Of a stretch of 64,000 nucleotides of DNA, positions 1 to 64,000 are shown one piece after another (position 1 is the stretch's first letter; every line of letters begins with the position of its first letter). The notes under the pieces were generated by a model. It worked only from the letters and a program-made list of their open reading frames with translations. It ran no database searches and was not told where the DNA came from. The DNA lies in NCBI GenBank assembly GCA_029256325.1, contig JAQSYD010000001.1:41888-105887 (forward strand), in the 5' to 3' direction. The position numbers were made by a program, and so were the translations under genes. The stretch is from Clostridia bacterium (GTDB lineage Bacteria; Bacillota; Clostridia; Lutisporales; Lutisporaceae).

Positions 1-939
1 AGTTTCAATAAAATCTGTAATGCCGCACAGACTTGATGTGCCACCGTAAAGATATATTTCATTTATATCGTTGTTTGCATTTCGTGTTTTGTAATATTGA
101 AAAATTCGCAGGATATCTTCCGTCCACCTAGAGATAATGTTTCTTGCAACTTGATTAATTGCCGTGGATTCAGAGCTTGTCCCTAATATCCTTAGATCCA
201 CTTCTGATATCTTTTTACTTTCTGCTTCCTGAAAGGAGATCCCAAAGGTATCTGCAATTGCTTCGGTTATTTCTTTTCCTCCCCAAGAAACAAGTCTGCT
301 GAATTGAAACATACCCTTTGATAATATTAAAATATTGCTATTGCTGCAGCCCAGATCAATGAGGGCAATGGTATGATCAAGATTAACAGGAATATCATTA
401 ATCTGCTGCTTCCTGCTGAAAAGCTTAGAAATTGCATTTGAATTTATATCAAGTGCTTTTGGCTCAAGCTTGATTGCTTTGATCAAAGCAATATAATCAT
501 CCGCTATTGTCTTAGGCATTGCAGCTATTAACATTCTTGACTTTTGATCCGCCTTCTCTTCCTGCACCTTATATTCAATAATATACTCATTAAGATCAAT
601 GGGTAAATATTGTTCTATTTCATATCCAATCATACTTTTCATTTCAGAGGGTTTTACGTTGGGTACATCCAATTCTCTTCTTATAATTGAAGTACTCTGT
701 ATCGTAAAAATTGCATCCTTGTATTTTATCTTATTCTTCGATAGAGCTTGTGCCAAGCTTTGTCTGAATCCCTCTGCCTTCGCTTCTTCTAAAACCAGGT
801 TTCCGTCTACCAAACTTCCCTGCGGTGTTTCCAATATCAACGCCTTATCTATATAAATACAGCCTTTATGATATTTCCCCACCGTCATTTTTGTATTAAA
901 TGTACCAATATCTATTGATATTATGTTTTTACCAGCCAA
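1..939 (-). CDS. pilM: Type IV pilus assembly protein PilM (actin-like ATPase), 3' end runs off the window; TTG start
   Basis: Manual minus-strand translation MAGKNIISIDIGTFNTKMTVGKYHKGCIYIDKALILETPQGSLV... with a GGGGTG Shine-Dalgarno before TTG; adjacent to pilD and other pilus genes. Missing from the ORF track because of the non-ATG start and truncation. Confidence 0.85.
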   Translation of the reverse strand, partial: MAGKNIISIDIGTFNTKMTVGKYHKGCIYIDKALILETPQGSLVDGNLVLEEAKAEGFRQSLAQALSKNKIKYKDAIFTIQSTSIIRRELDVPNVKPSEMKSMIGYEIEQYLPIDLNEYIIEYKVQEEKADQKSRMLIAAMPKTIADDYIALIKAIKLEPKALDINSNAISKLFSRKQQINDIPVNLDHTIALIDLGCSNSNILILSKGMFQFSRLVSWGGKEITEAIADTFGISFQEAESKKISEVDLRILGTSSESTAINQVARNIISRWTEDILRIFQYYKTRNANNDINEIYLYGGTSSLCGITDFIET

Positions 940-958
940 ATCTATCACCCCGGTTTCT

Positions 959-1714
959 TTAGATTAGTAAATTCTGTACATATAACTGTACCATTTGTGT
1001 ACCAAAGAACATAACAATTAATGCAGAGAAGGCAATAAATGGACCAAAGGGTATATAATCTTTCGGTCTTTTTACTTTGGCTACAATTAAAATAAGCGAA
1101 ACGACAGCTCCTATTATAAAGGATAAGAGTGATAGGATTAATACATACTTCCAGCCGAGAAATAATCCCAATACAGCCATAAGCTTGATATCGCCACCAC
1201 CCATAGCTCCATTCGTAAGCATTGCAATCATTAAGAATATTCCTCCACCGAGTACAAATCCGATAATACCGGGAAGCATATTCGCTTTTATGTCAAATAA
1301 ATTAAAAATTAAACCCGCAACCAGTCCAAATAGTATGATTTCGTCCGGTATCTCTTGTCTTTCCAGATCAACAAAAGTCACGATAATCAGCATGCATGTC
1401 AGCACAGCATATTTTATAAATTCGATACTGAGAAAAAACTTGTTAAATAATAATAAAAATACTACGGCTGTTATCAGTTCCACTACAGGATATTGAATTG
1501 ATATTTTTGCACCGCAGTATTTGCATTTGCCTCTGTTCATTACATAACCTAAAACCGGTATCAGGTCTACTGCACTTAAATTATGCTTGCAATGTGGACA
1601 GTGAGACGCAGGATATGCAATTGATTTTTTCTCAGGTATCCTATAGATGCATACATTTAAAAAGGAACCTATAGAGAGTCCAAGTATGAAAATGATTATT
1701 TGTATTGGCAGCAT
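959..1714 (-). CDS. pilD: Prepilin peptidase (A24 family)
   Basis: N-terminal CPHCKHNL/CKYCGAKI zinc-binding motif, GGGDIKLMAVLGLFLGW catalytic motif, multiple TM segments. Confidence 0.93.
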   Translation of the reverse strand: MLPIQIIIFILGLSIGSFLNVCIYRIPEKKSIAYPASHCPHCKHNLSAVDLIPVLGYVMNRGKCKYCGAKISIQYPVVELITAVVFLLLFNKFFLSIEFIKYAVLTCMLIIVTFVDLERQEIPDEIILFGLVAGLIFNLFDIKANMLPGIIGFVLGGGIFLMIAMLTNGAMGGGDIKLMAVLGLFLGWKYVLILSLLSFIIGAVVSLILIVAKVKRPKDYIPFGPFIAFSALIVMFFGTQMVQLYVQNLLI

Positions 1715-1904
1715 GCACTCACCCCTTATAATGATTCTCCCGTTCAGAAAGCCTAAACAGGAGAATGTCGTAATGTGTTACATCTTAATATATATATAAA
1801 TCCATCTTACTAGAAAAGAACATATTTTTCAATTAATTTGTCATATTATACCGACTTACTTATGATATAATTATAGACAAATCGATTCGTAAGGGGTTTT
1901 AGAG

Positions 1905-2321
1905 ATGATCTTTAAGAAGAATAAGGGTTTTACTTTAATAGAGGTCATTATATCAATTGCTATTATTGCTGTCATTGGGGTTATTCTTACAAATTTTGTT
2001 TCAACCACAATCAAAGCAAGAAATATCAGTATTGAACGACTGCAGCTATTAGCTTCATGTACCAGCTATATGAATGAAATAAAATCAATGCAAGAAAGCT
2101 TTTCAAGCGTTTCTGATATAGAAGACCTGCTTGAAGCTATGGATTTTGAAAAAGGAACAACGGTCTTTAAAAAAGTAGAAAATACAAACATCAATATTAA
2201 GATAACCATCAATCGAAATATGGACGTGCCAGGACTATATGAAATTATGGTAGTTGGTACATCACCTAATGTAAATGATATTTCTATTTCTTCTGTTATA
2301 AAAGGAGGCGGTTTGGATTGA
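1905..2321 (+). CDS. Prepilin-type N-terminal methylation protein (minor pilin, PilV/PilI-like)
   Basis: KGFTLIEVIISIAIIAVIG prepilin motif. Confidence 0.85.
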   Translation: MIFKKNKGFTLIEVIISIAIIAVIGVILTNFVSTTIKARNISIERLQLLASCTSYMNEIKSMQESFSSVSDIEDLLEAMDFEKGTTVFKKVENTNINIKITINRNMDVPGLYEIMVVGTSPNVNDISISSVIKGGGLD

Positions 2322-3448
2322 TGAAAAGAAAACCTTTCAATACAAAAGGCCTGACATTAATAGAATTAATATTAACGTTAGCTTTATTTGGATTGATTAC
2401 TATGATTGTATATCCCATGCTGGGCTTCACTTATAGAACAACAAATATACAATTAAAGGAATCGAATCAGAGAAATGAGGTAAGAGTAGTTTCAAACCAC
2501 CTAAAGAATGATATTGAATATTCAAATGCTATTGACGTTGTTGATCCCAATACACTTGAAATTATCAACAGCAAGGGTGAACAGATCTCTTACTATATGA
2601 AAGACAATGGCGGTCCCGACAGCTATTTAGTAAGAGAAAGTGATACAACTACAGCGTTTAAAGACATCACCGGCATTGAATTTGAACTATTGAATAATCA
2701 TCTTGTTGATGCCAAACTTTTTACCGATGTAGCCAACGGTAAGTTTACAGCATTTAAAATATACCGGTGGAATATGAAAATAGAAAATCCAAATAGCCCC
2801 ATAGATCTAAAAGAATATATTATATCCAACAGTGTTTTTGTATTTGTAAATCAAATTGAAGTTTTCGGCACCCCCTATATCTATGGTGATAATGCCACTG
2901 CAATTTTTAGAAATGGCTTAGAAATTACCGGAGGCGAAATTAGCAATAGTTACATATATGTTGACGGTGATGTTTCGCTGAAAGGAAATGCCACTTTGGG
3001 TAATTCAGACGAAACAAGTATGATCTATGTTTCCGGTGAGATTAAAGGCAGCGGTAATACAAATATATATGGTGAGGTTCTAACCGGTGAAGAATTTGAG
3101 TTTCCGAAAATTAAAATACCACCTTTGAAGGCTACCAGTTGGTATATAGAAAATGGATATTCCCCAAATACAGAGCCGACAGATAGCATGAAATTTTTCG
3201 GAGATAATATTATTATTGATGAGGATGCCTCTGATGTGATCATCGTCAGCAATTCAACCAATAAGGACGAGGTTAGTATCAGAATTAGAAATAAAATAGA
3301 TGTAAGCGGAATTTTATTTGCACCGGGAAGCATCGTAGAAATCGATGATGCCACTTTCAGAGGCTTAATCATCGCCAAAAGTGTGCACCTGAAAAATAAG
3401 GCAGACGTAACCTTTGAAATGGTAGAAATGGACGATCTTCCATTTTAG
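2318..3448 (+). CDS. Minor pilin (PilW-like) with C-terminal repetitive beta-helix/bactofilin-like region
   Basis: KGLTLIELILTLALFG prepilin motif; C-terminal pattern IYVDGDVSLKGNATLG...IYVSGEIKGSGNTNIYGEV. Confidence 0.75.
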   Translation: MMKRKPFNTKGLTLIELILTLALFGLITMIVYPMLGFTYRTTNIQLKESNQRNEVRVVSNHLKNDIEYSNAIDVVDPNTLEIINSKGEQISYYMKDNGGPDSYLVRESDTTTAFKDITGIEFELLNNHLVDAKLFTDVANGKFTAFKIYRWNMKIENPNSPIDLKEYIISNSVFVFVNQIEVFGTPYIYGDNATAIFRNGLEITGGEISNSYIYVDGDVSLKGNATLGNSDETSMIYVSGEIKGSGNTNIYGEVLTGEEFEFPKIKIPPLKATSWYIENGYSPNTEPTDSMKFFGDNIIIDEDASDVIIVSNSTNKDEVSIRIRNKIDVSGILFAPGSIVEIDDATFRGLIIAKSVHLKNKADVTFEMVEMDDLPF

Positions 3449-3459
3449 CATGAAACTTT

Positions 3460-3873
3460 GTGAGGTGTTCTATGAAGTATCTTAGGAATAATAAAGGCGG
3501 AACTTTGATGATAACAATCATCCTATTAATGATTGTTACAGTTTTAGGCGCAGCAATGTTATTTTCTGTTGTCAGGGAGCTGCAAATCAATCGAGCGTTA
3601 GAAGACAGGACCATTGCCAGATATTTAGCGCAGTCAGGCATAGACCATGCATTGTATGTGGTTGAGACTGAATATGAATCACTGGAATTTCCTTATGTGA
3701 AAGAGGTTGTATTGATCAATGACAGCAGAATATATAAATTTGTTATAGATGAAGATGAATCGGATATTACCATACGCTCTACCGGTACAGTCGAAATCGA
3801 TGGGAAGATGAAAAGAAAAGTAACAATGGATGCAACTATACAAGAAGATGGACAAGTCATTATTGAGGAATAG
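3460..3873 (+). CDS. PilX-like pilus assembly protein
   Basis: KGGTLMITIILLMIVTVLGAAM N-terminal TM, third gene of a coupled minor-pilin operon; in-frame start likely at the internal MKYLRNNKGG. Confidence 0.65.
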   Translation: MRCSMKYLRNNKGGTLMITIILLMIVTVLGAAMLFSVVRELQINRALEDRTIARYLAQSGIDHALYVVETEYESLEFPYVKEVVLINDSRIYKFVIDEDESDITIRSTGTVEIDGKMKRKVTMDATIQEDGQVIIEE

Positions 3874-3877
3874 TTTG

Positions 3878-3906
3878 ATGCTTTCGAATGAGAGCATTTT
3901 TTATTA
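3878..3906 (+). terminator. Rho-independent terminator after minor-pilin operon
   Basis: ATGCTTTC GAAT GAGAGCAT followed by TTTTTTATT. Confidence 0.75.
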
Positions 3907-3913
3907 TTGGAAA

Positions 3914-3943
3914 GAAAAAATAGTCAATCACTAAGATTGACTA
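3914..3943 (-). terminator. Rho-independent terminator after major pilin gene
   Basis: tagtcaatc-actaa-gattgacta 9-bp stem; U-tract on minus strand. Confidence 0.75.
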
Positions 3944-3963
3944 TTAAGTATATCGAATTCAAG

Positions 3964-4347
3964 TTAAGGTACATATGTTACATCTGTAATTCTATTTGAA
4001 TTAATAACAAATCTAAAATTACCCAAATCATTAGCTGTAATTGTAGTACTTGTTGGAAGCAAGTCTTTTCCAATTAAATATGTTACCACAGCGTTTATTT
4101 GTGCTTGAGTAGGTGTAAGATTACCATTTGCTGCTGTTAAAGTAGGATAATCTCCTGTACTTGCAAAATCAACTTGAATAGCATTCTGTAGAAGTTTTGC
4201 GTTTGCCTCATCAGCTCTTGCCTCAGCATTATCAGAAAACCCGCTAAATTTTGGTAATGCAATTGCAGAAATGATTCCAATGATTGCTATAACCAAAATT
4301 AACTCAATGAGTGTAAAGCCCTTCTTATTTTTCAACATTTTTCTCAT
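3964..4347 (-). CDS. pilA: Type IV major pilin
   Basis: KKGFTLIELILVIAIIGIISAIALPKFSGF. Confidence 0.9.
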   Translation of the reverse strand: MRKMLKNKKGFTLIELILVIAIIGIISAIALPKFSGFSDNAEARADEANAKLLQNAIQVDFASTGDYPTLTAANGNLTPTQAQINAVVTYLIGKDLLPTSTTITANDLGNFRFVINSNRITDVTYVP

Positions 4348-4383
4348 ATTTTCACCCCCCTTAAATTGATATTATATCATAAG

Positions 4384-5595
4384 TTATATTGAAATAGTAC
4401 TCATCATGTCGAATAATGGCAAAATTATAGATGCGACAATGGAGCCTATTACAAAAACCATGATAACAAGCATGAGTGGTTCAACCAGCTTCGTCATTGC
4501 CTCCAGGGCAGTTTCAGCCTCATCATCGTAGTAATTGGCGGTCTTATCCAGTATTTCATCTATAGAACCTGATTCCTCCCCTATGGTCAGCATGGAAATA
4601 AACATTGGAGGAAACAGATTCATCTTTTTAATGGGTACTGATAAAAGCACCCCTCTTTTCACATCTTCTTTGGCTTTGTTCAAACCCTCTTCTACCACCT
4701 TGTTGTTGACAATCTTTCCTACGATATCCAGTGCTTGAAGTAAAGGCAGACCACTGGACAGCAATGTGGAAAGCGTTCTGGAAAATCTAGAGGTTATAAT
4801 CTTTTGATTTAATCCTTTTATAATAGGAATTTTAAACTTTAAACCATCTAAAATGTATTTAACCTTAGGAAATCTCACAAGTGCAGTAACTAGTGCAATA
4901 AATCCAACAGCCATGCCTGCAGCCAAATACCAATAATTTGTTAGAAATGCGCTTACAGCCAATAGTATCCTTGTTGGCAAAGGAAGTGCTATGCCGCTGC
5001 TTTCAAACATGCCGGTAAAACTAGGTAAAACAAATATAAGCAGGAATATGACCACGACCACTGCGACAATTGCCAGTATGATTGGGTAAACCATAGCATT
5101 TTTGACTTTATTGATGATTTTGGATTCTTTCTCGTAGTGAACTGCCATTCTGTTGAGTATCACATCCAGATTACCGCTGGCTTCACCAGCCACCACCATA
5201 TTGATCAGCAGTTCGGGAAAAACATCGCTATATTTTTGCATTGCTTCTGATAGCGTCAAACCCTGCTGCACCTTTTCGTATACTTGGCTGATGGCAGCCT
5301 TAAAGCTTTTGCTTTCTGTTTGCTGTCTTAAAATATCCAGACAGGATATTAGGCTTACCCCAGCCTGCAGCATGGTATGAAACTGTCGGCAGAATACTGC
5401 AATATTTTTGACAGATACTTTAGTAAAAAGCTTATTCAGTTCGATTTCCTTGCTTGTGCTCTGCTCTTTTATTTGAATCGGAAAATGATGATTCTGTCTT
5501 AACATGACCAGTACATCATCCTTAGAATTTGCTTCATATACGCCTTTTACGGTATTGCCTTCCGGCGCTATCGCTTTATATTTGTATCTGGCCAT
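4384..5595 (-). CDS. pilC: Type II secretion/type IV pilus inner membrane protein PilC (GspF family)
   Basis: MARYKYKAIAPEGNTVKGVYEA...FCRQFHTMLQAGVSLI, GEESGSIDEIL. Confidence 0.93.
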   Translation of the reverse strand: MARYKYKAIAPEGNTVKGVYEANSKDDVLVMLRQNHHFPIQIKEQSTSKEIELNKLFTKVSVKNIAVFCRQFHTMLQAGVSLISCLDILRQQTESKSFKAAISQVYEKVQQGLTLSEAMQKYSDVFPELLINMVVAGEASGNLDVILNRMAVHYEKESKIINKVKNAMVYPIILAIVAVVVVIFLLIFVLPSFTGMFESSGIALPLPTRILLAVSAFLTNYWYLAAGMAVGFIALVTALVRFPKVKYILDGLKFKIPIIKGLNQKIITSRFSRTLSTLLSSGLPLLQALDIVGKIVNNKVVEEGLNKAKEDVKRGVLLSVPIKKMNLFPPMFISMLTIGEESGSIDEILDKTANYYDDEAETALEAMTKLVEPLMLVIMVFVIGSIVASIILPLFDMMSTISI

Positions 5596-5632
5596 AAATT
5601 CACATCCTGTATGAAATATTAATATTAATTAT

Positions 5633-6691
5633 TTAGCTTCCCCCCATAAACCTTTCCAGCATTTCTCTGTCAACGCTGTTCTCCAGGGCGGTTTGTCTGC
5701 TGATTTGAAGCTGCTTGCACAGCTGGCTCAAGGAATAATCCATACTCTGCATCCCAAGCTTGCTGCCAGTTTGAATCATGTTTTGTATTTGAAAGGATTT
5801 ACCCTCTCTAATCAAGTTCTTAACGGCGGTATTGGCAATCATGATTTCATGAGCCGCAACTCTTCTGTTTCCCTCAACAGTGGGCGTGAGCTGCTGTGAT
5901 ATGATAGCTTCCAATACGGATGCCAGTTGTACTCTGATCTGCTCCTGTTGATGCGGTGGAAATACATCTATTACCCTATCGATGGTCTTGGCTGCACCAA
6001 TGGTGTGAAGCGTTGATAAAACCAAATGTCCAGTTTCAGCTGCTGTTAGGGCAATGCTTATTGTTTCAAGGTCTCGCATTTCACCCACTAAGACGACATC
6101 CGGATCTTGTCTTAATGCTGCCCGCAAAGCATTCCCAAAGCTTTGTGTGTCATTACCGATTTCTCTTTGATTTATTATGCTTTGATTGTGCTTATGCAGG
6201 TACTCGATTGGATCCTCCAGTGTCAATATATGACACTGCCTATTCTTATTAATGAAATCAAGCATAGAGGCAAGTGTCGTTGTCTTCCCGCTGCCAGTAG
6301 GACCTGTAACAAGAATCAAACCCCTTTGCTTCATGGCAAGATCCTTCAGTATAGGAGGCAGTCCCAGCTCTTCCATAGAAGGAATTCTTGAGGAAATCAT
6401 CCTTATGGCCATTGCATAGCTCTCTCTTTGCTTATAGGCATTTACTCTGAAACGACCGGAAATTGAGCTTGTATATGCAAAGTCCAATTCTCCCAAGCAG
6501 TTAAGATGAGCCAGCTGATTGGCTGTAAGAAACTGCTCTGTAAGAGCCTTGGTATCATCACAGCTTAATATCTCCTCACCTATTCTATGAAGCTTGCCGT
6601 TTATACGCATTGTAGGCCAGGTACCTGCAGTTAAATGCAAATCTGAAGCCTTTTGTAAAACGGCTTTATCTAGCAGTTCAAATATATTCAT
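5633..6691 (-). CDS. pilT: Twitching motility ATPase PilT
   Basis: Walker A GPTGSGKTTTLASM, ASDLHLTAG start, Walker B region DPDVVLVGEMRD. Confidence 0.94.
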   Translation of the reverse strand: MNIFELLDKAVLQKASDLHLTAGTWPTMRINGKLHRIGEEILSCDDTKALTEQFLTANQLAHLNCLGELDFAYTSSISGRFRVNAYKQRESYAMAIRMISSRIPSMEELGLPPILKDLAMKQRGLILVTGPTGSGKTTTLASMLDFINKNRQCHILTLEDPIEYLHKHNQSIINQREIGNDTQSFGNALRAALRQDPDVVLVGEMRDLETISIALTAAETGHLVLSTLHTIGAAKTIDRVIDVFPPHQQEQIRVQLASVLEAIISQQLTPTVEGNRRVAAHEIMIANTAVKNLIREGKSFQIQNMIQTGSKLGMQSMDYSLSQLCKQLQISRQTALENSVDREMLERFMGGS

Positions 6692-6702
6692 CCATACACC
6701 AC

Positions 6703-8379
6703 CTAATCCAAGCTGTAAGTCACTCTAATCATTTCTTCTACTGTTGTAACCCCTGACAAAACAAGCTTCTTACAGCTTTCTCTCAATGTTACAGTACCGT
6801 TTGCTGCTGCTGCTGATCTTATATCGTCAATACTCGCTTTTTTATCTATCAAAACTCTAATATCCTTATTCACAGGCATGACTTCATGTATGGCTGTTCT
6901 TCCTTTGTAACCGGAGCCATTGCATACACTGCAGCCTCTACCCTTGTAAATCACTGCATGGTCCTCATTTAATATCTGTTTTTCAAAGCTGTCTGCTTCA
7001 TAGGTGGACTTGCAGTGGTTGCATATTTTGCGAACCAGTCTTTGCGCCACTACACCTACGACCGATGAAGAAACCAAATAAGGCTCAATGCCCATATCTA
7101 CCAGTCTGGTAACCGTTGAGGAGGCATCATTTGTATGCATGGTACTCAACACCAGATGCCCCGTAATAGATGCTCTCACAGCGATTTGAGCTGTTTCTGC
7201 ATCCCTTATTTCACCCACCATGATGATATCAGGATCCTGTCTTAATATGGAACGAAGTCCATTGGCAAAGGTCATTCCTGCCTTGGGGTTTACCTGAACT
7301 TGGTTGATGCCCTCCAAGCGATATTCAACAGGATCTTCTATGGTAATGATGTTGGTTCTTACATGATTCAGTTCCTTCAATAATGCGTACAATGTCGTGC
7401 TCTTACCACTGCCGGTAGGACCTGTAACCAGAATGATTCCATTGGGGTTCTTAATAAGCTTGTCCAAAAGCTCAAGATTGCTTTGGCTAAATCCAAGTTG
7501 AGTTTTTGTTGCAAGAAAATTCTCTCTATCTAATAAGCGTATTACTACCTTCTCGCCAAAAACAGTAGGAATGGAGGAAATACGCATGTCAATTTCCCTG
7601 CCGTCTACCTGCAGTTCAATTCGTCCGTCTTGCGGCAGTCTTTTTTCAGCTATATCCATCTTAGCCATGATCTTAATTCTGGTTACGATAGCTGAATGTG
7701 CTGATTTTTCTGGAGTCATAACCTCTTGCAAATCACCATCGATTCTGAATCTGATTCGTATATTGTTTTCTGCCGGTTCTATATGAATATCGCTGGCTTT
7801 TTGCTTAACCGCTTGACTTATAATTGAATTAATCAGCCTTACAACTGGAGCATTTTCTGTTTCACTCATGCTATCTTCTAAAAGCTCTGTTATAACACCG
7901 GTATCATACTGTCGTTTAAATTCCTCTATGGCCTTTTCAGCTCTCTGCTTTCCGTAATATCTCTCAATCGCATTTATGATAGCCATGCGACTGGAAGTCA
8001 CTGGCTCTACGTCAAGTCCGGTTGCTATGCTGACGTCATCTCTTGCAAAAATATTCAGAGGATCTGTCATAGCCACAATAAGTCTATTATTTTCCTTCTT
8101 TACGGGTATTAACGTATGCCTTCTTGCAAGACTTTCGTTAATTAACTTAGGGATTTCGGGATCTATATAAATTTTGCTGATATCAGTATAAGCAATGCCT
8201 AATTGCAGCTCTAAAGCCTTTATCATGTCGGCTTCTGAAATGATGGCATCATCAATAAGCATTTCCCCCAGCTTCTTACCTGTGGCCTTTTGCTTATTCA
8301 AAGCCTCCTTCAACTGCTCCATTGTTAGAAGACCGGCATCAACCAGTATGTCTCCCAATCTTTTATTTCTATTTAACAT
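6703..8379 (-). CDS. pilB: Type IV pilus assembly ATPase PilB (GspE family)
   Basis: GPTGSGKSTTLYALL, IEDPVEY, zinc motif CNHCKST...CSVCNGSGYKGRTAIHE. Confidence 0.94.
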   Translation of the reverse strand: MLNRNKRLGDILVDAGLLTMEQLKEALNKQKATGKKLGEMLIDDAIISEADMIKALELQLGIAYTDISKIYIDPEIPKLINESLARRHTLIPVKKENNRLIVAMTDPLNIFARDDVSIATGLDVEPVTSSRMAIINAIERYYGKQRAEKAIEEFKRQYDTGVITELLEDSMSETENAPVVRLINSIISQAVKQKASDIHIEPAENNIRIRFRIDGDLQEVMTPEKSAHSAIVTRIKIMAKMDIAEKRLPQDGRIELQVDGREIDMRISSIPTVFGEKVVIRLLDRENFLATKTQLGFSQSNLELLDKLIKNPNGIILVTGPTGSGKSTTLYALLKELNHVRTNIITIEDPVEYRLEGINQVQVNPKAGMTFANGLRSILRQDPDIIMVGEIRDAETAQIAVRASITGHLVLSTMHTNDASSTVTRLVDMGIEPYLVSSSVVGVVAQRLVRKICNHCKSTYEADSFEKQILNEDHAVIYKGRGCSVCNGSGYKGRTAIHEVMPVNKDIRVLIDKKASIDDIRSAAAANGTVTLRESCKKLVLSGVTTVEEMIRVTYSLD

Positions 8380-8546
8380 ATCTACACCCTTACCATATCA
8401 TTAAATTTATGATCTATTGGAATACCTTTATTGACTAATTATTTTATTTCATAAAATCGTTAATTTTATATAATTCTCTTTATATTGCTTTATTCCTGCT
8501 AAATCGACAGACTTTTAGAAAAATATAAAAACCCTGTAGAAAAAAG

Positions 8547-8585
8547 AATAAAGCTGACAAAATCAGATGTCTTGTCAGCTTTATT
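8547..8585 (-). terminator. Rho-independent terminator after YqeG
   Basis: 14-bp perfect stem aataaagctgacaa ... ttgtcagctttatt. Confidence 0.75.
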
Positions 8586-9114
8586 CTTTATTATTTTTCA
8601 ATGAGTCCTTATATTTTTTTAATACCATTTTTTCAATCTGCCTTACAAACCTTGTCCATAAAAACTCTTTACTGCTTAAGGGTACAACAAGTATCGTAAA
8701 AAGCTCCAATCTATTGCCCCCTAGGATATCTGTAAAGATTTGATCACCGATAACCGCAGTGTTCTGGGGGTCGGTACCTAAAAGCTTTATGGCCTTACGG
8801 AAGGCGGCCCTGCTGGGTTTTGCTGCATTATGTACTGCCGGAAGCTTTAACTCCCTATTAAACATAGCCACTCTATTCTTAGTTCCATTAGAAAGTATAC
8901 ATAGCTTAAAGCCAGCTTTAACGAGCTTATTTACCAATTCAATAACCTTCTCATCTGCAAATTTCTCAGACCAAGGAACAAGTGTATTGTCAATATCAAT
9001 AATGATACCTTCAATGGAATTCTTCTTCAGTACTTCAATTTCCAGTTCATAAGGAGAGTTCACGTGTAATTTTGGAATAAGATTGTTTCTCATCATATAC
9101 CTCAATTTTCTCAT
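8581..9114 (-). CDS. yqeG: YqeG family HAD IIIA-type phosphatase
   Basis: DIDNTLVPW, SNGTKNR, GDQIFTDILGGNR. Confidence 0.9.
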   Translation of the reverse strand: MRKLRYMMRNNLIPKLHVNSPYELEIEVLKKNSIEGIIIDIDNTLVPWSEKFADEKVIELVNKLVKAGFKLCILSNGTKNRVAMFNRELKLPAVHNAAKPSRAAFRKAIKLLGTDPQNTAVIGDQIFTDILGGNRLELFTILVVPLSSKEFLWTRFVRQIEKMVLKKYKDSLKNNKE

Positions 9115-9193
9115 ATATTGAATATTATACCTTTTAAAGTATAAAAAGGCTACTATGAATGAGCAGTAAATCTAACATAGACAGAAGAAACCA

Positions 9194-9901
9194 TTAATAA
9201 TTCTCATTATACAAAGCTCTATACAGCTTTTTGATTGCTCTTTTTTCAATGCGGGAAACATAGGATCGCGAGATGCCCAGCATTTCTGCAATCTCTCTTT
9301 GAGTTTTTACCATTCCGCTGGACAGTCCATAGCGCAGTTCAATGACAACCTTTTCGCGCTTTTTCAAAATCTTTTCCATCTTCTGATATAGCTTTTTAAT
9401 CTGCATCTTTAGTTCAACCTCATCTAGAATAACGTCACTGTCACTTCCTAAAATATCAATCAGACTGATTTCATTGCCTTCTTTGTCTATGCCGATTGGA
9501 TCGTGAAGCGATACCTCTGTTTTGGTTTTTTTGGAGGCTCTGATTGTCATAAGTATTTCATTTTCAATACATCTTGCTGCATAGGTTGCAAGACGGGTAC
9601 CCTTCGAATCATCAAAGGTGATGATTGCTTTTATTAAACCTATGGTACCAATGGATATCAAATCATCAATTTCTCTACCCGCATTGGAATATTTCTTGAC
9701 AATGTGAGCAACCAATCTCAAATTGCGTTCCACTAGTATATTTTTAGCATCCTCATTGCCCTTTCTGTACTCTTCAAGGTAGTACTGCTCTTCTTCAGCA
9801 TTTAGCGGCTGCGGAAACGAATTTACATTTTGGATATAGCCAAAAATCAGCAGTAAATCCTTAATTGTAGCTGCAACTATTGATGTAAGGAAAAGCAACA
9901 T
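9194..9901 (-). CDS. sigK: RNA polymerase sporulation sigma factor SigK, uninterrupted, with hydrophobic pro-sequence
   Basis: Pro-region MLLFLTSIVAATIKDLLLIFGYIQNVNSFPQPL followed by sigma-70 regions 2 and 4. Confidence 0.92.
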   Translation of the reverse strand: MLLFLTSIVAATIKDLLLIFGYIQNVNSFPQPLNAEEEQYYLEEYRKGNEDAKNILVERNLRLVAHIVKKYSNAGREIDDLISIGTIGLIKAIITFDDSKGTRLATYAARCIENEILMTIRASKKTKTEVSLHDPIGIDKEGNEISLIDILGSDSDVILDEVELKMQIKKLYQKMEKILKKREKVVIELRYGLSSGMVKTQREIAEMLGISRSYVSRIEKRAIKKLYRALYNENY

Positions 9902-9985
9902 GTACGCACACCTCCTATTTTATGTCACCTTAGATAATATGAAAAAAAAGAGGAGAATGTGCATGTATCATTCTAATTAATATAA

Positions 9986-10012
9986 AAAAGAAGGTTTTAT
10001 GAACCTTCTTTA
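9986..10012 (-). terminator. Rho-independent terminator after mgsA
   Basis: aagaaggtt-ttatg-aaccttctt with U-tract on minus. Confidence 0.7.
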
Positions 10013-10483
10013 CTAAAAATTATCTTTTCTTATTCTATTATAATAGTTTACAATATTACGCTGATATTCCTCCTGCATAATGCTGGAGCTTAATATAAAA
10101 TCTGCTGTAGATTGGTTCATCGCAACAGGTATGTCATACAGAACCGCTATGCGCAGCAATGCTTTTACATCAGGATCATGGGGTTGAGAGGTCAATGGGT
10201 CCCAAAAAAATATCATGAAATCTACTTCTCCATTTACAATGGATGCTCCAATTTGTTGGTCTCCTCCCATTGGTCCACTTAAAAAAGCTTTTATTTCCAG
10301 ACCTGTTTCTTCATGAATAAGTCTTGCTGTGGTGCCAGTACCACATAAATAGTGTTTTTCCAGCAACTCTTTATTTTTCTTGATCCATTCTATTAAATCA
10401 TGCTTTCTGTAATCATGTGCAACAAGAGCAATTTGCTTTCGTTTGCTTATTTTATATTCATCCAAATTAAAAGCCCCTTTCAA
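10013..10483 (-). CDS. mgsA: Methylglyoxal synthase
   Basis: IALVAHDYRKHDLIEW, TGTTARLI, GPMGGDQQIGA, FFWDPLTSQPHDPD. Confidence 0.95.
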   Translation of the reverse strand: MKGAFNLDEYKISKRKQIALVAHDYRKHDLIEWIKKNKELLEKHYLCGTGTTARLIHEETGLEIKAFLSGPMGGDQQIGASIVNGEVDFMIFFWDPLTSQPHDPDVKALLRIAVLYDIPVAMNQSTADFILSSSIMQEEYQRNIVNYYNRIRKDNF

Positions 10484-10593
10484 AGTGCTGATTTATATAC
10501 TAATATATACAGCAAAGATCACAAATCTCCTTTATTTTTCTTGTAAAAATTATGTTAATCTATTTGCATGGAAAATCCCTATTGTCCGAGGGA

Positions 10594-12303
10594 TTAATTC
10601 ACCGGTTTATATTCTGTAAATATCCTATAAGCAATTTTTTTGAATATGGGTGCTGCTGCCTTTCCTCCTGACTTGCCGTCATATACAAAAACTGTGATGG
10701 CATATTGCGGTTTATCAGAAGGTACAAAGCCCGCGAACCAACCATGCAGTACATCTCCACTTTTGATTCCAGTTTCTGCTGAACTCGTTTTACCGCTGCT
10801 GCCGCCAAAGTCGTCCATATTTGCTTGCTTCCCTGTTCCTTCAGTGGTTACTGCTTGAAGCATCTCTTTCAGCGGACTTACTGTTGAAGTATTTAATACC
10901 ATTGCAGGCTTTGATCTAGACATGGTCTGTATTGTTGTACCGCTGTCACTGTCTACTACAGAATCAACAATGGATGGCATATTCTTTATACCATTGTTTG
11001 CGATAGTAGCCATCATGGTTGTTACCTGAAGTGGTGTTACCTGTATTTTACCTTGACCTATGGAAATATTGCCTATACCCTCTTCTCTGACTGTAGGCAA
11101 GTATCCCGGCTTCTCTTCTAAAAGTTCACTGCATTGCTTTTCACTAAAACCCATACGTTTTGCCATCTCTAATATTTTATCTGCACCTACCCGAGTTCCC
11201 ACCTTTACAAAGGTTGTGTTACAGGATAGTGCAAAAGCCTCTTCGAAGGTGATGGGTCTATTATCATGAGAGCTGTGTGTAGCGCATTTGATGACCTTAT
11301 TGTTTGATTCTATTTGTCCTTCACAAATAAAGGTTTCTCCCTCTTCAATGATGTTATTTTCAATTGCGGCAGCAGCTACAATAGTTTTGAATATTGAACC
11401 TAAGTCATAAGCAGCTATAGCTTTATTTATCAGCTCGTCATTCTTACTATTCAGATAGTTGCCTACATTATTCGGCTCAAAATCAGGTGTACTTGCCATT
11501 GCCAGTATATCTCCCGATTTTATATCCATGATGACTGCACTGCCGTTGATTTCATTTTCTTTAAGAACATCCTCTACAATTTTCTGGATGTGAAAATCCA
11601 AGGTTAGCTTTATTCCAAGTTTTACATTTTCACCGTTGGTCTCGACTTTTCTAAATCCTAAGCTTGGTATTACATTTTTATGACTGTCTACGATTGCAAC
11701 GATACGTTCTCCTCCATCTTGAACCAGAATATTATTCATACTCTTTTCTATACCCATAACACCGTTTAAGTCGCTTTTGCCTATATAGCCTATCACATGC
11801 CTCGCCAAGCTCTCTTCAGAATACCTGATTTTCTTTTCAAGAATACTTACGCCCTTCACCATTCCCTTTTCTATGGATTCAATATCTTTATTCGAAAAAT
11901 CCTTTGCTTTAAGCTCTATAGGTTGCGATGTATCCTTCATCAATGCCAGCACTTCTTCCTTGCTGACTCCGGCAGCCCTGCCGACGACTTCTGCTGTCGC
12001 ACTTTTGTCTGTCACATACTCCGTAACAGCTATAAATTTCTTTAACTCTCTATCCGTAAAGGGAATCATATTTCTATCAAATATTTGACCTCTGGCAACA
12101 CTACTTTGAAATACATATTGCCTTTGATCGGCGGCTCTGGTTAAGTAGCTTTCACCTCTTACGACCTGTATCCAGAACAGTTTTACAACGATTGCCGCAA
12201 AAAATAAAAGAAACAATATGCCCAGAGCTTTCAGACGCTTTTGAACTATTGTCAACTTATAAGCCTCTTGATTTTCAGTAAGAGTTTTATTTACATCATC
12301 CAA
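10594..12303 (-). CDS. Penicillin-binding protein 2-type transpeptidase (SpoVD/PbpB-like)
   Basis: SXXK-type AYDLGSIFKTIVAAA, SCNTTF, SGKTSSAETG KTG-like motif. Confidence 0.88.
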   Translation of the reverse strand: MDDVNKTLTENQEAYKLTIVQKRLKALGILFLLFFAAIVVKLFWIQVVRGESYLTRAADQRQYVFQSSVARGQIFDRNMIPFTDRELKKFIAVTEYVTDKSATAEVVGRAAGVSKEEVLALMKDTSQPIELKAKDFSNKDIESIEKGMVKGVSILEKKIRYSEESLARHVIGYIGKSDLNGVMGIEKSMNNILVQDGGERIVAIVDSHKNVIPSLGFRKVETNGENVKLGIKLTLDFHIQKIVEDVLKENEINGSAVIMDIKSGDILAMASTPDFEPNNVGNYLNSKNDELINKAIAAYDLGSIFKTIVAAAAIENNIIEEGETFICEGQIESNNKVIKCATHSSHDNRPITFEEAFALSCNTTFVKVGTRVGADKILEMAKRMGFSEKQCSELLEEKPGYLPTVREEGIGNISIGQGKIQVTPLQVTTMMATIANNGIKNMPSIVDSVVDSDSGTTIQTMSRSKPAMVLNTSTVSPLKEMLQAVTTEGTGKQANMDDFGGSSGKTSSAETGIKSGDVLHGWFAGFVPSDKPQYAITVFVYDGKSGGKAAAPIFKKIAYRIFTEYKPVN

Positions 12304-12373
12304 GGCAATATCCCTCCTTTTTAAATATTATTGTCAAAAATGGAGGGGTTCATTCAATGTCATCTGTAAAATT

Positions 12374-12409
12374 AAAGGACCTGCATATCAAATCCATGCA
12401 GATCCTTTA
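12374..12409 (-). terminator. Terminator downstream of udk
   Basis: aaaggacctgcat...atgcagatccttt stem. Confidence 0.6.
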
Positions 12410-12420
12410 TAAATGAATGA

Positions 12421-13065
12421 TTATTTTTCGCTGTCTATGATTGACTTTATTTTTGCAACCATAATATCTATTGCTACCTTATTATGACCGCCTTCAGGTA
12501 TAATAATATCTGCATATCGCTTTGTAGGCTCTACAAATTCAAAATGCATAGGTTTAACTACATTAAGATATTGTTCTATAACAGATTCTAATGTTCTGCC
12601 ACGCTCTTGCATATCTCTCGTTATTCTTCTAATAATCCTTACGTCAGCATCTGTATCTACGAAAATTTTTATATCCATTAGTTCTCGCACTCTTGGAGAG
12701 TCAAGTACTAAAATACCTTCTACCAGTATGATATCTCTGGGCTCTACTGTTATAGTCTCTACTTTTCTGTTATGAATTGTAAAATCATATTGCGGTTTTT
12801 CAATAGCTTGTCCTTTAAGTAATTCCTCTAAATGAGCAATCATCAAATCTGTATCAAAAGCCAGGGGATGGTCATAATTTACTTTTACTCTTTCTTCAGG
12901 AGGCAGATGGCTCTGATTTTTATAATAACAATCTTGTTCTATAATGGAGGCTCTCTTCTCAGGTACACTTTTAAATATTGCTCTTGCAATTGTGCTTTTA
13001 CCTGAACCCGTACCGCCTGTGATTCCAATAATTACAGGCCTCTTTTTCTTCTTATTACTCTCCAT
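12421..13065 (-). CDS. udk: Uridine kinase
   Basis: [41 protein letters not shown]. Confidence 0.95.
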
Positions 13066-14290
13066 CCTTTCTCTCCCTTCTTAATATATCAAACCTTGCT
13101 ACAGGTTTGGTCATTTTTATCTTTACAATCATTTGAGGATGCGGTGCTGATTCTATTTCTTCACCCTCATCATTCCACATCTTTTCTAGCTTTTGAGCAA
13201 ACATATCTCTTTTAGGTCCAATTATTTCGATTTCATCGCCAATAACCATTTTGTTGCGCTGCTCAACGGTAGCTATTCCAGTCTCTTCATTATAGTCCAA
13301 TACCAAGCCTATAAATGCATAATCTCTAACATAAGCGCTGCTGTCATAAACCTGTCCTGTACTATCCGGCTTGTTATTAAAGAAACCTGTACTAAATTCC
13401 CTATGGCTGGCTTTGCTGAATTCCTCCAACCATTCCTGCTTAAATACATAGTTTTTTGGATCTGCTAAGTAGCTGTCGATTGCCATACGATAAGCTCTGA
13501 CCACGCTGGCTACATAGTAAGCGCTTTTCATTCTTCCCTCTATTTTAAAGCTTGTAATACCCGCCTTGACCAGCTCTGGTATATATTCTATCATACATAG
13601 ATCCTTGGAGTTAAATATATAGGCGCCACGTTCATCCTCTTCAATAGGCATATATTGGCCCGGTCTTCTTTCTTCCACTAAATAATATTTATATCGGCAA
13701 GGGTGTGCACATTCTCCCTTATTGGCATCGCGGCCTACCATATAATTGCTTAGTAAACATCTGCCTGAATAGCTCATACACATAGCGCCATGTACAAAGG
13801 CTTCAAATTCCAAGTCCTTTGGTGATTTTTCAACAATTTCTGTAATTTCCTCAAAGCTTAATTCTCTTGCTAGTACAATTCTCTTCACACCTTGCTTATG
13901 CCAAAATTCAGCACTTCTGTAATTGGTATTATTGGCTTGAGTACTCAAGTGCAGCTCCATATCCGGTACACTTTCCTTCGCTGCCAAGTACACACCGGGA
14001 TCAGAGAATATTATGGCATCCACACCGGCATCCTCAAGCTCTTTTAAATACTCCGGAAGGCCTATAAAATCCTCATTGTGAGGAATGATATTCACCGTAA
14101 CAAAAAGTCTTTTATTATTCTCATGAACAAATTTCACAGCTTCTTTGATCTCTTCCATGTCAAAGTTTCCGGCAGAAGCTCTTAGGCCAAATTTCTCACC
14201 GCCTATATATACAGCGTCAGCCCCGTAAATAATAGCCATTCTAAGTTTTTCCATATTGCCTGCAGGTGCAAGCAGTTCAATCCTTGTCAT
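13055..14290 (-). CDS. Peptidase U32 family protein (TrhP/YrrO-like, tRNA hydroxylation)
   Basis: [66 protein letters not shown]; synteny mltG-O-MTase-U32-udk as in Bacillus yrrL-yrrM-yrrN/O-udk. Confidence 0.9.
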
Positions 14291-14948
14291 TAAAAAAAAC
14301 CTCCTTAAGCTTACAGCTTATAGAAACGCCATCTCCCATAGGTATAATTGTTGTTTGGAGACTCTCATGGTTTGATATGTAATGTAAAAACTTCTTTAGT
14401 CTTTTCACGATTGTGATTTTTCTTCTAATAAGCAAGCTTCTTTCTGCAACCATACCTCTAAAAAGTACATTATCACAAATAAATAATCCGCCTATTTTCA
14501 GCTTGCTGATACTTTTTTCAAAAAAGTCCATGTATTGTCCTTTGGCTGCATCTACAAAAATGATGTCGTAAGTCTCTTCTATTTGATCAAGTACTTCGCT
14601 TGCGTCTCCTGTCAGCACCTTAATATTCTGCTCCAACCCTGCATGCTTTATGTTTTGTATTGCAAGGCTTGCATTTTCTTCATTTCTTTCAATTGTAGTT
14701 ATATGAAAGCCTTCCCCTGCACTTAAGCCCATCAGAATGGCAGAGTAGCCTATAGCCGTACCTACTTCTAATATATTCTTTGCGTTTATTGATTTAATCA
14801 TCACCTTTAGAAGTCCCGCTACATCCGGTGTAACAATAGGCGTATGATGCTCCTTTGCATAAGCCTCAAGCTCCATCAGTATTCCCTCATGAGGTGGAAT
14901 TTGATCAGTAAGATAGCTATTAATATAATCATGATTTATTTGAGACAC
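14277..14948 (-). CDS. Class I SAM O-methyltransferase (YrrM/TrmR-like); GTG start preferred over the upstream ATG of the ORF track
   Basis: ILEVGTAIGYSAILM, FVDAAKGQYMDFFE; GGGGTGAT SD before GTG at 14948; the track start at 15008 lies in a terminator hairpin. Confidence 0.85.
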   Translation of the reverse strand: MSQINHDYINSYLTDQIPPHEGILMELEAYAKEHHTPIVTPDVAGLLKVMIKSINAKNILEVGTAIGYSAILMGLSAGEGFHITTIERNEENASLAIQNIKHAGLEQNIKVLTGDASEVLDQIEETYDIIFVDAAKGQYMDFFEKSISKLKIGGLFICDNVLFRGMVAERSLLIRRKITIVKRLKKFLHYISNHESLQTTIIPMGDGVSISCKLKEVFFNDKD

Positions 14949-14969
14949 TTTATCACCCCAAATTCTTAA

Positions 14970-15003
14970 AAAAATACATGGGTTCACCATGTATTTTTTA
15001 TTA
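14970..15003 (-). terminator. Terminator-like hairpin between mltG and O-methyltransferase
   Basis: aaaaatacatgg gttca ccatgtattttt. Confidence 0.65.
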
Positions 15004-15009
15004 TTCATT

Positions 15010-16053
15010 TTATTGCCTTATTTTATTCTGAGCATTCAAGTGCTCCTGATATGTTTTGGTAAACACATGGGAACCATCTTTGTTTGCAACAAAATATAAG
15101 TAGTCTACATTCTCGGGATACAAAGCTGCCTCAATGGATTTTGCTCCCGGAGAAGCTATGGGTCCAGAAGGCAAGCCTGCATATTTATATGTGTTGTAAG
15201 GAGATTCGATCTCCAAATCCTTGTAGGTTAAAACCTCTTTTCGTTCTTTTAAAACAAACTGTACCGTTGCACAGGATTGGAGCTTAATATTCTTTTTAAG
15301 CCTATTGTGAAAAACAGCTGAAATAGTTTTTCTTTCCTTATCCAGCTTTGCTTCTCGTTCAATAATAGAGGCCAATGTAATAACCTGATCAAAGGACATA
15401 TTTAGTTCTTTTGCTCTTTGTCTGTATTCTTCTGTAAACACTTGATCAAACCTGTCAAGCATCTTACCGATAATTTCCTGCTCTGTAGCATTCTTAAACA
15501 CCTCATAGGTGTCAGGGAACAAATAACCTTCCAGTTTATCTTCTCTTTCAGGTATATCCTTAATAAATGAATGATCAAAATCGGACTTTTCTATGACTTT
15601 ATAGAATTCTTCCTTATTGATAAGCCCCTGCGACTCTAGGCGGTTAGCTATCTCCCTCAGCTCAAAGCCTTCAGGTATTGTAAACCGTACAGAATTGATT
15701 TCAGCATTTCCTGATGCCAGCTTTTCAACGATTTGTTCTACCGACATAGCACTGCTTAAAATATATTTACCGGCTTTTATTTTGGCTGCCTTGTCATTTA
15801 ACTTACAGTATATCGTGAATACATTGGCATTTTTTATTATGCCCTTGCTTTCAAGCTGCGCTGAAATTGCTTTGACACTGCTTCCTTTTTCAATTGTTAT
15901 TTCTTGTTCAGCACCAGTTGGTGCTGCTGCTTCCAAGTTAGAATTATAGAATCCATAACCCAATAATGCAGCAGCAACAGCTAGTACTAATATAAATACC
16001 ACGAATCTTAATCCGCTTTTTATAACCTTGCGTCTTTTCATAACTAACCTCAC
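15010..16053 (-). CDS. mltG: Endolytic transglycosylase MltG
   Basis: VRFTIPEGFELREIANRL, LEGYLFPDTYEV, ASIIEREAK, YNTYKYAGLPSGPIASPG. Confidence 0.94.
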   Translation of the reverse strand: MRLVMKRRKVIKSGLRFVVFILVLAVAAALLGYGFYNSNLEAAAPTGAEQEITIEKGSSVKAISAQLESKGIIKNANVFTIYCKLNDKAAKIKAGKYILSSAMSVEQIVEKLASGNAEINSVRFTIPEGFELREIANRLESQGLINKEEFYKVIEKSDFDHSFIKDIPEREDKLEGYLFPDTYEVFKNATEQEIIGKMLDRFDQVFTEEYRQRAKELNMSFDQVITLASIIEREAKLDKERKTISAVFHNRLKKNIKLQSCATVQFVLKERKEVLTYKDLEIESPYNTYKYAGLPSGPIASPGAKSIEAALYPENVDYLYFVANKDGSHVFTKTYQEHLNAQNKIRQ

Positions 16054-16085
16054 ATAGTATATTTCGAGTTAAGAATTTTATATGA

Positions 16086-16165
16086 ATCAAATAGCTCGAA
16101 ATGTTATCCTCTGTTTTAAATCGTACAAAATACTGTTCTATATGTTAAGTTTAGTACAATTTATA
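16086..16165 (-). other. Intergenic conserved element copy B (pairs with 20941-21023)
   Basis: Roughly 75% identical by eye to the element upstream of rnj; shared stem AAATTGTAC/GTACGATTT on minus strand. Confidence 0.55.
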
Positions 16166-16220
16166 TACAAAAATGCTCTCATTAATTATATACCTACCCA
16201 TAGGCTTTGACAAGCAAACT

Positions 16221-18038
16221 CTACATATTCTTTTTTGATTTTGCTCTTAAATTGCTGTCTAAAATTCTTTTACGCAGTCTTATTGATTGCGGTGTTACTT
16301 CTACCAACTCATCCGCTGCAATAAATTCAAGACAGTTTTCCAGACTCATGTCTATTGGAGGAGTTAATCGCATCGCTTCGTCTGTTCCTGAAGCTCTCAT
16401 ATTTGTAACGTGCTTTTTCCTGCAAACGTTTACTTCTATATCTCCTTGCTTTGCATTTTCTCCTACAATCATGCCCTCATAAATAGAAACACCAGGACCT
16501 ATGAATAGTTCTCCACGCTCTTGGGCATTGAACAATCCATAAGTACTTGTTTCGCCGCCTTCAAAAGCTACCAATGATCCTCTTTGACGCTCGGGTATCT
16601 CCCCTCTGAAGGGCTCATATCCGTGGAATACATGGTGCATAACACCATTTCCCTTTGTATCAGTCATAAACTGTGATCTATAGCCTATTAGACCTCTTGC
16701 AGGTATTTTAAACTCTATTCGCAAATAACCATCTGTAGTTGTAGTCATATTAACCATTTCTGCTTTTCTTGTTCCCAGCTTATCCATAACTGCGCCCATG
16801 TATTCCTCAGGAATATCAATGGTTAAATGTTCAATAGGCTCATGTCTTTCGCCATTGATGTCTTTGTATATAACGGAAGGCTTTGATATTTGGAATTCAT
16901 AGCCCTGTCTTCTCATAGTTTCGATTAATATAGAAAGATGAAGCTCTCCTCTTCCTGCAACTTCAAAGCTGTCCGGAGAATCAGTTTCAAATACTCTCAT
17001 GGCTACGTTGGTCTCAAGCTCCTTGAACAGACGTGCACGAAGGTGTCTTGATGTAACAAAATCTCCCTCTTTTCCTGCAAAAGGACTGTTGTTAACAATA
17101 AAATTCATTGAAATGGTTGGTTCTTCTATTTCAACGAATGGCAGTGCCTCCGGATTTTGCGGATCTGCTATGGTTTCACCTATATTGATATCCTCCATAC
17201 CTGATACAGCAACAATGTCACCCATGGAAGCTTCTTCTACCTCTACTCTATTTAAGCCCGTAAAGCTGAACACCTTACCAACCTTCACATTTTGCATTTT
17301 GCCATCTCTTTTGCAAAGTACTGCATTTTGATTGTATCTAATTTTTCCTCTTGCTATTTTACCTATAGCAATTCTTCCTACAAAGTTATCATACTCTATC
17401 GTTGTAATTAATAGCTGAAGTGGTTGATCCACATAACCTTTAGGAGGAGCAACTCTTGCGATGATTGTTTCAAATAGTGGTGTCAAGTCCTCTGAAACAT
17501 CTGCAATATTATGCATTGCTATGCCTGTTTTTGCTGAAGCATATACAATTGGGAATTCCAATTGATCATCATCAGCGCCAAGCTCTATAAACAAGTCAAG
17601 AATTTCATCAATTACCTCATCAATTCTTGAGTCGGGTCTATCTATTTTGTTAACGACTACAATAGGCTTCAAGTCTAAATCAAGAGCTTTTTTAAGCACA
17701 AATCTTGTTTGTGGCATAGGACCTTCAGCAGCATCAACGATTAGTAAAACGCTGTCCACCATTTTTAGAACTCTTTCTACTTCTCCGCCAAAATCAGCGT
17801 GCCCTGGCGTATCTATAATGTTAATTTTTACATTCTTATAGATGATTGCTGTATTTTTCGCCAGAATTGTAATGCCTCTTTCTCTTTCTAGGTCATTTGA
17901 GTCCATTACTCTTTCAGCTACAGTTTCGTTCACTCTAAAAGTACCGCTTTGTCTAAGCAGACCATCCACCAATGTGGTTTTTCCATGGTCAACGTGGGCG
18001 ATTATCGCTACGTTTCTAATATCTTCTCTACTTTGCAT
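16221..18038 (-). CDS. typA: Translational GTPase TypA/BipA
   Basis: NVAIIAHVDHGKTTLVDGLL, DTPGHADFGGEVERVL, full-length 605 aa. Confidence 0.96.
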   Translation of the reverse strand: MQSREDIRNVAIIAHVDHGKTTLVDGLLRQSGTFRVNETVAERVMDSNDLERERGITILAKNTAIIYKNVKINIIDTPGHADFGGEVERVLKMVDSVLLIVDAAEGPMPQTRFVLKKALDLDLKPIVVVNKIDRPDSRIDEVIDEILDLFIELGADDDQLEFPIVYASAKTGIAMHNIADVSEDLTPLFETIIARVAPPKGYVDQPLQLLITTIEYDNFVGRIAIGKIARGKIRYNQNAVLCKRDGKMQNVKVGKVFSFTGLNRVEVEEASMGDIVAVSGMEDINIGETIADPQNPEALPFVEIEEPTISMNFIVNNSPFAGKEGDFVTSRHLRARLFKELETNVAMRVFETDSPDSFEVAGRGELHLSILIETMRRQGYEFQISKPSVIYKDINGERHEPIEHLTIDIPEEYMGAVMDKLGTRKAEMVNMTTTTDGYLRIEFKIPARGLIGYRSQFMTDTKGNGVMHHVFHGYEPFRGEIPERQRGSLVAFEGGETSTYGLFNAQERGELFIGPGVSIYEGMIVGENAKQGDIEVNVCRKKHVTNMRASGTDEAMRLTPPIDMSLENCLEFIAADELVEVTPQSIRLRKRILDSNLRAKSKKNM

Positions 18039-18076
18039 TAATTATTGCATCCTCTTTCTTATTATAAATTATTGTA

Positions 18077-19000
18077 TTATATTAAAACCTTTAATGCCTG
18101 TGGAATTATTTCAAATTCAGCAGGAGTTATACCGGATTGCTCACCGTCAAACTCCAGCAAAGCAACAGGTTCACTTGTAATTTTTATTTTTTTTGCTTTG
18201 TAGTGACTTACCTTAGGATGAGTCAGATGCTTTCCTTTATAAATTAAGTGAAAATCTCTTATCAATTCTAGGGTGGTAAAGTCACCTATTATTATTATGT
18301 CCAGAATTCCATCATTCGCTTCTGAATTAGGAGATATAAACATGCCTCCGCCAAAATATTTGGCATTGGCAACAATTATACTATTTATTTTCTCGTTTTT
18401 AATTACTTTACCATCAATTTCAAGCATCATTGTTTTATTCTTATACTTTAAAATAGTTAGCATAGCACCTATTAAAAATGCAAGAAATCCTTTTAAATGC
18501 TTTTTTGTCTTATTAACTCTTCTAGTAGTTTCTCCACCTAAGCCAACATCTGAAATATTAAGAAAATGCTTGGTTATCCCTTGACCTGAATTATTTATAA
18601 AGCTTACTTTTCCCACATCAAGCTTTTGCGCTTCATTTTTCTCAAGTAATTTATAAAAATCCTCAAAGCCCTTTTTTATTCCAAAGGATCTTATAAAATC
18701 ACAGCCTGTACCTCTCGAGAAAATAGCTAAGCGAACCTCGGAATTAATGATATTCCCATTTTCAAAAAATCCGTTTACAACCTCATTCATAGTCCCGTCA
18801 CCACCGACACTTACTACCAGGTTGTAACCACTTTTAATTACTTCACGAGTTATAAATGTGGCATGCTCAGGATATTCAGTAAAAGTCCAATCAAATTTAT
18901 AGCCTTTTTCCTTAAGCTGTTTTTCAAAAATTGGCCATTCTTTAATTGTCTTTTTACCTGCTGATACTGGATTCACTATAAAGAATACTTTTGCATTCAA
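18077..19000 (-). CDS. Diacylglycerol/lipid kinase family protein (YegS/DagK-like); probable TTG start
   Basis: FIVNPVSAGKKT, VSVGGDGTMNEVVNG; GGGGGGAG SD precedes TTG at 19000; track start 19045 overlaps a terminator hairpin. Confidence 0.85.
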   Translation of the reverse strand: MNAKVFFIVNPVSAGKKTIKEWPIFEKQLKEKGYKFDWTFTEYPEHATFITREVIKSGYNLVVSVGGDGTMNEVVNGFFENGNIINSEVRLAIFSRGTGCDFIRSFGIKKGFEDFYKLLEKNEAQKLDVGKVSFINNSGQGITKHFLNISDVGLGGETTRRVNKTKKHLKGFLAFLIGAMLTILKYKNKTMMLEIDGKVIKNEKINSIIVANAKYFGGGMFISPNSEANDGILDIIIIGDFTTLELIRDFHLIYKGKHLTHPKVSHYKAKKIKITSEPVALLEFDGEQSGITPAEFEIIPQALKVLI

Positions 19001-19026
19001 TTGGCTCCCCCCCATAGGCATCAGAA

Positions 19027-19051
19027 AATGCCTTGATTGTGTCAAGGCATA
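19027..19051 (-). terminator. Terminator downstream of RNase J
   Basis: ATGCCTTGA-CACAA-TCAAGGCAT then TTTTCT on minus. Confidence 0.65.
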
Positions 19052-19108
19052 TCTATAATATTATATCACTGTTTGTCGAAAATACATAGTTAATTATTTC
19101 AGACGCTG

Positions 19109-20776
19109 TTATATTTCCATGATAATAGGAAGTATCATTGGATTTCTCTTTGTTTTGGAATAAATAAATTCCTTTAAGCTGTCTTTAACCTGTGATTTTA
19201 TAGTGCCCCATTCAGTAATTTGTTTTTCTTCACATTTTGATAGAGCTTCCTTGATTTTAAGTTTCGCATCCTCCATTAGATCCTCAGACTCTCTAACATA
19301 TACGAAACCTCTTGAGATAATATCAGGTCCCGCTATTACCTGACCCGATTCCTTACTTATGGTAACAACGATGACGATTAAACCATCCTGTGACAGATGC
19401 TTTCTATCCCGAAGTACGATGTTTCCTACGTCTCCAACACCCAAACCATCTACAAGCACTTTGCCTGCCGTGACAGTTCCGTTGGTTTTTGCGGAATCTC
19501 TTGTTAGCTCTAATACTGAGCCGTTATCCAGTAAAAATATGTTTTCTTTCTCCACACCCATATTTTCCGCCAGCTTTGCATGCTGCTTCAGATGTCTGTA
19601 CTCACCGTGAACAGGTATAAAGAATTTTGGTTTCACAAGTGCTTGCATCAGCTTAAGCTCTTCTTGGCACGCATGACCTGATACGTGTATATCTGCCAGA
19701 GATTCATATATTACATCGGCGCCTTTTTTAAACAATTGGTTAATAACTCTTGTAACTAATTTTTCATTTCCCGGAATAGGAGTTGCTGAGATGATCACCC
19801 TGTCATTTGGCTTTATATCCACTTTTCTATGGTCAGAAGCTGCCATTCTCGAAAGTGCAGCCATTGGTTCACCTTGGCTGCCAGTGGTTATAATGGTAAC
19901 CTTTTCTGCCGGATACTTATCAATGCTGTCCACATCAATAATTGCTCCATCCGGAATCTCCATATAACCCAACTCTGTAGCTACGCCCAGTACATTCACC
20001 ATGCTTCTGCCTACCACAGCAACTTTACGTCCAAACATGACTGATGCATTTATCGCCTGCTGTACTCTGTGTATATTCGATGCAAAGGTCGCAATAATAA
20101 TTCTTCCTTTAACATCTCTAAACAACTCAACAAAGCTGCCTCCCACAGTACTTTCAGACATCGTATAGCCTGGTCTCTCGACGTTTGTGCTGTCAGATAG
20201 CAAAGCTAATACTCCATGCTTGCCCAATTCTGCAAATCTATGCAAATCCATTTTCTCGCCGTCAATTGGTTGATAATCCACTTTAAAGTCGCCTGTATGA
20301 ACGATAGTTCCAACTGGAGTATGAATTGCAAGTGCAACCGAGTCCGCTATACTGTGACTGGTTTTTATAAACTCTACTTCAAAATCTCCTATTTGAACCT
20401 TATCCTTAGGTTTTACTGTCAAAAGCTCAACCGAACTGAGCAGTCCATGCTCTTTGAGCTTGTTTCCAACCAACCCTAATGTTAACTTTGTACCATATAC
20501 CGGTACATTAATTTGTGGTAGTACGTAAGGTAATGCTCCTATATGGTCCTCATGACCATGAGTAAGAACGATTGCACTTACTTTTTCCTTATTTTTTATT
20601 AAATAGGATACATCCGGTATAACCAAATCTATACCCAGCATTTCTTCATCTGGAAATGCCAATCCACAATCTATAACTACGATTGTTTCTTTGTACTCTA
20701 TAGCCGTCATATTCTTGCCGATTTCCTGCAGTCCGCCCAGGGGAATCAGCTTTAACTTTGCTTTTCCTTTTGCCAC
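19109..20776 (-). CDS. rnj: Ribonuclease J (beta-CASP metallo-beta-lactamase)
   Basis: LTHGHEDHIGALPYVL, HTGDFKVD, SDSTNVERPGYT, HVSGHACQEELK. Confidence 0.95.
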   Translation of the reverse strand: MAKGKAKLKLIPLGGLQEIGKNMTAIEYKETIVVIDCGLAFPDEEMLGIDLVIPDVSYLIKNKEKVSAIVLTHGHEDHIGALPYVLPQINVPVYGTKLTLGLVGNKLKEHGLLSSVELLTVKPKDKVQIGDFEVEFIKTSHSIADSVALAIHTPVGTIVHTGDFKVDYQPIDGEKMDLHRFAELGKHGVLALLSDSTNVERPGYTMSESTVGGSFVELFRDVKGRIIIATFASNIHRVQQAINASVMFGRKVAVVGRSMVNVLGVATELGYMEIPDGAIIDVDSIDKYPAEKVTIITTGSQGEPMAALSRMAASDHRKVDIKPNDRVIISATPIPGNEKLVTRVINQLFKKGADVIYESLADIHVSGHACQEELKLMQALVKPKFFIPVHGEYRHLKQHAKLAENMGVEKENIFLLDNGSVLELTRDSAKTNGTVTAGKVLVDGLGVGDVGNIVLRDRKHLSQDGLIVIVVTISKESGQVIAGPDIISRGFVYVRESEDLMEDAKLKIKEALSKCEEKQITEWGTIKSQVKDSLKEFIYSKTKRNPMILPIIMEI

Positions 20777-20940
20777 TTATATCAGTCCTTTCATAAAATC
20801 CGTTCCTATTCGGCATTTATATTATACAGTAATTTTTTGTTTTATGTAACTATAATTTGCACATAGTGACAAAACTTGCTACTACTGTACTTTGCATGAT
20901 TGTTATCTATATTTTTCGTGCTAAACAAAGTGCATTCACT

Positions 20941-21023
20941 AAAATAGCAGGTCATGTTATCCGCTGTTTGTAAATCGCACCAAGTATTATATTTTTCAAT
21001 GTTAAAACTTTAGTGCGATTTAT
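20941..21023 (-). other. Intergenic conserved element copy A (pairs with 16086-16165)
   Basis: Stem AAATCGCAC/GTGCGATTT plus shared ACAG(C/A)GGATAACAT...GCTATTT. Confidence 0.55.
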
Positions 21024-21076
21024 CTAGTTATATTTTTGGTTATGTTCCCAAAACCTATACGCATTTTAAATTAATA

Positions 21077-21105
21077 AAAAAAGGATACACAAAAGCGTAT
21101 CCTTT
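21077..21105 (-). terminator. Terminator downstream of fur
   Basis: aaaggatac gcttttgt gtatccttttttt. Confidence 0.8.
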
Positions 21106-21131
21106 ACATCACATAAAAAAAATATTTTTCT

Positions 21132-21587
21132 TTACTTGCAAGCGCTGCAGTAGCCAAAAAATTTAACATTGTGGTCGGTAATGGAAAAACTATATTTGTT
21201 TTCAACTTGTGTTTCAAGCTGTTCCAAAAGATCCTCTTCCACCTCTATAACCTTGCCGCATTTCTTACAGACAAGATGATGATGCTGGTGATCTTCATTT
21301 TGTGTTATTTCATATCTAATCCTACCGTCATCAAAATTATGCTTATATACAAGACCCAGTTCATCCAGTACCTGCATCGTTCTGTAAACAGTAGCTAAGC
21401 CGATTTCCGGGCAGAATTTCTTTACTAAGTCATAAATTTCTTCTGCGCTTAAATGCTTGCCTTGATTCTCTAAAATTGTATTTAATACGGATCTTCTTTG
21501 CGGAGTCAGCTTAAAGCCTTTCTCCTTCAGTCGTTCCTTTATGTTATCATAGCCATGTTCCATATGTTCATCTTCCTTTAATATCAT
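21132..21587 (-). CDS. fur: Fur family transcriptional regulator
   Basis: LTPQRRSVLNTILENQGKHLSAEEIY, HHHLVCKKCGKVIE, FFGYCSACK. Confidence 0.92.
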   Translation of the reverse strand: MILKEDEHMEHGYDNIKERLKEKGFKLTPQRRSVLNTILENQGKHLSAEEIYDLVKKFCPEIGLATVYRTMQVLDELGLVYKHNFDDGRIRYEITQNEDHQHHHLVCKKCGKVIEVEEDLLEQLETQVENKYSFSITDHNVKFFGYCSACK

Positions 21588-21639
21588 TATATATAATACT
21601 ATATGGAAAGCTGATTCTTGTCAATATTTAGCAACCTTT

Positions 21640-21780
21640 TTATGCCTTTTTGGAGCTGCATTTTAGACAATTACCACTGCAGCCTTGACAATTATTTATG
21701 ATTGCTCCACATCTCGGACACTTGTTTTCAGCACCTTGAACAAATTCATAACCGCATTTAGGACATTTCGTTTTAGTCAT
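21640..21780 (-). CDS. Small Cys-rich zinc-ribbon protein (46 aa) between feoB and fur
   Basis: Manual translation MTKTKCPKCGYEFVQGAENKCPRCGAIINNCQGCSGNCLKCSSKKA with GGTGAT SD; not in the ORF track. Confidence 0.75.
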   Translation of the reverse strand: MTKTKCPKCGYEFVQGAENKCPRCGAIINNCQGCSGNCLKCSSKKA

Positions 21781-21802
21781 ATTATCACCTTACTTCGCAT
21801 TT

Positions 21803-23647
21803 TTAGAATATAAACGCTACGATTCCACCCGTTAAGAAAGCCACCACAAAGCTGCCTAACCAGATTATAAGAGCATCCTTATATCCTCTTTCCTTGAAAA
21901 TGACCATGATTGCTGCAATACATGGCACGAATAATGTCATAACAATCAGCGATACCATAGTTTGCACCTGTGTCATGGTGATTGAAGATAAGCCTGCAGC
22001 ACCAAAGTCTCTTCTTATGATACCCATGATAAAGGCTGTTGCTGTTTCCTTTGGAAGATCTAATAATCCTACAGTAATAGGTGCTACCGCATTTTGTATG
22101 ATCACAAGTATATTTGTGTATTGCATAATGCTGATCAGTAATGCGCCCAATATGAAAAGAGGTGTTGCCTCCTTCAAGAACATCCATGTTTTTTGAACCG
22201 TCTTCATCATAACATTTTTTAATTGAGGTACTCTTATAGGAGGCAAATCAATCAAAAGCTTTGATGATTCACCTGGCATAAGCTTGTTTAGGATTGTTCC
22301 TACTATAATAAATACGATTAGTATCGTTAATACGTATACTACAGTATAGAAAGCGCCTAGCTGAGATATTAGACCTGCTATAACGCCCAGCTGCGCAGAG
22401 CACGGTATAGCTAGTCCCAATAACATGGTTGCAATAATTTTTTCTCTTTTTGTACCTAATATTCTAGTGGTCATTGTAGCCATTGTTACACAGCCAAAGC
22501 CTAAAATTAATGGGATGATTGCCTTGCCGTTCAAACCTAAAGAGGTCAAAGATCTATCGACTAATGCAGCTATTCTAGGCAGATATCCACTGTCCTCCAA
22601 TATTGCCATCATGATATAAAAGCCAACGATCAAAGGCAGAAGCAAGCCAAGTATATAAACTGGCGCCATTGTTAAAATTCCAAATTCGCCGATCAGAATA
22701 TCCCCAAAGAAGGTTCCCTGACTTACAAAAGACCCTACAATTCCTTCTATAAAAGGTCTATACATGCCTTCCATAATGGTTTCTTCTGTAAAACCTACCA
22801 CTGTACTTGCAACAAATACGCCAAGTATCTTGAACATTATGTATAGCGTTACAGCTAACATTGGAATACCTGTAATAGGATTAAGCATCCATCTTCCAAT
22901 TTTGGTTCTCAGACTGGCACCCTTAATTGTTTCAATTACGGACTTTGTAACGATGCAGTCTACTTCTTTTCTTCTATCACTATATATTTCATCTCTTAAT
23001 CCGCTGATTCTTACTTGATGCCTTTCTGCAACATTTTCATCGTCTTCAAGTACCAGCAGTGCCTCTGCTTCATTGTCTACTTTATCTAAATATTCCTTTA
23101 TTCTTTCGGTAAGCTGAGGATTTCTATTTCCTACACTTGCTTTGTCAATAGAGCTTAATACCAAATCCATACCTTCGCCTTTTATAGCTGTTGTTGGGAT
23201 TACAGGTACCCCTAATAGTTCTTCCAGCTTAGCTGTGTCAACCTTAAGACCGTTTCTTCTCACATCATCCATTAAATTCAATGCTATTATCATTGGTTTT
23301 CCCATGTCGATAAGCTGTTTTGTTAAAAACAAGTCTCTGTCCAAGTGAACCGCATCCACAACATTTAATATAATGTCCCCAAATAAAATGACATCTCTTG
23401 CCACCGTTTCTTCTTCATTAAAGGAGGAAACTCCATATACACCCGGCGTATCTATTACAACATAATCCTTATATCTTCCGTAGCTGATATCTACTGTAGT
23501 GCCGGGAAAGTTTGAAACATCCACATAAAGTCCTGTAAGCTTATTAAAGAATACAGACTTGCCAACGTTAGGATTACCTACTAGAACAAGCTTCTTTTCA
23601 CCATCTTTTATTTTTATATTTACATTGCAGTCATGGCAGTGTCCCAT
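21803..23647 (-). CDS. feoB: Ferrous iron transport protein B
   Basis: G1 GNPNVGKSVFFNKLTG, PGTTVDISYG, DTPGVYGV, Gate/core TM motifs. Confidence 0.95.
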   Translation of the reverse strand: MGHCHDCNVNIKIKDGEKKLVLVGNPNVGKSVFFNKLTGLYVDVSNFPGTTVDISYGRYKDYVVIDTPGVYGVSSFNEEETVARDVILFGDIILNVVDAVHLDRDLFLTKQLIDMGKPMIIALNLMDDVRRNGLKVDTAKLEELLGVPVIPTTAIKGEGMDLVLSSIDKASVGNRNPQLTERIKEYLDKVDNEAEALLVLEDDENVAERHQVRISGLRDEIYSDRRKEVDCIVTKSVIETIKGASLRTKIGRWMLNPITGIPMLAVTLYIMFKILGVFVASTVVGFTEETIMEGMYRPFIEGIVGSFVSQGTFFGDILIGEFGILTMAPVYILGLLLPLIVGFYIMMAILEDSGYLPRIAALVDRSLTSLGLNGKAIIPLILGFGCVTMATMTTRILGTKREKIIATMLLGLAIPCSAQLGVIAGLISQLGAFYTVVYVLTILIVFIIVGTILNKLMPGESSKLLIDLPPIRVPQLKNVMMKTVQKTWMFLKEATPLFILGALLISIMQYTNILVIIQNAVAPITVGLLDLPKETATAFIMGIIRRDFGAAGLSSITMTQVQTMVSLIVMTLFVPCIAAIMVIFKERGYKDALIIWLGSFVVAFLTGGIVAFIF

Positions 23648-23868
23648 TATTTTACCCCCTCAATAACAATGCTGGTTGCAAGTCCTCTTCCTATAGCAAT
23701 TTCTTGCAGCTTACTCTGTAAAATAACAGGTCCCCCAGGAAGCTTCTCGCTGCACATAAATACAGCTCCCTCATATAAACCAATTCTAATTGCCTGTGAT
23801 TTAATGTCCTTATTGTTTATGTTTAATATCTTTACCTTACTGCCTTTTTTTACTTTATCTAATGTCAT
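23647..23868 (-). CDS. feoA: Ferrous iron transport protein A
   Basis: SH3-like small protein overlapping feoB start; GLYEGAVFMCSEKLPGGPVILQSKLQEIAIGRGLA. Confidence 0.9.
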   Translation of the reverse strand: MTLDKVKKGSKVKILNINNKDIKSQAIRIGLYEGAVFMCSEKLPGGPVILQSKLQEIAIGRGLATSIVIEGVK

Positions 23869-23884
23869 ATGAAATCCCCCTTAT

Positions 23885-23975
23885 ATGCAATGATAATCAT
23901 TCTTAATCATCAAGCTCAACTTAATATATCTATACTACAGATATAGTCTACTCTTATTGAGAATGATTGTCAATA
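23885..23975 (-). promoter_or_regulatory. feo promoter with two Fur-box-like sites
   Basis: TGACAATCATTCTCA (overlapping TTGACA -35) and TAAGAATGATTATCA, each 2 mismatches from the 7-1-7 TGATAATNATTATCA consensus. Confidence 0.8.
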
Positions 23976-24037
23976 CCAAATTGAAAATTTTCTCAATGAT
24001 GTTTTCATACGCTGAAGGAAGGTTAGGATTAGAACAT

Positions 24038-24074
24038 CAAAAAACCACCCTTTACTTTAAAGGGTGGTTTTTTA
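24038..24074 (-). terminator. Terminator downstream of DUF1292 gene
   Basis: aaaaaaccaccctttactttaaagggtggtttttt. Confidence 0.85.
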
Positions 24075-24081
24075 ATAATCT

Positions 24082-24363
24082 TTAGTTGGATTCTTCCTTA
24101 ACTAACTCTTCATAGGCTTCGATTACTGCATTTAATTCTTCTTCATCTTCGATTCCAACAAGAACGTCTTCACCATTCTCATCTTGCTCGATTCTTAAAA
24201 TGTATGCCTCTTCAACCTCTTCTGCTTCCGGATCTCTTTCATCATCTCTTGGAAGTAGAATTGCGTATTCATTTTCATCCAGTTCAAGAGTAGCAACTAC
24301 CTCAAATTCAGTCTCATTACCGTCTTCATCATATAGAAGTATGATATCCATTTCGTCGCTCAT
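24082..24363 (-). CDS. DUF1292 domain protein
   Basis: Acidic DIILLYDEDGNETEFEVVATLELDENEYAIL; next to ruvX. Confidence 0.85.
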   Translation of the reverse strand: MSDEMDIILLYDEDGNETEFEVVATLELDENEYAILLPRDDERDPEAEEVEEAYILRIEQDENGEDVLVGIEDEEELNAVIEAYEELVKEESN

Positions 24364-24445
24364 ATTATCACCTCAATTTCTTTTACATAAGGCTATTGTA
24401 TAATACTGCTAATAGAGTGTCAATAAAAACCAAGTAATCCATATG

Positions 24446-24871
24446 CTATAATCTTTTGCTGCTCTGCATATCCAGATAGTTTTGTAAAATAAGTACTGCA
24501 GCCATCTTATCAATGACAGCCTTCCTCTTTTTGCGGCTTATATCTGCTTCCAGCAATGCACTTCTAGCGACAGAAGTTGTTAAGCGTTCATCCCACATAA
24601 CTACCTCAACTTCACTAAATTTTTCTTTTAGTAGCTCTGCAAAATCAATAGATATTTGAGCACGAGGTCCAATTGTGTTGTTCATATTTTTGGGAAGTCC
24701 AACTACGATTCTTTTTATATTTTTCTCATTTATTATGTTTTTTAAACTATCCAAATCTTTTTCTAGTTTTGTTCTTCTAATCGTTGTAATTCCATGTGCC
24801 ATCATACCTAATTCATCGCTTGCTGCTACTCCAATTGTAGCGTCTCCTACATCCAGTCCCATCATTCTCAT
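24446..24871 (-). CDS. ruvX: Holliday junction resolvase RuvX/YqgF
   Basis: RMMGLDVGDATIGVAASD, VVGLPKNMNNTIGPRA, WDERLTT. Confidence 0.93.
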   Translation of the reverse strand: MRMMGLDVGDATIGVAASDELGMMAHGITTIRRTKLEKDLDSLKNIINEKNIKRIVVGLPKNMNNTIGPRAQISIDFAELLKEKFSEVEVVMWDERLTTSVARSALLEADISRKKRKAVIDKMAAVLILQNYLDMQSSKRL

Positions 24872-24886
24872 AATTTCACCTTTTCT

Positions 24887-25834
24887 TTATATAATTTTTA
24901 TGCAAAAATCCGGACAATATGCACTGCAATAACCGCAAAGTACACATTTTTCAGGATTCACCTCAGCTTTTCCGTTTTTTACTATAATCGCTTTTTGTTG
25001 ACACTTTTCACTGCAGCTGCCGCAGCCGGTACACCAAAAATCAATCATAAGCCTTCTTTTTTTGCTGCTTATTTGATTCTTTATTTCTTCTGATGCTTCT
25101 TTTCCTTCAAAAACAGCAATATTGTTTATAATCTCTGCTTTGCTCTGCATACCTACAGCTACAGCATTAATATTCTGATTGCCAAGTACAAAGTCAAAGC
25201 ATTCCTTTGCACTATGTATTAAATTACCGCCTCCTAAGGCTTTCATTGAATATATGCCTTTTCCTGCTTGTGCGGCTCGTTCAATGGCTTTTAGCATGTC
25301 CTCAGCCTTACCATCTAGTATACCCAATCCCGCCTTATTGATAATCGGGTGAAGCACCTGAATTTCAGGGTACTTTAATGCTGCTTCCACTGCAGCTACA
25401 GTATGAGTTGATATACCAAGTGTTCGAATATATCCCTTTTCCTTCGCTCTCATAAAATATGTCAAAGCCTCATAGTGACCTCTGATGGTATGCTCACTTT
25501 CCTGTTCGTGCAATGAAAATATATCGATGTAATCAGTGCCAATCTCCCGCATCGCCTTTTGAAGGCTTGCTTCAGCAGTTTCATTTGAATAAGCATAGGA
25601 CTTAGCTGATATAATCACCTTATTTCGCCTGCCCTTAACAGCATGCTTTATATAATCATAGTTGTTGTAAAGCTCTGCAGTATCCAGAAAGTTAATACCT
25701 CTGTCAAAAGCCTCTTTCAAGAGCTCAGACCCTTCCTCCACGCTGAGCTTTGCTTGAAGCGGCCCTATGGTCAAGGTGCCATAACAGAGTCTTGATACCA
25801 ACAGACCTGTACTTCCTAAATAACGATAGTCCAT
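24887..25834 (-). CDS. Aldo/keto reductase with C-terminal 2x[4Fe-4S] ferredoxin domain
   Basis: YRYLGSTGLLVSRLCYGTLTIG; CTGCGSCSEKCQQKAI, CVLCGYCSAYCPDFC. Confidence 0.9.
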   Translation of the reverse strand: MDYRYLGSTGLLVSRLCYGTLTIGPLQAKLSVEEGSELLKEAFDRGINFLDTAELYNNYDYIKHAVKGRRNKVIISAKSYAYSNETAEASLQKAMREIGTDYIDIFSLHEQESEHTIRGHYEALTYFMRAKEKGYIRTLGISTHTVAAVEAALKYPEIQVLHPIINKAGLGILDGKAEDMLKAIERAAQAGKGIYSMKALGGGNLIHSAKECFDFVLGNQNINAVAVGMQSKAEIINNIAVFEGKEASEEIKNQISSKKRRLMIDFWCTGCGSCSEKCQQKAIIVKNGKAEVNPEKCVLCGYCSAYCPDFCIKII

Positions 25835-25842
25835 TTTACCCC

Positions 25843-28038
25843 CTAATTAGATGCCGACCTTTCTTCCAAGCACATATAAAGTATGGTATAGCCGGTAAAT
25901 ATCATCGCTGTAGCTGCCATTACAATGCCTGAATCATTTATTATCAAGCCAGCAATACTGCCTGCAGATATTCCTATCCAGGCAGCTGCAATATATCTAT
26001 ATTTCTTGAAAATATTGTGCAGCAGCTGAACAGGCTTAAAAAACATAATCGTAATTATAAGAATAATACACAACAGTACCTTTGTCCATATTGTATATTT
26101 TATAAGCCTTAAATTCATGGCCAATTTTCTGGAAAGTGTTGAAAACAAAATGTTTAATCCATTCTCTCTGATATCAGTAATAAACTTTCCTATATGGGAA
26201 GTATTGCTTGAGTTTAGTAGATCTAAGGTAATAATTGAAGAAAGTGCAATAACCAGTACAAAAGCCAGTATCAAAATCTGTGCTATTCTTATTTTGCGTT
26301 TTCTTATAGAGCTAATAAAGAAATAGTATGCTGTAATTGCAGCTATGGTACCACCAAAGTTTGCTCCCATAAAAGGCATACCCATCATATAAATCTGAAA
26401 ACAAATATAAATGATAAGCAATATCAATGTTAGTTTAGGCCGTTTTTCTACTCCTTTTGCAAAGCGCTGCAGTACACAGCCTGCCGCTAAAATGCCACAG
26501 CCAATGAATACGCCTGCAAACTCATTGCCTATACCATAAAATCTGGCACCTATAATTGGATCGTAGCCAAAAACTGAGTTTTTAATGAAGGCGCTTTCAC
26601 TAAACAGATCAAAGCCAATGCTTGCATTTACAAATAATGCTGCACCTAAAAACTGATTGATAAAGGTTTTGAAAAGAAAAAATAATATAGCTGCCGTGAC
26701 GTAGCTTAATAGAATGAATATCCCAAAATAAGCATTAACATGATCTATCTTAAAAATAGACATATATAGTAATATCGCAGGTGCAACAATATTTGCAAGC
26801 ATTGTAATCTTCACTAGCTTAATGAACTTCATCCTATTAGGATTAAAATTTAGCATATACAGAAAACCTGCAATAGCACATATAATTTCAAAAATAGCGT
26901 ACCAGGTCAGCACCGGCAGTCTCATAATTGAGACGCTTAAAAGCCTTCTTTTTAGTTCCAGCATCCGCGACATGCTATCATACGTCAGAACTTGTTCTAG
27001 ATTGCTATCATCTCTTATCGTCAGCCTCTCTAATATATAATCTGCTATGTCCAAGTTTGTAATGATTCCGGTTCTTTTAGTGCTGCTTGAATACAAAAGA
27101 CCTCCATCTTTACTGTCGTAAACGATAAACGGGGTAAGCTTGAAACCCGTCTTCATACTGCTTCCAGATGGATATGCAGATAGCAGTAAAAAAGTTGTGT
27201 CCTCTTTTGCAGTTGATATTAATTCCTTATAAAATCCAGCGATGTTATTGATTACTTCTTTCCTATGAAGCTTAAAGTCTTCCTCCAACAGCCCATTTTT
27301 ATAATATTCAAGTCTCGCTAAGTCCCCTGTATCAATGACTATCAAATCACTTTCAGCCCTGTATCGCTTATATTCCTCCAGCAGCTTATCATAGTCTGTC
27401 TTTTTTCCGCCTGGAAAACTGCTGTCATATACCAGCGTATCTTCTACCTCACCTGTATCTACCATGCCCGATTCATTCATAACCATCAAAATCGAGCTTC
27501 TATTCATAATATTTGTATCACTGTTGCCAATGATGCAAGTATGCATGCCAAAGTTATTTAACTCTTTACCCAAATAGCCAATATAGGATTGATAATCGCT
27601 ATTCTTATTTAGATTCTTCAGACTTCTGATATTTTGATATATTACATTGCCCGGTTGACCCAACACCTTGTCATTTGTCAGACCTTCGAAGCTGCTTGAA
27701 TAATTAATGGCATCATCCAAGCTGCTGTTGATTTCCAGTCTCTGACCTGAGCCTATGATGAGCTTCGCTTTAGTTAAGGAAGCTTTGCCATTTTGTCTGC
27801 CGCTGATAAGCGCAGAATAGCTGTTGTTGAAGAGCCATGTCAAGGTCTCATGCTGTGCAAAATCTTCTAATTCAATATAATCAGCTGCCACAATGACAAC
27901 TTTGTGTTTTGCTTTGTCCAAAAATAAAGAAGAAGCCTGTACTTCAATGTAACAGACTTCCTTTATTAAAAAACTTATTAAACTTATGATCATTAAGCGT
28001 GCTGCAGTATGCAGTACTGCTCTTCTTCTTTGGTCCAA
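25843..28038 (-). CDS. Large polytopic membrane protein of unknown function with N-terminal extracytoplasmic domain
   Basis: 731 aa; N-terminal soluble region (VVIVAADYIELED..., LIVIDTGDLARLEYY) then ~10 hydrophobic segments. Confidence 0.7.
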   Translation of the reverse strand: MDQRRRAVLHTAARLMIISLISFLIKEVCYIEVQASSLFLDKAKHKVVIVAADYIELEDFAQHETLTWLFNNSYSALISGRQNGKASLTKAKLIIGSGQRLEINSSLDDAINYSSSFEGLTNDKVLGQPGNVIYQNIRSLKNLNKNSDYQSYIGYLGKELNNFGMHTCIIGNSDTNIMNRSSILMVMNESGMVDTGEVEDTLVYDSSFPGGKKTDYDKLLEEYKRYRAESDLIVIDTGDLARLEYYKNGLLEEDFKLHRKEVINNIAGFYKELISTAKEDTTFLLLSAYPSGSSMKTGFKLTPFIVYDSKDGGLLYSSSTKRTGIITNLDIADYILERLTIRDDSNLEQVLTYDSMSRMLELKRRLLSVSIMRLPVLTWYAIFEIICAIAGFLYMLNFNPNRMKFIKLVKITMLANIVAPAILLYMSIFKIDHVNAYFGIFILLSYVTAAILFFLFKTFINQFLGAALFVNASIGFDLFSESAFIKNSVFGYDPIIGARFYGIGNEFAGVFIGCGILAAGCVLQRFAKGVEKRPKLTLILLIIYICFQIYMMGMPFMGANFGGTIAAITAYYFFISSIRKRKIRIAQILILAFVLVIALSSIITLDLLNSSNTSHIGKFITDIRENGLNILFSTLSRKLAMNLRLIKYTIWTKVLLCIILIITIMFFKPVQLLHNIFKKYRYIAAAWIGISAGSIAGLIINDSGIVMAATAMIFTGYTILYMCLEERSASN

Positions 28039-28065
28039 AGCAATCTCTCCTATTTGTAGAAAAGC

Positions 28066-28329
28066 CTATTCTTTAACGTATGCTTTTACCAACTCTTCTA
28101 GCAATTCGTCTCTTTCTAATCTTTTTATCATGCTTCTGGCATTATTATGACTGGTTATATATGTAGGATCTCCAGACAATATGTATCCAACAATTTGATT
28201 AACCGGATTATATCCTTTTTCCTTTAAGGAACTATACACAGACAAAAGAATTTCAGAGGCTTCCGGTCTATCTTCTTTTTCTACTTCGATTTTCATTGTT
28301 TCCTGAAAATTGCTTGTCATGTTAAACAC
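28066..28329 (-). CDS. ireB: IreB family regulatory phosphoprotein (DUF965)
   Basis: Small protein upstream/downstream context ala[50 protein letters not shown]. Confidence 0.93.
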
Positions 28330-28634
28330 CCCCCGTGGTTTTTACTATAATTTACATCTCGTTTATTTGATTTATTCCATTTATTTGGTAAGTTTTTAAT
28401 CTTATTACTATATTAAAACAAACTCGGGTTTATTTCAAGGAAAGTTTGATTACAATAATATTACATAATGAAGATATTTCTAAATTTACAGGAAAATATA
28501 ATTCTGCCAAAAAGAAATTTTCCAGCTAAGCAATTCATTAAAGGCTTACTTCATTTAAAATACTTCTTACAGGAGCTTTTTAATAATATACCCTCATAAA
28601 TACGCTTTTATGCCAATAAGCAATATACATAAAA

Positions 28635-28662
28635 AGAAAAACGTGTGATTTCTCACACGTTT
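28635..28662 (-). terminator. Terminator downstream of alaS
   Basis: AAACGTGTGAGAAATCACACGTTTTTCTTTTT on minus. Confidence 0.85.
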
Positions 28663-28667
28663 CCTAT

Positions 28668-31310
28668 TTATTTCAACTGACCCTGCAGTACGCCTTCAAC
28701 CAATGCCAGCGCATCTTGAAGTTTGCTTGCATCCTTGATGCCTCCCTGAGCCATATCAGGTCTGCCGCCGCCGCTTCCGCCAGCATACTTCGTTACTTCC
28801 TTAATGACATTGCCTGCATGTGCACCCTGTGCCACTGCTTGTTTAGAAGCCATACCAACTATAGAAATCTTATCACCTTCTGTTGTTGTCAGTATCACTA
28901 AGCTATTTGCAAGCCTGTCGCGAAGCTTATCGCCCATGCCTCTTAAATCATCTACATTCATTCCTTCAAAGCTGTGAACAATACACTTGACTCCCTTTAT
29001 TTCCTTAGCATTTACAATTACGTCATCCAATGCACCGGTAGCAAGCTTTGACTTAAGTGCTGCCAATTCCCTTTCAGTCTCCTTAAGCTGTGCCATAAGA
29101 GCCTCAATTTTCTTTGGACTCTCTTTCGGGAATACCTTTAGCTTTTCGCTTATTTCCCTCACAAGCTTTTCTTCTTCCTTCATATGCTCATATGCTTTTT
29201 CACCTGTTATCGCTTCAATTCTTCTTACACCTGCAGCTATACCGCTTTCGCTTATGACTTTGAACAACCCTGCCTGACTTGTAGTAGCAAGGTGAGTACC
29301 ACCGCATAGCTCCACGCTGTAGTCTCCCATCTTGACAACTCGAACTACATCACCATATTTTTCCCCAAATAGTGCCATAGCACCCATTTGTTTTGCTTCA
29401 GCTATAGAAGCTTCTTTTATAAATATATCATGACTATCCAAAATCGCTTCGTTGACTAGTCTCTCCACGCTCTCCAGTTCTTCCTCTGTCATTGCCTTAA
29501 AGTGTGAAAAATCGAATCTAAGCCTATCAGGTGTAACTAAAGAACCTGCCTGTTCAACATGAGTGCCCAGAACTGTTCTTAAAGCCTTATGCAGCAAGTG
29601 TGTAGTGGAGTGATTTCTAGCTATAGCCATTCTGCGAGATACATTAATCTCAGCCATACAATCATCTCCGATACTTACTTCACCCTTTACCACCTTGCAA
29701 ATATGTGCAAATCTTCCGTCAGCAACCTTTTTGCAGTCCACAACCTCCAGCTCAAAGCTGCTGTTGAATATTCTGCCTGTATCACCGACCTGGCCGCCGC
29801 TTTCTGCATAGAAAGGTGTTGTAGCAAGTATAACGCTTATCTCTTGCCCTTCACTTGCTGTCTTCACGATTTCATTATTCGTTAATACTGCTAGGATCTT
29901 ACTGTCGCTGGTATATTCGTTATAACCTACAAAGCTTGTTGTAGCAATTGATTTGTCAAGCTTTGAGTATATATCTTCCTTCCAAGCTTCTCCACTAGTA
30001 TCTGCTCTTCCAGATCTTGCTCTTTCTCTTTGTGCTTGCATTTCCTTGTTGAAGCTTTCTTCGTCAACGTTAAGGCCTTGCTCCTCCAACACATCTCTGG
30101 TCAGGTCCAGTGGGAAGCCATAGGTATCATAGAGTTCAAAAGCTTTTTCTCCCGACAAAGTCTTACTCTTACTTCCATTCAAATCTTCAATATAACTCTC
30201 AAGTATATTCAAACCCTTATCAATTGTTTCGTTGAAGCGGTTTTCTTCTATATCGATTACATTTAAGATATAGTCCTGCTTCTCTACTAATTCAGGATAT
30301 GCTTCTCCACTTACTTCGATCACCTTTCTGGCAATCTTTGTCAGGAATACACCCTCTATGCCCAATAGCTTTCCATGTCTTGCAGCACGTCGAAGCAGTC
30401 TTCTAAGTACGTATCCTCGTCCTTCATTACTTGGCAATATACCATCAGAGGTCATAAATGTAGTGCTTCGAATATGGTCAGTTATAACTCTAATGGATAG
30501 ATCCTGCTTAGGATCCTGTCCGTATTTTACACCTGTCAAATTACACACATAATCAAGTATATATCTTATGGTATCAACTTCAAATATATTATCTACATCC
30601 TGCATGATTGCAGAAATTCTCTCCAAGCCCATGCCTGTATCGATGTTTGGCTTAGCCAGCCTGTTGTAATTGCCAGCCTCATCCTTATCAAATTGAGTAA
30701 ATACAAGATTCCAGAACTCAATATACCTGTCACAGTCGCAGCCAAGCTTGCAATCATCCTTGCCGCAGCCTCTTTCAGGACCTCTGTCAAAATAGATTTC
30801 TGAGCAAGGACCACAAGGACCAAGGCCGATTTCCCAGAAATTATCTTCTTTGCCCATACGAACGATTCTATCTGCAGGAACCTTGATGTCATTATGCCAT
30901 ATTTCAAAAGCCTCATCATCATCCAGATATATGGTTACCCAAAGTCTATCCTCCGGCAGCTTTAGCACCTTTGTACAGAATTCCCATGCCGATGCAATTG
31001 CTTCCTTCTTAAAATAATCACCGAAAGAGAAGTTCCCTAGCATCTCAAAGAAGGTTCCGTGTCTTGCCGTTTTTCCAACTCTCTCTATATCAGGAGTTCT
31101 AATACATTTCTGACAGGAAACAGCTCTTTCCTTAGGTGGTGTTTCCTGACCTGAAAAGTATGCTTTTAAAGGTGCCATACCTGAATTGATAATTAATATG
31201 CTCTTATCTCCCTGTGGAACCAATGAAGCACTTTTTAACCTCAAATGATCTTTGCTTTCATAAAAGCTGAGAAACATTTCTCGGAGCTCGTTCAAACCTA
31301 GTTTTTCCAT
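28668..31310 (-). CDS. alaS: Alanyl-tRNA synthetase
   Basis: MEKLGLNELREMFLSFYESKDHLRLKSASLVP...; GGAGGAAT SD before ATG at 31310 (track start 31355 is within the leader). Confidence 0.96.
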   Translation of the reverse strand: MEKLGLNELREMFLSFYESKDHLRLKSASLVPQGDKSILIINSGMAPLKAYFSGQETPPKERAVSCQKCIRTPDIERVGKTARHGTFFEMLGNFSFGDYFKKEAIASAWEFCTKVLKLPEDRLWVTIYLDDDEAFEIWHNDIKVPADRIVRMGKEDNFWEIGLGPCGPCSEIYFDRGPERGCGKDDCKLGCDCDRYIEFWNLVFTQFDKDEAGNYNRLAKPNIDTGMGLERISAIMQDVDNIFEVDTIRYILDYVCNLTGVKYGQDPKQDLSIRVITDHIRSTTFMTSDGILPSNEGRGYVLRRLLRRAARHGKLLGIEGVFLTKIARKVIEVSGEAYPELVEKQDYILNVIDIEENRFNETIDKGLNILESYIEDLNGSKSKTLSGEKAFELYDTYGFPLDLTRDVLEEQGLNVDEESFNKEMQAQRERARSGRADTSGEAWKEDIYSKLDKSIATTSFVGYNEYTSDSKILAVLTNNEIVKTASEGQEISVILATTPFYAESGGQVGDTGRIFNSSFELEVVDCKKVADGRFAHICKVVKGEVSIGDDCMAEINVSRRMAIARNHSTTHLLHKALRTVLGTHVEQAGSLVTPDRLRFDFSHFKAMTEEELESVERLVNEAILDSHDIFIKEASIAEAKQMGAMALFGEKYGDVVRVVKMGDYSVELCGGTHLATTSQAGLFKVISESGIAAGVRRIEAITGEKAYEHMKEEEKLVREISEKLKVFPKESPKKIEALMAQLKETERELAALKSKLATGALDDVIVNAKEIKGVKCIVHSFEGMNVDDLRGMGDKLRDRLANSLVILTTTEGDKISIVGMASKQAVAQGAHAGNVIKEVTKYAGGSGGGRPDMAQGGIKDASKLQDALALVEGVLQGQLK

Positions 31311-31334
31311 TTTTTTATTCCTCCTTCTATTTTT

Positions 31335-31575
31335 ACAAAAAATAAAACTCTTCACCCCCTATAATAGGGACGAAGAGTATTTCGCGGTACCACCCTAGTT
31401 GCCGTAAACAGCCACTCGATTGACAATGTCATGCAGTATAACGTCTGCTGCGTCTAAAAGAAGCTCCACAGCAGCTTCAGCTCTCTATCCATGGATTTTC
31501 ACCAGCCATCCACTCTCTATAGGAATCAATAAGCTTACTCATCTGTATCATTGCCTTCATATGAAATTATTTTGA
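31335..31575 (-). promoter_or_regulatory. T-box leader (tRNA-Ala responsive) with terminator, upstream of alaS
   Basis: Canonical AGGGTGGTACCGCG T-box on minus; terminator ACTCTTCgTCCCTattatAGGGggtGAAGAGTTTTATTTTTT; GCT triplets in the stem-I region. Confidence 0.92.
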
Positions 31576-31621
31576 TTATATATTACATTATAGTTATTGT
31601 CAATATATCTATAATTATACA

Positions 31622-32686
31622 TTATGCTTCATGCTTTACATACCTAAGCAAGTGTCTCACCGTTAACTTTATGGCCACAAGTACAGGTACTGCCAATATC
31701 ATACCTGCTATTCCCATTAGTTTTCCTCCTACAAAAAGGGATAGTATCACATAAACAGGATGCACCCCTACACTTTCCCCTATAATTTTAGGGGTTAGAA
31801 TACCGCTTTCTATTTGTTGTATGAGTATAAATGCCGCCGCTGCATAGAGCGCTTTGCCCGGCGAATCAAATAAGGCAAACATGACGGTTGGAATAATTCC
31901 TATTATCGGTCCGAAATACGGTATTACATTGGCTATGCCAGCAAACAAGCCTAAGAAAACAGCATATTTAACATCTATAATCGTTAGTGCTGTCGTAGTT
32001 AATGCACCTATAAACATCGCTACTATGATTTGTCCTCTAATAAATCTTCCAAATGCATTATCAATATCTCTAAATAATAGAATTGCCTTATTTCTGTGCC
32101 TTTTAGGCAGAAGCATCAATGATTGCTTTCTGAAATACTCTGCATCCTTTAATAAATAGAAAACGATTACAGGCACGATAATAATGTTTAGTATCTTTGA
32201 AAAGATATTTACTACAGAGTCTAATACAGATTGCAGCGCTTCCATAATTAAATTTTCTAAGTTGATAATGCTTTCATCAATCACTTCCTTTAGACCTTGC
32301 GGCAGATTGCTGTTTATATATGTTTCTTGAAAACCTTCAAACATGTTCTGAAACTTCAATGAATAATAAGGGAGATTTACTACCAGCACCTTTATATCTT
32401 TTATTAGACGTGGTATTAATATCAGCGCAAAAACTAAAATTACTATAATAAAGATAAGATAAACGATAATCACACTGTAAATTCTACGTATTTTTCTTTT
32501 TTCAAATACTTGAACGATAGGATTTAACAAATACGCTAATATGACTGAAAAGATAAATGGTTTTAATACAGAACCAACTATAAGTCTGTACCTGTATAGT
32601 ATGTATACAATAACTGCAATCAAAAAATAGTATAACAACTTTGTTTTGTGTATTTTAAAGTTAGGAATTTGATTCATAAGCATCAT
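31622..32686 (-). CDS. AI-2E family transporter (PerM/YtvI-like)
   Basis: YLLNPIVQVFEKRKIRR..., GLFAGIANVIPYFGPIIGIIPT. Confidence 0.88.
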   Translation of the reverse strand: MMLMNQIPNFKIHKTKLLYYFLIAVIVYILYRYRLIVGSVLKPFIFSVILAYLLNPIVQVFEKRKIRRIYSVIIVYLIFIIVILVFALILIPRLIKDIKVLVVNLPYYSLKFQNMFEGFQETYINSNLPQGLKEVIDESIINLENLIMEALQSVLDSVVNIFSKILNIIIVPVIVFYLLKDAEYFRKQSLMLLPKRHRNKAILLFRDIDNAFGRFIRGQIIVAMFIGALTTTALTIIDVKYAVFLGLFAGIANVIPYFGPIIGIIPTVMFALFDSPGKALYAAAAFILIQQIESGILTPKIIGESVGVHPVYVILSLFVGGKLMGIAGMILAVPVLVAIKLTVRHLLRYVKHEA

Positions 32687-32811
32687 CCTTATAAAAGATA
32701 AATCAAACCACCTTTCGGCGATTTGATTTTTAGATTGTCGATAGAACTACGCTACATAGGCCGACTTAATATTAAATTATGCTTTCTATTTGCTACTTAT
32801 CCATTATTCTC

Positions 32812-33039
32812 TTAAATAATATCGTTTACGATATCATCATTTGTTTGAACTTCTGTTGGTGATGTGATACTAGTTGCGCCAGTATAGCTGCCATATGCAT
32901 TGCTGCTATTTGTATTATTTGCACTATTGGCATTGCTATTTGTAGCATTTTTTGCTTTATTGTTCATCATCATAGCTGCTGATACACCTAATGCAGTACC
33001 AATAAATAAACCTTTTGTAAATTTCATATATGTCTTCAT
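32812..33039 (-). CDS. Small YtxH-like hypothetical protein
   Basis: MKFTKGLFIGTALGVSAAMMMNNK Gly/Ala TM then Asn/Ser/Thr-rich tail; GGATG region upstream. Confidence 0.55.
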   Translation of the reverse strand: MKTYMKFTKGLFIGTALGVSAAMMMNNKAKNATNSNANSANNTNSSNAYGSYTGATSITSPTEVQTNDDIVNDII

Positions 33040-33178
33040 CCTTTCTTTTATCTTTGCAAAGCTAAGCTTGCTATATTCCTGCTTAGCAAAATGCTATTCA
33101 ATTAGACTTTTTAAAGCCTTTATAATATTTTTTGAATCTTCACAGTAAAATAACCCTAACAATTTATGTATAATTAGT

Positions 33179-33667
33179 TTAGTTTAGCCTTTCATACATA
33201 ATTATTTCTTTGTTGATGAGTGCTTTGTTCAAAGTAGAAGAGATGTTAATAATTTTTCTACCGTTTACAAAATCGTCAATATAACCCTCAGAAAGCTCGT
33301 AGCCTGTTATTTTACCATTTAAAAGACTGATATAGATGTCTGTAAGTATTCCATATAAATCCCCATTGCTATTTTTTACCAACTTGTTCATCACATCATC
33401 TAATTGAAGATAATCATTTAAATTTCTGAGAGCAATTTTCTCAATATTTTTTATATCAGAAATAATAATTCCATTTGTATCTATAGAGATGATTCTTTCA
33501 TAGGGTAAAATCTGAGCGCTTTTTTTTAAGGTGCCTTCCTTGCATACAATAGCAGCGATTCTATTATTAAAGCCATCAATTAGCAACGACTTCACAGTAT
33601 ATTTAGAGCTGCTTCCTTTCATAAGTGTTAATATTGGCAAATCAATCAGGTCACTTGCTCTGAACAT
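33179..33667 (-). CDS. PRC-barrel domain protein
   Basis: MFRASDLIDLPILTLMKGSSSKYTVKSLLIDGFNNRIAAIVC...; two PRC-like halves. Confidence 0.75.
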   Translation of the reverse strand: MFRASDLIDLPILTLMKGSSSKYTVKSLLIDGFNNRIAAIVCKEGTLKKSAQILPYERIISIDTNGIIISDIKNIEKIALRNLNDYLQLDDVMNKLVKNSNGDLYGILTDIYISLLNGKITGYELSEGYIDDFVNGRKIINISSTLNKALINKEIIMYERLN

Positions 33668-33785
33668 AAATTTCCCCCTTTCTATTTATCTTTGAAGTGC
33701 ATATAGTCTTATTTATTTTTTGCTGATTTTTAAATATCAAACTGATTATTTTTATCCATATTCGCCTAAATTAGCGAAAAAAGCA

Positions 33786-33808
33786 AAAGACCGTAAAACG
33801 GTCTTTTG
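33786..33808 (-). terminator. Terminator downstream of the 84-aa protein
   Basis: aaaagaccgtaaaacggtctttt. Confidence 0.75.
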
Positions 33809-33821
33809 TATGATGAGCTTA

Positions 33822-34076
33822 CTATTGATGATTTGTATGTGCCGGATGACCTGCGTGGTGCTCAGAGGATCTGTCTTGATTATCGAATTTATTGTAGAGT
33901 TCTCTTAGTTCGTGAGCCTGCTTGCCTTGTTCTTCCGCAAACTTCTTAAATACTTGAGCTACATCCTTGTCATCCAGTTTTTTTGAGAACATTTCAAAGT
34001 CTCTAACCATTTCCATTGAGTTTATCCATGCTCTTTGGAGACAGTCTCTTGAGTTCATTGTAAAGTTTTGATCCAT
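33822..34076 (-). CDS. Small helical ferritin/rubrerythrin-like hypothetical protein with His-rich tail
   Basis: MDQNFTMNSRDCLQRAWINSMEMVRDFEMFSKKLDDKDVAQVFKKFAEEQGKQAHELRELYNKF. Confidence 0.6.
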   Translation of the reverse strand: MDQNFTMNSRDCLQRAWINSMEMVRDFEMFSKKLDDKDVAQVFKKFAEEQGKQAHELRELYNKFDNQDRSSEHHAGHPAHTNHQ

Positions 34077-34217
34077 ATCTTAACCCTCCAGTTCTCCAAT
34101 TTTAATTGTACTCAGTATTAATTTGTCAAATTTACAGTTTATTATTCCGAAAATTTTTTAAAAATGGCTGGAGGTATTTTATTAATGTATCTTTTGTCAG
34201 GGTTCTCTACATGAAAA

Positions 34218-34251
34218 ATAGGTAATGACGTGAATGTCATTACCTATTTTT
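34218..34251 (-). terminator. Terminator overlapping end of mnmA
   Basis: aataggtaatgac gtgaat gtcattacctatt 13-bp stem. Confidence 0.7.
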
Positions 34252-35332
34252 CTATTGTTCCTCCGCCTACAACATAATCACCATCATACAATACAACAGA
34301 TTGTCCTGGAGTTATTGCACGCTGCGGCTGATCAAAAGTCACTTTTATCTTGTTATTTTCTAAAGGCTCTACTAAGCAGTCCGCTTCCTGTGCGCTATAG
34401 CGTATCTTTGCTTTTACCTTTATTGGCTTTTCAAGTTTTTCGTATAATATCATATTTACATCAGAAGCAATGAGCTCTTTGCTGAAAACCTCAGATTCAT
34501 CGCCTAATACAACAAGGTTCTTATCCGGCAAAAGCTCAACTACAAACATTGGTTTGCCCAAGGCAATACCTAATCCTTTGCGTTGTCCAACTGTATAATG
34601 AACAATACCTTGATGCTTACCTAATACATTACCTCTAGTATCTACAAAGTATCCTGGCTTAACTGCCTCTGGCCTTCGTTCTGTAAGAAATCTTGAATAG
34701 TTATTGTCATCTACAAAGCATATTTCTTGGCTGTCAGGCTTACTGGCTACTCCTAAATGCTGCTCATATGCAATTTCTCTAATTACATCTTTCGTATAGT
34801 CACCCAAAGGCATCAGGGTAGCACCTAACTGCTCTTGAGTTAGATTATACAGCGCATAGGTCTGGTCCTTCTTAATGGTGGCTGACTTTTTAAGAACATA
34901 TCGTTGATATTTTTCATCATAGTGTACTCTGGCATAGTGTCCAGTAGCCACATACTCCGCTTCCAATGCCCTGGCTTTGCTAAGCAGTGCATCAAACTTT
35001 AAGTATCGGTTGCAGGCTATACATGGATTGGGCGTTCTACCTTCAAAATATTCATCTACAAAATAATCAATAACTTTTTTCTCGAATATTTCTTTAAAAT
35101 TAACAACATAAAACGGGATTCCTATTTTATCACAGACACGTCTTGCATCCTCGGCAGCAGAAAGTGAACAGCAGCCTCCTTCTCTTTCAAAGGTCTCCTG
35201 TTTCATGTCCTGCCATATCTGCATCGTAATGCCTATCACATCATATCCCTGTTCCTTTAAAAGATATGCAGCGACGGAGCTGTCAACTCCGCCGCTCATT
35301 CCAATAACAACACGCTTTTTCATAAGTAACAC
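34244..35332 (-). CDS. mnmA: tRNA-specific 2-thiouridylase MnmA
   Basis: [43 protein letters not shown]. Confidence 0.95.
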
Positions 35333-35336
35333 AACC

Positions 35337-35708
35337 TTATTGAGCTTTCTTTTTCTGATAATCCTCTATTGCAGCTTTTACAGCTTCCTCGGCCAATACG
35401 GAGCAATGAATCTTTTGAGGTGGAAGTCCGTCCAAAGACTCTACAACTGCTTTGTTTGTGATTTTCAATGCTTCTTCAACTGTTTTGCCCTTGATCATTT
35501 CTGTAGCTATACTGCTTGTTGCAATTGCAGCACCACAACCAAAGGTCTTAAATTTTACATCTGTAATTACTTCATCTTCTATTTTAAGGTAAATCTTCAT
35601 GATGTCACCGCAGTGTGCGTTACCTACCTCACCAACACCATCTGCGTTTTCAATTTCACCTACATTTCTTGGGCTTGAAAAATGATCCATAACCTTATCA
35701 CTATACAT
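35337..35708 (-). CDS. iscU: Fe-S cluster scaffold (IscU/NifU N-terminal type)
   Basis: [53 protein letters not shown]. Confidence 0.94.
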
Positions 35709-35710
35709 TA

Positions 35711-36889
35711 TTATTTTCCTCCTTTAACCTTCTCATACAATGGAGACATTTGTCTCAATCTATCTACTATTTCAGGAAGTACTTGAAGTACATATTCTAT
35801 ATCTTCTTCCGTATTAACCTCACCAAGGGACAATCTTAAGGATCCGTGGGCTATTTCATGTGGCAACCCAATGGCCAGCAACACATGTGATGGTTCAAGT
35901 GAACCAGAGCTGCAGGCTGATCCGCTAGAACCTGCTATTCCTTTCATGTCAAGGTTTAGCAGTAAGGATTCTCCTTCTATATATTCAAAGCAAAAGTTTG
36001 TATTATTTGGAAGCCTATTTTCGGGATGTCCATTTAATCGTGTATAAGGCACTTTTTCCATAATACCTTTGATTAGTTTATCGCGAAGCATTGTTATTCT
36101 GGCGTTGTTCTCATCAAATTTCTGATATGCCAGCTCTATTGCTTTACCAATACCTATAATTCCTGGTACGTTTTCCGTTCCAGCTCTTCTTTTTCTTTCC
36201 TGAGAGCCTCCGTGTATGATGCTTATAAGCTTAACGCCTTTTCTGACATATAAAGCCCCTACGCCTTTTGGTCCATAGAATTTGTGGCTTGCCATGGAAA
36301 GCATGTCAATGTTTTGCTCTTTTACATTGATTCGAATACTTCCTATTGCTTGAACAGCATCCGTGTGAAAATAGATCTTCTTTTCATTGGCAATTTGAGC
36401 GATTTCTGAAATAGGTTGTATTGTTCCTATTTCATTATTTGCATACATGACAGATATCAAAATGGTATTATCTTTTATAGCATTTCTTACTGCTTCAGGA
36501 CTTACTACGCCATATTGATCTACATCCAAAAAGGTGACCTCGAAGCCTTCCTTTTCGAGCTGTTCACAAGTTTCTAAAACAGCTGGATGTTCGATTTTTG
36601 TTGTAATGATATGATTGCCCTTACTTTTATTTGCATATGCAACACCCTTTATGGCTAGATTATCCGCTTCAGAACCGCCAGCTGTAAAATAAATTTCCTC
36701 CGGTAATGCACCGATGGCTTTAGCAACTCTGTCTCTTGCCACGTCTATACTTTTCTTCACTTCTCTACCAAATTGATGGACGCTTGACGGATTACCAAAA
36801 TACTCTGTAAAGTATGGAAGCATTTCATTTAAAACTTCCTTATTTGTATATGTAGTAGCCGCGTGGTCCAAGTAAATGCGTTTACTCAC
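35711..36889 (-). CDS. iscS: Cysteine desulfurase
   Basis: YLDHAATTYTNKEVL, SMASHKFYGPKGVGALYVRKG, SSGSACSSGSLEPSHVL; probable GTG start at 36889 with GGAGAG SD. Confidence 0.95.
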   Translation of the reverse strand: MSKRIYLDHAATTYTNKEVLNEMLPYFTEYFGNPSSVHQFGREVKKSIDVARDRVAKAIGALPEEIYFTAGGSEADNLAIKGVAYANKSKGNHIITTKIEHPAVLETCEQLEKEGFEVTFLDVDQYGVVSPEAVRNAIKDNTILISVMYANNEIGTIQPISEIAQIANEKKIYFHTDAVQAIGSIRINVKEQNIDMLSMASHKFYGPKGVGALYVRKGVKLISIIHGGSQERKRRAGTENVPGIIGIGKAIELAYQKFDENNARITMLRDKLIKGIMEKVPYTRLNGHPENRLPNNTNFCFEYIEGESLLLNLDMKGIAGSSGSACSSGSLEPSHVLLAIGLPHEIAHGSLRLSLGEVNTEEDIEYVLQVLPEIVDRLRQMSPLYEKVKGGK

Positions 36890-37340
36890 AATAACTCTCT
36901 CCTTCTTTATGATCATTTAGCTTTTGAAGATCATTTATCATATCCTGAAGTGTAATAGAATCAATTACACTGTTTATACTATCCATTATTTTCTCCCATA
37001 TGGGTCTTGTCACACAGCCGCCAGCTTTTGCACATTCCGGTTCATTGTCTACTACACAATCAGACGGTGCCAGTGGACCCTCCAAGGTTCTGATGATATC
37101 TCCTACAGTGATATCTACAGGTGCTCTCGAAAGCTCATAACCTCCCTGTGCTCCTCTGATGCTATTTACAAGACCTGCTTTTCTTAAGTGCGATATAAGC
37201 TGCTCTAAATAAGTCTCAGAAAGCTCTTGATTTTTTGCTATATCCTTTAGTGACATCGTACCATTGCCATATTTTTTAGCAAGTTCAAACATCATTTTAA
37301 GTCCATATCTGCCTTTTGTAGATAAAATCAATTCTATCAC
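36882..37340 (-). CDS. iscR: Rrf2 family regulator IscR-like
   Basis: MIELILSTKGRYGLKMMFELAKKYGNGTMSLKDIA..., Cys triad CVVDNEPECAKAGGC. Confidence 0.93.
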   Translation of the reverse strand: MIELILSTKGRYGLKMMFELAKKYGNGTMSLKDIAKNQELSETYLEQLISHLRKAGLVNSIRGAQGGYELSRAPVDITVGDIIRTLEGPLAPSDCVVDNEPECAKAGGCVTRPIWEKIMDSINSVIDSITLQDMINDLQKLNDHKEGESYCE

Positions 37341-37344
37341 CTCC

Positions 37345-37405
37345 TAATTCCTAGTTATTAACTCGGATTTCATTTTTAGATTATCATAGCATGAAATTAA
37401 TGTCA
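37345..37405 (-). promoter_or_regulatory. isc operon promoter with imperfect palindromic operator
   Basis: TTGACA-17-TAATCT; CCGAGTTAATAACTAGG (CCnAGTTawTAACTnGG) at 37350-37366 between promoter and iscR start. Confidence 0.6.
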
Positions 37406-37488
37406 ATATTAATTTCTACTTTTTTAGTCGGATTTAAAATAGTTTAATCAAAATTCCTATTTTTATGTAAGTTTGGCATAAAAATAAT

Positions 37489-37557
37489 GTGGCTAATACT
37501 TTATGAGTACTAGCCACACATCTATATTAACTGCAGTTGAAAATCTTCCAACTGCAG
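37489..37557 (-). terminator. Two tandem hairpins downstream of the glycan operon
   Basis: ctgcagttg/caactgcag perfect 9-bp stem and gtggctaatact/agtactagccac followed by U-rich tract on minus. Confidence 0.6.
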
Positions 37558-37727
37558 TAGTTGCATCATAAATATAATGTTTCACCTACTGCTTTTATTT
37601 GTTTGATATCATACTTTCCGTTGGGTTAAGATCATACAAATATTTTCGTTATAGTAAGCAAAATTTGTAATGCCATTTTTCATCTTTAATATATTATATG
37701 TGGAGGCTGCAAATTTGTTATTGATTT

Positions 37728-39098
37728 TTATTTCAATCCGATCCCTGTATATTTTACACCGGCACTTTCCATCGCATTCTTATCGAATACTCTTCGTCCA
37801 TCTATCAATACTGCATTTTTCATTAGATTTCTAAATTCAATGGGCTGAATACACTTATAGCTTTCCCATGCAGTTACAAGCAGCGCTCCCTCTGCATCTC
37901 GCAGTGTTTCAACATAGTTCTCCTTCAAAGAAAACCTGTCGTTCTTAAGCTCTTTTTCTGCATTTCTCAGCGCTTCAGGATCACAAGCGGTTACAAGCGC
38001 TCCTTTATCAAGCAGAATATGAATGATCTTTATTGCAGGAGATTCTCTTATATCATCCGTTTCAGCCTTAAAGGCAATTCCTAAAACCGCTATTTTTTTA
38101 CCTAATAAATCACCAATTAAGCTTTCAAGCTTTTCTACCATTTTTAGTGGCTGCAGCTCATTAATTGCCAAGACAGCTTCTAAGGACACTGCATCATAGG
38201 TGTTTGCCTTAGCATGTGTCAATAATGCTTTTACATCCTTTGGAAAACAACTTCCACCAAAACCACAGCCAGGTTTTAAATATTGCACTAATCCCGGGTA
38301 CAGCTGCTTATCATCATTCTTTACAACAATTCTTTTATCCATGATCAAGCCGTCAAATACATCTATTGCATCAATTCCTCCGATGCTCTCACAAATATTT
38401 GATATGTCATTAGAAAATGATATCAGATTCGCTAAAAATGAATTTGAAGTATACTTTATCATTTCAGCTGTCCTGAGATTGGTTTTGATGACAGGTGCAT
38501 CAAAAACTCCCCTATAAATGGCTGCTATTGAATCAAAGCTTAAATCATCATAAGCGCCTATTACAATCCTATCCGGCATCATAAAGTCATCTACTGCACA
38601 ACCTTCACGTAAAAATTCAGGATTCATGGCCAGACCAAAGCTGCCAACTTGCTTGTGTGAAGCTTCTTCAATGATTTCTCTGACAATTGTATCTGTTGTT
38701 CCGGGTACCACTGTGCTTTTTATACAAACAGTATGGTAAGAAGTCTTTTCTGCAAGTGCTGTTCCTATTTCTCGAGCACATTCTTTAATATAAGTTAGAT
38801 CAATTGCATTATTTTTGAAGGGTGTCCCGACAGCTACAATAGTGACATCAGTGTTTTCAATAGCCCAATTTATATCTGTACATGCATAAAGTTTTTTTTC
38901 ACTAATGACTTGATTCAGCATATCATCTAACTTTGGTTCATATATGGGGCTTATGGAGTTATTTATTTCATTGACAATTTCAGCCTTCTTATCTACACAT
39001 ATGACATCATGACCTTGAAATGACAGACAAATACCTGATACCAATCCAACATATCCCGTTCCAACAATTGAAATTCTCATGTCATTTACCTCGCTCAT
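37728..39098 (-). CDS. ugd: UDP-glucose 6-dehydrogenase family protein
   Basis: RISIVGTGYVGLVSGICLSFQGHDVICVD, YLKPGCGFGGSCFPKDVKAL. Confidence 0.92.
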   Translation of the reverse strand: MSEVNDMRISIVGTGYVGLVSGICLSFQGHDVICVDKKAEIVNEINNSISPIYEPKLDDMLNQVISEKKLYACTDINWAIENTDVTIVAVGTPFKNNAIDLTYIKECAREIGTALAEKTSYHTVCIKSTVVPGTTDTIVREIIEEASHKQVGSFGLAMNPEFLREGCAVDDFMMPDRIVIGAYDDLSFDSIAAIYRGVFDAPVIKTNLRTAEMIKYTSNSFLANLISFSNDISNICESIGGIDAIDVFDGLIMDKRIVVKNDDKQLYPGLVQYLKPGCGFGGSCFPKDVKALLTHAKANTYDAVSLEAVLAINELQPLKMVEKLESLIGDLLGKKIAVLGIAFKAETDDIRESPAIKIIHILLDKGALVTACDPEALRNAEKELKNDRFSLKENYVETLRDAEGALLVTAWESYKCIQPIEFRNLMKNAVLIDGRRVFDKNAMESAGVKYTGIGLK

Positions 39099-39879
39099 AC
39101 CAAAATGGGTTTTGTTCTGCTATATCTGCATTCATTACTTCTAAATCCTTCATAGTATCTGCAGCGGCCCAATATCCATCATATCTAAATACTGCCAGCT
39201 GCTTAGCATTTGCAAGGCTTTGTAAAGGTTCCTTTTCAAATATGCAGCTATTGCTTTTGTCAATATAACGAAAGGCTTCTTTTTCCAATACAAGAAAACC
39301 TCCATTTATCAACCCTTCTAATTTTGGTTTTTCTGTAAAGGACACTGCTATATCGTTTTCTATATTTATAAACCCATATTGACTTTCCTTTTGTATGCCT
39401 GTTACTGTTGCCAATTTTCCTTTACTCTTGTGGAACTTCAAAAGCTCCTTTATATCAATATAGGCTAAACCATCTCCGTAGGTAAGAAAGCAACCTTCAT
39501 GATCGACAAAGGGTTCCGCTTGCTTTATTCTCCCTCCTGTCATGGTATCTTCTCCCGTCTCTAGAAAAGTGATCTTCCATCGTTCACTATCCTCCAGCAT
39601 TTGGATCTCCTGCTTTCCGGAGGTTGTATCCATAATAAAGCTCCTGTCCTTCCATGCGTTATTCATAAAATATTCCTTGATGATTTCACTTTTATAGCCT
39701 AGAAGCAGTACAAAGTCATTAAACCCATAATAACTAAACAGCTTCATAATATGCCATAGCAGTGGTTTTTTATCAACTAAAGCCATTGGTTTAGGTCTTT
39801 CAGCTGTAAACTCCTTCATTCGCATACCTTTACCACCGCACAAAATCAATACTTTCAACTTCATCACCTCAGTTTTCAA
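39082..39879 (-). CDS. Sugar-1-phosphate nucleotidyltransferase (glucose-1-phosphate cytidylyltransferase RfbF-like)
   Basis: LKVLILCGGKGMRMKEFTAERPKPMALVDKKPLLWHIMKLFSYYGFNDFVLLLGYK, FLTYGDGLAYID. Confidence 0.85.
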   Translation of the reverse strand: MKTEVMKLKVLILCGGKGMRMKEFTAERPKPMALVDKKPLLWHIMKLFSYYGFNDFVLLLGYKSEIIKEYFMNNAWKDRSFIMDTTSGKQEIQMLEDSERWKITFLETGEDTMTGGRIKQAEPFVDHEGCFLTYGDGLAYIDIKELLKFHKSKGKLATVTGIQKESQYGFINIENDIAVSFTEKPKLEGLINGGFLVLEKEAFRYIDKSNSCIFEKEPLQSLANAKQLAVFRYDGYWAAADTMKDLEVMNADIAEQNPFWYERGK

Positions 39880-39933
39880 TTCCTTATATTAGAATATGCA
39901 AACAACCCTTATATGTTATTAATAATTATTACG

Positions 39934-40341
39934 CTAATCTAATAAATTACAAGGGAAGGTATCTGTGTCCTGAGGATTATATTCTTTTAATGAAACTGCC
40001 AATACAATGAGTGGAGCTTCCGATTCATTCTTTATGGCGTGAACAGTATTTGGATATACCTTTATGATTTGATTATCTGAAGCCTTCATTTTAATAATTT
40101 TCATATTTTTTTCGTCAACATCTGAAAGTGCCATGATGGCTTCCCCCGAAAGTACTGTGAAAAATTCAATGGCTCGTTTGTGGAAATGGTTGCCCCTTAC
40201 AGTGTTCTTGTTGGAATATAGCACATATATCTCTTCTATCTCTTGTTCTCCTGAAAGCATGCTCTTTTGGACTATTTTCTTCAGCTGCCCTCTATTATCT
40301 AGAAAAGGAGATATTATTAATTGTTCATAACCAGAATTCAT
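39934..40341 (-). CDS. Cupin-like sugar 3,4-ketoisomerase/WxcM-type (or dTDP-sugar epimerase-like) protein
   Basis: DNRGQLKKIVQ, RGNHFHKRAIEFFTVLSGEAIMAL, VYPNTVHAIKN. Confidence 0.7.
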   Translation of the reverse strand: MNSGYEQLIISPFLDNRGQLKKIVQKSMLSGEQEIEEIYVLYSNKNTVRGNHFHKRAIEFFTVLSGEAIMALSDVDEKNMKIIKMKASDNQIIKVYPNTVHAIKNESEAPLIVLAVSLKEYNPQDTDTFPCNLLD

Positions 40342-40363
40342 TTCATCATCCCCGATACATTTA

Positions 40364-41431
40364 TTAAGTCTTTAGATTGTAATTGTTTATATACCACTGT
40401 TTTAGTCTTAATAAACCCTCCTGCAGATGAACTGAAGGGTAATACGCAAGCAATTTTTTTGACTTGGTCAAATCCGGACATCTTCTTTGCGGATTATCTG
40501 TCAGATAGTTTTTTTCAATGCTTTGTTGATGCTCTATTTCTACATCCCCTATAATCTCTGCCACCTTTTTAGCCAAGTCCAGCATACTTATTTCAATCTC
40601 ATCATTCCCGATATTAAATGCTTCGCCACTACAATCTGATAGCAAAGCTTTTATAAAACCAATTGTTGCATCACTGATATAACAGAAACTTCTTGTAGGC
40701 TTACCATCACTTAATAAAACAATCTTTCCTTGTAAAAATGCATCCTTAAAATAATCTGGTATAACCCTTCTGTCATCTAATCTCAAGCCGGGACCATATA
40801 CATTAAAGGGTCGAACTACTTTGATTGGTATTCCGTATTGCTGATAATAGCTTACGCATAATGTTTCGCCTAATCTTTTCGACTCATCATAACATGCTCT
40901 TGGTCCAGTGCAAGATACATTACCGTTATAAGCTTCTTGAGTGGGGATATTTTCAGGAGTTGGATTTCCATATATCTCGCTTGTTGAGAAGGATAAAAAG
41001 CTCTTAACATTGCTTTTTCTAGCAAGCTCCAATAAGTTCTTAAGACCCATTACGTTAACCTCTATGGTTTCTAAAGGGAATTTTCTATACACTGTTGGCG
41101 ATGCAATTCCTGCACAGTGAATGATATAATCAGGCTTTATATCAATTTCGAAGGGTTTACTGACATCTTTGTTCATAATAGAAATATGTTCCTTGCTCAA
41201 AAGATGTTTGATTCGCTCCGGTACACCGGTAATAAAATTTTCTAAGCAAATAACCTTGCAAGGCTTCTTGAAAATGTTTTCGTTGCAATATTGTAGGACA
41301 TCTATAATGTAAGCTCCAAGAAATCCTCCGCCTCCACTGATTAAAAGTGTTGAATCCTCAAAACGTTTAAGCAGTTCCCTATTCTCCGTACTTATCCTAG
41401 CAACGTCCCCTAGAATAATGCTGTCCAGCAA
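40364..41431 (-). CDS. NAD-dependent epimerase/dehydratase (UDP-glucuronate decarboxylase-like extended SDR)
   Basis: LLISGGGGFLGAYIIDVL, YDESKRLGETLCVSYYQQYGIPIKVVRPFNVYGPGLR. Confidence 0.87.
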   Translation of the reverse strand: MLDSIILGDVARISTENRELLKRFEDSTLLISGGGGFLGAYIIDVLQYCNENIFKKPCKVICLENFITGVPERIKHLLSKEHISIMNKDVSKPFEIDIKPDYIIHCAGIASPTVYRKFPLETIEVNVMGLKNLLELARKSNVKSFLSFSTSEIYGNPTPENIPTQEAYNGNVSCTGPRACYDESKRLGETLCVSYYQQYGIPIKVVRPFNVYGPGLRLDDRRVIPDYFKDAFLQGKIVLLSDGKPTRSFCYISDATIGFIKALLSDCSGEAFNIGNDEIEISMLDLAKKVAEIIGDVEIEHQQSIEKNYLTDNPQRRCPDLTKSKKLLAYYPSVHLQEGLLRLKQWYINNYNLKT

Positions 41432-41433
41432 TT

Positions 41434-42411
41434 TTATCTCCTCTTTTCCTTATATTTATCATAATGAACGCTATACCAATCAATGGTACGCTGCAATCCG
41501 TCCTCCAGGCTAATTCTAGGCTGCCAGCCCAAGCCTTTCATAAGCTTACTGACATCAGGCTGAGGACGCCACAAATCATTCTTTCGATATTCAATAGCTC
41601 CATAATTGGGCTTACAGCTTGTGTTTGTATATTTAAATATTAGATCTACATAATATTTAAGTTGGTTAATCTTGCCGCTTCCAATATTGAATATATCGTT
41701 GGTATGCTTTGTGTCTAAAGCCGCTAATAGAAATCCGTCAACTATATTTTCTATATAGCAATAATCTCTGTACTGCTCACACTTCGTTAGGTCTACGTCC
41801 TTTTGATCAAATATGGAGAGGATGATGTGCGGGAAGAACTTATGACTTCCTTCATTCTCACCAAATACGCCAAACGGAATCAAGGTGATTATCTCAATAT
41901 TATTTTCAGCAGCGATCTGATGAGCAATCAATGTAGCAGATGCTTTCGTACTTCCATATATATTAGCTGGCTCAAGCTTCATTTCTTCAGTTATCAACCC
42001 CTCTTTATTTCCATACTGCATGCTTGTTCCGGCATATAAAAACTTGCGGCAGCTTCCAATTTTGCGAATTGCATTCAATAGGTTAATAGTCCCTAATATA
42101 TTTGATTTTGCAGCTTCTATATAATCCTGTTGTCTGAAATCAACTCCATATGCTGCCAAATGAAAAACATAATCGGGCATAGCAGTTGTGACGGTTTTTG
42201 ATACCAGTTCATCATCCTTTAAATCTCCCTTTATTACATGGATGTCTGATAGCTGATCTACTATTCTCCATAGGTCAGCACTTTCTCTTACGATAATAGT
42301 TACATTAGCACCCTCCAGTACCATTCTTTTTACAAGATGTGAACCAATGAAACCATTCGCACCTGTTATCAATACATTCGCATTCTTGAACTGTTCTTTT
42401 TCGTTATTCAT
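41434..42411 (-). CDS. NAD-dependent epimerase/dehydratase
   Basis: NVLITGANGFIGSHLVKRMVLEGANV, YGSTKASA. Confidence 0.87.
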   Translation of the reverse strand: MNNEKEQFKNANVLITGANGFIGSHLVKRMVLEGANVTIIVRESADLWRIVDQLSDIHVIKGDLKDDELVSKTVTTAMPDYVFHLAAYGVDFRQQDYIEAAKSNILGTINLLNAIRKIGSCRKFLYAGTSMQYGNKEGLITEEMKLEPANIYGSTKASATLIAHQIAAENNIEIITLIPFGVFGENEGSHKFFPHIILSIFDQKDVDLTKCEQYRDYCYIENIVDGFLLAALDTKHTNDIFNIGSGKINQLKYYVDLIFKYTNTSCKPNYGAIEYRKNDLWRPQPDVSKLMKGLGWQPRISLEDGLQRTIDWYSVHYDKYKEKRR

Positions 42412-42437
42412 TCTTTACCTCCTGATGAACCTTACAT

Positions 42438-44213
42438 CTATCCATAATAGCCATTCACTTCAATTCTGGCTTTGCCTAATGCTCTATGATATCGGTCATA
42501 TATATAACTGTATAAATCTTTATCCAGATACAACTTCGCTTTTCTATTAATACGAACCTTACCATCTCTAAATCTTTCATTGTCATTAAAGTGAAAACAT
42601 CGAATCAACCGCTGATTCATATACAATTTTCCATTTTTGACGAGAATATCATAATATTTTAAATCATCAAAAGCACTACAATATTCAAGACCTTCAACGA
42701 CATAGGAATTTAAATATTTAGAAACTTTATCAGATAAATAGAAGAAGCCTTTAAGGGTATCTAAGCAATACTCCAGTAAATCAACTGTTTCTTTACAGTT
42801 ATTCAATCCAATTAAATCCTTATCAAAAACTGCAATTTGATTACTCATACTCATTTGATTATGCTTAAATAATAGTGCATTGTAATCTTCAGCAAGTTTA
42901 AACACATCACTAAAACCTGTAAATACATAAAAATCACTATTCATATATAAAAGCTTCTGAATAGAAAAGTTGTTTTTGAGCAATGAAAGCAAAAAATATA
43001 TTTTAAGTCTTTCTATATGATTGCTATCGGGTTTTCTCTTAATCTCTACACTTAAAGCACTATCCATTAGATTATCAATATATATTACAGTTGTGTTTGG
43101 CAGCTTCAACGTCTTCATTCTGTTATAGCTTTCAATGTCTATGCAACATACCCACCAATAAAAGCTGTCTTCATGCTGAAGTAATGAATGATATAGTGCA
43201 ACTGCCTCTTGCAAAGTTCCCCGCCACACTATTGTTGCAATATCATATGCGGTATCAGCTTTACTCCTGGATAAATCAAAATAGTTATTTATTCGTTTTG
43301 CCTTTTTATTTAATAATGGATTGTAATCCTTTTTGATCAATTCAATTTCCTTCATAGCAGCTTTACAGGCTTTTATATAAGGAATATATACATACTCGAT
43401 AGAGTTTCTGGTAAATTTCATCCAGTAGCTGCATAAATCAATGTTGTTTTCATCATAATATCGAAAACCATAGTAATGAAATAGAACTAATTTTATATTG
43501 TTGATGAAGAGCTTATTATCTTTTATTCCAAAATACTTCTGCTGCTCAAAATTTAATCTATATAAAGTAAAAGGAGTCATGTTTATTCCAAGACTTTTTA
43601 CAATGCATATATTTTCATAAAGCTCAGGAACATTGTCTAAATATTTTTGATCTGCCCAACGCCCTTCTTCAGCTGTAAAATAACACCAATCTATACATTT
43701 TCTCTGCCACCATTTCAAACAATGAATGCCCACAAAATCCTTCATAAAACCAATAAAGCCTGCTTGAAATCTTCCATAAGTTTTTATTAACGACTCATGA
43801 TGATCTGTATAGTACTGCTCAGTTAATATTATGGAATGCTCACTCCACTCATCATAGATATCTATTGGGTCCGAAAGCATTTGAGTATCCCCATCAAGCC
43901 AGATAATTCTATCAACCTCTTGATAGTTTTCAAAAATATAGAGGATTTCAGAGGATTTTATTGTCCATGCATACTCATTTATAGCTCTGTCTCGCTTTAC
44001 AAGCTTTAGCTCCGGAAAGTCATCCTCAATTTCTTTAACTTTAATGACCTCTAGATTCTCTAACTCAAGCTGTGATAAAATTTCATATGCTGTATTGTCT
44101 AAGCATACAAGGAACAAAGTAAAAGCTTCATCCACCTTTTTTATGGAATTATACAATACGATACCCTGGTAACAATAAGCTGCACTATAAGCAGAGCAAT
44201 AGTAGTGCTTCAT
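42438..44213 (-). CDS. Two-domain glycosyltransferase-like protein (tandem GT-A-like domains), paralog 1
   Basis: N-half IIWLDGDTQMLSDPIDIYDEW (DxD); C-half LLYMNSDFYVFTGFSD; both start with a YxGxxLYxSxK pattern. Confidence 0.65.
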   Translation of the reverse strand: MKHYYCSAYSAAYCYQGIVLYNSIKKVDEAFTLFLVCLDNTAYEILSQLELENLEVIKVKEIEDDFPELKLVKRDRAINEYAWTIKSSEILYIFENYQEVDRIIWLDGDTQMLSDPIDIYDEWSEHSIILTEQYYTDHHESLIKTYGRFQAGFIGFMKDFVGIHCLKWWQRKCIDWCYFTAEEGRWADQKYLDNVPELYENICIVKSLGINMTPFTLYRLNFEQQKYFGIKDNKLFINNIKLVLFHYYGFRYYDENNIDLCSYWMKFTRNSIEYVYIPYIKACKAAMKEIELIKKDYNPLLNKKAKRINNYFDLSRSKADTAYDIATIVWRGTLQEAVALYHSLLQHEDSFYWWVCCIDIESYNRMKTLKLPNTTVIYIDNLMDSALSVEIKRKPDSNHIERLKIYFLLSLLKNNFSIQKLLYMNSDFYVFTGFSDVFKLAEDYNALLFKHNQMSMSNQIAVFDKDLIGLNNCKETVDLLEYCLDTLKGFFYLSDKVSKYLNSYVVEGLEYCSAFDDLKYYDILVKNGKLYMNQRLIRCFHFNDNERFRDGKVRINRKAKLYLDKDLYSYIYDRYHRALGKARIEVNGYYG

Positions 44214-44244
44214 TGCCCTCCCTCCTTAGCCTGTTTTATTAAGC

Positions 44245-46059
44245 TCATTTGTGACCACTTCTATTCAAAATATCTAAACTCAAGCGTAAACCCTTTAAAT
44301 ATGGCAAGTAAATATGTTTTTTGCTGATTGGTGCTAATCTTAGGATCTCTTTTGCGAAACGTTCAATATTGGCATCGTTTAAATTGGAAAGATGATACTT
44401 ATATAAAATCAAAGCTTTGTTATTTACATAAATTACGCCGTTTATCTTTTTTACTTTTACACGTCTAAGCTTTTCATCATCTAATAAACAATCTGGGCTT
44501 TCGAGAACAATTACCTTATCATATATTGCTTTCCATTTGCTGATGTAATTTATCTCATCTTGTATGCTGACTCCATTCTTTATCCACTCTTTCGTCTTTT
44601 CAATCCAATAAAACTGGCAGGTTAGTGAAATATCATCTCTATTGAACCCAATAATAGCATTTGAAATGTTGGCTTCATTTTCAACTGCTGTTGAGTTTCC
44701 ACAAAGCAGTATGGCGTTCTTCTTTAATAAATCAAAATAGAACTTGGGGCTCTGGTGAAATAGGCAATCACAATCAACATACAGCATACTTTGAAGATTG
44801 TAATTATTTAATAACAGTAGATTGATAAGCCTTGGTTTGAGAATCTCTAATTCGGCTCTGAAACCAGTTTGCTTTAATTGATTATAGTTTTCTATGAGAT
44901 TGGAAGGCTCAAATAGTTGAATTTGCGGTAATGCCAACATTTTCAATGTGTTATAGGAGTATTCATCTGTACAACAAATCCATAGCATAAAATTAATATT
45001 ATATTTTTTTATAGAGTCATATAGAGATAAGGTTTGTGCCAGTTGGTTTTCTTGTGCGACAGTACATAAATGAAATAAAGACCCTGAGTTATTTGCCTCA
45101 AGATTAAAATAATTACCTATATATTTATCCTTAATCGTTAAGTGAGGGTAGAAATTTGGATCAACTTCCCTAATCCTTGAATAAGCTTCATCGCATTTTC
45201 TGAAATAGGGTATATATAATTCATCAATTGTATGTCTGTCAAATTTCATCCAGTAGTTACATAAGTCAAAGTCATTACCATCGTAATATTTTAGTGCCAT
45301 GAAATGGTATAAAATGATAGGAGTATCTTTAATGTGTGGTATTCCATCTTTTATATTTATTAACCCGTTTTGTTCTGTATTAATTCTACTAGTAATGAAG
45401 GGAGTGAGATTAATGCCATCATGCTTTACAACTCCAATGTTTGGGAATCTTTCAGGCCAGTCGTCAACATATAACTGATCGTTCCAGCTGCGCTGCTCTT
45501 CCTCAGATTCTTTCCATTCTTGAAGTCTCTCTCGGAAATATTCCAAACATTTGATTCCGGTCTCATCTCTCTTAAAACCCATAAAGCCTGTATTATAAAA
45601 ACCAACCTCATATCCTTTATATTCATATTCATCTGTAAATCGTTCTGCTGTCAGAAGTACAGAATGATTCTTCCACTCCTCATATATAGGCTCAGGATCT
45701 GATAAAAACTCTGTATCTCCATCAACCCAAATAACATGGTCAACCTCTTTATATTTTTCAAATATATACAATGCTGCCGATGCCTTTGCAGTCCATATAT
45801 ATGATTTTTCGCCCCTTTGAAACTTTAGCTCAGGAATACGCTTATCATACTCTTCAATACTCTTGATACTGATTGGTACTAGATCAATTAGTCGCATTTC
45901 ATTTAATAATTCTAAAGACTTCTCGTCCATACATACTAAAAAAAATTTGAAGTTCCCGTCATGTTTTTTCATTGATTCATATAGAACTAACCCCTTATAG
46001 AGATAATCTTTTCTGTAAATACAATAATAATAGTGCATTAAACATGCTCCTCTCTCCAT
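44245..46059 (-). CDS. Two-domain glycosyltransferase-like protein (tandem GT-A-like domains), paralog 2
   Basis: N-half VIWVDGDTEFLSDPEPIYEEW; C-half MLYVDCDCLFHQSPKFYFDLL; true start probably MHYYYCIYRKDYLYKGL a few codons in. Confidence 0.65.
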   Translation of the reverse strand: MERGACLMHYYYCIYRKDYLYKGLVLYESMKKHDGNFKFFLVCMDEKSLELLNEMRLIDLVPISIKSIEEYDKRIPELKFQRGEKSYIWTAKASAALYIFEKYKEVDHVIWVDGDTEFLSDPEPIYEEWKNHSVLLTAERFTDEYEYKGYEVGFYNTGFMGFKRDETGIKCLEYFRERLQEWKESEEEQRSWNDQLYVDDWPERFPNIGVVKHDGINLTPFITSRINTEQNGLINIKDGIPHIKDTPIILYHFMALKYYDGNDFDLCNYWMKFDRHTIDELYIPYFRKCDEAYSRIREVDPNFYPHLTIKDKYIGNYFNLEANNSGSLFHLCTVAQENQLAQTLSLYDSIKKYNINFMLWICCTDEYSYNTLKMLALPQIQLFEPSNLIENYNQLKQTGFRAELEILKPRLINLLLLNNYNLQSMLYVDCDCLFHQSPKFYFDLLKKNAILLCGNSTAVENEANISNAIIGFNRDDISLTCQFYWIEKTKEWIKNGVSIQDEINYISKWKAIYDKVIVLESPDCLLDDEKLRRVKVKKINGVIYVNNKALILYKYHLSNLNDANIERFAKEILRLAPISKKHIYLPYLKGLRLSLDILNRSGHK

Positions 46060-46193
46060 TGTTTGAAAATATCCCTTTTCTAATTTACTTTATGTAGTTA
46101 GAGAATAAATCGTGTCATTTACTTTAGTAATAAATATGGTTTAGATATAAAGGCGCTTGCAAAAAAAATTCAGCAAGTATGGCAACATGCTGA

Positions 46194-47438
46194 TTACTGA
46201 TAGGTTTCATAAGTTTTACTATTATACTTATCATCGTAAATATTAATTTTAAGTATTTTTATAATGAGTTCATTCAAGACAGCTGTAAAGTTTTTGCATT
46301 CATAGATTTCTTCAATAGCTGTGCATGCATTAGATATATTTTGTTTGTTCCTAAGAACAAATTCCTTCGTACTTTTCATTTTATGCAATCTCTTTTGATT
46401 GTCTGAAATTACTTTCATTTCCCTGTCTCTCACTATTTTTAAGATATCTGTAAATAAAGATATTAAAATAAACGCTTCCGCTTTTTTTTCAATTGCATGT
46501 ATATCCTTAACAATATTATTAATTCGCTCTTTATCCTCCAAAATATAATTTGAAAAATAGAACAGAAGTATTTCAGCTGAATCATATTTTTCAGTAAATC
46601 TATATATATTCTTGATGCCATCATCACCTGGTTTTATAGGATGCTCTTGGTGAACACTTTTTATATCCTGCTTTATAAAGATACAACCATTTTTATAAAG
46701 CCTATAACCTAAATCTAAATCTTCGCAGCCCCATCCTTCATAACCTTCATCAAACATTCCTGCTTCAATTATAGTATCTTTTCTAACTGAGCAGTTATTT
46801 GTAATAAAAAAACTCCATGGAAAGCAATATTCCCTAAACTCGTTTCCATAAATTTCTAAAACTCTTTTGTAACCTTGTTCTTTCAGAGATTGAGTAAACA
46901 CATATTGTTTATATGAGTCATCTATAATACTTTCTTTGTCTATCAAACATTCTTTATCCTTCAAATACGCTAAATGATGAATCTGATTATTTTTTGTCTG
47001 GATTTCAATAAAACTTTTCAGTAATTTTCCCTTAAAATCTTTGTAGAAGTAAGTGAAAATTTTATCCCAGTTGATGCCACATACTACTCTATTTTTTATT
47101 TTATGCGCTGAAGCATGTTGGGACACAAAATTATGATCAGAAATCATGTCACCATCACTGAAAATCATAATATCACCTGAAGAAGCTTGTATCCCTAAGT
47201 TTCTTGCTTTGCCTCTACTTTGATTCTGTGGTGTTCTTATTATTATTAAATTCAGATCTAAATCAAGAGCAGACAGTACTCCCTTTGTATTATCATTTGA
47301 ACCATTATCAATTACGATAACCTCAAACTCTTTTTTATCAATATCCTGCATGCTCAGAGACAAAAGATTATAGTATAACCTTTCACATGCATTGTAAGTT
47401 GGAATTATTACACTGGCTTTCATACTCAATATCACCAT
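46194..47438 (-). CDS. Family 2 glycosyltransferase
   Basis: ASVIIPTYNACERLYYNLLSLSMQ, FSDGDMISD, EGWGCEDLDLGYRLYKNG. Confidence 0.88.
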   Translation of the reverse strand: MVILSMKASVIIPTYNACERLYYNLLSLSMQDIDKKEFEVIVIDNGSNDNTKGVLSALDLDLNLIIIRTPQNQSRGKARNLGIQASSGDIMIFSDGDMISDHNFVSQHASAHKIKNRVVCGINWDKIFTYFYKDFKGKLLKSFIEIQTKNNQIHHLAYLKDKECLIDKESIIDDSYKQYVFTQSLKEQGYKRVLEIYGNEFREYCFPWSFFITNNCSVRKDTIIEAGMFDEGYEGWGCEDLDLGYRLYKNGCIFIKQDIKSVHQEHPIKPGDDGIKNIYRFTEKYDSAEILLFYFSNYILEDKERINNIVKDIHAIEKKAEAFILISLFTDILKIVRDREMKVISDNQKRLHKMKSTKEFVLRNKQNISNACTAIEEIYECKNFTAVLNELIIKILKINIYDDKYNSKTYETYQ

Positions 47439-47552
47439 TTATATAAAATAACAAGTTTGGGTAATTGTTTAATTTTGATTAAACCTTTGAATATCAGTAC
47501 TTGTATTTCCTAGGCAATAGCAAATTCTGACAAATCTCTTGGTTCTTTATTC

Positions 47553-47580
47553 AATATATGCAATTTTCAATATTTGTCAA
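47553..47580 (-). promoter_or_regulatory. Candidate SigA promoter of the GT2 gene
   Basis: TTGACA-16-TATATT on minus. Confidence 0.45.
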
Positions 47581-47703
47581 CCCTGGGTAGCTGTGATTTA
47601 TCTCAATTCAAAAATTCTTTACTGCTTTATAACAGTAAGTCCAAAAAATACATTCACAATTTGTTGGACTTGCATACTATGTTGTTGAAAGGAGGTGATT
47701 TGA

Positions 47704-48036
47704 ATGAGTATGCCTAACATTCCCAACATTAGCCCGGAAATAGACGTCAATATTTGTGATGTAGTAAACTTGCTGCTTGCTTCAATAGCGCTGGAGGAGC
47801 TTGGTCTTGCTCATATAATAAATGCTGAGGGTGAGAAAATACAAGAAGTTATAGGTAATAATCCATGCCTTGGTGATTTGGTTGAAATTGATAAGAGCGT
47901 GGATAGAACTTTACAAAATGTTATAAAAAAAGAAATGCTGCTGCAATTCAAACTTGAAAATGTATTAGATTTAATCGACAAAACTGATTGTTTTGGTGAA
48001 TGCAACAATGGTGGAAATCATAAAAACAAAAAATAA
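47704..48036 (+). CDS. Small probable spore/exosporium-associated protein
   Basis: DVVNLLLASIALEELGLAHIINAEGEKIQ ... ETL-like DRTLQNVIKKEMLLQFKLENVLDLI, recalled from clostridial spore-surface/collagen-like proteins; AAAGGAGGTGAT SD. Confidence 0.6.
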   Translation: MSMPNIPNISPEIDVNICDVVNLLLASIALEELGLAHIINAEGEKIQEVIGNNPCLGDLVEIDKSVDRTLQNVIKKEMLLQFKLENVLDLIDKTDCFGECNNGGNHKNKK

Positions 48037-48227
48037 GTACTGTATGAATTAGTTGAAAACAAGCAAAGTAAGTATTTTATGCATTTACTATGCTTGTTTT
48101 TATATGCTAACAATGAATTTTGAATTTATTATAAAATTTAACTTTGAAACTTGCAGCTTTCTCATATATAATCAATAATGTATGTCAAAGTTTATAATTT
48201 ATTTTTTATATAGAAAGGAAGTAACCA

Positions 48228-49784
48228 ATGAGTATTTTAAACGTTAAGAATTTAAGCCACGGCTTTGGAGATCGTGCAATTTTCAACGATGTATCCTTCC
48301 GTCTACTTAAAGGCGAGCATATAGGCTTAGTTGGCGCCAATGGTGAAGGAAAGTCCACTTTTATGAATATAGTTACAGGTAAACTGGAGCCAGATGCAGG
48401 TGTTGTTGAATGGTCTAAACGTGTAAGAGCCGGTTATCTTGACCAACATACTGTCCTGGAAAAAGGTATCAGTATTAGAGACGTATTAAGAGGTGCTTTT
48501 CAATATCTGTTTGATTTGGAAGCAGAAATGAATCAGATGTTTGAAAAAATGGCTGAAGCAACTCCAGAAGAATTAGATCAGCTTATGGAGGATTCCGGCA
48601 CAATTCAAGATATATTAACACACAATGATTTCTATGTTATTGATTCAAAGGTGGAAGAAACGGCTAGAGGTCTTGGTTTAGTGGATATTGGCTTAGATAA
48701 AGATGTAAATGATCTAAGCGGAGGTCAAAGAACAAAAGTTCTATTAGCTAAGCTTCTTCTTGAAAAACCGGATATATTACTATTGGACGAACCTACAAAT
48801 TATCTGGATGAACAGCATATTGAGTGGTTGAAGAGATATCTAAATGAGTATGAAAATGCTTTTATCCTCATATCTCACGATATACCTTTCTTGAACAGCG
48901 TTATCAACCTAATTTATCATATGGAAAATCAAGAGTTAAATCGATATGTAGGTGACTATGACAATTTCCTTCAAATTTATGAAGTTAAGAAGCAGCAGCT
49001 TGAATCCGCTTATAAAAGACAGCAGCAGGAAATAGCAGAGTTAGAAGACTTTGTTGCCAGAAATAAAGCAAGAGTTTCTACTAGAAATATGGCAATGTCT
49101 AGACAGAAGAAGCTGGACAAGATCGAAGTAATTGAATTAGCAAAGGATAAGCCAAAGCCGGAGTTTAAGTTTAAAGAAGCACGCGCTGCAGGCAAGGTTA
49201 TATTTGAAACTACCGATTTAGTCATCGGCTATGATGAGCCTCTTTCGAAGCCCCTAAACCTTCAAATGGAAAGAGGACAAAAAATTGCTTTGGTAGGTGC
49301 CAATGGTTTAGGTAAGACTACGCTATTAAGAAGTATTTTAGGCGAAATAAAGTCTGTCTCAGGAGAAGCAAGACTAGGTGATTACTTATCAATCGGTTAT
49401 TTTGAGCAGGAAATTAAAGAGAATAACTATAATACCTGCATCGAGGAATTTTGGAAAAGCTTCCCGTCCTTTAGCCAATATGAAGTCAGAGCAGCATTAG
49501 CAAAGTGTGGTCTAACTACTAAGCATATTGAAAGCAAAGTTATGGTGCTTAGCGGCGGTGAGCAAGCTAAAGTAAGACTGGCTAAGCTTATAAATAGAGA
49601 AACCAATTTACTGGTACTGGATGAGCCGACAAACCATTTGGATGTAGATGCAAAAGAAGAACTAAAGCGAGCACTTAGGGATTATAAGGGCAGTATATTA
49701 CTTATATCTCACGAACCTGAGTTTTATAGAGATGTTGTATCTAAAATATGGAATTGTGAAGAATGGACAACAAAGATCGTTTAA
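48228..49784 (+). CDS. ABC-F family ATP-binding protein (YkpA/YbiT-like)
   Basis: Two ABC domains: GANGEGKST/LSGGQRTKVLLAKLLLEKPDILLLDEPTNYLD and GANGLGKTT/LSGGEQAKVRLAKL...DEPTNHLD. Confidence 0.92.
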   Translation: MSILNVKNLSHGFGDRAIFNDVSFRLLKGEHIGLVGANGEGKSTFMNIVTGKLEPDAGVVEWSKRVRAGYLDQHTVLEKGISIRDVLRGAFQYLFDLEAEMNQMFEKMAEATPEELDQLMEDSGTIQDILTHNDFYVIDSKVEETARGLGLVDIGLDKDVNDLSGGQRTKVLLAKLLLEKPDILLLDEPTNYLDEQHIEWLKRYLNEYENAFILISHDIPFLNSVINLIYHMENQELNRYVGDYDNFLQIYEVKKQQLESAYKRQQQEIAELEDFVARNKARVSTRNMAMSRQKKLDKIEVIELAKDKPKPEFKFKEARAAGKVIFETTDLVIGYDEPLSKPLNLQMERGQKIALVGANGLGKTTLLRSILGEIKSVSGEARLGDYLSIGYFEQEIKENNYNTCIEEFWKSFPSFSQYEVRAALAKCGLTTKHIESKVMVLSGGEQAKVRLAKLINRETNLLVLDEPTNHLDVDAKEELKRALRDYKGSILLISHEPEFYRDVVSKIWNCEEWTTKIV

Positions 49785-49787
49785 CGA

Positions 49788-49826
49788 GTAAAAAAGGCCT
49801 AAACTATGCGTTTAGGCCTTTTTTTT
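49788..49826 (+). terminator. Bidirectional Rho-independent terminator
   Basis: aaaaaaggcctaaactatgcgtttaggccttttttt; serves abc-F (+) and the DUF1858-like gene (-). Confidence 0.85.
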
Positions 49827-50024
49827 GTCATGAATGCTTTCATTTAATTCATATAAAACTTTTTCAAGATCTAGTTTTTTTAATTCAACAGCCTGTTGAA
49901 TAGTATTCCTGCACCTTCCACCTCAACCGCATCCAATACTAGCTAAACCATAGTGTGCAATGACCTTTTTGGTTTTGGGGTATCTTACCAGTAGGTCTTT
50001 AATCCTCATATCAGGACTAATCAT
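49812..50024 (-). CDS. Candidate selenoprotein: DUF1858-like small redox protein with in-frame TGA (Sec)
   Basis: Minus translation MISPDMRIKDLLVRYPKTKKVIAHYGLASIGCG[TGA]GGRCRNTIQQAVELKKLDLEKVLYELNESIHDKKKA; family-like similarity continues on both sides of the TGA (49923-49925). Confidence 0.7.
49883..49901 (-). promoter_or_regulatory. Candidate bacterial SECIS hairpin
   Basis: AUUCAACA-GGC-UGUUGAAU, 8-bp perfect stem, apical loop beginning with G, loop starts 30 nt after the UGA. Confidence 0.6.
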
Positions 50025-50034
50025 AATAATCCGT

Positions 50035-50793
50035 TTAAATAGTATTATATGGAGTTATAGCGACATCAAGCTGAGCTGGGTTGAAGGATGGCAAGTTTTC
50101 AAACTCAAATCTCTCACAGAAGCTTTCTTCTATCGGAAGAATTTCTTCTACTTCACAGTATCCAAGTACTGGTACACAAACTTGAACTTCTGCATCAAAT
50201 TTTATTGCAATAAATACACCGATATTAGTCACGAGCAATTCACAGTCAGTTTCATTGTTCAGTTCATCAATAACTGCTTCGCTGAAGCACTGTAGCTCAA
50301 ATCTACCCTCGTCTAAGAAATGAAGCAAATTATTGAAGTTTTCTGTTGTTGCATCTGGATATTCTCTTCTAACATTAAATCTGAAGCACAATTCACCGTC
50401 TTCACCAATTGAAAGATTTGTGTTGCAGTCTGGTATATCTACAACTCTCATTCTAATTATATGACCTTTTTCATCTTTACCGAATACATCGCAGCAGCAT
50501 CTGCCGCTGAACTTTAGCATTTTCATGGTATTTGAAGAAACATCTTTAATCTCTACATCACTAATTTTGCAATGCTTCAGTATGAGTGTTGGTTGTATGC
50601 TTCCGCCTCTAGGAACATTGTCTAACTCAAACTTAACACCCTCAACGCAATCTCTTAATGCAAATTCATCAAATACCTTCTTTACCTTTAGGCACTCAAG
50701 AATTAGATCTCTTTGACATGGTCCTGTTTCTGTCTGAACAGTTACACTTATTGAACCAGCGCATGGTATGGTTGGTAATGGCATATATCTCAC
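50035..50793 (-). CDS. Hypothetical protein, possible spore coat/surface protein (duplicated Cys-containing domains)
   Basis: PCQRDLILECLKVKKVFDEFALRDCVEGVKFEL...; CGSGRCCCDVFGKD-like region; 11 nt upstream of the candidate selenoprotein ORF. Confidence 0.5.
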   Translation of the reverse strand: MRYMPLPTIPCAGSISVTVQTETGPCQRDLILECLKVKKVFDEFALRDCVEGVKFELDNVPRGGSIQPTLILKHCKISDVEIKDVSSNTMKMLKFSGRCCCDVFGKDEKGHIIRMRVVDIPDCNTNLSIGEDGELCFRFNVRREYPDATTENFNNLLHFLDEGRFELQCFSEAVIDELNNETDCELLVTNIGVFIAIKFDAEVQVCVPVLGYCEVEEILPIEESFCERFEFENLPSFNPAQLDVAITPYNTI

Positions 50794-50959
50794 CCTCCTG
50801 ATCTTTATATTAGCTATGTGCTTCTAGTTTATAATATGGAATAGTCCCTGTTTTGGTGAAAGCTGTTTAAAATATTTTTATCATTTTTATAAAATACTGT
50901 CATAATTATTAATTGTAATCATAGTTTGAGATTACATACCTTATTTAAGGGGTGATATT

Positions 50960-52558
50960 GTGATAGAAAAAACCTTTTCATCAATTATCGAAGATTCATA
51001 CAGAAACAGATTCTTATTTTATTATTCCGGGTCTTCAGTTTGCTGCAAGGAAATTTCAAAGGATGGAACATCAAGAGATTTAATCATTGCAAGTCAGGTC
51101 AATATTAAGTTTCTAACAGCAATTGATTTACTCGATAATATTTATGTTGTTTGCGCTAACAATGAAAAAGGGCTCTATTTATATTCTTATGAGAAAGGGC
51201 AATGGAAGTTAGATCAAATATTAAATATCCAGGGCAGCGATAGTGTACATCTGCTTTCATTATTTGCTCATAATGGTTCTATTCATATAATATATGCAAA
51301 ACAGATGACAATTGCTAACTTTTATAACGTGATTCACCTTCACAAGCCGAACATGCCTAACTCATCCCATTTAAATACTGTTTGGAGGAAAAATAATGTC
51401 TGTGAGATCTATACAGAAAAGCTTGACTCTGCTTATAGTGCAGTCATAACACGGGATGGAACCATCCATCTCGTATCCGAATGGTATGATGGAACAAATT
51501 ATGTAATCAACTCCAGCTGGTATGGAAGCAATGGCGACAGCTGGAAGAACAAACAAGTTGCTACTTTGTTTAAGAAGGATATTACAGTCAGCATTCTTTT
51601 TGATGAAAGCAGTTTGCACTTAATGTGTTATACCTGCGAGGATGAGATATCTGCCATCTTCTATTACACGAAAAAAGATAGCTCAAATAAGGACTTTGAA
51701 TTCGTCTGCTTAGAAAAAATAAAATCGGAGCAAGCCATATCCCCTTATTTTCATATCGAAGGCGGCTCAATTTATGTGTCATGGATTAATCATAATAAAT
51801 ACCTGCAATATGCTTTAAACAAAGAACAAAAAATTTGGGTTAAAAAAATAGATGGAACAATCCCAAATCATGAAATCCTGCAGAATATCGAGTATATCAG
51901 AAATCGAAAAGGCAAAGCCCTTATCGTCAAGAAGACGTATTTTGTAGTAGATTATAAAAATAATATTAATCTTCCATACTTCAAGGAAAATACAACAGAT
52001 CATTCAGATTTCACTGAGGATAAGACATTGAGAAATGCTGATGGCGATTTAGTTCGATATATACCCTATATTCTTGATGAGCTGAAAGAGTTATCAGGTA
52101 TTGTCAAACAATTAAAGGATCGTATGGAAGAAGGTGATTATATGCTTAAGGCAGAACCAAAAGTAAATAAACATGCTGATATACCAAAATCAGAGCTGGT
52201 TGAGAAACAGAAGCAAAATGATAATATAAAGCTGAAAAAAAGCAGCTTTAGAGAACAATTTATGAGCACCAACAAATTGTTAAATCGCCCGGAGGCCACT
52301 GCTTTATATGTAGGACCCTCCTCTATTCCACAACCAGAGGAACTTTCAAACAAAGAAGGAATTCAATTTGTAGAAAACCAAGCTTCACTGGCAGAAGATC
52401 ATACACAGGATAACCAAGTCATTACTCCTGCTGCAGAATCTGAACCCATAAAGAAAGATCAGGAATCCGCAAATGTAAATGTACAACTAAAGCAAGAGTC
52501 CGATGCAGCATTAAAAGATACAAACTTATTTAAAAAAATTGGTGATTTTTTTAAATAG
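50960..52558 (+). CDS. Hypothetical protein with beta-propeller/sialidase-like N-terminal part and charged C-terminal tail
   Basis: Repeated YSAVITRDGTIHLVSEWYDGTNYVINSSWYGSNGDSW-type blades; GGGGTGAT SD before GTG/ATT start region. Confidence 0.55.
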   Translation: MIEKTFSSIIEDSYRNRFLFYYSGSSVCCKEISKDGTSRDLIIASQVNIKFLTAIDLLDNIYVVCANNEKGLYLYSYEKGQWKLDQILNIQGSDSVHLLSLFAHNGSIHIIYAKQMTIANFYNVIHLHKPNMPNSSHLNTVWRKNNVCEIYTEKLDSAYSAVITRDGTIHLVSEWYDGTNYVINSSWYGSNGDSWKNKQVATLFKKDITVSILFDESSLHLMCYTCEDEISAIFYYTKKDSSNKDFEFVCLEKIKSEQAISPYFHIEGGSIYVSWINHNKYLQYALNKEQKIWVKKIDGTIPNHEILQNIEYIRNRKGKALIVKKTYFVVDYKNNINLPYFKENTTDHSDFTEDKTLRNADGDLVRYIPYILDELKELSGIVKQLKDRMEEGDYMLKAEPKVNKHADIPKSELVEKQKQNDNIKLKKSSFREQFMSTNKLLNRPEATALYVGPSSIPQPEELSNKEGIQFVENQASLAEDHTQDNQVITPAAESEPIKKDQESANVNVQLKQESDAALKDTNLFKKIGDFFK

Positions 52559-52641
52559 TACTTAATTTTATTCATTTAATAAGTTTCCAAACATTCCCAC
52601 TTAGTTTATAATGAAGATAACTGATATTAGGGGGAGTACAA

Positions 52642-53352
52642 ATGGAAATTTTGGTTAAGAGATTAAATACTATGTCTGGAGGTAAAGTACTTGATGTGGC
52701 AACAGGCAGAGGGAATTTTATCAAAATTCTGCAGGATGGTTTAAAAGATTATGAAAAAATCATTGGTATTGACAACATTGATGCTTCTATATTAGAAAAG
52801 GTAAGTGAGAATTTTACGGATAAAAGAGTTAATTTTATTCAAATGGATGCCTGCAAAATGGATTTTGAAAATGATAGCTTTGATATTGTGTGCTTGTCAA
52901 ACTCCTTGCATCACTTATCAGATATTCAGGTGGTGCTGGAGGAAATTCAAAGAGTGTTGAAGCCGGAAGGTACAATCATAATAAACGAAATGATTTGCGA
53001 TAATCAGACCTCCTCCCAAATGACCTATGTGCTTATGCATCACTGGTGGGCAAAAATAGATAGAGCGATGGGAAAGCTGCATTTTGAAACATTTTCTAAG
53101 CAGCAAGTGTTGGATATTGTACATGATTTAAACTTAAGAGAGGTAGAAGTTCTTGAATTCAATGACCCGGATGATCCTATGGATCAGGCGTCACTGAAGG
53201 GCATAAGTAAGATTATCGATGAATATATCGAACGTGCTAAGCCCTTGCAGAACTTTGAGAACTTTCGTCAAGAAGGTGAATCCATTCGCAAGCACCTATA
53301 CGAGGTTGGTGTTAACGGAGCAACACAAGTCATTGTTATTGGTAAAAAATAA
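52642..53352 (+). CDS. Class I SAM-dependent methyltransferase
   Basis: KVLDVATGRGNFIKIL, FDIVCLSNSLHHLSD. Confidence 0.88.
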   Translation: MEILVKRLNTMSGGKVLDVATGRGNFIKILQDGLKDYEKIIGIDNIDASILEKVSENFTDKRVNFIQMDACKMDFENDSFDIVCLSNSLHHLSDIQVVLEEIQRVLKPEGTIIINEMICDNQTSSQMTYVLMHHWWAKIDRAMGKLHFETFSKQQVLDIVHDLNLREVEVLEFNDPDDPMDQASLKGISKIIDEYIERAKPLQNFENFRQEGESIRKHLYEVGVNGATQVIVIGKK

Positions 53353-53375
53353 GGAAACGCTTACGCGTTTCCTTT
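53350..53375. terminator. Bidirectional terminator between methyltransferase and rarA
   Basis: ggaaacgc ttac gcgtttcc. Confidence 0.65.
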
Positions 53376-54707
53376 ATTCTTCCTTCTGTACTCATAAATC
53401 TCTTTCATTTTAGCTTCTTCTCCGTTAGCCTTGGGCTTATAATACTGCACATCCTTTATTTCTTCGGGTAAAAACTGCAATTCCACATAACCTTCCTCAG
53501 CTTCATGTGCATATTTGTAGCCTTTTCCATAGCCCCATTCCGCTGCACCCTTAAAGGCATTATTACGTAAATGTAAAGGCACACTGCCTGTATTCTTATG
53601 TTCTACATCCTCTAAAGCTTTGTTAATCCCCATATAAGCTGAGTTGCTCTTAGGGGCATTTGCAACATATACTGCTGCATGAGCTAACGGAATTCTTGCC
53701 TCAGGCATTCCAATCATCTGTACAGCATTGGCTGCTGCTACTGCCACCTGCAATGCATTACTATCTGCCAATCCCACATCCTCTGAGGCGCATATGACTA
53801 TTCTACGAGATATGAAAACAGGATCTTCCCCAGCATATAGCATTTTAGCCAAGTAATGCAGAACCGCATCAGGATCTGATCCCCTCATGCTTTTTATAAA
53901 AGCTGATATTGTATCATAGTGATACTCCCCTTTTTTTTCATAGGTAATTGCTCTTTTTTGAATGCACTCCTCTGCAGTTTGCAAGTTTATTACGATTTCT
54001 CCAGCACTATTCTTTTCAGTAGTAAGAACAGCCAGCTCCAAGGCATTCAATGCCGCTCTTGCATCACCATTGGATATATTAACCAAATGAGTCAGGGCAT
54101 CTTCTTCTATCCTTACATGATAAATACCCACACCCTTTTTTTCATCCTGAATGCATCTAAGTATAATATTTTTTATATCCCTATCCGAAAGCGGCATGAG
54201 TTTAAAAACTGTGGATCTGGATATCAATGCGTTGTTGACTTCAAAATATGGATTTTCAGTTGTAGCACCAATAAGCACTACTGTCCCATCCTCTACATAT
54301 GGCAGTAATGCATCTTGTTGAGATTTGTTAAATCGGTGTATTTCATCTACAAAAAGTATAGTTTTCTTGTTGTACATTCCCTTGCGATTTTTGGCTTCAT
54401 TTACAGTATTCCTTATATCTGCAACACCTGAAGTTACTGCGTTCAGCTGTTCAAACTGTGCTTGCGTTGTATTCGCAATGATCCGAGCTAAAGTTGTTTT
54501 ACCGGTTCCAGGGGGTCCATAAAAAATTACAGATGTGAGTTTGTCTGCTTTTATAGCTCTATAAAGAAGCTTTCCAGGAGCAATAATGTCCTCTTGACCA
54601 ACAAACTCATCGATTGTCTCCGGTCTCATTCTCATGGCAAGAGGACTGTCCTTTTGCTTTTGCTGTATCCTGTTGAAGTCAAACAAACTGAAGTCTTGTT
54701 CTTTCAT
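53361..54707 (-). CDS. rarA: Replication-associated recombination protein A (RarA/MgsA AAA+ ATPase)
   Basis: PLAMRMRPETIDEFVGQEDIIAPGKLLYRAI, FYGPPGTGKTTLARIIA, FVDEIHRFNKSQQDALLP. Confidence 0.95.
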   Translation of the reverse strand: MKEQDFSLFDFNRIQQKQKDSPLAMRMRPETIDEFVGQEDIIAPGKLLYRAIKADKLTSVIFYGPPGTGKTTLARIIANTTQAQFEQLNAVTSGVADIRNTVNEAKNRKGMYNKKTILFVDEIHRFNKSQQDALLPYVEDGTVVLIGATTENPYFEVNNALISRSTVFKLMPLSDRDIKNIILRCIQDEKKGVGIYHVRIEEDALTHLVNISNGDARAALNALELAVLTTEKNSAGEIVINLQTAEECIQKRAITYEKKGEYHYDTISAFIKSMRGSDPDAVLHYLAKMLYAGEDPVFISRRIVICASEDVGLADSNALQVAVAAANAVQMIGMPEARIPLAHAAVYVANAPKSNSAYMGINKALEDVEHKNTGSVPLHLRNNAFKGAAEWGYGKGYKYAHEAEEGYVELQFLPEEIKDVQYYKPKANGEEAKMKEIYEYRRKNKGNA

Positions 54708-54711
54708 TTAA

Positions 54712-54927
54712 TTAACCTGCCTTTTTGTTTATTACATAGCCTGCGCCTAATATACCTTCTATTTTAAATTTCCGAATAGAATTTCTTGCGAAACAAAAAG
54801 CTTCTAAAGTGTTGTTTTCCAGCTTTATTGGCTTTATCACTCTTTTTGAAATGCCTTTGTCGCATAAGTATATTATTTCAATTTTTCGATGCATTTTCAA
54901 GGCTTGATTTATAATAAACTCTACCAT
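54712..54927 (-). CDS. Stand-alone WYL-domain-like small protein
   Basis: IEIIYLCDKGISKRVIKPIKLENNTLEAFCFARNSIRKFKIEGILGA; 4-nt gap to rarA start. Confidence 0.65.
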   Translation of the reverse strand: MVEFIINQALKMHRKIEIIYLCDKGISKRVIKPIKLENNTLEAFCFARNSIRKFKIEGILGAGYVINKKAG

Positions 54928-54957
54928 AAAAACACTTCCTTTTATAGTCTTGTATAA

Positions 54958-54986
54958 ATTATAACGCGAACATACGTTCGCGTCAA
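54958..54986 (-). promoter_or_regulatory. SOS promoter: LexA box within the -35/-10 spacer
   Basis: TTGACG-CGAACGTATGTTCGCGT-TATAAT, 17-bp spacer, box CGAACGTATGTTCG at 54967-54980. Confidence 0.9.
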
Positions 54987-55020
54987 TATTATATATGAAA
55001 TTCTTGCGATAAATTCAAAA

Positions 55021-56478
55021 TTAATTTAAGATCGTTATATTTTCTAAACCGAAGCTTTCAAAGGGAACATAAACCCATTCTTGATAGCTATCCAGCTTTG
55101 CACCCTCCGGTGAAAAATATATGGCAACGCCACTCTCATCAAAATAGAATTTGTTAGCATTCACAGCTTCTATTACGCCTAATTCCAGTATTTCTTCAGT
55201 TACCGGATAATTCATTTTCTTAATATTCTCCTTTAAAATGTCGGCAATATCTGTTCCACCTACAAACAGGTCCCTTAAAAGTACTTCCTTATTCAGATTA
55301 AAGTCGTAATTGAAGGTTTCTCTTATTAATTCATAACTATTTTTAAAGAAAATCTCCTCTGTAACTGACATGCTAAGGTAGTCGCCTGCATTCGTGTATA
55401 GTCCAATATTATGAATAAGGTGTGCGCTTTCATTCACGCCTGTTAAAGTATTTGCTTTTTCTATAAAGGCTTCCACATCAATCCTTGGTACCACCATTTC
55501 ATTCAACTTTTTTTCAATTTCCTTATTGGGGACATTAAAAAACTCACCCTGTGTAATGCTAAGGAAATATCGTTCATTTCCTTCCTCAAGAATTCTGTTT
55601 ATTTTATACTCTAATTGATTTGGAAAAAGCTTTTTACTTAACTTCTCTTTTTCAAAAATGCTCTTATTCACATCAAAATATTTATCAAAGATGTATAAAT
55701 CGTCACCTATCGTCTTAAGGGGTATATAAATTCTGTCCGAATACTGTTTATTAACAAACTCGTCATTTTTTTCGTCAAGTATGATCATTAAGCCATCTAA
55801 TCTCAGGGTAAAGCTCTGGTTATCTCTGATTCCTTGAAAAGGCTTACTCATCATCTCTGTTTCATAGTCATCATAGTTATTTTCAATAATATACTGACAG
55901 ATAAAGTTATTAAGCTTTGTCTTATAGTCACTTCCCGCCTTAAAAATGTCATCCAGCTCAATTCTATCTCCAGTATTCAGGTCATAGCCATAAGAGAAGT
56001 CCTTGTATAAAGGATAATATTCATTTTCCTTAAAAGTAGCATCAATGGCTGCACCATACTCAACAAAAATGATATTGTTAAAATTATAGGAAATATATGC
56101 GTTAGCACGTTTGTGATCGAATCTTAAAATCTTATCTTTTATTGTTATTGGTAAATCAGCTTCAAGCTTTTGTAACTGCGTCTTTGCAAGTTCAGCTAAT
56201 TCCTTGTTGATTTTATCTTGAACTGATTTATCCTTTAATCCGGATATCACCGGATAATAGTTAGATATCAGGGTTCTATCCTCATCTCTAGTTTCATGGC
56301 TATCATAATCCAATTCTAATCCATTATTATAAATGAACCGTCTCTCATCAAAGGGTATTGTAGCTTTTATCTCTTCAACCTCAGGTTCTATTGAAACACT
56401 TTTACTCTCGCAGCCAACCATATTAAATATAGACAAGAGCAACAGAACGAAGCATAAATTTCTTTTCATAATTACCAA
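55021..56478 (-). CDS. Lipoprotein with DUF3298/DUF4163-like region
   Basis: Lipobox LLLLSIFNMVGC; ISNYYPVISGLKDKSVQDKINKELAEL. Confidence 0.65.
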   Translation of the reverse strand: MVIMKRNLCFVLLLLSIFNMVGCESKSVSIEPEVEEIKATIPFDERRFIYNNGLELDYDSHETRDEDRTLISNYYPVISGLKDKSVQDKINKELAELAKTQLQKLEADLPITIKDKILRFDHKRANAYISYNFNNIIFVEYGAAIDATFKENEYYPLYKDFSYGYDLNTGDRIELDDIFKAGSDYKTKLNNFICQYIIENNYDDYETEMMSKPFQGIRDNQSFTLRLDGLMIILDEKNDEFVNKQYSDRIYIPLKTIGDDLYIFDKYFDVNKSIFEKEKLSKKLFPNQLEYKINRILEEGNERYFLSITQGEFFNVPNKEIEKKLNEMVVPRIDVEAFIEKANTLTGVNESAHLIHNIGLYTNAGDYLSMSVTEEIFFKNSYELIRETFNYDFNLNKEVLLRDLFVGGTDIADILKENIKKMNYPVTEEILELGVIEAVNANKFYFDESGVAIYFSPEGAKLDSYQEWVYVPFESFGLENITILN

Positions 56479-56479
56479 C

Positions 56480-57355
56480 CTACCTTAAGGGAACGTAGCC
56501 GCTCTGTTCGGCAAGCTTTTGTCCATCATCAGATAAAACCCAAGCTAGAAGCCTTCTTGCGCTTGAATCCTCTATCTCAGTTTTTTTAAGAACTGCATAA
56601 TATGCACTTGTAAAGGGGTATTCACCACTCTTTATGGTTTCATTATTAGGTTCAATACCATCTACCTTTACAAACTTAATGGTTTCTTTATTGTACATAG
56701 AATTCGCAAAGTAATAAACAGAGTAACCAATCGCTTTATCAGAATTATCATAGGCTGCAATTACTTCAATTAAACCTGACATTTCAGCTGGCTTAAGCTC
56801 CTTAGGCGCATCCATTATATTTAAACCCTTCATTACCATATTCAGCATGTTAGTCTGACTTCCGGAGTTATCCGGCCTTTGATAGGGAATGATCTCTTTA
56901 TCGGGGCCGCCAAGCTCCCTCCAGCTTTTTATTTTTCCTTGATAGATATCTTGAAGCTGTTTCACAGAAATCGTATCCACAGGATTTTCTTTATTTACAA
57001 GAAAAACAAAGGCTTCTTTTACAACTGGAACTACTTCTAGCTCAATTCCAGCTTTTTTTGCTAGATCCAGCTCCTCAATGGAAGGCTCTGTGACAAATAT
57101 GATATCCGCCTTACCTTCAATTAGATTTACATATGCGTTATGTGTAGTATTGTGTTTTATAAACTGCTTACTTTCCTCTGGTGTCATTGAAAGCAGCTTT
57201 CCTGCTATGTTTTCTGATAGAGGAATTGTGGCAGTCGAGCCATCAACTCTTGGATAGTTTTTTTTGTTAAAGCTTGCATTTATATTTCCTGAAGCACATG
57301 AGGTCAGAGTTAAAGCTGATATTATTAGTATTACTAAACAAATATGTTTCTTCAA
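56480..57355 (-). CDS. PstS-like phosphate/substrate-binding lipoprotein
   Basis: Lipobox LTLTSCASG; VDTISVKQLQDIYQGKIKSWRELGGPDKEIIPYQRPDNSGSQTNML. Confidence 0.85.
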   Translation of the reverse strand: MKKHICLVILIISALTLTSCASGNINASFNKKNYPRVDGSTATIPLSENIAGKLLSMTPEESKQFIKHNTTHNAYVNLIEGKADIIFVTEPSIEELDLAKKAGIELEVVPVVKEAFVFLVNKENPVDTISVKQLQDIYQGKIKSWRELGGPDKEIIPYQRPDNSGSQTNMLNMVMKGLNIMDAPKELKPAEMSGLIEVIAAYDNSDKAIGYSVYYFANSMYNKETIKFVKVDGIEPNNETIKSGEYPFTSAYYAVLKKTEIEDSSARRLLAWVLSDDGQKLAEQSGYVPLR

Positions 57356-57426
57356 AATTACTCCCCCTATTTTTTCATTACCAATATTATACCATTAGTT
57401 GATATTTTTTCCACAATTTAAAGTCA

Positions 57427-57457
57427 AAAAAAAGCAGTTCATTTCAAACTGCTTTTT
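57427..57457 (-). terminator. Terminator of the ornithine operon
   Basis: AAAAAGCAGTTTGAAATGAACTGCTTTTTTTT on minus. Confidence 0.85.
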
Positions 57458-57464
57458 CCCTTAA

Positions 57465-58526
57465 TTATTTCACAATTTTATTTACATATTCTGAGGTAGC
57501 GGCTGCCAGCAGCGCTCCATAGTTCACATCAAACTCTATGATATCTCCAACCTTGTAGTGCTTTTCACCATTGGTTACATCCAATATCATATGATCACTA
57601 CTTGCACCAAGGATTGATATTCCTTTATCCTTTGGTATCAGTCCCTCATGCTTGACATCCTGTCTTCCTGCCGCAACAATTGCTCTTTGAATGATTCCCT
57701 TGTCTTCAAAAACAGGTATTCCACCAAAAGCATCTCTGCCAATTTCGCCAATTGGTACCGATGGCTTTTCCTTCAATTCAACAATTTCAGCAGCAAAAGT
57801 AAATGCATCACTATATGTGTTTTCAATTCGTTCTCCATAGGCTGATTCCGTACCTAGTACAATGGCTTCACCAAGTCTTATCTGATTCACTCTTTCTGGA
57901 ATCTCATTTTTTTGTATCAGATAGATGCTGCTGGAATTGCCTCCAGAGATTACATCAAGCTTCATACCAAACCTTTGCTCAATTTCTTCTGCTATTTTAA
58001 CCAGATTTCCCAGGTTTTCATAAGAAGGTATCACACCTCCATAACAGGTCAGGTTTGTTCCTACCCCAATAAGCTTAATATGCTTAAGCTTGGCAATCTC
58101 CCCTGCATATTCCACTGCATCTTGATACCAGACGCCTTCTCTCAAATCACCCAGATCAACCATAAGTATGATATGGTGAACTTTGTTCTTGTCCTTCGCA
58201 GCATCATTTAAAGCTTTTATAACCTCTAATTCAGAATTCAAGCTTATATCTGCATATTGTACTACTCTTTCCACCTGTGAAAGCATAGGTATTCTCAAAA
58301 GAATCTTAGGTGCATCAATGTTCTTTAGCTTTTCAAGATTTTCTATTCTCGAATCTGCAAGGGCATAAACACCGCCTTCTACCATCGCTTCTCCAAGAGC
58401 AGGCAGAGCGCATAAAACCTTTGTAACCCCTGCAATCTTAATTCCATGCTTGGCTGCCATTTCAGAAAGAATCTTGGCATTGTGACGAATTTTACTCTTA
58501 TCCATTATTAAAGCAGGATATTGCAT
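57465..58526 (-). CDS. orr: Ornithine racemase (alanine racemase-fold PLP enzyme)
   Basis: MQYPALIMDKSKIRHNAKILSEMAAKHGIKIAGVTKVLCA; position at the end of the oraSE operon. Confidence 0.9.
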   Translation of the reverse strand: MQYPALIMDKSKIRHNAKILSEMAAKHGIKIAGVTKVLCALPALGEAMVEGGVYALADSRIENLEKLKNIDAPKILLRIPMLSQVERVVQYADISLNSELEVIKALNDAAKDKNKVHHIILMVDLGDLREGVWYQDAVEYAGEIAKLKHIKLIGVGTNLTCYGGVIPSYENLGNLVKIAEEIEQRFGMKLDVISGGNSSSIYLIQKNEIPERVNQIRLGEAIVLGTESAYGERIENTYSDAFTFAAEIVELKEKPSVPIGEIGRDAFGGIPVFEDKGIIQRAIVAAGRQDVKHEGLIPKDKGISILGASSDHMILDVTNGEKHYKVGDIIEFDVNYGALLAAATSEYVNKIVK

Positions 58527-58544
58527 AGTAACCCTCCCAATAAA

Positions 58545-59900
58545 TTATTTGATTTCCATACTCTCTTTTAAGAGTAATAGTGCATCCATAGGATACTTTT
58601 TTGATAATACTCCCAAAGATGCCATAATATAATTATTATCTATTATAACCTTTGAATTGGAAGTTGGAAAGAGCTCTGTACCTTTACCATATTTTCCTAT
58701 TGCTTCTAGAATCTTCACCCTGTTTGGCAGTCTCGTAAGTGCTCCGCCTGTACCAACGATATACTTGACATTGGTAAGGTCTTTTCCCTCTGCTATTGTC
58801 TTTTTTCCCGAAGGTCCGTATAAATGTCTTAAGGCACCGGCATGTCTTTCCAATGACGTTAGAACTGCTTCCTTGGTTAATCTTTCTATGAATTCCTTCT
58901 CCCTATCAGTTTCAGGTATTGGCTTTGCATTTTCCACCAATTCCTCTGCATCTGGAAACTCTTTTTTAAGATTCTCTATGCCAATCTTTTCTACGATATG
59001 TGCCAGATTTACGTATACCCCAAGGTCGCCTTCCACCGTTCTCTTCGCTTCCGGCTCAGGACTTATCAGTATTCTGTTAATTTCCTCTGAGCCTTGAGTT
59101 ACAGAATGAACATCCGTCGTAGCTCCGCCTACATCAAATACAACCAGATCACCTAAAGCTTCCTTCAATAGCTTCGCTGCTTCCATTACTGCGCCAGGAG
59201 TCGGAATGATGGGTCCGCTTACCATATCCCTTACCTTCGTCATACCCGGTGCATGTATGATATGCTCCTCAAAAGCATCTTGTATAACCTTACGGGTGGG
59301 TTCTACGTTTAACATATCTACTTTAGGATAAACATTATCAACCAGATATAGCTTTACATCAAATTCTTCAGCAATTTCCTTAATCTCATCTTGATTTTCT
59401 ATGTTTCCTGCATATATCATCGGTATACCCAACCTCATTGCTGCAATAGCCTCAAAATTGTATAGTGCAGTATCCCGCTCGCCATAATCTACACCACCGG
59501 CAACCAATATGATATTCGGATTTATTTCTTGGATCTTCTTTAAATCAGTTCTTCGCAGTCTGCCTGCCGTAACCATCTTTATAATGCCGCCAGCGCCTAA
59601 AGCCGCTTCTTTAGCAGCTCTCACCGTCATATCATATACAAGACCATGAACAGTCATGCGCAGTCCACCAGCAGCACTGCTGGTTGCAAGCATTTCATCA
59701 TAGGCTATATCATCTAGCTTCAAGCTATTTCTTAAGCTTTCTACAGCACCCTTTAAACCTACAGTAACATCGCCATTTAGTACCGTAGTAGGGAATTGCC
59801 CCTGACCTAAAAATTTAGGGCAGGGGCCACCTATACCGTTAAATGCATTTACAACTGTAGTGGTGCTGCCGATTTCAGCAACCAATACATTTATTTTCAT
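58545..59900 (-). CDS. GlmL/MutL-like reactivating factor for D-ornithine aminomutase
   Basis: VLVAEIGSTTTVVNAFNGI, VFDVGGATTDVHSVT (actin-like ATPase motifs); between oraE and orr. Confidence 0.88.
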   Translation of the reverse strand: MKINVLVAEIGSTTTVVNAFNGIGGPCPKFLGQGQFPTTVLNGDVTVGLKGAVESLRNSLKLDDIAYDEMLATSSAAGGLRMTVHGLVYDMTVRAAKEAALGAGGIIKMVTAGRLRRTDLKKIQEINPNIILVAGGVDYGERDTALYNFEAIAAMRLGIPMIYAGNIENQDEIKEIAEEFDVKLYLVDNVYPKVDMLNVEPTRKVIQDAFEEHIIHAPGMTKVRDMVSGPIIPTPGAVMEAAKLLKEALGDLVVFDVGGATTDVHSVTQGSEEINRILISPEPEAKRTVEGDLGVYVNLAHIVEKIGIENLKKEFPDAEELVENAKPIPETDREKEFIERLTKEAVLTSLERHAGALRHLYGPSGKKTIAEGKDLTNVKYIVGTGGALTRLPNRVKILEAIGKYGKGTELFPTSNSKVIIDNNYIMASLGVLSKKYPMDALLLLKESMEIK

Positions 59901-59901
59901 T

Positions 59902-62091
59902 TTACATTTCCCTTCTTTTCTTAACCATGAAGCTTACAACGTCAATACCCTTTGTACCTCTGCCAAAACCGGCATCCATTCCTGCTTCTTTTGCAATTTC
60001 ATTGCTAACCTGCGTACCGCCGCAAATGATCATTACCTTGTCTCTGATTCCTTTTTCCACACAAAGCTCATGTATCTTTCTCATATTCTTTATATGAACA
60101 TCATCATGGGTAATAATAGTACTTGCAAGTATAGCGTTTGCATTTGTCTCTATTGCTGCGTCAACCAGCTTCTCAACAGGACAGGAGGTTCCCAGATACA
60201 AGTATTTCACACCGTATTTTTCTATACCCCCGTGCTTAATATCAAGAGTTTCCTTAAGTCCAACGGAGTGTTCGTCTTGACCTATCGTTGCAGCAACAAC
60301 AAATATTGGCTTCTCTTTTATGTCTTCTCTAACTTCTTCCTCTGAAAGCACCTCTGGTTTTTCTGGGATTATTAGATCGTTTACATTGATATCAAACTTC
60401 ACTCTGCCCTTTATTTCTACCAAAGTACCCTCTGATGGATGCAAGCATTGCTTATGAACAACTGTTACATCTTCTAAGCCCAGTTTTTCACCGCATTTTA
60501 TCGCTGCAAATTCTGCTGTTCTTTCATCAAGAGGCAGGAAAATTGTTGTAGCAACAACACCGTCCGCCTTCCACTCAACTTCTGGCTTAACCAAGCTTGT
60601 ATTTGTATACTTTTCTACTTCCTTCAGTCTTGTTTCTACATTGTCATGCTCATCAAGCTCGTCGATGTAAATAATTTTTGTTCTATCTTCAAACGTATCT
60701 CCGCCTATTGCGTCAGAAGCCTTCTTAAATTCCTTTGGCACATTGTTATCGCCATAGTGTACCGATACAGGGGCAAAGTAATCTGCATCTCTCTCAAATA
60801 CCATACCGGCGCCTATACCGCCCTCGATTTGTCTTGGAATACCATCGCCATTTCTTTCTGGATAGTAACCGCTGTCTATGAAGAAGCCTTGCTCAACAGC
60901 CTTAAAGTAGCCGCCAACTTCAAGCATTTCTTCCATAAACAATACTGCTCTTTCCTTCAGCTCCCTAACTTCTTCACCTAATACACCATCTCTGTCCAGC
61001 TTAACCATTTCTCTTAAGCCGTCCATTCCATTCATAGCCTGCTTCGCTGTGCTGATAGCAGCAATATTGTTATAGTGCCATGGCACGTTACGTCCTTCAT
61101 CAGGTGTTATTGTAGATTGTATATCTGCACTTGTAAGTCTAGAAATCATAAGGTTTAATGTATGAGTTACTGTAGCTTCTCTCATATCTGATTCCATGTA
61201 CTTTGTATTTTGCTGTGCTCTCATCTTATATTCACTGAAGAAATCTCTTAATGCAACTGCATAAGGCAAATCCAGTCTCATACATGGAGCTGGTGGAGCT
61301 GTAGGAGGTACTGTTGATAATGCAATATTCTCAGGCTTGATACCAACCTTTTTGGAGAATATGCTGTTAATCGCGTGCTGTACCATAAGCTCTGGTCTAA
61401 CCTTCCATGCCTTCATTGCTGTTGCATTGGCATTGTGTGCTCCGTCAATCTGAAGCATATCAGCCCAAGCCATTACTTTCTTAGCTTCGCATGCATCTAC
61501 AAAGCTTCTGATCATATTAACGTTTCTATATAATACATTGTACTGTGGATCTTGGTGTGCACCATTTACGCCTTCTTCCGCAAACATAACAGCGATGTCC
61601 GGACCAGCAACACCTGAAATATAGGAGTGGAAGTTTATAGGTCTGCCTACTTCCTCTTCAATCATATCCAGTGCTTTTCTACTAGCTCTTACTTGCTTTC
61701 TGGTAACTGCAATACCACCAATACCTTGTGTTGTACCTTCTAATAATGAGTCTATATGTGATTGACCTGCTGTTCTGATAACCATGATGTGGTCAGCCCC
61801 ATGCCATGCAGCCATTCTCATTCTTCTGATATCATCTTCAAATCTTCCTGAAGCAATTTCTGTAGTAACTACACAATCCGGCTGCGGGTCTATATAATGG
61901 AAGCCTCTACTGCCCGGCAACGGTATGTAGTTCTTCAAGCCTTCTGATGCTTCATGGTACTCGAAGTCTCCAACTATTCTGTTTTCATTTCGGCCTTCTC
62001 TCCAGTGCCAACCTCTTCTTTTTGGCTCGTACTTATCTAGATCTTGTAAAAGCTCATTTATATCAATTTTCTTGTTAATATCTAAACTCAT
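59902..62091 (-). CDS. oraE: D-ornithine 4,5-aminomutase subunit E (B12/PLP)
   Basis: C-terminal B12 motif GQDEHSVG (DxHxxG); PRRxGWHWREGRNENRIVGDFEYH; length 729 aa. Confidence 0.93.
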   Translation of the reverse strand: MSLDINKKIDINELLQDLDKYEPKRRGWHWREGRNENRIVGDFEYHEASEGLKNYIPLPGSRGFHYIDPQPDCVVTTEIASGRFEDDIRRMRMAAWHGADHIMVIRTAGQSHIDSLLEGTTQGIGGIAVTRKQVRASRKALDMIEEEVGRPINFHSYISGVAGPDIAVMFAEEGVNGAHQDPQYNVLYRNVNMIRSFVDACEAKKVMAWADMLQIDGAHNANATAMKAWKVRPELMVQHAINSIFSKKVGIKPENIALSTVPPTAPPAPCMRLDLPYAVALRDFFSEYKMRAQQNTKYMESDMREATVTHTLNLMISRLTSADIQSTITPDEGRNVPWHYNNIAAISTAKQAMNGMDGLREMVKLDRDGVLGEEVRELKERAVLFMEEMLEVGGYFKAVEQGFFIDSGYYPERNGDGIPRQIEGGIGAGMVFERDADYFAPVSVHYGDNNVPKEFKKASDAIGGDTFEDRTKIIYIDELDEHDNVETRLKEVEKYTNTSLVKPEVEWKADGVVATTIFLPLDERTAEFAAIKCGEKLGLEDVTVVHKQCLHPSEGTLVEIKGRVKFDINVNDLIIPEKPEVLSEEEVREDIKEKPIFVVAATIGQDEHSVGLKETLDIKHGGIEKYGVKYLYLGTSCPVEKLVDAAIETNANAILASTIITHDDVHIKNMRKIHELCVEKGIRDKVMIICGGTQVSNEIAKEAGMDAGFGRGTKGIDVVSFMVKKRREM

Positions 62092-62105
62092 TATTTACCC
62101 CTCCT

Positions 62106-62456
62106 TTAAAAAAGTCCATCGACTTCGTCCCAGTATTTGCCTTCTGCCAAGCCGACACCAGCTTCTCTTACGGATACACCTAATTTGTTGGAAAGTCTCC
62201 AAACAACGTTGCCTGCACCCTTGCCCATAAGACCTTTACTCATCACACCTTCTACGATTGGTTTGACTTCCATACTGGAAAAGCCCATTCTCAAAAGTAT
62301 ACTTCTTTCTATTGCAGGAGTGGTATTTTTCTTGCCAAGCTCTAGCATTGGATTTACAATTGTTTCTGCAAGCTCCCAGAACTTTGCTTTAAGCTCCTCA
62401 TCTGACAGATTCTTTATATGCTGTCTTCTAACTTCATAATCATCAGCACGCTTCAT
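62106..62456 (-). CDS. oraS: D-ornithine 4,5-aminomutase subunit S
   Basis: KRADDYEVRRQHIKNLSDEELKAKFWELAETIVNPMLELGKKNTTPAIERSILLRMGFSS. Confidence 0.93.
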   Translation of the reverse strand: MKRADDYEVRRQHIKNLSDEELKAKFWELAETIVNPMLELGKKNTTPAIERSILLRMGFSSMEVKPIVEGVMSKGLMGKGAGNVVWRLSNKLGVSVREAGVGLAEGKYWDEVDGLF

Positions 62457-62475
62457 TTAATTATCCCTCCAAAAT

Positions 62476-63897
62476 TTATTTTAAGATTACACCCAATTCT
62501 TTTAGGGTATTCATTACAAATTGTTCATCTGATTTCGTATCCTTTACAAGGAATTCTACATCCGCCTTTGAAATTTCTGTAACCTTATTGTTTGTTACAC
62601 TGTTTCTTATATAGGAGTGCTTTGCCTTGCATAAATCATAGTCTCTTATCTTTATTAATGATGGATGCTCAGGCAATATGATACTTTCACCCGGAATCTC
62701 TTCCGTCGGATTGCCAAATCTTACATCGATGCCATTTTGCTTTGCAAAGCTCAACTGCGGCATTGGATGCTTGCCTGCTCCGGTATATTCTGTTTCTTGA
62801 ACTACGATGATTTGATCCTCATCCATTTCCTGTGCAAGTGAGAAAGCTGCAGTCAAGGAAGTATTGCCTGCCGGACCTCTTTCCAAGCCTTCCAGCACCG
62901 CTAGTGCTTCTGTTATATAGAAGACTTCTCCTTGTCTTACCAATACATATCGATCAAGATATCTTAAAGGTCTCGCTGCATTCCTTGGAACATCTGCTCG
63001 GTCTGGCCATGTAGCAAAGGGTAATCCAAAGCCTGTATGACCAGTCGTAAAGGATTTTTTATTAAAGGCGTGGTCAGATGCCATATGCAGTCCTGATAAG
63101 TCAACACTGGCACCTACAACCTTAACATGCTCTGCACCTGCTTTTATCAAGCCTCTTGCAGTTCCTGTCACATTGCCGCCGCCGGCATTTGTAATCATTA
63201 CTACATCCGGATCCTTGCCTTCTTTTTCTCTAAACTGCATTGCCAGCTCATAACCAAGCGTTTCAACACCTGCAATTCCAAAAGGAGTATATAGTGAGGC
63301 ATTGAAATAGCCTGTTTCTTCCAGTAATAGCAGAAAGGTATAGAAAAGCTCAGGTCCAACTGTAAGCTGTACAACTTCCGCTCCAAGAGCCTCACAAGCT
63401 CTTTGCTTCTCAAGAATTTCGGGCTGTCCAATCATCTTGCTGTCATAGCACTCTTGTACTACTATGCATTTTAAACCATGGATCGCTGCTTGTGATGCAA
63501 CTGCTGTACCATAGTTTCCGCTAGTAGCTGCAATTACACCCTTATAACCGTTCTTTTTAGCATGATAAACTGCATTGGCAGCTCTTCTTGCCTTGAAGCT
63601 TCCAGATGGGTTGCAGGCTTCATCTTTAATGAAAATCCTTGCTCCCTTCCCCTTCTGCGCCATTTTTCTCGCTAAGGCTGTAAGATTTTTCAACTCTATT
63701 ATCGGCGTATTGCCAACGCTTACTTCTGATTGAATTGTCTGTATTTCCTCCAGTGTATAGCCTGCTTCTCTCATCATTCGTTCATAGTCAAAGCCTATTT
63801 CTCCTGACTCGAAAACAGAGTAGTCTATACCAATGGCTTTTTTCATAATCTCATTTTTTCTGCTTGTCACAGCTGCATATGAATTGTCTCTTGTCAT
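62476..63897 (-). CDS. ortB: 2-amino-4-ketopentanoate thiolase subunit beta (PLP)
   Basis: NPSGSFKARRAANAVYHAKKNGYKGVIAATSGNYGTAVASQAA; operon context. Confidence 0.92.
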   Translation of the reverse strand: MTRDNSYAAVTSRKNEIMKKAIGIDYSVFESGEIGFDYERMMREAGYTLEEIQTIQSEVSVGNTPIIELKNLTALARKMAQKGKGARIFIKDEACNPSGSFKARRAANAVYHAKKNGYKGVIAATSGNYGTAVASQAAIHGLKCIVVQECYDSKMIGQPEILEKQRACEALGAEVVQLTVGPELFYTFLLLLEETGYFNASLYTPFGIAGVETLGYELAMQFREKEGKDPDVVMITNAGGGNVTGTARGLIKAGAEHVKVVGASVDLSGLHMASDHAFNKKSFTTGHTGFGLPFATWPDRADVPRNAARPLRYLDRYVLVRQGEVFYITEALAVLEGLERGPAGNTSLTAAFSLAQEMDEDQIIVVQETEYTGAGKHPMPQLSFAKQNGIDVRFGNPTEEIPGESIILPEHPSLIKIRDYDLCKAKHSYIRNSVTNNKVTEISKADVEFLVKDTKSDEQFVMNTLKELGVILK

Positions 63898-64000
63898 TAT
63901 TTTTCACCCCCGAAGAGGATTTCTTTCACCTGTCGGTCTACCTTTAGCAGTTCAGGTACAAATTCACCAAATGAATGTGTATATCTTGGGTTAACTGCTA
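63897..64000 (-). CDS. ortA: 2-amino-4-ketopentanoate thiolase subunit alpha, C-terminal fragment (5' end outside window)
   Basis: Minus translation ...AVNPRYTHSFGEFVPELLKVDRQVKEILFGGEK*, TAATG overlap with ortB. Confidence 0.8.
   Translation of the reverse strand, partial: AVNPRYTHSFGEFVPELLKVDRQVKEILFGGEK

Follow-up and report, generated by a model that had tools for sequence, protein, structure and literature searches.

Evidence for a Cys-Gly-Sec subfamily of DUF1858-type selenoproteins with a covarying SECIS-like hairpin

Sec-containing DUF1858 proteins have already been tabulated, with the motif CxxU (for example WP_012065717.1; PMC9312934, PMC13188914). For the bacterial SECIS element, the bSECIS model gives a loop of 3-9 nt, a stem of 4-16 bp and a G at loop position 1 or 2, at 16-37 nt from the UGA and with a free energy of at most -7.5 kcal/mol (PMC13188914). 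Here we describe a gene in the window (the whole 64,000-nucleotide stretch of DNA that was analysed) whose product has the same domain as the published CxxU selenoproteins (PF08984) and whose Sec most likely takes the position of the second CxxC cysteine. In contrast to the published form, it has two extra residues before the Sec and its Cys is at -2 rather than -3, and all 18 orthologs are of this CGU type. The preliminary description could not say whether Sec-containing members had been described; they have, as CxxU, but the CGU form is absent from the selenoprotein tables of both papers (PMC9312934, PMC13188914). A full-text search of open-licence papers found none naming a Cys-Gly-Sec selenoprotein motif and none pairing a redox disulfide domain with a selenoprotein. 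What is new is a distinct CxU subfamily, with another active-site spacing, in a known selenoprotein family.

The reading frame and its domain

The gene is on the minus strand at 49812-50024, with the ATG at 50024-50022, an in-frame TGA at 49925-49923 and a TAA at 49814-49812. Its 70 codons are translated as MISPDMRIKDLLVRYPKTKKVIAHYGLASIGCGUGGRCRNTIQQAVELKKLDLEKVLYELNESIHDKKKA, where the UGA is read as Sec at residue 34 (U34). The frame was assigned by direct reading, the DUF1858 match and the orthologs, and the Sec codon by direct reading and the ortholog alignment. Downstream of the UGA, at 49901-49883 on the same strand, there is a SECIS-like hairpin, ATTCAACA-GGC-TGTTGAAT, with an 8-bp stem within the codons for I-Q-Q-A-V-E and a GGC loop, G being its first base, that begins 29 nt 3' of the UGA. 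The frame, the coordinates, the TGA position and the hairpin were all found on direct reading as the preliminary description had given them. The motif core TGYGGNTGAGGNGG occurred once in the window and in 0 of 100 shuffles, a count that is illustrative only, since this same site supplied the pattern. At the end of the gene an inverted repeat, AGGCCTAAAC-GCATA-GTTTAGGCCT, followed by a T-run (49795-49819, minus strand, by direct reading), overlaps the stop codon; it is probably a terminator, and it would also face the convergent ABC-F gene on the plus strand (48228-49784).

With Cys placed at the TGA, the protein matched DUF1858 (Pfam PF08984) at 36.8 bits, above the gathering cut-off of 32.2. 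A six-frame PF08984 search of the whole genome (G000; 3.57 Mb in 198 contigs, 88% complete) recovered the locus unprompted at 36.4 bits, interrupted by one TGA; it also returned four further DUF1858 members, one of them likewise containing a TGA. Homology to the hybrid cluster protein-associated redox disulfide domain (TIGR03980) was detectable, but the score of 33.2 bits is below the curated cut-off of 44.95, and the CxxC/CxxU spacing is broken in the CGU protein. The ScdA_N score from Pfam, 21.2 bits for a protein of just 70 residues, is also below its cut-off (32.5). An AlphaFold2 model from a 17-row alignment was all-helical with a pLDDT of 82, falling to about 62 around the CGU loop. Its best structure matches were 2k5e and 2k53 (TM 0.71-0.73, with Foldseek E values of just 0.02-0.07), two DUF1858-type domains solved by NMR, and the N-terminal domain of YtfE (TM about 0.73). 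The model thus predicts that the 70-residue protein has the fold of the solved DUF1858 members. The Fe-S repair proteins ScdA/YtfE have an N-terminal domain with a similar fold and a Cys-Gly-Gly site, but the CGU protein has no attached di-iron domain.

Conservation of the UGA, the flanking codons and the hairpin

Orthologs were searched for with the protein as a query against 295 relatives, and extraction gave 18 proteins, from the window and 17 other genomes. Three of the four congeners have an ortholog at 78-80% identity, and orthologs occur across the taxonomic family (38-81% identity in the 17 genomes), each with the TGA. CGUGG with an in-frame UGA is present in all 18, and C32, G33, U34, G35, G36, Q44 and N61 are invariant in a 17-row alignment. 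Therefore, of the CGUGGRC motif first described at this site, the C32-G33-U34-G35-G36 part is invariant, while Cys38 is not conserved across the CGU orthologs. A CGU profile run against 394 genomes of the class found 15 places scoring 81-110 bits, each of which has the TGA and comes from the same family; the next scores dropped to 53 bits, from ordinary DUF1858 members. The only match outside the family at the phylum level (G674, 61.7 bits, in a sample of 400 genomes) was rejected as an ordinary CxxC protein. Thus, among the sampled class and phylum genomes, a single taxonomic family had the CGU form, and no Cys ortholog of it was found in these 394 and 400 genomes. Named contigs gave only two matches (L084, L085), which apparently repeat ortholog loci counted above, and a plasmid search gave no match.

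The codons on both sides of the UGA were compared by the Nei-Gojobori method, which gives rough figures for such short sequences. Between the window and ortholog L055, dN/dS was 0.09/0.81 upstream and 0.19/1.38 downstream of the UGA; for L056 the values were 0.08/1.08 and 0.26/1.58. These values indicate purifying selection on both sides of the UGA. Synonymous change was lower still in the hairpin codons (0.22 against both L055 and L056), which is expected because RNA and protein both constrain this sequence.

The hairpin begins its loop 29 nt from the UGA in the 18 orthologs, the one exception being L068 (32 nt), which has a one-codon insertion. Among 15 distinct sequences, compensatory changes were found in five of nine base pairs, for example C-G/G-C at 8:7 and A-U/G-C at 11:4. 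Paired cells made up 85.9% of the alignment, compared with 20.7-44.4% when the partner strand was slid. There were 17 double-change cells against 6.7 in shuffles, and the covariation score was 0.402 against 0.196 (0 of 500 shuffles in each case); these shuffle comparisons are inflated by the relatedness of the sequences, which the slide control retains. The mean stem was 7.39 bp, whereas synonymous-codon shuffles averaged 4.23 bp and the highest of 1000 shuffle means was 5.28. At the fixed site the mean stem was 6.94 bp in the CGU group, 4.90 in a group of paralogs with CxxU followed by GG (CxxU-GG), and 0.92 in 38 Cys homologs.

Similar to the elements of the bSECIS model, the hairpin is directly 3' of the UGA and has a small loop starting with G-G, and its loop (GGC), stem (8 bp), G position and spacing (29 nt) all fit the model (PMC13188914). 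It differs in that its stem is within the codons of a conserved E/Q-Q-A-A/V and so is under RNA and protein constraint together. The hairpin of the window folded at -5.8 kcal/mol alone, -6.3 in 50 nt and -9.9 in 60 nt, so that the limit of -7.5 was reached at 60 nt only. Its free energy alone is unconvincing; it is the comparison across genomes, and that alone, which convinces. An Rfam scan near the gene found no relevant family. Compensatory support is hard to show for a bacterial SECIS because the element sits inside the reading frame, and the hairpin would be a clean case of one backed by compensatory change while it encodes a conserved peptide.

The UGA could instead be a true stop, in which case the locus would be a pseudogene, a sequencing error or a gene for a 33-residue peptide, and the hairpin would serve something else. 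A standard gene caller would end the frame at the UGA, and the fold of the hairpin in a 50-nt window is unexceptional compared with dinucleotide shuffles (z -0.36). However, the same UGA is found in 17 other assemblies, the C-terminal half is conserved with dN below dS, the hairpin covaries and the DUF1858 match spans the UGA, which together make a true stop very unlikely. Pseudogene and sequencing error are refuted by the cross-genome comparison, the latter by the same UGA in 18 separate assemblies. The selenoprotein gene at 49812-50024 is probably unannotated, and genes of the CGU type are likely to be missed or shortened at the UGA in annotation.

Selenocysteine machinery and other forms of DUF1858

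The Sec machinery that the preliminary description proposed to look for is all present in the same genome. The selD, selA and selB genes are side by side at L007, with profile scores of 564 bits for SelA, 394 for SelB and 394.5 for SelD (read through its TGA). The tRNA-Sec gene, on the same contig, was missed by ARAGORN and recovered with a covariance model (49.8 bits; gathering score 47); its anticodon is TCA by sequence. SelA was present in all 22 family genomes examined. With selD-selA-selB and tRNA-Sec in its genome, the organism is therefore equipped to decode UGA as Sec. The selD gene (L007:5053-6096, plus strand) has an in-frame TGA near its start; the product opens with MDKKNTRLTQMTKSSGU (context TKSSGUAAKIG), and SelD is probably a selenoprotein itself.

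If UGA were reassigned genome-wide to Trp or Gly, that residue would take the place of Sec, and UGA stops are indeed rare, ending 3 of the window's 39 long open frames. Yet UGA does terminate some frames and long ORFs have no internal UGA. Moreover, tRNA-Sec with its TCA anticodon, SelA, SelB and SelD are present, and close paralogs have Cys at the site. On the UGA stops, the Sec machinery and the paralog Cys, genome-wide recoding was rejected as extremely improbable.

Because the UGA is conserved, both of its sides are under coding constraint, the hairpin shows compensatory change and the Sec machinery is in the genome, we read 49812-50024 from these sequence comparisons as a functional bacterial selenoprotein gene, with a probability of about 0.95. 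The Sec reading first proposed for this UGA is thus supported. Three findings had been named that would speak against it, namely absence of Sec machinery, homologs with neither Cys nor Sec at the UGA column, and a sequencing error, and none of them was made. At that column all 18 orthologs have UGA, and close DUF1858 paralogs swap UGA and Cys at the second CxxC cysteine.

The DUF1858 proteins with a UGA were of four kinds: CGU, KCFGU (CxxU then GG), GCVGUPS and HCL[S/G]UPG. The last two alternate with Cys forms (L025/L029 and L131/L107). In a tree of 86 domains, which has only 62 columns and weak inner forks, the CxxU-GG group was one clade (99/90), and a supported branch (99/85) set the CGU rows and one long-branch Cys-less row apart from the rest. 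The canonical Sec forms were scattered among Cys forms, requiring five changes. In this family, canonical DUF1858 proteins show repeated exchange of Sec and Cys at the second CxxC cysteine (L029, L036 and L103-L107 versus L025, L031 and L131). Since the +29 hairpin is absent from the canonical Sec forms, their SECIS must lie elsewhere. The CxxU-GG paralogs have a UGA-to-hairpin spacing identical to that of the CGU form.

In both the CGU and the CxxU-GG forms, the UGA is ten codons from the conserved Q. This equal distance makes the second CxxC cysteine the most likely counterpart of the Sec, and the two additional CGU residues would be an insertion upstream of the Sec; a pairwise HMMER alignment instead puts the gap after Cys32. 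Because the CGU form has no known Cys ortholog, the usual Cys/Sec pair test rests on the paralogs. Several DUF1858 paralogs use Sec and some interchange Sec with Cys, and they are suited to testing what Sec contributes to a small redox protein.

Genomic neighbourhood and possible function

A conserved Cys-rich gene (50035-50793, minus strand) precedes the selenoprotein gene. It encodes about 250 residues with ten conserved cysteines and directly adjoins every ortholog whose contig is long enough to span the junction. In the window 10 nt separate the two genes and no Shine-Dalgarno sequence is evident, and therefore the selenoprotein is likely to be translationally coupled to this gene. The upstream protein had no match in Pfam, NCBIfam, PHROGs or PDB sequences; it is predicted to consist largely of beta-strands, and a structure model of it at pLDDT 72 had no credible fold match. 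High-scoring orthologs of it occur in the same taxonomic family only, and there is distant C-terminal similarity to proteins of 200-300 aa elsewhere in the class. G010 and G015 keep the partner and have no selenoprotein exactly at that point, which weakens the idea that the CGU gene and the upstream gene are obligatorily paired. At L172:2244-2330 and L173:790-890 the selenoprotein is gone and both the upstream and downstream genes are retained, which looks like clean loss.

The downstream genes vary. In six ortholog genomes there are a Rrf2-type regulator and a NifS/IscS-type desulfurase, directly downstream in five of them and with one gene intervening in the sixth. From this, and from the distant similarity of the domain to the N-terminal domain of the ScdA/YtfE Fe-S repair proteins, the selenoprotein might act in Fe-S or tRNA thiolation pathways by handling sulfur or selenium, its Cys-Sec pair carrying persulfide from the cysteine desulfurase. 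But other genomes have different genes downstream, ABC-F in the genus of the window and glycosyltransferase or sugar-nucleotide genes elsewhere, and G010 lacks the selenoprotein with the regulator and desulfurase genes still in place. Such a role is thus unlikely.

For the selenoprotein reading, SelB would recognise the hairpin that immediately follows the UGA and deliver Sec-tRNA-Sec. The product would be a helical protein of the DUF1858 type, 70 residues long, whose active site, Cys-Gly-Sec-Gly-Gly, would lie between two helical halves. Cys32 and Sec34 may cycle between thiol/selenolate and selenenylsulfide, and we somewhat favour the view that the protein works as a disulfide reductase or small redox carrier, with a flavoprotein resembling thioredoxin reductase as its probable reductant. 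That its targets include the upstream Cys-rich protein is the most tentative part of this proposal and rather improbable. It is equally doubtful that the CGU proteins form a functional class of their own that uses Sec only, in which the Cys-x-Sec pair would have a redox potential unlike that of CxxC/CxxU and would be dedicated to reducing or cross-linking the upstream Cys-rich protein, possibly a spore or cell-surface component.

The same genome has a second UGA-containing DUF1858 gene (L004:1477-1665, minus strand), of the CxxU type with KCFGUGG and the same GAGCAGGCTGCTC hairpin. The CxxU-GG paralog of 16 family genomes has a SCIFF-type radical SAM maturase on one side and a thioredoxin-reductase-like flavoprotein on the other, and this flavoprotein is the best available hint of an electron donor for such proteins. 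Five other CxxU-GG loci that were examined, four of them from another family, have different neighbours. At L004:1859-2635 (minus strand), the thioredoxin-reductase-like ORF is without the N-terminal FAD-binding part of its relatives, either through an assembly frameshift or through gene decay.
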